A DNA stretch of 37,989 nucleotides from an uncultured Bacilli bacterium (GCA_947589675.1 CANQCI010000018.1:1-37989); one strand, 5' to 3'. Positions 1 through 37,989 are shown, counted from the stretch's first letter. Translations and numbers: made by a program. The notes: generated from the sequence alone by a model not told the origin.

Positions 1-37
1 CGAAAAATTTCCTTATGTAAAACCAAAAGAAAAGAAA

Positions 38-75
38 CTGTCAAGAAATTAATTATTTAATTTCCCAACAGCCCC
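38..75 (-). terminator. Repeat-derived intrinsic terminator (copy 1)
   Basis: Read on the minus strand this begins GGGGCTGTTGGGAAATTAA, has a 4-nt loop, and returns as TTAATTTCTTGACAG followed by a T-rich tract. The 15-bp stem contains three G-U pairs that form only in minus-strand RNA, so it would stop transcripts leaving the LCP gene 70 nt upstream. The same roughly 40-nt sequence occurs at 32857 and 33231. Alternatively it is the end of an insertion sequence: frame 1 of the plus strand is open from base 1 to a TAA at 58-60, which could be a transposase C-terminus. The hairpin is seen; the IS reading is a weak inference. Confidence 0.6.
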
Positions 76-146
76 TTTGAAAATATTTTTCTTAAAAGTT
101 ATTCTTAATTAACCTTTATTATCACTTCTTGCTAACTTTCCTATCA

Positions 147-2177
147 CTACTCTAACATATCGAGGATAGAGTCATCAATTTCTTCCTCATCCGGAGTTTC
201 GGTTTCAAAATCATCTTCATTATTATCTTGAATGATATTATCTTCATCTTCGTTGTCTTCTGTATCATTTTTATCTACTTTAGGTGGATCTTTAGGTTCT
301 GGTTTATTATTTACCGCGGTATTAACTATGTAAACTGTTAAACTATGAACATTATTCATGAGTGTTCCTCCGTGTTCACTTTGTCTACCAATAAGTCCCA
401 CAGCTACATTGGCATTATAATAATCACTACCTGGGTCAACATATTTAATACTTAAATCAATACCCGCATTATTACAGAATGTTTCGGCTTCACCAACTGC
501 CTTACCAGTAAAATCAGGAAGTAAAGTTAATGATTGTTTTTTGCGTTTACCACTACCAGGACCGGTTACCACATAAGGTTCATTAGTTGAAAAACTAAAG
601 GTTTTTATTACTTTTTCATCTTTAAATCCTAAAGTTTCTTGTAAAGCATTTTTAATATCATCTAAACTATCTACATAATAACCTTGAGCTGAGGTAAAGC
701 CATGTTGGGCGGGAACATAAACACTTAAGCTATAAGTTTCTAAATAAGCTTTATCAATCGAAATCAAATCTTCTCCTTTTAAAGCATTATTTAACATTTT
801 CTTAATAACATTATAACCTGATAAAATCTTACTTCGATCCATATTAGTAATCATATTATTACTTACCGCAGTTAAAATCTTTTGAAAATCACTAATACTT
901 TCAAAACTTAACATCTTACTAGCTAAAGCTTCGACAACTTGTTGTTGATGTTTAATCCGGTCTAAATCACCACCCGCATACATATAACGGCTTCTCGAAT
1001 AAGCTAGGGCTTGTTCCCCATTTAAGTGTTGCATACCAGGGTCAATATAAATTACATCTTTACCCTTCGTGCCTCGGTTCGAGTTTTGTTCACAAAAACG
1101 CCCTTTACAATTAATACCTAATAGGTGATGATGCGTATAATCTGGTTTAGCCACATCAACATCGATGCCCCCGATGGCATCCACTAATTCTACAACCCCT
1201 TTAAAATTAATCTTGGCATAATAATCAATATCAACATCTAAGAAATTTTCCACAGTTTCCACAACACAATTAGTACCCCCACCAGCCGCGGAATTAATCT
1301 TGGAATAAGCATTTTTCTTACAAGCAATAGGCACATAAGTATCTCTGGGAATACTTACCATCGTCGTTCTTAAAGTATGGGGATTAAAGGAAACTAACAT
1401 CAAGGTGTCCCCATTAAAGGCAGCATTAGCATTTAACCCATCATGTTCACTATCTACCCCCATAACTAAGAAAGTTAATGGTTCATTAAAATCTTTATCA
1501 CTAACAGAAACTAGATCTTCATTAGCCTTAGTTTCTTTATATTCATATAAAATCTTAACACTACCCTCAAGATTTTCTAAGCCTTCTTCTTTACCATATA
1601 AAGTTAAATAATTACTAGGCACAAAAACAGCATCAACATTCCCCGCTACTAACTCTTTTAACATATAAATATAATCATCATAATCTTTTATGGTATTACT
1701 TAATTTTTCTTTAACATATAAGCTTTCGGCTAAATCATAAACATTAGCATCAACTTCACTTGTAATCCGTCCAATAGTTTTTTCACTATTAAATTCGGTA
1801 TCATTTAAACTAATTAAATAAGTAACATATTCTATTGTTTCTTTTTCTTGGATATTTCCTAAAGAATTATAAATAATATTTATATAATAAGAACCAATAC
1901 TAAATACTCCTATTAAAATTAATGATAAAAATGAAGTTGCTAAAAAAGTTTTATTTTTCCGTAAAATAATATTTACTAAACTTCCTAATACATAAATTAT
2001 AAAATATATAAATAACCCAATTAAGATAATTATTCTAATAATAGTTTCAATTCCTTTTAAACTAATAATACTTTTAGCAAAAAAGATAAAACTAATTAAA
2101 TAAAGAATACTTATAATATAATAGGTATAACGATATACTTTCTTTGTTCGTTTTAACTTACGTCTTATCTTATCCAT
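147..2177 (-). CDS. LytR-CpsA-Psr (LCP) family protein with PASTA domain
   Basis: Probable membrane-bound phosphotransferase that attaches anionic glycopolymers to peptidoglycan, by family knowledge. The 676-aa protein has an N-terminal block of several membrane segments (about residues 15-110), an extracellular linker domain, and an LCP catalytic domain in roughly residues 230-430 with family motifs NGDTLMLVSF, SIPRDTYV and ALAYSRSR. A PASTA-like domain follows (about 550-625, LLPDFTGKAVGEAE onward), then a low-complexity acidic tail rich in Asp/Glu/Asn. LCP proteins normally have one membrane helix and no PASTA domain, so the architecture is extended. It is the last gene of a three-gene envelope operon, starting 8 nt after the preceding stop. 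TAG stop. Confidence 0.9.
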   Translation of the reverse strand: MDKIRRKLKRTKKVYRYTYYIISILYLISFIFFAKSIISLKGIETIIRIIILIGLFIYFIIYVLGSLVNIILRKNKTFLATSFLSLILIGVFSIGSYYINIIYNSLGNIQEKETIEYVTYLISLNDTEFNSEKTIGRITSEVDANVYDLAESLYVKEKLSNTIKDYDDYIYMLKELVAGNVDAVFVPSNYLTLYGKEEGLENLEGSVKILYEYKETKANEDLVSVSDKDFNEPLTFLVMGVDSEHDGLNANAAFNGDTLMLVSFNPHTLRTTMVSIPRDTYVPIACKKNAYSKINSAAGGGTNCVVETVENFLDVDIDYYAKINFKGVVELVDAIGGIDVDVAKPDYTHHHLLGINCKGRFCEQNSNRGTKGKDVIYIDPGMQHLNGEQALAYSRSRYMYAGGDLDRIKHQQQVVEALASKMLSFESISDFQKILTAVSNNMITNMDRSKILSGYNVIKKMLNNALKGEDLISIDKAYLETYSLSVYVPAQHGFTSAQGYYVDSLDDIKNALQETLGFKDEKVIKTFSFSTNEPYVVTGPGSGKRKKQSLTLLPDFTGKAVGEAETFCNNAGIDLSIKYVDPGSDYYNANVAVGLIGRQSEHGGTLMNNVHSLTVYIVNTAVNNKPEPKDPPKVDKNDTEDNEDEDNIIQDNNEDDFETETPDEEEIDDSILDMLE

Positions 2178-2185
2178 AACCCAAT

Positions 2186-2818
2186 TTATTCTCCTATACT
2201 ATATTCAACTATATAAATATAATCATCTTTTAAAATACTTGTAACGGTAGCTTTTTTATCATAACCTAATTCTTTTTGATATTCCCATGTTACTTCCACA
2301 ATAAAGGAATCATATTCATCTTCACCAATCGAATACTTACCCGTGGTAACATTGGCAACATCAATACTTTTTACTTCTGGAAAATCTTTATTCTTTTCTT
2401 CTTTAGTTTTCACCGTTTTATAAATAGTATTTTCCACATTTAACTTAAAGTTAGCAACAGCATCCGGATAAACATACTCAGAACCACCAACATCATATTT
2501 ATTTTTCTTATTATTAATTGTAAATAAATCAATAATAAATAATTCCGTTATATTTTTAGCATATTCTTCATATGACATTTCTTGGGCATTTAAAACTTCC
2601 TTTAATTCTTTATAAGTATCTTTCATCAAGGTTGTATCTCGGTCATCTAACGTATATCCATATTTATCAATACTATCAACTACCCGGGTAATTGGTTCGG
2701 AAGCCCCACTTTCATGATGTCTAAATATTAAGAAGCCAATTACTATAACCAAAATGATAATTACTAAAAGTATCATAATAACCCTTTTTTTCTTTTTCTT
2801 CTTCATCTTATTCTCCAT
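2186..2818 (-). CDS. Small membrane-anchored extracytoplasmic protein, unknown function
   Basis: A 210-aa protein with a very basic N-terminus (KKKKKK), one hydrophobic helix (about residues 13-32) and a soluble domain that should face outside. There is no lipobox Cys. I do not recognise a family; the size and anchor-plus-small-domain form resemble NTF2-like or DUF4878-like extracytoplasmic domains, but this is only an impression. The start codon lies inside the 3' end of the LTA-synthase-like gene (11-bp overlap), and the LCP gene follows after 8 nt. Translational coupling with two cell-wall polymer genes suggests an envelope role. Confidence 0.8.
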   Translation of the reverse strand: MENKMKKKKKKRVIMILLVIIILVIVIGFLIFRHHESGASEPITRVVDSIDKYGYTLDDRDTTLMKDTYKELKEVLNAQEMSYEEYAKNITELFIIDLFTINNKKNKYDVGGSEYVYPDAVANFKLNVENTIYKTVKTKEEKNKDFPEVKSIDVANVTTGKYSIGEDEYDSFIVEVTWEYQKELGYDKKATVTSILKDDYIYIVEYSIGE

Positions 2819-4829
2819 TCATATTTACAGTATCTAATAAATTGTGGACAATTATCGAATTAGAAATTTCTAACTTCTTATCCGCTTCTTGAACTAACTT
2901 TTCAATGTAATCATCTGGTAAAGTTTCACTTTCATTAAACTTAGCATATTCCCCCGTTGAATTATTATAATATACATGACTAGTTAAAATATTACCATTT
3001 GGGAAAATTACCATATTATTATCTTTGGCATTAAAGATATCATCACCAACTGTATATTTATTATATAACCCAAACATATTTAAAATAGTTGGAGCCACAT
3101 TATACATACCCATGGTATAATCAATTTCGCCTTTAAAGATTTTTTGTAAATCTTTATTCTTACTCCACATAATAAGCGGCGTTTTTTTATTTAATTCATG
3201 GTCATAATAATCATAATCTTGATATAATTCATCTTTTTCTTCATATATTTCGCCAGTTTCTTCATTTAAATTATATAAATAATTCATTTCACTCCGACTT
3301 AATTTGGCATCATGATCCCCATAGAAAACAAATAACGTATTATTAAAGCTATCGCTATTTTTTACAATATCTAAAAATTCGCCTAAAGCTCCATCAGCAT
3401 AATTAGCACTCCGCATATATTTACCGACGGCGGAATCAGCTAAATAAGTGGAAGTTTCCATGGTGCTTACTCCTGTTTCTTCATCTACTTTTTCATAAGT
3501 ATGGGTTAAATCTAAATCCGAAAAATTTGCGGCTATTTTAAATGGAGAATGGTTGGATAACGTAATAATTGTTCCCATGTAATTATTATAAGTTCCTTCA
3601 ATAGTACTTACTTTATTTAAGGCTTGTTCAAAGAACCGATAATCATTAATTCCTAAATTTACCACATCCTCATCGGTATATTCATAGGATTCCTCAAAAA
3701 GCATTTCATCATACCCTAAAGATGGATGGGCTTTATTCCGGTTCCACATAGATAGATAATTACCATGGGTACTAAAGGTATGATACCCCTCATTTTTTAA
3801 ATATTTAGGAATGGTAAAATAATTCCGGTCATAATAACTTACAAACACTGTCCCACTTGCTGCAGGCATTAACCCTGTTAAAAGAGTAAACTCTGAGTCA
3901 CTACTAGTTCCCGTACTTACTTGAGGATAAAAGTTTTTAAAAAACATTCCCTCTTTCGCTAATTTATTTAAATTAGGCGTTACTTCCTGACCATTATAAC
4001 TTAAATCCATTAAGAAAGTTTGCATACTTTCCATATGAATAAAGATAATATTATATCCTTTTAATACCCCCGTATATTTATTATTTTCATGGGCTGGCTT
4101 TTGATTAAAATACTCAGTAAAGGCGGCTTTAGCTTCATCATAACCAAATAAACTACTAATTTTTGGCGTTAATGATTGAGCTAAATCATTTAATTGATAC
4201 ATAATAATGCCAAACCGTTCCACAATATAAACCCGGTTCCATTGTTTAGCAAGCCGGCTATAATCAGTACCCGTTGCCACCCCAAAGCTGTAACCTAAAG
4301 CTAATGCTCCCATGATAAGTGTGGCTGCCATCATTTTCTTGCCTTTTTCAATTTTATCAAGGAAAAAATAATAAGTGGTACTAGCTAATCTCTTATGAAT
4401 AAAATAAAAGATAAAGGGAAAAACAATATACATTAAATCAATAATCCGTAATTTATCAAATATCGAATCTGTTACTGTTTCCACTTGCCCCACAGTGGCT
4501 AAATCCCCAAAGGAAGCAAAAGACGTATAAAAAGTATAATAAATGGAACTAATAACATTTAAAACTGTAAAGATAATCACCCATGTAAAATAATATTTAA
4601 ACTGATTACGTGGTTTAAATAAATAACCAAAAGACCCAATTAATAAAATTAAACCTAAATCGGTTAAAAAAGGTTTATAATTAAAAGCATTACCAATCGT
4701 AAAATTCCGGACTAAAACAGTACCTATAATCGAAATTAAAAGATATGATAAAAACAAACGATTGGTTATTATATATTCAACAATATTTTTTTTAATAGTT
4801 TTAAATAATTTTTGAATTTGTTCTTTCAT
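2808..4829 (-). CDS. LTA synthase family sulfatase-fold membrane enzyme
   Basis: Likely transfers glycerol-phosphate or a related head group to an envelope polymer or glycolipid. With the ATG at 4829, which has an AGAGGG site just upstream, the protein is 673 aa: about five membrane helices in residues 25-185, then an extracellular sulfatase domain. Metal-site motifs are visible: IIFIHMES (Glu267) and FYGDHD. The nucleophile region reads GTSSDSEF at 307-314; the residue equivalent to the LtaS catalytic Thr is Ser309, by my alignment to GKTSDSEF. A longer TTG start at 4847 is less likely. First gene of the operon with the small anchored protein and the LCP protein. The exact polymer cannot be told from sequence. 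Confidence 0.9.
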   Translation of the reverse strand: MKEQIQKLFKTIKKNIVEYIITNRLFLSYLLISIIGTVLVRNFTIGNAFNYKPFLTDLGLILLIGSFGYLFKPRNQFKYYFTWVIIFTVLNVISSIYYTFYTSFASFGDLATVGQVETVTDSIFDKLRIIDLMYIVFPFIFYFIHKRLASTTYYFFLDKIEKGKKMMAATLIMGALALGYSFGVATGTDYSRLAKQWNRVYIVERFGIIMYQLNDLAQSLTPKISSLFGYDEAKAAFTEYFNQKPAHENNKYTGVLKGYNIIFIHMESMQTFLMDLSYNGQEVTPNLNKLAKEGMFFKNFYPQVSTGTSSDSEFTLLTGLMPAASGTVFVSYYDRNYFTIPKYLKNEGYHTFSTHGNYLSMWNRNKAHPSLGYDEMLFEESYEYTDEDVVNLGINDYRFFEQALNKVSTIEGTYNNYMGTIITLSNHSPFKIAANFSDLDLTHTYEKVDEETGVSTMETSTYLADSAVGKYMRSANYADGALGEFLDIVKNSDSFNNTLFVFYGDHDAKLSRSEMNYLYNLNEETGEIYEEKDELYQDYDYYDHELNKKTPLIMWSKNKDLQKIFKGEIDYTMGMYNVAPTILNMFGLYNKYTVGDDIFNAKDNNMVIFPNGNILTSHVYYNNSTGEYAKFNESETLPDDYIEKLVQEADKKLEISNSIIVHNLLDTVNMNGE

Positions 4830-4846
4830 TTCTTTCCCTCTTATCA

Positions 4847-4875
4847 ATTATAGCAACAAATAGCTTTTTTAGCAA
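4847..4875 (-). promoter_or_regulatory. Sigma-A-type promoter of the envelope operon
   Basis: On the minus strand TTGCTA (4870-4875) and TATAAT (4847-4852) are separated by 17 nt. The -10 box lies about 18 nt before the ATG at 4829, so the leader is very short and holds only the AGAGGG ribosome binding site. Confidence 0.65.
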
Positions 4876-4918
4876 ATTTTGTAGCCAAACTATTTTAGGG
4901 AAGTGTAAAGATATTTAT

Positions 4919-5617
4919 TTAAGAAGTTAAAATCCACTTCTTAATACTTTCTTTTATTTGCATATATTCTTCTTTTGTAAATTGCATATTAGCAATACAA
5001 TATTTTTTGGAAGCTATATGTGAACAAAACATACATTCATATAAATCAAAACAATCTTGAATAAAGAAAGAATTACTGACTTTATTAGAACAAATAACAT
5101 TATAGCAATTACTACAATCTTTAGAATCATCACACCGAATAGCATAATTACATGAACCTGAACGTTGACTGGCTAGTAAATAATAAGAATCACCACAAGA
5201 ATCACAATAAACTAAGTTTTCACATGCCCGACAATCCGTGGAACGATAAATATTTTGACAACCATAAATGGTATCACTTTCTAAAACATTTAAAGAATCA
5301 TAAACTCTTTCCGTAGTGGTTAAATTAATTTTATCCCAAATCTTTATTATTTCTCCTAAACTATGAACTTCTGTTTTGGGTAACATCCAACCCGTTGTTT
5401 TATCTTTCTTTTCCATATTCGCAAGCGTAATAAATTTAGCACTACTTAAAGAATCCGCCCAGGTTACTTCGCCCGTAAGCGTATCTTTTACTTGCTTAGG
5501 TAATTTCAAATCAAAAGCAAATTTATCAAGTAATTCCTCTAAAGTATAAGGATTATCCTCATTAAAAATACTTTTAAATATTTTATTAACTATTTCTAAA
5601 GCTTTATCTTTATCCAT
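4919..5617 (-). CDS. Cys-rich protein of unknown function
   Basis: A 232-aa protein. The first half is a soluble domain without Cys; the second half (from about residue 118) holds 14 Cys in a quasi-repeat of short turns such as STDCRACENLVYCDSC, DDSKDCSNCYNVIC and LYECMFCSH. This suggests either several structural metal sites or a Cys-lined beta-solenoid. I know similar Cys-rich repeats from small uncharacterised proteins of candidate-phylum and phage genomes but assign no function. The start lies 2 nt after the stop of the HerA-like ATPase gene, and its AAAGGAG site is inside the end of that gene, so the two are one operon. The next gene downstream begins a separate transcript. Confidence 0.8.
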   Translation of the reverse strand: MDKDKALEIVNKIFKSIFNEDNPYTLEELLDKFAFDLKLPKQVKDTLTGEVTWADSLSSAKFITLANMEKKDKTTGWMLPKTEVHSLGEIIKIWDKINLTTTERVYDSLNVLESDTIYGCQNIYRSTDCRACENLVYCDSCGDSYYLLASQRSGSCNYAIRCDDSKDCSNCYNVICSNKVSNSFFIQDCFDLYECMFCSHIASKKYCIANMQFTKEEYMQIKESIKKWILTS

Positions 5618-5619
5618 TT

Positions 5620-7455
5620 TTAAACTCCTTTCTTACTAGTTGAATTTCTTTTTAAAATATCTTTTAAATTAATATCCGTATTAATCACAAAATCTGGTTT
5701 AGTTTTCTTGGGTGGCTTCACAGGATAATTGGCTATCCTACTTTTTTTTAGCCGAGGTATACTTTCATAATCAACAGTTGTACTTTTAAAAACAGGCATA
5801 AGTTTACCAGCAATACTTAAGCGAGCCAAACATTCTCGATTTTCTAATTCACTTAATAATTTTATCTTTTGGGTAACTGTATCATCACTTGGAATTTTAA
5901 TACTAAGATTATCGGCAAGTAAACTAGCATCTAACTTGGAAACCCGAAAAATAAAATAATTACTAACATTCGCAAAAATGGAATTTTTTAATTCCTCACT
6001 TATTTGCTGTAAATATTGACTAATTAAAACCAATGACAAATTGTATTTCCGTGCCTCAGCAAAATACCTACTTAATATCGGATTTTCTACCACTGCCACT
6101 TCATCAATCACCAAAATAATATGACTATCAATTGTTCTTTGCTCCATAATTGTTAAAAGTTGTTCCATAATTAAACCGGCAATCGTCTTCGTTACTTTAC
6201 TTCCTAACTTCGTTCTATCCAGCGAAAAAACAGTTAAAAAATTATTCTTAATTACGTCTTCTAAATTAGCTTGTTTTACTTCTTGGTTAAAAACCGGTAC
6301 TAAATCCATTTCATCAATAAAAGCTAACAAGGGTGAGATAGCCTCACTAAATGATTTCGTCTTTAAATCATTATAGTCTGTTAAAAAGAAATCAATAATA
6401 CTTATGGGTAAATAGTCTTCATATTCTTTAATTAAATTATTCCGAAACTCTAAATCTAATAGTAATTTTCGTAACGTAATAAAATTAAAACTTTGAGCGG
6501 TTAATAAAAGATATATCGTATGTCTTAAAACCCTTTCTAATTTTGAATTATATTGATCAGCAATTAAAGTCTTAAATAAATCTAATAATAATTCGGTCGT
6601 GGAAATAACATTATCCGCATTATTAATAAATAAATCAATACTATCTTCTTCTGTTTTAAAATCTAGGACTTGCCCAAGCCCCCCAATATCATTTTCTAAA
6701 GAAGCATGAGGGTCAATTACTACCACTTTATATAATGAATTATGACTTAAATAAAGATTTTTTATTAATAAACTTATTAATTTCGACTTGCCGCTGCCTG
6801 ATGAGCCTAGAATAATTGTGTGCTTGAAAAAATCATAATTATTTTTATGAACATAGTATTTACCTTGCGAATATGGAAAAGCATCAAGAGCTAGTACAGC
6901 TTGATTTTCTTCTTGATTAAAATAATTTAAAACTTTATTTACTTCTAAATACTTAGGCACACTATGATAAAAATAACGTTTATTACTCCCAAAATCAACC
7001 GCCAAAATACAAGTTGGTAAACCTAAAACTAAATGGTATTTTTTAATTATATTATTTTTTTCTAAATAATAAGTTACTTTACATTTTACTTTATCTTCAT
7101 ATATTTTCCGAAAATCTAAAACGACAATTTTAACATTCCCCTTATTTTTAATTTCCAAATAATTTATTAAATCAATTAAATTACAACCAATTTTACAATA
7201 ACCTAAGTAAGCATATAACTCTTGGGGATACTTAGGAACTGCGGCGGGCTTTAATAAAAAGGAAGTTAAGTTATTAATTGTCGGGGGTAAACAACATTTA
7301 GTTTGAAGATAATAAGCAATATTATTCTGATTATTGGTCATAATAATTCGCCATTTTTTAAATAGACCATTAAAATTTGCTATTGTGGTAATAAAATTCC
7401 ACCATTCTTCTTTAGTTATATATTTTTTGTTAAATAAAATTTCATAACCAAACAT
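5620..7455 (-). CDS. HerA/VirB4-like P-loop ATPase
   Basis: A 611-aa ATPase of the HerA/FtsK superfamily, the group that pumps DNA or drives secretion systems. Walker A is GSSGSGKS at 217-224, a VVVIDPHASLE segment follows at 244-254, Walker B is ILVIDEVAVVE at 447-457, and a sensor segment LVLISQY is at 475-481. The N-terminal 200 residues are a less conserved domain typical of this superfamily. No membrane helices are evident. The start at 7455 has a GGTGA site 6 nt upstream. It is co-transcribed with the Cys-rich gene. No relaxase, coupling protein or other T4SS component is adjacent, so conjugation is not supported locally; a DNA-processing or defence ATPase is equally possible. Confidence 0.8.
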   Translation of the reverse strand: MFGYEILFNKKYITKEEWWNFITTIANFNGLFKKWRIIMTNNQNNIAYYLQTKCCLPPTINNLTSFLLKPAAVPKYPQELYAYLGYCKIGCNLIDLINYLEIKNKGNVKIVVLDFRKIYEDKVKCKVTYYLEKNNIIKKYHLVLGLPTCILAVDFGSNKRYFYHSVPKYLEVNKVLNYFNQEENQAVLALDAFPYSQGKYYVHKNNYDFFKHTIILGSSGSGKSKLISLLIKNLYLSHNSLYKVVVIDPHASLENDIGGLGQVLDFKTEEDSIDLFINNADNVISTTELLLDLFKTLIADQYNSKLERVLRHTIYLLLTAQSFNFITLRKLLLDLEFRNNLIKEYEDYLPISIIDFFLTDYNDLKTKSFSEAISPLLAFIDEMDLVPVFNQEVKQANLEDVIKNNFLTVFSLDRTKLGSKVTKTIAGLIMEQLLTIMEQRTIDSHIILVIDEVAVVENPILSRYFAEARKYNLSLVLISQYLQQISEELKNSIFANVSNYFIFRVSKLDASLLADNLSIKIPSDDTVTQKIKLLSELENRECLARLSIAGKLMPVFKSTTVDYESIPRLKKSRIANYPVKPPKKTKPDFVINTDINLKDILKRNSTSKKGV

Positions 7456-7534
7456 TTCTATTCACCAACTTAAATATATATTTATAATAACATCTTTTTC
7501 ATTAGAAAAAAAGAACTCTTTAAAAAATATCTGT

Positions 7535-7555
7535 TATAATAAATTTTAGAAGAGG
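7535..7555 (+). promoter_or_regulatory. -10 box and RBS of the 7564 gene
   Basis: TATAAT at 7535-7540 and AGAGG at 7551-7555 precede the ATG at 7564. No clear -35 element was seen. The 108-nt region between 7455 and 7564 is a divergent promoter region shared with the HerA-like ATPase gene. Confidence 0.5.
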
Positions 7556-7563
7556 TTCTTAAT

Positions 7564-8046
7564 ATGATTAAAGGATATAAAGCATTTAATAGCGATAAAA
7601 CTAACCGCTATCACCAAAAATTTGAAGAACATACCATTTACTCCATTCTAGGTAACCCGAGTTTTGGCAATAATGGACACGGCTATCACTTTTGTACTAA
7701 TCTTGCTGATGTCTTTCGTTATTTTGAAGAAGATGTCATCGTGGCTAAGGTAATAAGTCTAGGCTTAACTCAAAAATATGATGATGAATACAATGGCTAT
7801 TATGATATGTATGTAACAAATAAAATCTATATAGACCGTTTCTTATCCCATGAAGAAATAATTAATTATTTTTTAAATAGTTCTAATCCCGAAGAAATAA
7901 AACGTTTTTTAATAACCTACTCTTTAAATAAAGAAGAAATTATTTTATTTGCTAAAAAATTCCAAAATAACTATTATTTAACTACCTATCTTAATTATTA
8001 TCAAAAAAAAGAAGCTGATGCCTTTACACGTACTTTAAAACTTTAA
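7564..8046 (+). CDS. Hypothetical protein with GYHFC motif (DUF7666-like)
   Basis: A 160-aa soluble protein. It starts IKGYKAFNSD and carries GHGYHFCTNLADVFRYF near residue 38. This pattern, GYKAF then GFHFC then a DVF helix, resembles a small domain that I recall from phage and gut-bacterial proteins annotated DUF7666; I am not certain of the match. No catalytic residues are obvious. It has its own promoter and AGAGG site. It sits beside the HerA-like operon on the opposite strand, with the DUF3592-like gene 62 nt downstream on the same strand. Confidence 0.7.
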   Translation: MIKGYKAFNSDKTNRYHQKFEEHTIYSILGNPSFGNNGHGYHFCTNLADVFRYFEEDVIVAKVISLGLTQKYDDEYNGYYDMYVTNKIYIDRFLSHEEIINYFLNSSNPEEIKRFLITYSLNKEEIILFAKKFQNNYYLTTYLNYYQKKEADAFTRTLKL

Positions 8047-8108
8047 TTCAATCCTTATGGCTAATTAAAAAATCCTATGTTAAAATTTATTATAAGGATG
8101 TGTTATTT

Positions 8109-8909
8109 ATGTATGATATTAATTTAACCAATATTAAAAAAGGTAATAAAATGTATTATTTATTACTAGGAATAGGTATTGTCGTGTTAATTATTCTCAT
8201 GTTTGTTATTGTAAATAATTATCTTACAGCTAAACAAATGGATGCTAGTACCACTTCAACTAAAGTAGTTGTTAATTCCGAGTTGGATAATGATGGTAAA
8301 ACCATGTATTCACCAACTTATTATTATGTTGTTAATGGTCAAGAATACACTTGTTCCTCTAGTTCAAGTTCTAGTAAAAATCCAGGTACTAGCAATAAAA
8401 AAGTTTATTATGAAACTAGTAATCCATCTAATTGCCTAACCGAATATTCTAAATCTAGTAATAAAATGATATATATACTTACAATAATTCCTTTGGTTTT
8501 AATTGCTTTAAGTATTTTTGAACTTAGTAAGGCAAGTAAAAGAATAAAGGCTATAAAGAAATTAAATCAAACTGGTAAATTAGTTAAAAATCTTCCCTAT
8601 CGGTTAGAAGATGCTAACATGGAGATAAATGGTGTTTCTATTCAAAAAATTGTAGTTGATTATACTTTACCAACTGGCTCCACGATTACTTTAGAAGGCG
8701 ACCCAAGATATGACCGCAAAGTAGGTGATGCTGATGGCTTAGTCGATTTAGTTATTGATGAAAATGACCCAAGTAATTATTTTCTTGATTTTGAAATCAA
8801 TCGTCTAAGTGGTAATTTGCCAACTGATTATTATCAAAATCCTCCCCAAGTAAATACTCAAGTTTCCAATCAAACTAATCAATTTAATCAACCTAATAAT
8901 ATGTTTTAA
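8109..8909 (+). CDS. Membrane protein, DUF3592-like
   Basis: A 266-aa protein with two membrane helices (about residues 15-38 and 118-138). Between them is an extracytoplasmic domain containing PTYYYVVNGQEYTC and a Ser-rich stretch; a cytoplasmic domain with a Gln/Asn-rich tail follows. The layout, with a conserved Y-x-Y-x-V-x-G-x-x-Y segment after the first helix, fits DUF3592 proteins. The start is the ATG at 8109, 10 nt after AAGGA; a GTG at 8100 is too close to that site. Function is unknown. Confidence 0.75.
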   Translation: MYDINLTNIKKGNKMYYLLLGIGIVVLIILMFVIVNNYLTAKQMDASTTSTKVVVNSELDNDGKTMYSPTYYYVVNGQEYTCSSSSSSSKNPGTSNKKVYYETSNPSNCLTEYSKSSNKMIYILTIIPLVLIALSIFELSKASKRIKAIKKLNQTGKLVKNLPYRLEDANMEINGVSIQKIVVDYTLPTGSTITLEGDPRYDRKVGDADGLVDLVIDENDPSNYFLDFEINRLSGNLPTDYYQNPPQVNTQVSNQTNQFNQPNNMF

Positions 8910-8939
8910 AAAACAGTTCGAAACTCTGAACTGTTTTTT
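8908..8939. terminator. Bidirectional terminator, 12-bp stem
   Basis: AAAAAACAGTTC (8908-8919) and GAACTGTTTTTT (8928-8939) form a perfect stem with an 8-nt loop and T tracts in both directions. It overlaps the stops of both convergent genes (8909 and 8938), so one hairpin serves both. Confidence 0.9.
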
Positions 8940-10128
8940 AAACTTCTTCTAATGATTTCATTCTTAAGAAATCTTTAAGTTTTAAATGAGTAACTGTACT
9001 AGTAGAATAATCTAATTCATCATTGGTAATGATTATCTTTTTGTGGGAATTATCAATCGAAGCAAAAGCCCCAAATTCTCTTTCATAAGTTTTATCATCT
9101 TGAACTGTATAAGCCACTTGAATATAATATTCTTTTCCATCTTTTTGAGCAATAAAATCTATTTCTTTATCATCATCTTTACTCATAACCTTTAGACTAT
9201 AATCCATATATACTAATTCATTATAAACAATATTTTCTAAATTATGGCTTATATCATATCTATTATTAAAGCAACGTAAAGAATTAAAGGAAACATCTTC
9301 ATTATATATTTTAAAATAATACCAATTTTCCCTTTTAGATTTTGGTAAATAAAGTTTAATTCTATTAATAACATAAGCTTTTTCTAAATATCCTAAATAT
9401 TTAATTATCGTATTTATTGAACCTTTTATATGTTCACTTTTTAAATATCCTTCAATTGACCTTGAAGAAAATACTCGAGCATTGGATATTAAAACATAAT
9501 TAACAATTCTTTTAAATAATTCTTCATTTTTTATTTTAAATCGTAATATTAAATCTTTTACAATAATTGACTCATTTATATCTTTTAAATAAGTCAACAT
9601 TGCTTCGTGCTCAAATTCAAATCTTTTCGGAAAACCACCCCATACAAGATAATCAGCTACGCTAACTTCTTTTTTTAACTCTTGAGAATATTCCAATATT
9701 TCTTTATAAACAAAAGGTCTTATTCTAAATGATACATATCTTCCACTAAAAGCATCAGTATATTCTTTAGATAGTATTTTAGAATTAGAACCTGTGATAA
9801 AAACTGAATTATCATGTAATCTTAAAGTTTTAACTGCTCTATTCCAATTTTTTACTTCTTGTATTTCATCTAAAAATATATAACATTTTCCTTTTTTACG
9901 ATTTTGTTCAACATAACTAATTAACTTTTCACTATCAGATATACTCGTAATAATTGAATCATCTTCAAAATTTAGATAAATTATATTATCCGTTTTTGTA
10001 CTTATTTCCTTCATAATTTGTTCTAAAATTATTGACTTTCCACATCTTCGTATGCCAACAATTATTTTAATTAAGTCAACATCATAAAAATCTCTTATTT
10101 TCTTCAAATAATGTTCCCTAACAATCAT
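8938..10128 (-). CDS. AAA ATPase with DUF4143 domain (first copy)
   Basis: A 396-aa AAA_14/DUF4143 protein. Walker A is GIRRCGKS at 25-32 and Walker B is YIFLDEIQE around 83-91. The C-terminal DUF4143 region has a PD-(D/E)XK-like motif, EIDF followed by YYIQVAY, in which the usual E-x-K is degenerate. The start is taken at 10128 (MIVREHYLKK), which has GGTGA 7 nt upstream; a start at 10185 would place coding sequence inside the palindrome. Upstream lie the 39-bp repeats (10152-10236). Family members are common, often multicopy, accessory proteins with no settled role. A different member follows upstream at 10248. Confidence 0.88.
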   Translation of the reverse strand: MIVREHYLKKIRDFYDVDLIKIIVGIRRCGKSIILEQIMKEISTKTDNIIYLNFEDDSIITSISDSEKLISYVEQNRKKGKCYIFLDEIQEVKNWNRAVKTLRLHDNSVFITGSNSKILSKEYTDAFSGRYVSFRIRPFVYKEILEYSQELKKEVSVADYLVWGGFPKRFEFEHEAMLTYLKDINESIIVKDLILRFKIKNEELFKRIVNYVLISNARVFSSRSIEGYLKSEHIKGSINTIIKYLGYLEKAYVINRIKLYLPKSKRENWYYFKIYNEDVSFNSLRCFNNRYDISHNLENIVYNELVYMDYSLKVMSKDDDKEIDFIAQKDGKEYYIQVAYTVQDDKTYEREFGAFASIDNSHKKIIITNDELDYSTSTVTHLKLKDFLRMKSLEEV

Positions 10129-10151
10129 ACATATCACCAAAATTATTATAT

Positions 10152-10236
10152 TGAACAATTTTTCATTCGTCAACATTTTGTTCACTTAAGTGAACAATTT
10201 TTTTATTTTTGAATTTTTGTTCAGTTGAGTGAACAA
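10152..10236. repeat. 39-bp-period tandem operator-like repeat with palindromes
   Basis: TGAACAATTTTT occurs at 10152, 10191 and 10230, exactly 39 bp apart. Around the second copy is a perfect 20-bp palindrome, TTGTTCACTTAAGTGAACAA (10178-10197). Around the third is an imperfect version (10217-10236) matching at 8 of 10 half-site positions. The first copy is only a half site and lies next to the TATAAT box and RBS of the ATPase gene. The layout suggests binding of a dimeric regulator at two or three sites. Confidence 0.85.
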
Positions 10237-10247
10237 TTTTTCTTAGA

Positions 10248-11567
10248 CTAATTTACCAAGTTTTTAATTAAAAATGTAGCATATAAAGGAATGGATTTTA
10301 TTTTCGTATCTGGATTGTAACCAAAATCTTTTAAACTAATTCTAATCATATACTGAGGATGATATAATTCATCATAAACTTTTAAGCTTTTTGATTGCGT
10401 ATTTTCCTCAGCTTTGACCTCAATGGGAATTATTCCCGCATCTTTTGTCGTAATTAAAAAATCAACTTTGGAATGCCTACTTCCCCTCCAGTACATTAAA
10501 TCAATACCATTCGCTTTTAATTGATTGGCAACATAATTTTCGGTAATAATTCCCTTATACAATTTCATATCATCAAGCATAATAGTTTTTATATCATTAT
10601 TTACTAAACGATTAAATATTCCGACATCAGAGTAATATAATTTAAAAACCGAATTATCCACAAATCCAAGCAATGGCTTCTCTGGCAATTTAACACACTC
10701 GCACATTTGTACCATATTACTTTCGACAAGCCAATTTAATGGTAAAGAATATTCTCGAGCTTTGGCATTTGGACTCACTACAGAATATTGAAATTTTTTA
10801 GAAGCATTTTGCAATTGTGATGATAAAGAATTATATATACTTCGTATTTTTAAAACTTCACCAGAATTGGAAATATGATGGTTCATATCATTTTTATAAT
10901 CCTCGATAATATCGTTTAACTGTGATAAATCATAATTATAATAATCATCGCCACACGAGATTAATGCTTTAACACTTTCTGGCATCCCACCACACAATAA
11001 ATATTTACGATAATATTGAATTGCCTTACTGTGAAGTACCTTCATCGATTTATTATTATCGAAGCAATCCTTTATTTTATCTAAAAGAGCTTGTTGTCCT
11101 AAAGCCATTAAAAATTCTTCAAAATCCATGGGATACATATATAATCTAGATACTTTTCCTACTGGAAAAGGTTTATTTAATCTTGATAATTTTACCCCAA
11201 GTAAAGAACCTGCACATATTATTCTAACATTGCTATGTTTTTCGTGAAAAAATTTCAAATCAGAAATTAGTTCTTCACTTTCTTGAATTTCATCAATAAA
11301 TAAAACACTTCCCTCTTGGTCAAAATCAAAATCCAATAAAGTTTTTAAATCATTAAATTTTTTATCTGATGAGTCATTTGAAGAATATAATTTAACAACA
11401 TCAACATCATACAATAAATTTATTTTTTTGTAATTTTTAAATTCCCTTTGACAAAATTCATCAATAATATAAGTCTTTCCACATTGTCTAACCCCCAAAA
11501 TAATTAGTGGTTTAAAATCTTTTGTATTTTTCCAGTTAATTAACTGATTGTATATTTTTCTTTTCAT
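10248..11567 (-). CDS. AAA ATPase with DUF4143 domain (second copy)
   Basis: A 439-aa protein from a different AAA_14/DUF4143 subgroup than its neighbour at 8938. Walker A is GVRQCGKT at 25-32 and Walker B is LFIDEIQE around 89-96. The C-terminal PD-(D/E)XK-like site is intact here: KVDFLITT followed by PIEVKAEEN. The start at 11567 follows AGGAGTAAAAAAGGAA; an upstream in-frame start at 11603 lacks a site. The region upstream carries three 33-bp direct repeats. The stop lies 12 nt from the palindromic array of the next gene, so each ATPase has its own regulatory array. Confidence 0.88.
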   Translation of the reverse strand: MKRKIYNQLINWKNTKDFKPLIILGVRQCGKTYIIDEFCQREFKNYKKINLLYDVDVVKLYSSNDSSDKKFNDLKTLLDFDFDQEGSVLFIDEIQESEELISDLKFFHEKHSNVRIICAGSLLGVKLSRLNKPFPVGKVSRLYMYPMDFEEFLMALGQQALLDKIKDCFDNNKSMKVLHSKAIQYYRKYLLCGGMPESVKALISCGDDYYNYDLSQLNDIIEDYKNDMNHHISNSGEVLKIRSIYNSLSSQLQNASKKFQYSVVSPNAKAREYSLPLNWLVESNMVQMCECVKLPEKPLLGFVDNSVFKLYYSDVGIFNRLVNNDIKTIMLDDMKLYKGIITENYVANQLKANGIDLMYWRGSRHSKVDFLITTKDAGIIPIEVKAEENTQSKSLKVYDELYHPQYMIRISLKDFGYNPDTKIKSIPLYATFLIKNLVN

Positions 11568-11606
11568 TTCCTTTTTTACTCCTAACACAATTAAGTATAA
11601 CATTTA

Positions 11607-11695
11607 TTACACCTTTTTGCACCCACTTTTCAAATAAAATTACACCTTTTTGCACCCACTTTTGAATGAAATCACACCTTTTTGTAACCACTTTT
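11607..11695. repeat. Three tandem 32-33-bp direct repeats
   Basis: The unit TTACACCTTTTTGCACCCAC followed by TTTT occurs at 11607-11630 and 11640-11663, with a variant (TCACACC...TAACCAC) at 11672-11695. Periods are 33 and 32 bp. The 9-nt linkers are AT-rich and vary. They sit immediately upstream of the second AAA/DUF4143 gene and are unrelated in sequence to the array at 10152. Only three copies and no cas genes, so not CRISPR. Confidence 0.85.
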
Positions 11696-11731
11696 TTTTA
11701 AAGTAGCCATTTTAAGGGCATTTTATTTAAT

Positions 11732-11765
11732 AAAAAAACTATCAAAAATTTTATTTTCAATAGTT
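11732..11765 (-). terminator. Intrinsic terminator of hsp20
   Basis: On the minus strand AACTATTGAAAAT pairs with ATTTTTGATAGTT across a 3-nt loop (11737-11765), followed by a T run (11732-11736). It starts 12 nt after the hsp20 stop. Confidence 0.7.
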
Positions 11766-11776
11766 CTTTTTAACAA

Positions 11777-12151
11777 TTATTTAACTTCAATTAATTTTTT
11801 ATCTTTGTTTTCATCAATTTTGTTAATAGTAATAACTAAGATACCATCTTTAAAGCTTGCACTGATGTTTTCTTCATCAATATCTTCAATATGGAAGGTT
11901 CTTTCAATTTTGCCATATTCTTTTCTTTCACGATGTAAGTATTTCTTGTTTTCTTCCATACTCTTTTCTTTTTCAAGTTTAATCGTAATATTTCCTTTAT
12001 TACATTCAACTTTAATATCTTCTTTCCTATAACCAGGTGCATCCATTTCAATAATTATTTGATTATCTTTTTCATAGATATCACTTCGCATTTTGGCATC
12101 ATCAGCTAAATCATTAAACAAATCATCAAAAAACATTCTACTTGGTAACAT
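11777..12151 (-). CDS. Hsp20/alpha-crystallin family small heat-shock protein
   Basis: A 124-aa ATP-independent holdase with the alpha-crystallin domain over about residues 20-112. Typical features are IIEMDAPGYRKEDIKVE, the Y-L-H-R-E-R segment, the FKDGILVITI strand and a C-terminal lysine-rich extension; the I-x-I-type tail is short. The ATG at 12151 has AAGGAAG 10 nt upstream. It is a single-gene unit with its own CIRCE-controlled promoter and terminator. It is the only gene in the window with a CIRCE element. Confidence 0.95.
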   Translation of the reverse strand: MLPSRMFFDDLFNDLADDAKMRSDIYEKDNQIIIEMDAPGYRKEDIKVECNKGNITIKLEKEKSMEENKKYLHRERKEYGKIERTFHIEDIDEENISASFKDGILVITINKIDENKDKKLIEVK

Positions 12152-12228
12152 AAATAATCATCTTCCTTTCATAAACATTATGTTAAAATATAAATGTTTT
12201 TATTCGTTGATTTCCTATCAACAATTAA

Positions 12229-12270
12229 ATTATAACTCTCTCATTAGCACTTGTCAACTATAAGTGCTAA
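12229..12270 (-). promoter_or_regulatory. Consensus promoter overlapped by a CIRCE (HrcA) operator
   Basis: TTAGCACTT-N9-AAGTGCTAA (12244-12270) is a perfect 9-bp inverted repeat with the 9-nt spacer of CIRCE, the HrcA repressor site. On the minus strand TTGACA (12252-12257), 17 nt and TATAAT (12229-12234) form an exact sigma-A consensus; the -35 box lies inside the operator. HrcA should therefore block polymerase binding until heat stress. Confidence 0.95.
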
Positions 12271-12308
12271 TTTTTTTATTTTAAGCTAAACATTAAAAAT
12301 GGATAAGT

Positions 12309-13745
12309 TTACTTATTTTTGTTATTGTTAATTATTAAACCACGTTTTAATTCTTTTTTGCCCCCAATAGTAAATTTAGTTTTTAGATTTTCTTTAGGTA
12401 TAATCAAATGACAATGCAACCTTTTTAAAGATGCTCCGGAATAGGCTGGTTCACCAAAGCGAAAACAAAGTGCTCCCCCAGGTAAATTATATCCTTTGGT
12501 AAGTTCGTTCCAAATATTTTGTAAATCAATCCACATGCTATCATTCATATCTTCCTTACGATAAATAGGATAACGGGAGACGATTAAAAATTGGGCTTCC
12601 ACATCATCATAAGGAAATCTATTTTGGGATACAAACCAATAATTAGTCATAAATAAAATTTCTTGATTAATATACTGAGGATTCAAAGGGTCTTTACCAT
12701 CATTTTCCATATTAATCATAATATCTAGTTGCTCTTGTTTTCTGGCATTAGGTGGATAAATATATTTATAGTTATTAACATCATCTACTATTTCTACTTT
12801 CTTCTTGTTATCTAATAAACATTCTGTTTTAACGCCATTTTGCCGAGCTAAGACATGCGATTTTTTACTCCAATTACGATTAGGATGATCTTCTAAATAA
12901 TATATTTCTTTAACTCCCTTTTCAATTAAGACTTTCATACATTTATCACAAGGAAACAACGTAGTATAAACAGGACTTGTTATTTTATCTATACTTCCTA
13001 TTTTTTTTAACATATTAATTTCTGCGTGTTCCACCGTCGCATAATATAGTTCTGTTCTATTTTCAATATCCTTTTCAGGGATTTTAAAATCAGTTTGATT
13101 AGCTCCAAAAACATAGGTATCATTAACTTGACAACAAGCCGCTACAGGGACAGAAAAATCAGTTGAATTAGGTAAATAATTGATTAATTCAGGGATAGGT
13201 TCAGGCATATCATCAGTATAATTTATCCGTTCTTTCAAACTGGCAATGGCTTCCATTACCTTTTGTTCATTTTGCTTCATCAACCTCCCAGTTGAAGATA
13301 TCATAATTTTTCTTATTTTATCTGAGGTGGATGTTTCTGATTGCCGAGGTAATATTGCTACTTGCCCACAATAATTTTCTAGCTCTTTTATTTCTTCTTC
13401 ATTATAATTTTCCTTGATGGCAACTAAAACATCTGGTTCAATCGTTTTAATTAAATTCCATTTTGGTTCTCTTACTGGTTTAATAACAATTAAATCGGCA
13501 ATATTAAGTAATTTAATAAAATCATATCGTTCTTTTTCGGGAATAATGGGTCGAGTTTCCCCTTTTCTTTTTTTTATTTTTTCATCACTATCCATTGCTA
13601 CGACTAAAAAATCACATAATCCCCGAGCTTTTTTCAAATACCGCAAATGACCAATATGAAATAAATCCCAAGAACCTTGAACTAAGCCAATACTCTTTCC
13701 TTGGGCTCTAGCTTCCATTATTTTTTCAAAATCTTTCTTTCTCAT
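12309..13745 (-). CDS. Triple fusion: nucleotidyltransferase, dCMP deaminase, HIT domain
   Basis: A 478-aa cytosolic protein with three enzyme domains. Residues 18-150: RfaE/TagD-type cytidylyltransferase with GSWDLFHIGH (HIGH at 30-33) and the downstream STSDKIRK segment. Residues about 195-310: zinc deoxycytidylate deaminase with HAE (His240, Glu242) and PCDKC (Cys266, Cys269). Residues about 325-455: HIT domain ending SGASLKRLHCHLIIP, in which His444 would be the nucleophile and the first His of the HxHxH motif is Arg442. The deaminase would supply dUMP to the thymidylate synthase encoded 1 nt upstream; the substrates of the outer domains are unknown. The ATG at 13745 follows the TAA of the upstream gene, with GGGGAT as RBS. 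Confidence 0.88.
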   Translation of the reverse strand: MRKKDFEKIMEARAQGKSIGLVQGSWDLFHIGHLRYLKKARGLCDFLVVAMDSDEKIKKRKGETRPIIPEKERYDFIKLLNIADLIVIKPVREPKWNLIKTIEPDVLVAIKENYNEEEIKELENYCGQVAILPRQSETSTSDKIRKIMISSTGRLMKQNEQKVMEAIASLKERINYTDDMPEPIPELINYLPNSTDFSVPVAACCQVNDTYVFGANQTDFKIPEKDIENRTELYYATVEHAEINMLKKIGSIDKITSPVYTTLFPCDKCMKVLIEKGVKEIYYLEDHPNRNWSKKSHVLARQNGVKTECLLDNKKKVEIVDDVNNYKYIYPPNARKQEQLDIMINMENDGKDPLNPQYINQEILFMTNYWFVSQNRFPYDDVEAQFLIVSRYPIYRKEDMNDSMWIDLQNIWNELTKGYNLPGGALCFRFGEPAYSGASLKRLHCHLIIPKENLKTKFTIGGKKELKRGLIINNNKNK

Positions 13746-13746
13746 A

Positions 13747-14661
13747 TTATATCCCCACTGGTATGCCTTTAATTTTTTCGCCAGCATGATAATCACTTAA
13801 TTCAAAATCTTCCCGGCGATAATCGGTAATGCGGGGATGACTCTTTACTAGTTTTAAAGTGGGATATGCATTAGATGGGCGATTTAGAATCTCATCAACA
13901 TAATCCATTTGATTTTCATAAATATGAGCATCACTTATTTGATGGATAAATTCATAAGGTTGTAATCCTAAAACATCAGCCATGGCAATTAATAAGGCAC
14001 TATATTGAGCCCAGTTACTAGGTAAACCAATTAAAACATCGCTACTTCTTTGCCACAGTAGCATCGTTAATTTATCATCAAAAATGCGAAAGTGAAGCCA
14101 ACCATGACAAGGAGCTACGACTACCTTTTGAGTATTATCACTATTGCGAATAGTATATTGAGGAATCCATGGCGAAATAATATGCGTCTTTAATTCCGGA
14201 CGTTCTTGCATTTGCTTAATTATTTCCGTAAATTGATTAAAAGAACCACCATCAGATGTAGGAAAATTAGCAAAAGCACAACCATAAGAACCTGGTCCTA
14301 AGTCCCCAGCTTCTAAACCTCTTTTAGCACATTTAGTTGGCGTTACCCAAGCTTTCCACCACTTACATCCAAAGGCGGCTAATTCTTCTTGAGTATGAGC
14401 ACCATTAATAAAAGCAAAAAGTTCGCCAATTGCTGATTTATAAAAGCCCGAAATATCTCTTTCCGTTATAATTGGGGCTCCATCTTCCATTTTAAAACGA
14501 ATAGTTGATGCTCCCATTAAATCAAGGGTGCGAATTTCCTTTCCATGTTCATCCACCATGGGGGATGGACTCCAAGTTCCGTTGGCTAAAATTTCGCGAA
14601 TTAAATTTTTATATTGTTCCCCGATTATTCTTTCTTCATATGGTTTATAAAAATCATTCAT
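13747..14661 (-). CDS. thyA: Thymidylate synthase (ThyA family, divergent)
   Basis: Converts dUMP to dTMP with methylene-tetrahydrofolate. The 304-aa protein keeps the catalytic Cys185 (VVAPCHGWLHF), the phosphate-binding Arg205 (QRSSD), Asn216 equivalent to the dUMP-selecting Asn (GLPSNWAQYS), His246/Tyr248 (SDAHIYEN), the folate-side Glu80 and the C-terminal PVGI. Asn rather than Asp argues against a dCMP hydroxymethylase. Divergent points: the usual DRTGTGT loop is IRTLDLMG, and residues 100-135 (KWWKAWVTPTK to YGCAF) differ from typical ThyA. Start at 14661 with GGGAGG 8 nt upstream. First gene of an operon with the triple fusion, so deaminase and synthase are made together. Confidence 0.88.
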   Translation of the reverse strand: MNDFYKPYEERIIGEQYKNLIREILANGTWSPSPMVDEHGKEIRTLDLMGASTIRFKMEDGAPIITERDISGFYKSAIGELFAFINGAHTQEELAAFGCKWWKAWVTPTKCAKRGLEAGDLGPGSYGCAFANFPTSDGGSFNQFTEIIKQMQERPELKTHIISPWIPQYTIRNSDNTQKVVVAPCHGWLHFRIFDDKLTMLLWQRSSDVLIGLPSNWAQYSALLIAMADVLGLQPYEFIHQISDAHIYENQMDYVDEILNRPSNAYPTLKLVKSHPRITDYRREDFELSDYHAGEKIKGIPVGI

Positions 14662-14842
14662 CACAATTACCTCCCTAAAGCCCCTCTTATCCTTTTAGTC
14701 AAACTAATCGTATTAACTACATTCTAGTTTAACAAACCCCTCGGGTAAAAGCAAGGAAAATTTGGAACCTTGGATAAGCTAATTGCATATATTAAAGTGG
14801 GGATAGTATTAAAATTTTTGTCATATAGAGAGGAGGAATTTT

Positions 14843-15334
14843 ATGCTAAAAACTCCTAATATTTTTATTGTTATCATTTTAATAGCTGTCTTGTTCATGG
14901 CCGTTGGTTATTCTTTATTTGCATCCGATATCGAACTAACAGGAAATGCGGAAATAACTGGGAACTGGAATGTTTTAATAACCGATATCGAAGCTACCGA
15001 TTATAGTCCTAATGCTAATCCCGGAACGCCAACAGCAACTGCCACGACTGCTAATTTCGCTGCCACTTTAAATGCCCCCAGTGATTATGTAACTTACCGG
15101 ATTACTATTAAAAATCTGGGAACTATTGATGCTGTTTTACATACTTTCAACTTAACAAGTGATGAATATGGAACTGATGCTATCAAAATTTTAAATACCG
15201 AATCTGCCCAAGAACTTAAAGCTGGGGAAAGTACTAAAGTTGAAATAACTGTCCTATATGATCCTTTTACCACTTCTAATCCTATCATTACGACCAAAAA
15301 TATTACTGGTACTATACAATATGCCCAAGAATAA
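14843..15334 (+). CDS. Exported protein with SipW-type signal peptide (TasA/camelysin-like)
   Basis: A 163-aa protein with an N-terminal hydrophobic segment and the pattern VGYSLFASDIELTGNAEI, typical of substrates of SipW-type signal peptidases. The mature domain (from about residue 27) is a small beta-rich fold with many Thr/Ala/Asn and a conserved YVTYRITIKNLGT strand, like short TasA/camelysin-type surface proteins. No Cys. The start has a strong GAGAGGAGG site. It is the first gene of a plus-strand module with the signal peptidase and a DUF5305 protein, so it is probably the peptidase's substrate. Fibre formation is possible but not shown. Confidence 0.85.
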   Translation: MLKTPNIFIVIILIAVLFMAVGYSLFASDIELTGNAEITGNWNVLITDIEATDYSPNANPGTPTATATTANFAATLNAPSDYVTYRITIKNLGTIDAVLHTFNLTSDEYGTDAIKILNTESAQELKAGESTKVEITVLYDPFTTSNPIITTKNITGTIQYAQE

Positions 15335-15398
15335 AAAAAATGCCAATATTTATTAAATTTCTTTTTACTATCCCCTTTTATTTTAAATGGAGATTAAA

Positions 15399-16451
15399 AT
15401 GAATTTAAAAGCTAAAGATATAATTTATATATTATTAGTTTATCTACTTATAACTTTGCTTATATCTTTTCAGAAAATATCTATTTATTTACCTATAATC
15501 TTTTGGCTAAGTACGTTTATTTATTTAAAAAAATATTTTACTAAATATATAACTATTAAAAAAATTCCTTATCATTTCGATAAAGCTTTTATTATTAGTC
15601 TTGCCTTTACAATAATTTATTTTTTAAGTGGTTTTAAATTAGGGTTTGCACCTAGTCCTTTTAAACATAATCTTTTTTCTCTTCTAAAAAATATAGGTAT
15701 TTTTTTAATACCTAGTCTGGGCTTAGAAATAGCTCGGTATATATTTGTTTATTATAATAAAAACAAACCCCTAGCTCTTGGTTTAATAACCGTTATTATC
15801 ACCATAATTGAACTTAACTTTTCTTTTATTTTTCTAGCTAAAAATATCTTATTTAAAATTATTTGTGTTCAAATGATTCCCCTTATTATAAAAAATATTT
15901 TATTTACTTATTTAGCTAAAAGAGATGAATTTTTTCTAACTATTATCTTGGTTATAATGGATAATATAACCCTTATTTTTGGTTATTTTCCTAATCTTGA
16001 TTGGTTTAAAGAAGGAACTTTTCTTCTTTTAAAATATGCTTTTATTTATTTAGCAATTAGACCAATTAATGTTACCAAAAGTTATCCTCTTTTATTTTTA
16101 ACTTGTTTAATTGTTTTATTTATGATTGGTATCTTTAATTATAAACCGATTGCTATTTTATCAAATAGTATGAGTCCTTGTTTTAAAAGAAGTGATATTG
16201 TTATTTATAAAAAACTACCCAGTCAAGATCAATTAGAAAAAGGAACAATTATTGTTTTTAAAAAACAAGATACCATTATTATCCACCGGATATATGCCCT
16301 AAATAATGATTATATATTAACTAAAGGTGATAATAATAACCAAGTTGATAATTTTAAAATAACGATGGATGATATCCTTGGTATTTATCAGTTTCATATC
16401 AAATATCTTGGTTATCCATCTATTTGGTTATATGAATATCTTAATTCTTAG
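15399..16451 (+). CDS. SipW-type (ER-like) signal peptidase I with large membrane domain
   Basis: Residues 1-245 form about seven membrane helices. The C-terminal 105 residues are a signal peptidase: SNSMSP with catalytic Ser257, IIHRIY with His296 in place of the Lys of bacterial LepB, and TKGDNN with Asp311. A Ser-His pair is the mark of the SipW/archaeal/ER class. SipW itself is about 190 aa, so the long N-terminal domain is unusual; its role is unknown. The start is ATG 15399, 6 nt after GGAG; the in-frame ATG at 15387 overlaps that site. It lies between its likely substrate and a DUF5305 gene. Confidence 0.85.
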   Translation: MNLKAKDIIYILLVYLLITLLISFQKISIYLPIIFWLSTFIYLKKYFTKYITIKKIPYHFDKAFIISLAFTIIYFLSGFKLGFAPSPFKHNLFSLLKNIGIFLIPSLGLEIARYIFVYYNKNKPLALGLITVIITIIELNFSFIFLAKNILFKIICVQMIPLIIKNILFTYLAKRDEFFLTIILVIMDNITLIFGYFPNLDWFKEGTFLLLKYAFIYLAIRPINVTKSYPLLFLTCLIVLFMIGIFNYKPIAILSNSMSPCFKRSDIVIYKKLPSQDQLEKGTIIVFKKQDTIIIHRIYALNNDYILTKGDNNNQVDNFKITMDDILGIYQFHIKYLGYPSIWLYEYLNS

Positions 16452-16455
16452 GAAG

Positions 16456-17337
16456 GTGAAATATATCAAAAAGATAACTATCCCAATTAGTATTGGATTT
16501 TTAATAATTGGGTTAATATTTTTCTTTAAAAGTAGACAAAATAATGTTGCCTACACAACTAAAAAAAGTCATAATTATACTTTATTAATGACTGATAATA
16601 GTTTTTATGATTCTCCTACTTCTTTAGATGCTTACCCCTCAAGAGCTCTTCAAAAAATTAATTTAAAGCTTTCTTATAATTTCCAAAGTAAAAATTTTTA
16701 TAAGTTCCAAGGCACATCAACTCTTTCACTAACTATTTTAGGAACAACCGATGATAACAAAAAAATTTATGAAAAAACAACTATTTTAAAAAAACAAAAT
16801 ATTAATCAAAATACGAAACAATTAAACTTAGTTGAAAATGTTTCACTTGATTATGCCACTTATGTCGAACAACTAAATAATTATGAACAGACTTATAATC
16901 TTAATTTAATTAAAACTTTAAAAATTAAATTAGATATTAAAAGTGATGTTTTAAATGATGAAATGGAAGTACTTATTCCTATTTCCAGAAATATTACCGA
17001 AATAAAGGCTAATTATGAACCAAAGCATACTGAGGAAACTAAGACTAACCAAGTATTTTTAACAATAAGTTTATTTTTAATAATTAGTTCAATTAGTATA
17101 ATATTTTTATCTTTAAAAATTAAGCCTAAAGATTACCTTTTTAAACTTTATAATGATTTAATTATTAAAACCCAAACTTTACCTAATTTAGAAAACTTAA
17201 CTACTTTTACTATCTATTCTTTAAAAGATTTAATTAATTTAGCTAAACTTAATAATACGCATATTATTTATGCCCAAGAAACTTCAAGTTTTTATCTTAT
17301 AGTGGGTAATTATTTATATATTTATAAACAAAAGTAA
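16456..17337 (+). CDS. DUF5305-like membrane protein of the SipW module
   Basis: A protein of about 293 aa with one N-terminal helix, a roughly 180-aa extracytoplasmic beta-rich domain, a second helix (near KTNQVFLTISLFLIISSISIIF) and a cytoplasmic tail of about 85 aa. This layout fits DUF5305, a family found beside SipW-type signal peptidases in Firmicutes and archaea. The start is uncertain: a strong AGGAAGGTGA site spans the upstream stop (16449-16451), but no ATG lies 5-10 nt after it. The options are the GTG at 16456 inside the site, a rare ATC at 16465, or an overlapping ATG at 16432 with a weak site. The tail may sense or hold substrate; that is inference. Confidence 0.75.
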   Translation: MKYIKKITIPISIGFLIIGLIFFFKSRQNNVAYTTKKSHNYTLLMTDNSFYDSPTSLDAYPSRALQKINLKLSYNFQSKNFYKFQGTSTLSLTILGTTDDNKKIYEKTTILKKQNINQNTKQLNLVENVSLDYATYVEQLNNYEQTYNLNLIKTLKIKLDIKSDVLNDEMEVLIPISRNITEIKANYEPKHTEETKTNQVFLTISLFLIISSISIIFLSLKIKPKDYLFKLYNDLIIKTQTLPNLENLTTFTIYSLKDLINLAKLNNTHIIYAQETSSFYLIVGNYLYIYKQK

Positions 17338-17360
17338 TCGTTTATAGGTTACTTTTGTTT
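17326..17360. terminator. Bidirectional terminator, 12-bp perfect stem
   Basis: AAACAAAAGTAA (17326-17337) and TTACTTTTGTTT (17349-17360) pair perfectly across an 11-nt loop. The TAA of the plus-strand gene is in one arm, and the minus-strand stop (17342-17344) is in the loop, so the hairpin is partly coding for both convergent genes. Confidence 0.85.
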
Positions 17361-18853
17361 TCTGGTTCATTAATAATTAAGGCTTGGGTGGTAAGTAACA
17401 TTCCCGCAATGGAAACTGCATCTTTAAGACTTCTAATAACAACTGAGGCGGGGTCAAGTACTGAGGTTGTTAAAATATCTTCCCATTTATTAGTATTAAC
17501 ATTAAAAGTTTGAGTATAATGCCTATTTTTTAATTCACATTTCTTAGGCTCACTATCTATTCCCGCATTCAAAAGTATTTGATACCAGGGTACTTTTAAG
17601 GCGGTCTTTAGGATTTTACCCCCGATTGTATTAGGTAACTCATCACTTACTTGAAACAAGGTTACGCCGCCCCCGAGAACAATTCCTTTTTTACTTTCCT
17701 CAAGAGCATATAGAGCATCAATAAAACGCATCTTTTTTTCTCGTCGTTCGGTTCTAGTTATTCCCCCGACGAAAATATCCACCAAGCCATGGGAAAACAT
17801 TTGGATTCTTCTTTTTAAAAAGTCGTCTTGTTCTAAGTTATAATTAGCTTCTAAATTTTCTAAATGTTTTTTAATATTAATATCTTTAGCAATAGCAAAA
17901 GTTGTATACTCACCATTAATTATGACATTACCTGTACCTAAAGTTTTACAAGTTATTTTTTCATTATTGATAATTTTACTTTGAGTAATTAAAGAAATAT
18001 CTTCTAAATAAGCCATTTTTTCATAACCATAACCCGGATTTTTTAAAAGATAAATATTTAAATCATATTCAATATTTAAATTTATAATATTTTCGCTAAC
18101 TAAAGGAGAATAATCATCGGCCATAATAAGTAAGGCTTGCTTGGTTTTGATAACTTCTTCTATTACTTGGTGTAATTCAGCAATATCCTCAACTACCCTC
18201 GCCAAAATTAAAACTGCACAATTATCTAAACTTATTTCCTTAGCTTTTTTTAAATAATAATAGCTAGCTAAATTAGTCATTATTTGGTAACCTTGTTCAT
18301 AAATGATTTGCGTTTCCTCCGTCTTACTTTCTTTAATACTTATGGCTAATTTACTTCCCACTTTCTGATAAGCTTCATAAACTTGCTTGCCAATTTCTTG
18401 GTCATTGGCGGCGGATATAGCAATATTTAACATATTAGCTCTTGAGGGAGCCACAATTTTTGCTTCAATTTTATTTATGGCCTCATTTAAACTTAAATCT
18501 AAAGCTTGCTTAATAGTAATCGGTCGTACTTTATTACTTGCCATTAACTTTTTTCCTTCAAAATAAAGAGCTTCTAATAACAACAAAGTAGTAGTGGTGC
18601 CATCCCCGACCATTTCTTCTGTTTTAAGACTGGCTTCTTTTGCTAATTCCATAATTGCAGCAAGAACTTCATCATCACTACTAATAACCCCAGCGATAGT
18701 CACCCCATCATTCGTTATAAAAGGATTAACTATGCCATTATCAATAATAATATTACTTCCCTTAGGACCTAAAGTCATTTTCACAGGAACACATAACATC
18801 TTTAGGGCTTCATCAATCTTAGTACCTAAATTATCAATAATCACTTTCTTCAC
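17342..18853 (-). CDS. Divergent GroEL-type chaperonin without adjacent GroES
   Basis: A 503-aa group I chaperonin subunit. ATPase residues are conserved: TLGPKGSN (28-34), Asp49 in TNDGVTIA, Asp84 in GDGTTT, Asp379 (equivalent to Asp398 of E. coli GroEL) and GIVLGGGV. The C-terminal LDPASVV...SIAGMLLTTQALI segment is typical. It is about 40 aa shorter than canonical GroEL, has no GGM tail, and differs widely in the apical and intermediate domains. The start overlaps the end of the DUF4130 gene by 20 bp, so it is translated as part of the radical-SAM operon. No groES and no CIRCE are present here. It may be the sole chaperonin or a specialised paralogue; the window cannot say. Confidence 0.9.
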   Translation of the reverse strand: MKKVIIDNLGTKIDEALKMLCVPVKMTLGPKGSNIIIDNGIVNPFITNDGVTIAGVISSDDEVLAAIMELAKEASLKTEEMVGDGTTTTLLLLEALYFEGKKLMASNKVRPITIKQALDLSLNEAINKIEAKIVAPSRANMLNIAISAANDQEIGKQVYEAYQKVGSKLAISIKESKTEETQIIYEQGYQIMTNLASYYYLKKAKEISLDNCAVLILARVVEDIAELHQVIEEVIKTKQALLIMADDYSPLVSENIINLNIEYDLNIYLLKNPGYGYEKMAYLEDISLITQSKIINNEKITCKTLGTGNVIINGEYTTFAIAKDINIKKHLENLEANYNLEQDDFLKRRIQMFSHGLVDIFVGGITRTERREKKMRFIDALYALEESKKGIVLGGGVTLFQVSDELPNTIGGKILKTALKVPWYQILLNAGIDSEPKKCELKNRHYTQTFNVNTNKWEDILTTSVLDPASVVIRSLKDAVSIAGMLLTTQALIINEPENKSNL

Positions 18854-19592
18854 TATTTACCTCCTCAATATATTGCCAATATTTCTTCGGCATCATTTGT
18901 CTTTGTAAATTTTTATTTTGTCTTTCTTTAATCCCAATCGTTTTAAAAAAAGTTTGCCATAATTCTTGAAACTTTTGTTCATCTTGGGCTATCTCTAAAT
19001 TTATATTAAGCATGTTAGCATCCCTTAAATAAACTTCACGTTTATCATAAAAAGCCACGATATTTCTTTTAACATCTTTAATTAACCAATATTCATTTTT
19101 AAATCTTTTCTTAAAATGATTAACTAAAATAGGTAAAATATTATTCGTAGGAGCAAATTCCGCATACCATACTTCCCTTTTTAATTTTTTAAAACGTAAA
19201 AAGCCTTTAAACTTATGATTTTCTCTTCGCACATAACCACTTGCCTTTAAGGCATCATTTATCACCCCAATTCGTCTTAAATTATAAACTTGTTCATGAT
19301 ACTTAGTACTATATAATAAAAAATAATATATCAGCATTTCTTTTTTTAAATGATTAGATAAATAAATATAATATAAATCTATAACTATTCTTTTTCCTAA
19401 ATTATCTATTAACCGTTTAATAATTAAGTCATCTTCTTCTAAATTTAAACTTATAACCGGATTAAATAAATTTAATTCACAATTATTAGTAATATTAAAA
19501 GGTATAATATTTAATAAAAATAATTTCTTAATTAAAACTAATAAACTAAGAAAAGAATCATTATAGATATATATTTCGTTAGTTTTCTTCAT
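18834..19592 (-). CDS. DUF4130 protein (TIGR03915-type), partner of radical SAM protein
   Basis: A 252-aa protein of the probable DNA metabolism family that is regularly paired with the radical SAM protein encoded upstream. Recognisable blocks are IYIYNDSFLSLL at the N-terminus, RENHKFKGFLRF and VWYAEFAPTNNILPILVNHF in the middle, and RQMMPKKYWQYIEE near the end. The biochemical role is not established; a DNA modification or repair function is inferred from family co-occurrence. It overlaps the radical SAM gene by 14 bp and the chaperonin gene by 20 bp, so expression is tightly coupled. It ends TGA TAA. The ATG at 19592 is preferred over a TTG one codon upstream. Confidence 0.88.
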   Translation of the reverse strand: MKKTNEIYIYNDSFLSLLVLIKKLFLLNIIPFNITNNCELNLFNPVISLNLEEDDLIIKRLIDNLGKRIVIDLYYIYLSNHLKKEMLIYYFLLYSTKYHEQVYNLRRIGVINDALKASGYVRRENHKFKGFLRFKKLKREVWYAEFAPTNNILPILVNHFKKRFKNEYWLIKDVKRNIVAFYDKREVYLRDANMLNINLEIAQDEQKFQELWQTFFKTIGIKERQNKNLQRQMMPKKYWQYIEEVNSEESDY

Positions 19593-20775
19593 CAAATAAA
19601 CTTAATTGCCGACTTTTAGTTTCGGGGATTAATTTAGCTTTAATATCATGGGCTAAAAAGCTTTGTTGTAAATAATACTTTCCTGAACAAGTTATAAAAT
19701 ATTTAGCTCTTTTTAAAACAACCCCTAGTTTTTGAAGATCACGAAAATCTAAAGGAAATAATTCCCGGCTACTCATAATGCGTTTAGCACTTTTTAAACC
19801 AATTCCTGGGACTTTTAATAATTCTTCATAACTACATTTATTTATATCTTTTGGATATTCATCTAAATGACTTAGGGCATAACTTTCTTTAGGGTCATAT
19901 AATAAACTTAAATGGGGATTTTCTTTGCTTACTAAATCACTAACTTTAAAATGGTAAAAACGCATAAGCCAGTCCGCTTGATAGAGCCGATGTTCTCTTT
20001 TTAAAGGCGGATTTAAAACGGGCAAAAGTTTATTTTGATTAACCGGAATATAAGCGGAATAAAAAACCCGTTTTAAATGATAGTTATGATAAAGATTTTG
20101 ACTTTGGTTTAAAATATGCCAATCACTTTCTTCTGGAAGTCCAACCAGCATTTGGGTGCTTTGACCCGCGGGAACAAATTGCGGACTTTTATTATCCCTG
20201 ATATATTTCATAACCTTATAAGCATTTTCATGAGTTTTGTTAGGAGCTAAAAGTTTTAAGGCGGGGTCAGTTGCTAGTTCCACATTTACACTCATGCGGT
20301 CAGCTAAAAGACCAAGCTTTTTAATTAACTCTTCCCTCGCCCCCGGAATTGCTTTCACATGAATATAGCCCCGAAAATGGTATTTATGCCGGAGTAATTC
20401 TAAAGTTTTAATTAATAAACTAACAGTATAATCTGGACTTTTAATAATACCCGAACTTAAAAATAAACCTTCAATATAATTCCGACGATAAAAATTTAAC
20501 GTAATTTCACAAACTTCCTCCGGGGTAAAACAAGCTCTTTTAATTTCATTATCCCGCCGATTAGGACAATATAAACAATTAAAAATACAACAATTAGTAA
20601 ATAAGATTTTTAAAAGCGAAATACACCTTCCATCACTACTATAAGAGTGACATATTCCAGAGGTCGCAATAGACCCCAGCCCAGGCATCTTTTGAGTTTT
20701 CCCTCCACTTGAGCTACAGGAGGCATCATATTTCGCACTATCCGCTAAAATTTGTAATTTTTCTTGTAAGTCCAT
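19579..20775 (-). CDS. Putative DNA modification/repair radical SAM protein (TIGR03916-type)
   Basis: A 398-aa radical SAM enzyme. The 4Fe-4S motif CX3CX2C is Cys63, Cys67, Cys70 (CIFNCLYCPNRRDN). A Cys-Ser-Ser-Ser-Gly-Gly segment near the N-terminus and MPGLGSIATSGICHSY are family signatures. The C-terminus has a helix-hairpin-helix, LLKVPGIGLKSAKRIM, which suggests non-specific DNA contact. Family knowledge: always or nearly always with a DUF4130 protein; the reaction is unknown. The ATG at 20775 has GGTGA 7 nt upstream and TATAAT about 25 nt upstream. First gene of the operon with DUF4130 and the GroEL-like gene. Confidence 0.9.
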   Translation of the reverse strand: MDLQEKLQILADSAKYDASCSSSGGKTQKMPGLGSIATSGICHSYSSDGRCISLLKILFTNCCIFNCLYCPNRRDNEIKRACFTPEEVCEITLNFYRRNYIEGLFLSSGIIKSPDYTVSLLIKTLELLRHKYHFRGYIHVKAIPGAREELIKKLGLLADRMSVNVELATDPALKLLAPNKTHENAYKVMKYIRDNKSPQFVPAGQSTQMLVGLPEESDWHILNQSQNLYHNYHLKRVFYSAYIPVNQNKLLPVLNPPLKREHRLYQADWLMRFYHFKVSDLVSKENPHLSLLYDPKESYALSHLDEYPKDINKCSYEELLKVPGIGLKSAKRIMSSRELFPLDFRDLQKLGVVLKRAKYFITCSGKYYLQQSFLAHDIKAKLIPETKSRQLSLFDEEN

Positions 20776-20807
20776 GGCTAATCACCAAAATTATTATACC
20801 CCCAATT

Positions 20808-20837
20808 AAAAAAGATGTAAGGGTTTTAAGCTTACAT
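20808..20837 (-). terminator. Intrinsic terminator after the ferritin-like gene
   Basis: On the minus strand ATGTAAG (20831-20837) pairs with CTTACAT (20815-20821) over a 9-nt loop, followed by CTTTTTT. The ferritin-like stop codon is in the first arm. It separates that gene from the radical SAM operon 57 nt downstream. Confidence 0.7.
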
Positions 20838-21338
20838 TTCTTTAGCAATTTTTGCCATTAATTCTTTAAAACATTCAATATGTTTTTCTTCATCTTTAAT
20901 AATTCTTTTTAAAAGATTTTTTATATAACTATCATTTATTAATTTTATATGTTTTTGATAATTTTTAATAGCTAGATATTCTAACCGAATATTATATTCT
21001 AAAAAATCTAAAATATTTGTACTATAATTAATTACTTTACTTGTCCAAGGAACTAAATAGTTTTGTTGCTTAGCAAGAGTTTTAAATTTGGGTTTAGCTC
21101 CCAACATCGTAATAGTTTTTCCTAAATATTCTAAATGTTTCATTTCCACAATAGCTATATTTTTTAAAGCCTCAGCTACTTCTGTTTCTTTTATGGCTAA
21201 ACTTTGATAGATATATTGATTAACCGCAGTTTCTTCACTAATAGCCCCCGCATAATCTTCTAATAAAAGACTAGCATAATATAAATTTTTCTTTTCACAC
21301 GCCAGTTTGGGATAAGCCTCATGAGCTTGGTATTCCAT
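20832..21338 (-). CDS. Ferritin-like di-iron protein (rubrerythrin/Mn-catalase-like)
   Basis: A 168-aa four-helix protein. Two half sites are visible: Glu35/36 with ExxH at Glu65-His68, and Glu120 with ExxH at Glu150-His153. No rubredoxin-type Cys4 domain is present, so it resembles the erythrin or DUF2202-type end of the superfamily. Probably binds two metal ions and acts in peroxide handling or iron storage. The ATG at 21338 has AAGGTGA 5 nt upstream; an upstream GTG is part of that site. It is transcribed alone just upstream of the iron-sulfur radical SAM operon. Confidence 0.8.
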   Translation of the reverse strand: MEYQAHEAYPKLACEKKNLYYASLLLEDYAGAISEETAVNQYIYQSLAIKETEVAEALKNIAIVEMKHLEYLGKTITMLGAKPKFKTLAKQQNYLVPWTSKVINYSTNILDFLEYNIRLEYLAIKNYQKHIKLINDSYIKNLLKRIIKDEEKHIECFKELMAKIAKEM

Positions 21339-21505
21339 TTTCTTCACCTTGTATAATTATATATAAAAGCCAATAAAAAAGAACTGGCAAAGCTTAAATA
21401 ACTAAGTTAATTAATAACTTTTATATTCAGATCAAGAATAAATTATTTAAGACTTAGATGCCAATTCATCTAAATTCATTTTACCATAAATTTCGGATTT
21501 GTAAA

Positions 21506-22180
21506 TCATTTTCCAAAATTTTTGGCTGGAAACAAACTTTCATAAACAATATAGGGCTTTATCATTTGATAAAATTTGGTTATATGCCGGTTATATTTTT
21601 TAAATAAAGAATTAGCGATGATATCTGCCCATTGTATTAAATAACAACTTTCTGATTCAAAATAATTAATAACAAAATCAATTTTTTGGACATGTTTTTC
21701 TTGTTCTAATTGTTCTAAAACTAATTTATTATATAAATATGGTTTTAAAGAAAGACGATTACCTATTTTAACAGAACGATTATCTAAATAAATATTTATT
21801 TTTTCTACCAAGGGATTATCTTCGACAATCTTTCTTACTAATAACTGAACTAAATAATTATAACAAGCATTTTTATCATCCGCTTTAGTTAAAAGCATGG
21901 TTGTTTGCTTTAAATCTAAAACAATATAACGAACTTTAACCCCATGGTCTAATATTTTTTTAATTAAAACCACCCGAGCATCATCTTTAAGATAGCTTCC
22001 CTTTATTTCTTTCGTTTTAGGTATTTTCTTAGTTTCTTTAAACCGATTAATTATTCTTCCTGCTCGTCTTGTCATAGTCTTTAACATATTATTTTCAATA
22101 TCTAAAGCACAGATTAAAAAATATCTTCCATCACAACCCAAGTTTCCTGATTCATCAATAAATAAATTAACTTCTTTCAT
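21506..22180 (-). CDS. DUF3800 protein (RNase H-like fold)
   Basis: A 224-aa protein of the DUF3800 family. It has the hallmark LFIDESGNLG at residues 6-15, a second acidic point at EIKGSYL, IYLDNRS in the middle, and QWADIIANSLF near the end; together these give the Asp/Glu set of an RNase H-like nuclease fold. Function in cells is not settled; members often lie in mobile or defence regions. It overlaps the 3' end of the preceding gene by 14 bp. It ends with TGA; reading through would add only 13 residues, so the stop is accepted. Confidence 0.88.
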   Translation of the reverse strand: MKEVNLFIDESGNLGCDGRYFLICALDIENNMLKTMTRRAGRIINRFKETKKIPKTKEIKGSYLKDDARVVLIKKILDHGVKVRYIVLDLKQTTMLLTKADDKNACYNYLVQLLVRKIVEDNPLVEKINIYLDNRSVKIGNRLSLKPYLYNKLVLEQLEQEKHVQKIDFVINYFESESCYLIQWADIIANSLFKKYNRHITKFYQMIKPYIVYESLFPAKNFGK

Positions 22181-22640
22181 CTTGCATCTTTCTCATTATT
22201 TCTTGCGTTGTTTTTAAAGCCTTTAATATTTCCTCTTGATATTCTTTAGTTAAAGAAAAAGAAGCGGTTTTCTTAAGATAACACGTTTTATGAAAATCTA
22301 AAGCTAAATAAAGCCAATCACAACCTATTGCTAAATCATCTTCTTGAACCATATATTTTATAATAAAATCTAATTCTTCATTAAAAGAAATAAATGGTTC
22401 TTTTTTATTATAACTAATAATTATATTCTTTAATTCATTATCAACATAACCGATTACATATATTTCTTGAGTATTTTCATCAAGCTTTTCTAAAGGTACT
22501 ATATATTTTACTAGTTTAATTTTTAAGAAAAAATTCTTATTTAATAATTTTTCTAAATAACTTATCTTATTTTGAGCTAATATTTTTTTAAATGTTTTTC
22601 CCTCGGTTGCTCTTTTTAATTCCCGCATTATTTTCGGCAT
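22167..22640 (-). CDS. Hypothetical protein coupled to DUF3800
   Basis: A 157-aa soluble protein with basic N-terminal helices, a central acidic segment (YMVQEDDLAIGCDWLYLALDF) and a helical C-terminus. I do not recognise a family. The ATG at 22640 has a GGGGGG site. Its end overlaps the DUF3800 start by 14 bp, so the two are translated together, which suggests that they act together. A regulator or substrate-recognition partner for the nuclease-like protein is possible, and so is an antitoxin, but neither is shown. Confidence 0.75.
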   Translation of the reverse strand: MPKIMRELKRATEGKTFKKILAQNKISYLEKLLNKNFFLKIKLVKYIVPLEKLDENTQEIYVIGYVDNELKNIIISYNKKEPFISFNEELDFIIKYMVQEDDLAIGCDWLYLALDFHKTCYLKKTASFSLTKEYQEEILKALKTTQEIMRKMQDERS

Positions 22641-22813
22641 AATTTATCCCCCCAGTTCCTATTAAAAAAAATATTTGGTATTTTGCCAAGACTATTTTTA
22701 AGAATATTTTGTCGAACTGTCATCACTATTGTCGAAAAATCCTTGCCTCCCTGAGCAATTTTAAAAATTGGATAAAATAAATAATTTAAACCATACTACA
22801 AATGGAGGCACAT

Positions 22814-23245
22814 ATGAAAGAAGAAAATATTAATGCATTAGATGAAATTAACAAGGGAGCTTGTATGGGAATGGATGCGATAAAATACACCTTAGAAAAA
22901 GTGGAAGATGACAAGCTTAAAAAGGAATTAGAAAAAGAATATCAAAATTACCAAGATATCTCTGAGAAAATAACGGCTATATATCCGGATTATGATAATG
23001 ATTCACCCCATGAAACTAATATTATGAATAAAGCTATGACTTGGTATGGAATAAATATGAAAACTTTAGTTGACCAAAGTAATTCCAAGATTGCGGAGTT
23101 AATTTTGCAAGGTGTTAACATGGGCATTATTGAAGGTAAAAAAATTCTTAATAATAAAAATATTGATGATAATGTCACTGATATTGTTAATGAATATGTT
23201 ACCATGCAAGAAAAAAGTGTGGAAAATTTAAAAAAATTTCTTTAA
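22814..23245 (+). CDS. Small all-helical protein, unknown function
   Basis: A 143-aa protein predicted to be four amphipathic helices, Lys/Glu/Asn-rich, with MGMDAIKYTLEKV and MTWYGINMKTLVDQ. It looks like the spore-coat/DUF2383-like helical bundle proteins but lacks diagnostic motifs, so no family is assigned. The start is ATG 22814, 5 nt after GGAGG; an ATG at 22802 overlaps the site. Monocistronic with its own terminator. Confidence 0.7.
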   Translation: MKEENINALDEINKGACMGMDAIKYTLEKVEDDKLKKELEKEYQNYQDISEKITAIYPDYDNDSPHETNIMNKAMTWYGINMKTLVDQSNSKIAELILQGVNMGIIEGKKILNNKNIDDNVTDIVNEYVTMQEKSVENLKKFL

Positions 23246-23266
23246 GGAACCTTTGGTTCTTTTTTT
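23244..23266 (+). terminator. Intrinsic terminator
   Basis: AAGGAACC (23244-23251) and GGTTCTTT (23255-23262) form an 8-bp stem with one G-U pair and a TTT loop, followed by T's. It overlaps the stop of the 22814 gene. Confidence 0.8.
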
Positions 23267-23310
23267 CTGAGTTAATTTATTGTATACTATCATTAAAGTA
23301 GTTGATATTT

Positions 23311-23847
23311 ATGAAATTAGAAAAACATGAAAAAGCCTCTTTATTAACTTCCATATTTTTTATTGGAGCAATATCAGGATATATTTATGAAGTAATCTTT
23401 TATTTTCTTACGGAAAATAGACTTGACAATGCAGGATTATTAATTGGGCCATGGCTCCCTATCTACGGCACTGGGGCTTTATTAATTTATTTGTTAGGTT
23501 CAAAATTAAAGGACAAACCACCTATTCTTTTCGGAGCTATTATTTTAATAACCGGTATTTTAGAATATCTCGTGGGACTTTTTTATTATCATGTTTTTCA
23601 TCTTCGTCTTTGGGATTATCGCCATTTATTTTTAAATATTAATGGTTTTGTTTGCTTTCGAAGCGTTATAACTTTTGCTATCGGGGGCATGCTTTTAATG
23701 TATGGGATAATTCCCCTTTTAAAAAAAATTAATCAAAATAAAGGATATTATAAAATTCTTTATAATATCCAAACAATTTTAGTTATCCTTTTTATTATTG
23801 ATTTATTTTTTAGTAATTATCTTCATCATTTACCTTATTTATATTAA
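23311..23847 (+). CDS. CmpB-type multi-pass membrane protein (PF06541-like)
   Basis: A 178-aa protein with about five membrane helices. Signature segments are [26 protein letters not shown] and [34 protein letters not shown], which match the putative ABC-transporter type IV (CmpB) family of Firmicutes; the transport role is only a family annotation. No ATPase partner is adjacent. Start chosen at ATG 23311; the TTG at 23302 has no better site, and RBS support is weak for both. The stop overlaps the convergent Clp-like gene by 4 nt (shared TTAA). Confidence 0.8.
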
Positions 23848-24764
23848 TCTACTTCATCTAAGTCAGTTTGTTCCGTTAGTAATAAGTCTTTAAATTCTTC
23901 TTTAAACCGCACTTTTTCTTTAGCTTTAACATCTTCATAAATATTTTTGGCATTACAAATGGCTTTATAAAAATGGATTAATTTAACTTGTTTTTTATTA
24001 TCATATAAAGCATAAGTAAAAGCATTAGCCACAATTGTTAAAGTAATATCAGGATACCGGCTGGCTATTTCGTAAACTCTTTTATATTCATCAGTCATTT
24101 CTACTAAAAATCTAACGATTTTTTCCACAATAAAGGGTTGATACTCCAGTTTGACACCAATTTGTTTTTCTAATTTAGGAATTGTTCCCATAACAATTTT
24201 AACCACAGTTGGTTTATCACATTCTAAAACTTCTATTTTTTGAAAACGTCTTAAAAAAGCTCGATCTCTTAAAATATATTGTTCATATTCCTCAGTAGTC
24301 GTTGCCCCAATCATTTTAATAGTTCCCCGGTCAAGTCCCGCTTTTAACATATTAGCAAAGTCAAGTCCCCCTTGTTTATTGACTAAAAGATGGGTTTCAT
24401 CAACAAAAATAATGGTATTTAAACTATTTTCTAATTCCCGAACTAATAAATCAATCCGGTTTTCCATGACTCCTTCACTAGTTGTATTCCCAATTAAACT
24501 AGTAATATTAATTTTAATTAAACTATAATTTTTTAAAGCATCGGGAACTGTGCCATTTTTGATGCGGTAAGCTAATCCTTCCACTATCGCTGTTTTCCCA
24601 ATCCCGGGCTTCCCTACTAATAAAGCACTTTTTTCAGGGGTCAGTAGCGTTAAAATAACTTGTTTTATTTCCTCATCACGAGCAATCGCAGGATCGGTAA
24701 TATATTCTTTGTTTACTAAATCTGTCCCATAACGGGCTAACATACTTATCTTTTCATTATTCAA
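23844..24764 (-). CDS. Stand-alone single-ring Clp-type AAA+ ATPase (ClpB/ClpC D1-like)
   Basis: A protein of about 306 aa that matches only the D1 AAA+ ring of ClpA/B/C. Walker A is [18 protein letters not shown], Walker [11 protein letters not shown], sensor 1 IGATTTEEY, and the arginine finger region [14 protein letters not shown]. The Clp N-domain, M-domain and D2 ring are absent. Such single-ring homologues occur in some Firmicutes and in type VI/VII-like systems; here no protease or secretion gene is adjacent. A TTG at 24764 lies 5 nt after AAGGTGA and is the likeliest start; a GTG at 24773 lies inside that site. Its partner may be an adaptor elsewhere. Confidence 0.85.
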
Positions 24765-24812
24765 CTTTATCACCTTTAATTAGATTATACCATAACTTTT
24801 AAATTTTTTTTA

Positions 24813-25754
24813 TTAACCTTTATATTCTCCTCCATTAATATGCATAACTTGCCCAGTTACATAGGATGAATCACTAGAAGCTAAATAAACAAACAATGGA
24901 GCTATTTCATAGGTTTGCCCTCCTCTTCCCATTGGACTATCGGCTCCCAAAGTCGGAATTTTGGCTTTTTCCCAACAAGCGGGTTGAAGTGCTGTCCAAA
25001 AAAATCCTGGAGCAACCGCATTAACCCGAATTTTTTTGGGTGCCAAATTAGTCGCTAAACTCCTTGTAAATCCGACAATAGCTCCTTTGCTTGTAACATA
25101 ATCAATTAACTCTGGTTCGCCATAAAAAGTGGTAATCGAGGAAACATTGATAATCGAAGCATTTTCTTTTAAATATTTTAAAGCATACTTAGTCATATAA
25201 AAACAAGAATAAATATTACTTTTTAAAGTATAATCAAATTGTTCATCAGTTATATCCCTTAAACTTTTTTGTTGAAATTGAACACCCGCATTATTTACTA
25301 AAATATCAATCTTCCCATAATATTTAATAACTTCTTCAATTACTTTTTCACAATTTAAAGAACATTTTAAATCAGTCGAAATTAATAAAACCTCGCCGCC
25401 TATATTTTCAATTAATTTTTTAGTTTCAAAAGCATCTTTATGTTCATCATAATAAACAATGGCAAGACGAGCCCCTTCTTTGGCGTAAAGTAAACTCACC
25501 GCTCGGCCGATACCTGAATCTCCTCCCGTAACTATTGCAACCTTGCCTTTTAATTTTCCAGACGGACAATAATTTGGATTTTCAAAAATAGGTCGGGGCT
25601 CCATAACATATTCATCACCTGGTTGTTTATCTTGCGACTGGGGTGGAAACTCTATCTTATACCTTTTACATTTATAACCATATCCCTCATCATCAATATA
25701 CTTTAAACCATAATCATCAATTCCTTTCTGTTTCAAAGGAAACTTATCTTTCAT
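24813..25754 (-). CDS. Short-chain dehydrogenase/reductase (YhxC/YghA-type)
   Basis: A 313-aa NAD(P)-dependent oxidoreductase. The N-terminal 65 residues are the extension seen in the stress-related YhxC/YghA group (FPPQSQDKQPG, EPRPIFENP). The Rossmann motif is TGGDSGIG (76-83), NNAG is at 154-157, and the catalytic set is Ser205/206, Tyr219 and Lys223. In this group the family is linked to general stress or aldehyde reduction; the substrate is unknown. The start at ATG 25754 has GAGGTG 6 nt upstream. It lies next to the Clp-like gene but with a 48-nt gap holding the latter's promoter. Confidence 0.92.
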   Translation of the reverse strand: MKDKFPLKQKGIDDYGLKYIDDEGYGYKCKRYKIEFPPQSQDKQPGDEYVMEPRPIFENPNYCPSGKLKGKVAIVTGGDSGIGRAVSLLYAKEGARLAIVYYDEHKDAFETKKLIENIGGEVLLISTDLKCSLNCEKVIEEVIKYYGKIDILVNNAGVQFQQKSLRDITDEQFDYTLKSNIYSCFYMTKYALKYLKENASIINVSSITTFYGEPELIDYVTSKGAIVGFTRSLATNLAPKKIRVNAVAPGFFWTALQPACWEKAKIPTLGADSPMGRGGQTYEIAPLFVYLASSDSSYVTGQVMHINGGEYKG

Positions 25755-25816
25755 ATCTAACACCTCGTTTATAACCTATGTAATTTTAGGCAAAAGTTAT
25801 AGATATTTAGCCCAAG

Positions 25817-25849
25817 AAAAAAGAATCATCTTACAATTAAGATAACTCT
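25817..25849 (-). terminator. Intrinsic terminator of the 66-aa gene
   Basis: On the minus strand AGAGTTATCTTA pairs with TAAGATGATTCT (two G-U pairs, 4-nt loop), followed by a T tract. Confidence 0.75.
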
Positions 25850-25880
25850 TTGTCTTTTGATTTTATCCCTTTTTTGGCTT

Positions 25881-26081
25881 TTAATGTTTTAAATTAATTT
25901 CTTTATTCTTAACCAAATCTTGATTTACTTGCGAAGCTAATAAATCATAATCCCTAATTCTTCTTGCTGATGATGATAAATTATATCCAAAAGGATTTAA
26001 ATATTCCATCTTATATCTTTCTAAACGATTTTTATTATCAATATCATAACCTTTATAGTAATAGTCGGTATTTCTTGCCAT
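25881..26081 (-). CDS. Small basic protein, weakly SASP-like
   Basis: A 66-aa protein with Tyr- and Arg/Lys-rich composition. It starts MARN and has the block RYKMEYLNPFGYNLSSSARR, followed by a helix with SQVNQDLVKNKE. By eye this loosely resembles alpha/beta-type small acid-soluble spore proteins (MARN start; MEIAREFGVNL-like helix; a second helix), but the Gly-rich ARANG/GGEMT motif is missing, so the relation is tentative. GGTGAG precedes the ATG, with a TATAAA-like box further upstream, and a strong terminator follows. The well-formed signals support a real gene. Confidence 0.6.
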   Translation of the reverse strand: MARNTDYYYKGYDIDNKNRLERYKMEYLNPFGYNLSSSARRIRDYDLLASQVNQDLVKNKEINLKH

Positions 26082-26123
26082 AATCTCACCATTTATATTA
26101 TGGCTAACTTTTAAATTTCTATA

Positions 26124-27308
26124 CTATAAAATATCTTGATAATTATTTTCTTCTTCGACTCCAACCTTAATTACTTCATGTCCTTTGATTGCTTCATAAA
26201 TATATTCTTCATAAGGAATTAATTTTTCATATTCGAGAGTCTTATCTAGGCGAGGATTAATCACCGGATGCGGAGGAACAAAGATTGTACAACAATCTTC
26301 ATATGGTAAAATACTAATATCATAAGTTCCTATTTTTCTAGCTATTTCCATAATTTCCGTTTTATCAAAACAAGCTAAAGGTCTTATAACCGGAAGTTTA
26401 ATAGCTTCATTGATAACTTTCATACTAGCTAAAGTTTGACTAGCTACTTGCCCAATTGATTCCCCATTAAAAATAGCAAGTGCTTTTTCTCGACTAGCAA
26501 TAATAGCACTAATTCGGTACATCATGCGCCGCATGATCGTAATTAAATAATCCCTGGGCATATTTTTTAAAATTTCTTCTTGAATTTTGGTAAAATTAAT
26601 GACATGTAACTTAACGGTATTATTATAAACAGCTAATTTTTTAGCTAAACTAATAACTTTATTTTTGGCTTGATCACTAGTATGCGGAGGACTTTCAAAA
26701 TAAATAGCTTCAATCTTAACGCCTCTTTTAATGGCCATATAACCCGCAACAGGCGAATCAATTCCCCCACTTAGCATTAACATGCCCTTACCAAGGGTTC
26801 CCACAGGATACCCGCCTAAACCTTTAATAGCATCAAAATAATATAAAACTTCTTTTTTTCTAATTTCAATATTAACGTTAAATTCTGGCTCATTTAACTG
26901 AACTTTTAGATTATTACGACTCTTTAAAATAGCGGTTGCCACGATTTTATTAATTTCCATACTCGTGATTGGATAAGTTTTATCACTTCTTTTCGTACTT
27001 ACCCGAAAATTACTAAATTCATAATCCTTTATTAAATATAATACTTGGTCTTTAATCTTGGCAATTTCTCTTTCCTCATCTTTATAACCAATAATTATTT
27101 CATAAATACCAAAGATATTTTTTAATATATCAATAACTTTTTCTAATTTACTTGTTTCAATAAACATTCGTCCAAAATCATAATATATTTGGTAATCTAT
27201 TCCTTTTAAAGCTTCTTCGATATTATTTTTAAGCGTTTTTAAAAAGAAGTTTTTATTCTTCTTTTTTAATGTTAATTCCCCATATTTTATAATTATTATT
27301 TTTTCCAT
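26124..27308 (-). CDS. thiI: tRNA 4-thiouridine synthase ThiI
   Basis: Adenylates and thiolates tRNA U8; also a sulfur carrier for thiamine thiazole in some species. The 394-aa protein has an N-terminal ferredoxin-like domain, a THUMP domain (about 60-165), and the PP-loop SGGIDSP at 180-186. It lacks the C-terminal rhodanese domain, as in Firmicutes ThiI. PYEDCC with Cys339-Cys340 is near the C-terminus. The cysteine desulfurase ends 8 nt upstream, so the pair forms a sulfur relay like B. subtilis nifZ-thiI. RBS AGGGAG. Shared promoter with the two upstream genes. Confidence 0.95.
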   Translation of the reverse strand: MEKIIIIKYGELTLKKKNKNFFLKTLKNNIEEALKGIDYQIYYDFGRMFIETSKLEKVIDILKNIFGIYEIIIGYKDEEREIAKIKDQVLYLIKDYEFSNFRVSTKRSDKTYPITSMEINKIVATAILKSRNNLKVQLNEPEFNVNIEIRKKEVLYYFDAIKGLGGYPVGTLGKGMLMLSGGIDSPVAGYMAIKRGVKIEAIYFESPPHTSDQAKNKVISLAKKLAVYNNTVKLHVINFTKIQEEILKNMPRDYLITIMRRMMYRISAIIASREKALAIFNGESIGQVASQTLASMKVINEAIKLPVIRPLACFDKTEIMEIARKIGTYDISILPYEDCCTIFVPPHPVINPRLDKTLEYEKLIPYEEYIYEAIKGHEVIKVGVEEENNYQDIL

Positions 27309-27316
27309 AAAACTCC

Positions 27317-28447
27317 CTAACTTTTTAAAGTAATTAATTTATTATATTCTTCATCAAAGATGGTTAAAAAACGATTTACTTCATCCGTTGTTGTCATATA
27401 TGATAAACTAATTCTAATGGTATGTCTAGCCCTAGTTACATCATCATATAAAGCCATAACCCCTAAAGAAGTATCTCCACTTGAACAAGCGGTATTTGTA
27501 CTTAAATAAACATCTCGCTTTTCGAGGGCATGAATAAATGTTTCTGGTTCTATTTTTAATAAACTAATATTTAAAATTTGGGGAATAGCATATTTACTAT
27601 CATTTAACACAATATCAGGATAATTACTTAAGGCATTAACTATTTTTTCTTTTAAAAGACTAACAAATCTTTCCCTTTTTTCTAAATCGGTATTAGCTAG
27701 CCGACAAGCTTTGGATAAAGAAGCAATTAAAGGTAAAGGTGGTGTTCCTGGTTTTAAATAATTGCTTTTACCAGAACCATATAAAAGAGGCGTAATTTTT
27801 ACCATACTACTTTTATAAAGAAAACCTATTCCTTTAGGAGCAAATATTTTATGAGCACTCATACTGGCTAAATCGACATCATGAAAATTAACCGGAATTT
27901 TGCCAATGGCTTGGGTCATATCTGAATGAAAAATGGTTCCAAAATTTTCTTTCTTTATAATTTGTCTAATCATTTTTAAAGGTTGTCTAATTCCAAGTTC
28001 ACTATTAACAGCACTAATACTTACTAAAATTGTATCACTACGAACTAAATTTTTTAAATCGTCAAAATCAATTAATCCTTCTTTATCATTATTTACATAA
28101 CTTACTTCAAACCCAATACTTTTTAGATAATCACATATAGCATAAATACTAGGATGTTCTAATTTACTAACAATAATATGTTTACCTTTACGATGATTAG
28201 CTAAAACGGTTCCAATTAAAGCCATATTATTAGCTTCGGTGGCACCACTTGTATATATTATTTCTTGAGGACTAACATCGAAAATACTAGCGATTTGTTT
28301 CGTGGCACTTTCTAGTAAATTAGCACTTTTAACGCCTAAACTATGTAGTGAATTGGCATTGCCAATGTACTCCTTAGTAACCTTAGTATAAGTATCCATA
28401 ACTTCATAAGATACAGGAGTTGTCGCACTATAATCTAAATATATCAT
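27317..28447 (-). CDS. Cysteine desulfurase (NifZ/NifS class V aminotransferase)
   Basis: Removes sulfur from cysteine as persulfide; by context it donates to ThiI. 376 aa. The PLP-binding Lys is in SMSAHKIF (Lys200), the pyridoxal-site His is at HSDMTQA (174), and the persulfide Cys is Cys321 in TNTACSSGD. The length and the short active-site loop match NifZ-type proteins. RBS TAGGAG overlaps the stop of the preceding gene, and ThiI starts 8 nt downstream, so all three are co-transcribed. Confidence 0.92.
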   Translation of the reverse strand: MIYLDYSATTPVSYEVMDTYTKVTKEYIGNANSLHSLGVKSANLLESATKQIASIFDVSPQEIIYTSGATEANNMALIGTVLANHRKGKHIIVSKLEHPSIYAICDYLKSIGFEVSYVNNDKEGLIDFDDLKNLVRSDTILVSISAVNSELGIRQPLKMIRQIIKKENFGTIFHSDMTQAIGKIPVNFHDVDLASMSAHKIFAPKGIGFLYKSSMVKITPLLYGSGKSNYLKPGTPPLPLIASLSKACRLANTDLEKRERFVSLLKEKIVNALSNYPDIVLNDSKYAIPQILNISLLKIEPETFIHALEKRDVYLSTNTACSSGDTSLGVMALYDDVTRARHTIRISLSYMTTTDEVNRFLTIFDEEYNKLITLKS

Positions 28448-28457
28448 TTAATCACTC

Positions 28458-29540
28458 CTAATTATTATAAGCTTTCCGATTTTCCGCCGCGGTAGCTTTA
28501 TAGTTTTGACAACTATCACTGTTTGGTTTTAATAAACAAACTTGGCAAGCTTCGCCTCGACTTACATATTCACTTGATTCACCAACTAAACTAAAGACAT
28601 AAGAAACAAGAGACGGTAAAATAAAGATAAGAACCCCCATTATTACTCTTTTTACAAGCGAAATGATGGCTTTTACTAAACCTTTAGGGTCAATTGTGGT
28701 AATAGATTTAACAAAATCAATAATTCCTAAAATAATTATTACTAACGGAATTAAAATTTTTACTACAATTAGTAAATACCCTATATATTGCCATATAGCT
28801 GAGGTTTGCACACAAAAATTTAAAGAAGCATCTTGATAAATTGGGCTCGTATAACTTGAGCCACTTGACCCAGTAGACGCTCCCGTATTCCCACTTCCCC
28901 CCGAACTACTTTCGGTTGCTCCCGTCCCATAAGCTAGTCGTTTGGTCGATACTAAAAAATTATTTCCTGAGGCAGCATAATAAATTTTCCTTGGACATTC
29001 ACTTGGCAAAGTATCTTTCATTTCAGCACTAAATATTACCAGTTTACCAGTAGTTGTTTCCTTACCTGATAACGACTTATCACTATAATAATTTATTTCA
29101 AATTTCTTATCATCAACATCATAATTACAACTTAAAGCAAGACTTTTAGCTGATGCCATATTATCAACCTTACAACTAGCAGCATCTAAAGTAAAATAAG
29201 CATTTGATAAACTACTATCTAAAGAAACTGTATAAGTCATTTTGTTTTCCGTACTATTAATATTATCAGTTGCATAATAAACCTTACTTATACTAGCATC
29301 ATTACAACTTTTAAAAGTCCCATTTTGATAATAATCACTATATTTTATATTACTATTTTTAAAAGTCATACTATTTTCATAATTACTACTGAAAGTTATA
29401 TTTCCTAAATCATTAACCGTAATTATTAACTCATATCCCCCATCTCGTTTGTAGGTATATGTTGCACTTTTAGCATTTACGATCATTGGTAGACAAAAAG
29501 TTAATATCAATATAAATAATATATATTTAATATTTTTCAT
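28458..29540 (-). CDS. Exported protein with C-terminal TrbC/VirB2-pilin-like hydrophobic pair
   Basis: A 360-aa protein. It has an N-terminal signal peptide (about residues 1-23), a Ser/Thr/Asn/Cys-containing extracytoplasmic domain of about 200 residues, a Gly/Ser linker, and two C-terminal membrane helices with a polar loop (SITTIDPKGLVKAIISLVKRV). The two-helix end resembles TrbC/VirB2-type pilin subunits; the long N-terminal domain does not. The last 30 residues hold two Cys pairs. Start at ATG 29540, 5 nt after GGTGA, with TATAAT about 20 nt upstream. It is first in the operon with the desulfurase and thiI; a functional link is not evident. Confidence 0.75.
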   Translation of the reverse strand: MKNIKYILFILILTFCLPMIVNAKSATYTYKRDGGYELIITVNDLGNITFSSNYENSMTFKNSNIKYSDYYQNGTFKSCNDASISKVYYATDNINSTENKMTYTVSLDSSLSNAYFTLDAASCKVDNMASAKSLALSCNYDVDDKKFEINYYSDKSLSGKETTTGKLVIFSAEMKDTLPSECPRKIYYAASGNNFLVSTKRLAYGTGATESSSGGSGNTGASTGSSGSSYTSPIYQDASLNFCVQTSAIWQYIGYLLIVVKILIPLVIIILGIIDFVKSITTIDPKGLVKAIISLVKRVIMGVLIFILPSLVSYVFSLVGESSEYVSRGEACQVCLLKPNSDSCQNYKATAAENRKAYNN

Positions 29541-29574
29541 AAACTTCACCAACCCATTTAAATTATATCATATT

Positions 29575-29606
29575 TTTAAAAAAAGTAACTTTTTATAAAG
29601 CTACTT
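29575..29606 (-). terminator. Terminator of ezrA
   Basis: On the minus strand AAGTAGCTTT and AAAGTTACTT form a 10-bp stem with one G-U pair and a 4-nt loop, followed by seven T's. The ezrA stop (29601-29603) lies in the stem. Confidence 0.8.
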
Positions 29607-31316
29607 ATATTCGTCTAATAATCTTTTATGTATTCCTGGTTCGACAATATTTATAGCATTGATGGCATTTTCTAAACTATTTTTAAAATTACCTTTATAA
29701 AATAAATTTTCCGCTTTTATTAATCCTAAATCTACTTCCCGATTAACGACCCGATAACGATTGCCATAAACAATAGCCATCTCCGCCATCTTAGCTGTTT
29801 TAATGGTTTCGTTAATATTATTGTAAACCTTTAAAACTAAATCCCGAGCAGTATCAACACGAATATTTAAAGCTTTAATAGAAATTGGTCGACTTTCTAA
29901 TTCTTTTACCATATCATTTATAGCTTCCATAGCTTCCCCCAATTCTACATAATATTTTTTGGGAACTATTGGTAATTTATATGACCGAACCTTTTCCTTA
30001 GTTTTAAATAAAATATTTTTAATTTCTTCTAATTGTTCTCGAGCTCTTTGTTCATCTTCCTTTAGGCTTCCTAAATTTCTTAAAGCAACATTCAATTTTT
30101 CTTCACTTTTAATTAACCGGGAGTTAATTAATTCCATTTCTCGAGCTAACTTGGAGTAAGCTAAAACATGACTTCTTCCCACATCCACAATTTTATCATA
30201 GCTTTCCCTAATTTCTAAAATTTCTTTTTTTATTTCTTCAACTACTGTTAATTCATCATCATTAACATCATAACTATAACGAATATCGCCCATTTTTTTA
30301 TATAATTCATTATTTATTTTTTCTAACTTACTTACCTTTAATAAAATACTTCTTGAAAAATCTTCATATATTCTTTTAGATATTTTTTCTTTATCAAAAT
30401 CATTATATAAAGAATCAAAATAATCATGCATAGTCTTTAATTCAAATAAACTATCTTCTAAATTTAAAACATTAAGTCTTTGAAAAACATCTTGAATTTT
30501 TTTATTAGCTTCTTCAATATTAAAATCAATATTTAAATAATCTAAATTATATCCCTCTTTAATCATTTTATTACTGATATTTTTAATATCCGTAATCTTT
30601 TGGGGAATTAAAGTTTTGCCAAGCGATACTATTGGTCTTGTTTCGTCAATTACCACTTTTAAATTTTTAATTATATCATCAATGGCTTTGACAATCTTCC
30701 CTACTTCGGTATATTGATTTTGTTCCATCATGGTTTCAAAAACGCCAAATAATTTATCAACATTTTCAAATTGTAATTCAATGGGAACTTTAACAATCGC
30801 ATAGTCCGTATCATGTTCTTCATATTCACTTTTAATTGCCCGATACTCAGCTTTTAATTTAGTAATAATTTCCCGATTTTTTTCTTCACTTAAAGTTATT
30901 TCTTTGATTTCATCTAATAAAAAATCAGCCTTAGTTTTTAAACTATTTAATTCAAAATCGGTTTTAATAATTAAATTTTTTAATTCTTTATAATCCCCAT
31001 TTTCAAAAAGCTCATCAATTTCATTTATCGTATCAGTAATCTTGGGCATATCATCATCCCGAATACTCGTAAAGCGTTTTTGCCAGTCCGCATATTTAGC
31101 TTTCATTTCGTCATTATTAACTAAAGCTTCTACTTTATTTAATTCGGATAAGATACTTGCCGAAATTATCATGTTTTTTTCTTTTTCTAATTCACTTATT
31201 TGTCTTTTTAATTTCTTTTTTTCTTGCCGATTAATTAATGTCAAAACCACAATAATAATTATTATTGTGACAATATAATATAAAGCAGCAATTAAAAGAA
31301 AGTTGGCTCTCCCCAT
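29601..31316 (-). CDS. ezrA: Septation ring formation regulator EzrA
   Basis: A 571-aa membrane-anchored spectrin-like protein that restrains FtsZ ring assembly and links it to wall synthesis in Firmicutes. It has one N-terminal membrane helix (about residues 6-26) followed by long heptad-rich coiled coils to the end. The order of helix, repeats and a length near 560-570 match EzrA. The start is the ATG at 31316 after GGGTGG, with a TACAAT box about 15 nt upstream. It forms its own transcription unit. Confidence 0.9.
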   Translation of the reverse strand: MGRANFLLIAALYYIVTIIIIIVVLTLINRQEKKKLKRQISELEKEKNMIISASILSELNKVEALVNNDEMKAKYADWQKRFTSIRDDDMPKITDTINEIDELFENGDYKELKNLIIKTDFELNSLKTKADFLLDEIKEITLSEEKNREIITKLKAEYRAIKSEYEEHDTDYAIVKVPIELQFENVDKLFGVFETMMEQNQYTEVGKIVKAIDDIIKNLKVVIDETRPIVSLGKTLIPQKITDIKNISNKMIKEGYNLDYLNIDFNIEEANKKIQDVFQRLNVLNLEDSLFELKTMHDYFDSLYNDFDKEKISKRIYEDFSRSILLKVSKLEKINNELYKKMGDIRYSYDVNDDELTVVEEIKKEILEIRESYDKIVDVGRSHVLAYSKLAREMELINSRLIKSEEKLNVALRNLGSLKEDEQRAREQLEEIKNILFKTKEKVRSYKLPIVPKKYYVELGEAMEAINDMVKELESRPISIKALNIRVDTARDLVLKVYNNINETIKTAKMAEMAIVYGNRYRVVNREVDLGLIKAENLFYKGNFKNSLENAINAINIVEPGIHKRLLDEYK

Positions 31317-31396
31317 ACATATCCACCCTATTGTATCTTAATAATACCATAATTATTAGCGTTTGAAAACATTTACTATTTTCTTTATGTCAAGCC

Positions 31397-31996
31397 TTAA
31401 CGGTTATTTTTGTTAATTAAAAACATATTAATAAGGTCAAATATGGCAACTATTGTTAAAAATAAGCCAGCAATTTTTGTTAATAAATAACCTTTTTCAA
31501 CGGGGTCAATTATTAATACTAAACCAAAGATTACAATAATAACCCCACTTATAATATTTAGTTTCCATTTTTCATTACCAAATTTTTGGCTAATATAACC
31601 TCCATGAACTTTTAAGGCTCCATTGACAATCAAGAAGACTCCCAAAATTATGGTAAATAACTTCATTATCGATTCGGGAAATATAATGACAATTAAACCT
31701 AAAGCCGCATATAAAATGCCACTTACTAAAGTTAAGAAACTATTTACAACTTGACTTTTAAAATATTTAATAATCGTCGCTAAACCACCAAGTAAAAAAG
31801 CTGAACCTATGATGTAACCAATGATAGCATTAACACCTTCTGGTAAAAAGATTAAGATTATCCCCACTAAAGCCAAAATAACAGAAAAGAATAATGAACT
31901 TCCCTCAACGGCCGGAATAGTTTGCTTGCTCGTTTTAACCTCAGTTTCCTTTACTTCTTCAACATAAATTTCTTTTTTCTTACTTTTCTTTGCCAT
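31397..31996 (-). CDS. HdeD/DUF308 family multi-pass membrane protein
   Basis: A 199-aa protein with a 30-residue Lys/Glu-rich cytoplasmic N-terminus and about six membrane helices in three helix-hairpin repeats (GIILIFLPEGVNAIIGYIIG, GLIVIIFPESIMKLFTIILG, GLVLIIDPVEKG). This threefold pattern is typical of HdeD/DUF308. Role in Firmicutes is unknown; in E. coli HdeD aids acid resistance. GAGGT precedes the ATG and an extended -10 (TGATACAAT) lies about 20 nt upstream. Divergent from rpsD. Confidence 0.88.
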   Translation of the reverse strand: MAKKSKKKEIYVEEVKETEVKTSKQTIPAVEGSSLFFSVILALVGIILIFLPEGVNAIIGYIIGSAFLLGGLATIIKYFKSQVVNSFLTLVSGILYAALGLIVIIFPESIMKLFTIILGVFLIVNGALKVHGGYISQKFGNEKWKLNIISGVIIVIFGLVLIIDPVEKGYLLTKIAGLFLTIVAIFDLINMFLINKNNR

Positions 31997-32054
31997 AATT
32001 TTTTACCTCATCCTTATTGTATCACAAAATACCTATTTAGCCCAGCAAATGTAT

Positions 32055-32084
32055 TTGACAAAGTAAATATTTTTAAGATATAAT
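32055..32084 (+). promoter_or_regulatory. rpsD promoter
   Basis: TTGACA (32055-32060) and TATAAT (32079-32084) with 18 nt between them match the sigma-A consensus exactly. Predicted start of transcription is near 32091, giving a leader of about 150 nt. Confidence 0.85.
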
Positions 32085-32090
32085 AAGCTC

Positions 32091-32242
32091 GCAACTTATT
32101 TAGGCAGGACGTCTTTTTAGAATAATGTGTTTAGACTTAGAATAAAGTACCTAAGACTGCCTTAGCGAAATTATCTAAACTCCCTATTACTAGAAAACGT
32201 TTATAAATATTATTGCAAAAATTTGAGGAAAGGAGGTATATT
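32091..32242 (+). ncRNA. Putative S4 autoregulatory leader of rpsD
   Basis: The 150-nt leader contains GGCAG (32103-32107) that can pair with CTGCC about 50 nt downstream, and inside it GTCT/AGAC and CTTAG/CTAAG stems. The layout is consistent with the S4-binding leader that controls rpsD in Bacillus, in which excess S4 represses its own mRNA. Identity is inferred from position and stems. Confidence 0.5.
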
Positions 32243-32845
32243 ATGGCAAGATATACTGGTCCAGCTTATAAAAAGAGTCGTCGCTATGGTTTTTCTACTT
32301 TAGAAAATGGTAAGGACATAGCTAAAAAGTTTTATGCTCCTGGTCAACATGGTCAAGATCGCCGGAAAAAATTAAGTGAATATGGCATCCAATTACAAGA
32401 AAAACAAAAAGTAAGAACTCTTTATGGTTTAAATGAAAAACAATTTCATAAAACTTTTGACAAAGCAGCTAAAATGAAAGGTATAACTGGGGAAAACTTA
32501 CTTGTTTTACTTGAAAGCCGTCTTGACAATATAGTTTATCGTTTAGGTATGGCAAGAACTAGAAGAAGTGCTAGACAAATTGTTAATCATGGACATATTT
32601 TAGTAAATGGTAAAAAAGTTAATATTCCATCATATACAACTAAACCTGGCGATGTTATTACAGTTAAAGAAACTTCTAAAAATCATCCAGCCATCTTAGA
32701 TGCTTTAGAACAAAACCAAAGTGTTCCAGCTTACCTAGAAATGGATAAGAAAACCTTAACTGGTAAATATGTTAGAATACCAGAACGTAGTGAACTTAAT
32801 GGAGAAATATCTGAACAATTAATTGTTGAATATTACAACCGTTAA
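32243..32845 (+). CDS. rpsD: 30S ribosomal protein S4
   Basis: A 200-aa primary 16S-binding protein of the small subunit. It has the N-terminal MARYTGP...RRYG block, [20 protein letters not shown], and an S4 RNA-binding domain with [37 protein letters not shown]. There is no zinc-binding Cys cluster. The start is the ATG at 32243, after GGAGG. It is transcribed alone, as in B. subtilis, with a strong promoter and a structured leader, and it ends 11 nt before a hairpin terminator. Confidence 0.98.
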
Positions 32846-32856
32846 CATAAATAAAT

Positions 32857-32905
32857 GGGGCTGTTGGGAAATTAAATAATTAATAATTTCTTAACAGTTT
32901 TTTTT
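32857..32905 (+). terminator. rpsD terminator, repeat copy 2
   Basis: GGGG, then CTGTTGGGAAATTA (32861-32874) pairing with TAATTTCTTAACAG (32884-32897) with two G-U pairs, then eight T's. The sequence is a copy of the one at 38-75 and 33187-33231. Confidence 0.85.
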
Positions 32906-33186
32906 GTGTGATATTTAAAAACCTAGAAAATATAACACTTTCTAGGCATTTTGGGATACAATTATCTCGCTTAAGAAGTTGTATCACATAGGATATTTTA
33001 ACATAAAAAGTTTACTTTTCATAATACTTTCAGAAAAGCGTATTGTAGAATTTGAAAAAACAGATAAATTTTTGTTTTTTTAGAAATTTCTGATGTTGAA
33101 AAAATAATTAAAAATATAATAAATTATTACAGGAAAATACACTATATTTTGCATAAAATTAAAGTTATTATATACCAAATTAAAAT

Positions 33187-33231
33187 AAAAAGGCTATTAA
33201 GAAATTAATCACTTAATTTCCCAACAGCCCC
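33187..33231 (-). terminator. Terminator of the ymfH-like gene, repeat copy 3
   Basis: On the minus strand GGGGCTGTTGGGAAATTAA, a 4-nt loop, then TTAATTTCTTAATAGCC and TTTTTATTTT. It lies 6 nt after the ymfH-like stop and faces copy 2. Confidence 0.8.
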
Positions 33232-33236
33232 ATTTT

Positions 33237-34535
33237 TTAAAGTTCTAAATTATTATTTTCTTTAACAGGATAAGGTTTAACCACCAAAACTGAGGCATTG
33301 GAAAAATCAATGTCAGCCACTAAATCCCGAACCATTTCCCAAGTAATATTTTCATATCGCTCTTTAGCATCACTAATAATACCTCCATAATTAATAATAT
33401 TATCTTGAATTTTTAAATTTACATTTTCCACATCATCAAAATCTAAAATTAACGAAGCTATACAAGCTTTTTTCTTACGATTAAAAGCTTCTTCACTTAA
33501 ATCTAAATCATTAAATTTAGCTTTTATGATATTAATAATTTCCTCAGGATAATCTGTTAAAGCATTAATACAAATAACAATATAATTATCAAAAAATTCT
33601 ACCGAGGATGATAAACTAGTAGCTAAACCTTTCCAAATTAATTCTTGTTTTAAATCTGATGTATCACCAAAATTAACACTGACAAAAATTGATAATAATA
33701 ACTTTAAGGTTAAATCATCATATTTTTTAAATTTAGTTTTCGGAATTTTTATTCCGTATCGTAACCTAGTATCAGATACATTTAAATTAATTTCTTCATA
33801 ACTTTTTACAACTTCTTTAGGTTCTTTTTTCATAATTATTTCGGGATTTAAAAATTTTGGAAATTCTTTTTTATCTAAAGCTTCATCAATTACTTTGCCC
33901 ATTTCATAAGGATTGAAATTACCCGTCAAAGTTAAAAACATATTATGAGGATGATAAAAATTATTATAAACTAATTCTATATCATCCAAAGTAATTTTTT
34001 TAATATCTTCCTCAGTTCCCGTTATAAATCTATTATATTTATAATTATGAAATAAATTATTTAAATGGTGATAAAAAGCATTGTTATAAGCATCATCATA
34101 TACCATATTCGATTCTTCAATAATAATTGGTTTTTCTTTAGCAATAATCTTCTTCGTAAAATAAGGATTATAAACAAAATCGATTAAATGAGCTAAATTT
34201 TCTTTTATATTAGTGGTGGTAAAACATAAATAACTTGTATATTCAAAAGTAGTAAAAGCATTAACATCAGCCCCGGATTTATAATAATAATCATGAGCCG
34301 TCGTATCTTCATTTTCATTAAATTTAATATGCTCTAAAAAGTGAGCTACACCATCGGGAACCCGATATTTTTTATTAGCAATTTTAAATTCAGTATGAAT
34401 TGAACCATATAAAGCGGTCAGGGACATAAAACAACTATTAACTTTATCATTAACCCACATATAAGTTTTTAAACCACTTGGATGTTCATGAACATAAATC
34501 TTTTCATTTAAACCAATTAAATCAATTTCTTTCAT
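33237..34535 (-). CDS. M16 zinc peptidase, YmfH-like (catalytic partner)
   Basis: A 432-aa insulinase-family protein with an intact active site: HFLEH (His65, Glu68, His69) and a downstream Glu in PIIIEES (140/141). The C-terminal half is the second M16 lobe. It overlaps the YmfF-like gene by 14 bp; in Firmicutes this pair is conserved, with one subunit catalytic and one not. The substrate is unknown. The start is ATG 34535 after GGGAGGG inside the upstream gene. Confidence 0.9.
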   Translation of the reverse strand: MKEIDLIGLNEKIYVHEHPSGLKTYMWVNDKVNSCFMSLTALYGSIHTEFKIANKKYRVPDGVAHFLEHIKFNENEDTTAHDYYYKSGADVNAFTTFEYTSYLCFTTTNIKENLAHLIDFVYNPYFTKKIIAKEKPIIIEESNMVYDDAYNNAFYHHLNNLFHNYKYNRFITGTEEDIKKITLDDIELVYNNFYHPHNMFLTLTGNFNPYEMGKVIDEALDKKEFPKFLNPEIIMKKEPKEVVKSYEEINLNVSDTRLRYGIKIPKTKFKKYDDLTLKLLLSIFVSVNFGDTSDLKQELIWKGLATSLSSSVEFFDNYIVICINALTDYPEEIINIIKAKFNDLDLSEEAFNRKKKACIASLILDFDDVENVNLKIQDNIINYGGIISDAKERYENITWEMVRDLVADIDFSNASVLVVKPYPVKENNNLEL

Positions 34536-35796
34536 TATTCCCTCCCTCTAAAGTATAAATAGTATTTATTTTTATTTTTTTAGCAATATCTTGAACTTCT
34601 TTTTTAGTTGTATTTTTAATTAAATCTTTTCTTTCTTCTAAAGATGGTAAATCATCTAAAATTTTAAACATATAATTATTTAAAACAGCGATACTATTAT
34701 CTAAATTATAACTTAAAGCCATAAGTAAGTTTTTCTTAGCATCTTCTAAATTTTCTTCGGTAAAATCCCCATGAGCCATGGCTTTAAGACATTTTTTAAT
34801 TAAGCCAACAGCCTTTTTAACTTTTGAATTATCTAAAGCTACATGAATAATTAATAAATTATCATACTTTAAATACATACTTGTTAAATTATAACATAGT
34901 TGATTTTCTTCTCTAATCACTCGGTATAACATACTCGTAAGTCCCCCACTTCCGAAGATATAATTAAACAAATGAAAACCAACATCTCTTTCTTTCTTAG
35001 TTAAATCTTGAATATTTGCTACCACAGCTAAATTAGCTTGAATAAAATTCCCTGTTGATGATTTAACAAGGGGTTTCTTGCGACTTTTATTAACAACATA
35101 TAACTCATTTTTTTGCTTATTAATAATCCGTAATTTAAAATGTTTTTTAATCATTTCGACAACTTCATCCATATTTAAATTACCAATTAAATAAATATCA
35201 CAAGTGTTTTGTTTAAAAAATTGTTTATAATCTTCATATAAAGAAGAAGGTGTTACTTTATTAATAGTTTCCTCATCTAAAGCTAGAGAAAAAGCTGTCG
35301 GACTGGTAGCATCCATGGCTTTAAAAGCTTCAATAAATAACAGTTTAGTGGGATTATCTTGAACAGCCTTTAATTCTTTACAAAGTCTTTCTTTAATAAT
35401 ATTAAATGTTTTGGGCGAAAATTCTTCATTTTCATGGTCAGGTTTTAAAAGCATTTCCAAAGGAAATTTAATTACTTTCTCTAAATAATCTTTTTCTTTT
35501 ATATATTCTGGAGCAATAAAATCAGCAACAAAGCTCGTATTTAAAGTTTGCCCTGTTTTATTTACAACACTATAAAAAACCATTTTATATAATTCTTCTA
35601 ACGCAATAACTACATCCCGATGTTGAGGATACTTTTTACTTGTTTCACTTAACATATCCCCTAAAAAGACGCTTGATGCTAATTCCTCTTTTTTAATGGG
35701 TTTACGAAAAACTATTTCCATATGACAAGTTTTAAATTTATCAGTTTTAATAGTATGAACATTAAAAGAATTACAATTATAAGATTTATATATCAT
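34522..35796 (-). CDS. M16 family peptidase homologue, YmfF-like (non-catalytic partner)
   Basis: A 424-aa insulinase-fold protein in which the expected HxxEH motif is absent; the corresponding region reads SSVFLGDMLSETSKKYP. The C-terminal lobe has the family FGSGGLTSMLYRVIREENQLCY motif (an Arg-Tyr site shared by M16 proteins). It should form a heterodimer with the catalytic YmfH-like subunit encoded downstream (14-bp overlap, TGA stop). The start at 35796 lies 2 nt after the stop of the HD gene and uses its GAGGTG as RBS, so all three are co-transcribed. Confidence 0.88.
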   Translation of the reverse strand: MIYKSYNCNSFNVHTIKTDKFKTCHMEIVFRKPIKKEELASSVFLGDMLSETSKKYPQHRDVVIALEELYKMVFYSVVNKTGQTLNTSFVADFIAPEYIKEKDYLEKVIKFPLEMLLKPDHENEEFSPKTFNIIKERLCKELKAVQDNPTKLLFIEAFKAMDATSPTAFSLALDEETINKVTPSSLYEDYKQFFKQNTCDIYLIGNLNMDEVVEMIKKHFKLRIINKQKNELYVVNKSRKKPLVKSSTGNFIQANLAVVANIQDLTKKERDVGFHLFNYIFGSGGLTSMLYRVIREENQLCYNLTSMYLKYDNLLIIHVALDNSKVKKAVGLIKKCLKAMAHGDFTEENLEDAKKNLLMALSYNLDNSIAVLNNYMFKILDDLPSLEERKDLIKNTTKKEVQDIAKKIKINTIYTLEGGNNERN

Positions 35797-35798
35797 TT

Positions 35799-36926
35799 TT
35801 ACACCTCTTTCTTAGTATGGAGTTTTTTTAAATATTTATTATATTCATTTATACAAAAATTATCAGTCATACCTGCAATATAATCAATTACAATTCTTTC
35901 TTTACTATTATTTAAATAATATTCTTTATCCATATTCTCTAAATAATTTTTAAAATTCTCATCAAGTTCATTTTTCTTTAATTCTTCTAAATATTCTTTA
36001 AACAAACTATTTAAAATTGTTTTAAAATAATTTAAATTATTTTGATCATTAGCTTTAGCATATATATTTTTTTCATTAAATTCTTTTAATTCTTGCATAG
36101 CTTGATAAATATTATTACTTATTTTTATATAATTTTTATTATAACTATTCTTAACAATATCTAAAATAATTGTATTTATTATCTCATCCGCATTAGTTCC
36201 CAAAATACTTTGGATATTCTTAGGAATATCCTCTTTTTTTAACATTTTTAAAAGAATGGCATCTTCAATATCTTTATAAAGATAAGCAATCAAATCACTG
36301 ATTTTTACAACACACCCTTCCAAAGTCATCGGTTTTAAATCGTTATTTTGATGATATGCTTCTTGATATTCGTTCCAAAACTCCTTACTTGTTTTTACCA
36401 CGGGTTCATAATAAGCTTGTAAATTTTCCCCATTATGACACATGATAGCATCTAAAGTTTGCATTGTAACATTTTGTCCCTTTCCCCCATTTTCTAAAGT
36501 AATTAAAACGCGAACACTTTCAATATTATGTTTAAAATATCCCTCATTATTATTGAGACTAATTTCATTTAATATGGCTTCGCCGACATGACCAAAAGGA
36601 GTATGACCTAAATCATGACCAAGACAGGCGGCTTCCACCAAATCTTCATTGAGATTTAAAGCCCGACTTATAGTTCGGGCTATGTTACTAACATATAATA
36701 CATGTTGCATCCGGCGAGTTAGGTGATCATTAGTTTGCAAGGAAAAAACTTGCGTCTTATGACTATAACGCATAAAAGCTAAAGTGGTGATAATCTTCGT
36801 TATATCATGGAAAAAAGGCGTTTTAAAACTATCTTCTTTTTCAAAACTAATGGCTTTTTCATCACTACAAGCATATGGAGATAAATTTTGATTTTTTTTA
36901 AGCATATTTTCTTTAATATTAACCAT
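35799..36926 (-). CDS. HD-domain dGTP triphosphohydrolase-like protein
   Basis: A 375-aa dNTPase of the dGTPase group, which hydrolyses dNTPs to nucleosides and triphosphate. HD residues are visible: His75 (TRRMQHVLYV), His104-Asp105 (CLGHDLGHTPFGHVGE) and Asp211 (KISDLIAYL). The start is ATG 36926 with GGTGTGA upstream; a start at 37031 would add 35 low-quality residues and overlap the RluA gene. The C-terminal part is divergent and helical. Operon with the two M16 genes downstream. Confidence 0.9.
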   Translation of the reverse strand: MVNIKENMLKKNQNLSPYACSDEKAISFEKEDSFKTPFFHDITKIITTLAFMRYSHKTQVFSLQTNDHLTRRMQHVLYVSNIARTISRALNLNEDLVEAACLGHDLGHTPFGHVGEAILNEISLNNNEGYFKHNIESVRVLITLENGGKGQNVTMQTLDAIMCHNGENLQAYYEPVVKTSKEFWNEYQEAYHQNNDLKPMTLEGCVVKISDLIAYLYKDIEDAILLKMLKKEDIPKNIQSILGTNADEIINTIILDIVKNSYNKNYIKISNNIYQAMQELKEFNEKNIYAKANDQNNLNYFKTILNSLFKEYLEELKKNELDENFKNYLENMDKEYYLNNSKERIVIDYIAGMTDNFCINEYNKYLKKLHTKKEV

Positions 36927-36987
36927 CTTTACATCACACCAATATGATATCATATTTATTTTATTTTCGAAAATATTTTTCCGAAAC

Positions 36988-37629
36988 TTAAAAATTAGTA
37001 AAAAACTTAGGCCAAGGAGCTTCGAAAACAAGTGTTTTTGGCGTATTAGGTATTTTGATGATTAATTTCGAGGCATGGAGGGCTAACCTAGCATAAATAT
37101 TACTTTTGGCAAAGTATTTTTTATCACCAATAATGGGGTGATTGATATAAGCTAACTGAGCCCTGATTTGATTTTTTCGCCCTGTTTCAATGGATATTTT
37201 TAGTAAACTATTTTTTCCCTTTGTTTTTAAAACCTCATAATTAGTAATAGCTAACTTACCAACATCAGCTACATATACTTCTTGGTATTTATTTTCTTTT
37301 AAATAATTTACTAGCCTATCTTGTTTTTTAGGCATTATTCCCTCGATAATAGCTATATATTCTCTTACCTCACAAATATTTGCCCAATTATTTTGCAAAA
37401 GGTGTTTCATTTTTTCATTTTTGGCAAACAAAACTACCCCACTGGTATCTTTATCAAGCCGATGGACAATAAAAACTTTTTGATGCGGATTTTGTTTTTT
37501 AATATATTCTCTTACTTCATGATATAAAGTATTGAATTTTTCTTTATTACTAGCAACAGTTAATAAGCCACTTGGTTTATCAACTACTATTATATTTTTA
37601 TCTTCATAAATTATTTTTAACTTTTTCAT
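36988..37629 (-). CDS. RluA-family RNA pseudouridine synthase
   Basis: A 213-aa enzyme that converts specific uridines in rRNA or tRNA to pseudouridine. The catalytic Asp59 is in HRLDKDTSG (56-64); KPSGLLT at 18-24 and the ETGRKNQIRAQLAYINHPIIGD block near residues 145-170 are family features. It lacks the N-terminal S4 domain of RluC/D, so it is closer to the short RluA/YjbO-type forms. TAGGAT precedes the ATG at 37629. The target position cannot be told from sequence. Confidence 0.93.
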   Translation of the reverse strand: MKKLKIIYEDKNIIVVDKPSGLLTVASNKEKFNTLYHEVREYIKKQNPHQKVFIVHRLDKDTSGVVLFAKNEKMKHLLQNNWANICEVREYIAIIEGIMPKKQDRLVNYLKENKYQEVYVADVGKLAITNYEVLKTKGKNSLLKISIETGRKNQIRAQLAYINHPIIGDKKYFAKSNIYARLALHASKLIIKIPNTPKTLVFEAPWPKFFTNF

Positions 37630-37670
37630 ATTCCTATCCTACTTATTATTTTTTAAGAATTTTTATATTT

Positions 37671-37692
37671 AAAAAGAGGGTTTATTACCCTC
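37671..37692 (-). terminator. Terminator downstream of tRNA-His
   Basis: On the minus strand GAGGGT, a 5-nt loop, ACCCTC, then TTTTT. It lies about 80 nt after the tRNA and separates it from the RluA-type gene. Confidence 0.8.
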
Positions 37693-37769
37693 CTAGATTA
37701 AATTAATTGTATTTCCAGCCAATTTACTTAATCTTATATTATCACACCTATTTGTGTAATAACCTTAAA

Positions 37770-37846
37770 TGGGGCGAAATAAGGGAGTCGAACCCTTGCA
37801 TAACAGAGCCACAATCTGCCGTGTTAACCACTTCACCAATTCCGCC
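37770..37846 (-). tRNA. tRNA-His (anticodon GTG)
   Basis: A cloverleaf can be drawn: acceptor GCGGAAT/ATTTCGC with one G-U pair, anticodon arm CAGA-TTGTGGC-TCTG with anticodon GTG (plus strand 37810-37812), and T arm AAGGG-TTCGACT-CCCTT. The extra G at -1 (37846) pairs with C73, the identity pair of tRNA-His, and CCA is encoded (37770-37772). Confidence 0.97.
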
Positions 37847-37869
37847 ATAATTGCTTGAAATACACTTTA

Positions 37870-37898
37870 AGAATAGCAAATAATTAAGTAAAAATCAA
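37870..37898 (-). promoter_or_regulatory. tRNA-His promoter
   Basis: On the minus strand TTGATT (37893-37898) and TATTCT (37870-37875) are 17 nt apart, about 24 nt before the tRNA 5' end. Confidence 0.6.
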
Positions 37899-37918
37899 GC
37901 CTTTTTAAACAATGTGAG

Positions 37919-37989
37919 TTCTCAGAGTAAATGAAACTTTCATGTAACCAATTTCATTTACTTTGAGAATAGCAATTTCATTAACTTTG
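37919..37989. repeat. Palindrome and 24-bp direct repeat at the right edge
   Basis: TTCTCAGAGTAAATGAAA (37919-37936) is an inverted copy, with one mismatch, of TTTCATTTACTTTGAGAA (37952-37969). A further copy, TTTCATTAACTTTG, begins at 37976, 24 bp after the previous one, and runs out of the window. The arrangement of half sites resembles the arrays before the AAA/DUF4143 genes but with different sequence. Confidence 0.7.

Follow-up and report, generated by a model that had tools for sequence, protein, structure and literature searches.

The chaperonin GroEL is, in the textbook view, a general, essential, GroES-dependent heat-shock machine. The window examined here, a 37,989-nucleotide stretch of DNA from an uncultured Bacilli bacterium, raises the question of why a GroEL relative should be encoded in one overlapping operon with two proteins of the DNA modification and repair type, and whom this chaperonin serves.

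Architecture of the Three-Gene Operon

Three open reading frames run head to tail on the minus strand from 20775 to 17342 and encode a radical SAM protein, a DUF4130 protein, and a divergent, GroES-less group I chaperonin (together referred to as the triad). The radical SAM protein (19579–20775; 398 aa) matches TIGR03916, a model of putative DNA modification/repair proteins with a helix-hairpin-helix, at 575.7 bits against a profile cut-off of 343.5. Its translation contains the CX3CX2C [4Fe-4S]-binding motif (Cys63, Cys67, and Cys70; 20566–20589), and residues 310–335 (19771–19848) match the helix-hairpin-helix profile PF00633. The DUF4130 gene (18834–19595) starts with TTG at 19595 or ATG at 19592; its product scores 191.7 bits in a profile search against TIGR03915 (cut-off 112) and lacks a uracil-DNA glycosylase domain. 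The two genes are adjacent and both exceed the cut-offs of their models, so by sequence they qualify as a TIGR03916/TIGR03915 pair.

The chaperonin gene (17342–18853; 503 aa) begins with GTG, 6 nt downstream of a strong Shine-Dalgarno sequence, AGGAGG (18860–18865), that lies within the end of the DUF4130 gene. The radical SAM and DUF4130 genes overlap by 14–17 bp and the DUF4130 and chaperonin genes by 20 bp. A probable operon promoter (20793–20821, minus strand) has its −10 element, TATAAT, at 20793–20798, just before the radical SAM gene, and a TATAAT-type −10 is found at the same position in 23 of 25 triad loci. The preliminary description of this locus as one overlapping three-gene operon, with the motifs and domain identities given above, is thus borne out, and the same operon was recovered in 24 of 145 related genomes and on two further contigs of metagenome-assembled genomes (MAGs).

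The Triad in a Family That Has Mostly Lost GroEL

The distribution of the triad was examined across the family in 145 genomes, nearly all of them from different genera and all draft MAGs. A Cpn60 match is present in 26 of these genomes and a radical SAM protein above cut-off in 23; in all 23, the chaperonin is next door with DUF4130 between. A 24th triad genome, G027, has a contig edge that falls inside the operon. The chaperonin therefore lies directly downstream of the native pair in 24/24 genomes, with no native pair lacking it, and this type of chaperonin was never found apart from the pair in the family genomes. Of the genomes without the triad, 119 have no GroEL and only two carry one: G016, with a canonical, adjacent groES-groEL, and G069, with a divergent 457-aa chaperonin among phage-like genes (neighbours read by eye, not library-scanned). 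The contig of the latter (L085, G069:C9:18000-36500) is itself phage-like and has a portal-like gene near the chaperonin.

One pair-like match without GroEL, in G076, is a TIGR03916 relative of 38% identity on an archaeal-looking contig. This contig (L087, G076:C6) encodes Alba-, ParA-, and TrpB-like proteins beside its own TIGR03916 relative and, judging from neighbours read by eye, is likely contamination binned into a Bacilli genome. Two contigs of Bacilli MAGs from rabbit gut carry the same operon and no second GroEL.

The co-occurrence of pair and GroEL across the 145 genomes gives a Fisher p of 2e-25, and 8/8 phylogenetically independent contrasts on an rpoB tree are concordant (sign test, median p about 0.008). 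Chance linkage was rejected on the strength of the 24/24 co-occurrence and the 8/8 independent pairs; the association is more than chance, in a gut-bacterial family that mostly lost GroEL/GroES and in which the three genes occur only together. The preliminary description had held that the operon link would be chance if this were the only groEL, groES lay elsewhere, and relatives kept the gene in unrelated contexts. The first part applies, as the triad chaperonin is the only groEL of its genome; the refutation nevertheless fails, because there is no groES and relatives keep the same gene order, overlaps included.

An Intact ATPase Site in a Chaperonin without GroES

The window genome (1.46 Mb, 95% complete) contains a single PF00118 match and no match to GroES (PF00166). 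No GroES above the PF00166 cut-off was detected in any triad genome, and a hidden groES was rejected on that ground. The single match is the triad chaperonin, which scores 143.6 bits over residues 24–495 (cut-off 34.3) and 275.6 bits against the GroEL equivalog model TIGR02348, below the curated cut-off of 582. It is divergent, with 30% identity to reference GroELs; its predicted structure is a complete GroEL subunit (pLDDT 91; Z 42 to GroEL).

When 25 triad chaperonins were aligned with 21 references, E. coli GroEL among them, the ATPase residues equivalent to E. coli Asp52, Asp87, Asp398, and Asp495 proved to be conserved in 25/25 triad sequences. The window's copy has the GDGTT nucleotide-binding motif (residues 83–87; 18593–18607) and the catalytic Asp379, equivalent to Asp398 (17717–17719), both on the minus strand. 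Tyr199, Asn265, Arg268, Arg197, and Arg501, fully or almost fully conserved among the references, are found in none of the 25. The salt bridges Arg197–Glu386 and Glu409–Arg501 lack both arginines throughout, with Glu386 kept in 6/25 and Glu409 in 3/25; Leu234 is replaced mostly by Ser, Ala, or Gly and Val264 mostly by Ser. No Gly-Gly-Met (GGM) tail was seen in the 25 sequences. At six of the eight classical hydrophobic substrate-groove positions (237, 259, 263, 203, 204, and 199) the triad residues are mostly hydrophobic, so the groove appears still able to bind a chain and wider substrate binding is not excluded.

The apical domain is the fastest-changing part of the protein: triad sequences share 49% identity with one another in the equatorial domain and 33% in the apical one, compared with 59% and 55% among references. 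These results agree with the preliminary description, which had noted conserved ATPase residues, a divergent apical domain, and the absence of a GGM tail and of groES, and which had called for a search for a second canonical groEL or a groES; the window genome yielded neither. Two further candidate features were set aside. A change of Lys51 to Asn is not special to the triads, as reference Bacilli GroELs also carry Asn, and a new conserved, DYNEL-like C-terminal tail is present in only 11/25 triad chaperonins and is not claimed.

In a tree of 62 sequences, the triad GroELs are split from the sampled viral and reference GroELs by a branch with 100% SH-aLRT support, and the canonical GroEL of G016 is their nearest outsider. 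This placement would fit descent of the triad chaperonin from the groESL that the family lost, an inference that has to be qualified by the long branches. A viral origin was rejected, as neither radical SAM nor DUF4130 genes occur close to 80 viral GroEL loci and the triad chaperonins group apart from the sampled viral ones; a scan of viral contigs with the radical SAM protein gave no match.

Probable Inheritance of the Triad as a Unit

Mapped onto an rpoB tree covering 99 genomes, the triad requires at least 8–12 changes: 12 on the tree as such, 8 of them forced by supported branches. Order and overlaps are kept (intergenic gaps of −56 to +15 bp, mostly −4, −8, −17, and −20), whereas the genes flanking the triad differ in every genus and no fourth conserved gene accompanies it. 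Pairwise distances of the three genes correlate with one another at r of about 0.8 after removing rpoB, compared with only 0.19–0.35 with rpoB itself, and well-supported split conflicts number 26–39 against rpoB and 3–6 among the three genes. DUF4130 changes only slightly more slowly than the chaperonin. As the three genes track one another while departing strongly from rpoB, they probably move together. The simplest interpretation of these trees is that the triad is exchanged horizontally in one block, with the caution that single-gene trees are noisy, the proteins evolve quickly, and the genomes are drafts.

Promoter and Putative SOS Control

Upstream of the first gene, a LexA/DinR (SOS) box of the lexA-promoter type, CGAACRNRYGTTYG, is present at three or fewer mismatches in 23/25 loci. 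At two or fewer mismatches it is present in 19/25 (76%), compared with 0.9% of shuffles. It sits mostly at −56/−57, its right half overlapping the −35 element. At two or fewer mismatches, 21 boxes fall within the 3 kb that lie up to 120 bp upstream of the first gene, versus 11 in the other 401 kb of the same loci. Of 28 genomes tested for lexA, 24 have the gene, and lexA promoters of these genomes carry the same box at a similar distance (17/23 at two or fewer mismatches). Clostridial pairs likewise carry an SOS box. It was seen with the pairs of Eubacterium eligens, Acetoanaerobium, Pusillibacter, and two faecal scaffolds, and no GroEL was found within about 6 kb of them (less at record ends).

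The window's own promoter has no such box, and none occurs at two mismatches anywhere in the window. SOS control of the operon is therefore supported for the relatives, by their promoter sequences and without induction data, and not for the window, whose copy has lost the box that most relatives carry. The window genome encodes a divergent LexA (L328, G000:C21:6853-7374) that scores 109.9 bits against TIGR00498, below cut-off, with relatives at about 200–235, and a 2-mismatch box lies upstream of this lexA. The divergent LexA and a triad without an SOS box thus occur in one genome, the window's.

No CIRCE element precedes the operon in any of the 25 triad loci, the window's included. The CIRCE that had been seen ahead of hsp20 is real (12244–12270, 2 mismatches, 0 expected; about 93 bp upstream of hsp20 at 11777–12151), and hrcA is present in the window genome, at C20. 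The preliminary description had taken the lack of CIRCE as an argument for a dedicated role. The absence stands, with one correction: in most relatives the control is, judging from sequence, of the SOS/LexA type, and it is this box that the window's copy has lost.

Proposed Role of the Chaperonin

The preliminary description had suggested that the chaperonin may be a dedicated assembly or folding factor. The 24/24 linkage, the absence of groES, the scrambled flanks, the shared history, and the SOS box of relatives give this notion much stronger support than the window alone could, although dedication to folding is still an inference. The best explanation, with a probability of about two in three, is in our view that the chaperonin works without GroES and is devoted to the folding or assembly of the repair pair in hosts that otherwise lack chaperonins; neither the client nor the chemistry has been demonstrated. 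The fuller proposal is held with less assurance, at slightly better than even odds: a portable, SOS-controlled repair module exchanged among chaperonin-less bacteria, in which the private, GroES-independent chaperonin has its own radical SAM and DUF4130 proteins as only clients or working partners.

In this three-gene DNA-damage module, the radical SAM/helix-hairpin-helix protein and DUF4130 form a known SOS-type DNA modification/repair pair, and the third gene would supply a ring ATPase of the GroEL family that has given up GroES and has the pair as its only clients. Translational coupling could place nascent radical SAM protein, DUF4130, or both beside freshly made chaperonin. The open ring would then hold a non-native client, or else the [4Fe-4S] apo-enzyme or the two-protein complex, via the remodelled apical groove and release it by ATP-driven cycles without encapsulation under a lid. 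The module would carry its own chaperonin because the hosts lost groES-groEL.

What is observed here is the linkage, the absence of groES, the intact ATPase residues, the altered apical and allosteric residues, and the SOS boxes of relatives. Action on the radical SAM protein or DUF4130, lid-free action, and co-translational loading are inferred, in the absence of interaction or client-dependence data. The cores of radical SAM proteins resemble TIM barrels, which are frequent among obligate GroEL clients, and this makes the radical SAM protein a fair first guess as client; the data give no means of choosing between it and DUF4130. As the sole chaperonin in triad cells, the protein could also have other clients. 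The pair also occurs in Clostridia, Bacteroides, and Fusobacterium, there without an adjacent chaperonin gene, so dependence on a chaperonin is not intrinsic to the family of pairs unless host GroEL supplies it.

A different reading, which we regard as improbable, is that the ring is a working part of the repair machine. It would then serve as a scaffold or gate driven by ATP, binding radical SAM protein and DUF4130 in their mature form, or DNA, instead of folding the two proteins. Obligate linkage, shared inheritance, the SOS timing in relatives, and the nearly equal evolutionary rates of DUF4130 and chaperonin speak for this reading, as does the loss of the GroES-type apical and inter-domain salt-bridge residues from a ring with an intact ATPase. 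However, the hydrophobic groove is mostly kept, the model resembles an ordinary GroEL subunit, and the pairs without an adjacent chaperonin in Clostridia, Fusobacterium, and Bacteroides place the ring outside the core machine.

Equally doubtful is the possibility that the cell's remaining general chaperonin is merely parked in the operon, its linkage reflecting one ancestral event followed by vertical inheritance. In favour of this, the triad chaperonin is the sole Cpn60 of its genome, its ATPase is intact, and its nearest relative in the tree is the family's canonical GroEL of G016. Yet 119 family genomes live without any GroEL, and this type was not encountered apart from the pair. Further points against it are the concordance of gains and losses, the rpoB conflict, the scrambled flanks, and control signals of the SOS type in place of CIRCE. 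Finally, hitchhiking or an artefact, in the sense of an accidental overlap and neighbourhood or a decaying GroEL, could draw on the 30% identity and the score below the equivalog cut-off but is refuted by the comparative data, as open frames are kept in 24 family genomes and two MAG contigs and the catalytic residues in 25/25.

Relation to Known Systems

We take COG4277 to be the radical SAM family of this operon. An SOS-regulated two-gene COG1573–COG4277 operon has been reported (PMC8565304), and DUF4130 has been described with SplB-like radical SAM proteins and uracil-DNA glycosylases (PMC3765255). The triad shares with this TIGR03916/TIGR03915 pair the two genes, their order, and, in relatives, the SOS control; it differs in the third, co-translated chaperonin gene and in the lack of a uracil-DNA glycosylase domain in DUF4130. 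With GroEL/GroES it shares fold and ATPase site, whereas it lacks GroES and the GGM tail, has replaced apical and salt-bridge residues, keeps fixed partner genes, and in relatives carries SOS boxes in place of CIRCE.

The giant-phage chaperonins (gp146 of phage EL, and AR9) are likewise GroEL relatives reported to act without GroES, and that of phage EL associates with one phage endolysin, gp188 (PMC7185714). The triad, in contrast, is a bacterial operon whose chaperonins group apart from the sampled viral ones. GroE-negative and GroE-reacquiring mollicutes are also reduced Bacilli that lost GroE, but all GroE-positive mollicutes in the survey have GroES too (PMC5810989), whereas in the triad GroEL has been kept without GroES and is linked to a repair pair.

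Already known are the pair with its SOS control, the loss of GroEL in mollicutes, and phage chaperonins that do without GroES. In the open-licence literature, we came across no description of a chaperonin permanently linked to the radical SAM/DUF4130 pair and no paper naming TIGR03916, or RF39 with GroEL. In otherwise GroEL-less bacteria, the last chaperonin appears locked to a single DNA-damage operon. The triad is a natural minimal system for asking what makes proteins need a chaperonin and how a GroEL can function when GroES and the closed cage are missing, and its named partners offer a handle on the reaction of a widespread pair.

DUF4130 Fold and Neighbouring Genes

No PDB relatives of DUF4130 were found by sequence. 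Its model (pLDDT 85) gives weak but repeated matches to DHH/DHHA1 phosphoesterase-like folds (best E 0.017). The structural matches, headed by the PAP phosphatase 8a8k (Z 8.3) with RecJ/Cdc45 at Z 6–7, are mostly RecJ, Cdc45, and NrnA; Z values below 8 are common background. The resemblance may assign a fold to a domain whose function is unknown.

Ku is present in 18/24 triad genomes versus 7/121 others (p 1e-12), but phylogeny-aware tests are not significant, and co-occurrence with Ku/NHEJ is kept as a lead and not as an established link. At five loci (L064, L071, L072, L076, and L082; genomes G024, G119, G045, G071, and G136), the triad has a LigD phosphoesterase-polymerase gene no more than about 4.3 kb away; two of these loci also have an ATP-dependent DNA ligase and Ku.

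Elsewhere in the window, a single reading frame at 12309–13796 combines an RfaE-II-like nucleotidyltransferase domain, a dCMP-deaminase-like domain, and additional C-terminal sequence. Its end runs into the beginning of the following frame (13747–14664), which is thymidylate-synthase-like by eye. At 23844–24773, a stand-alone protein of 309 aa corresponds to the first AAA module of ClpA/ClpB only, and relatives of this gene occur near the triad in G045 and G071.
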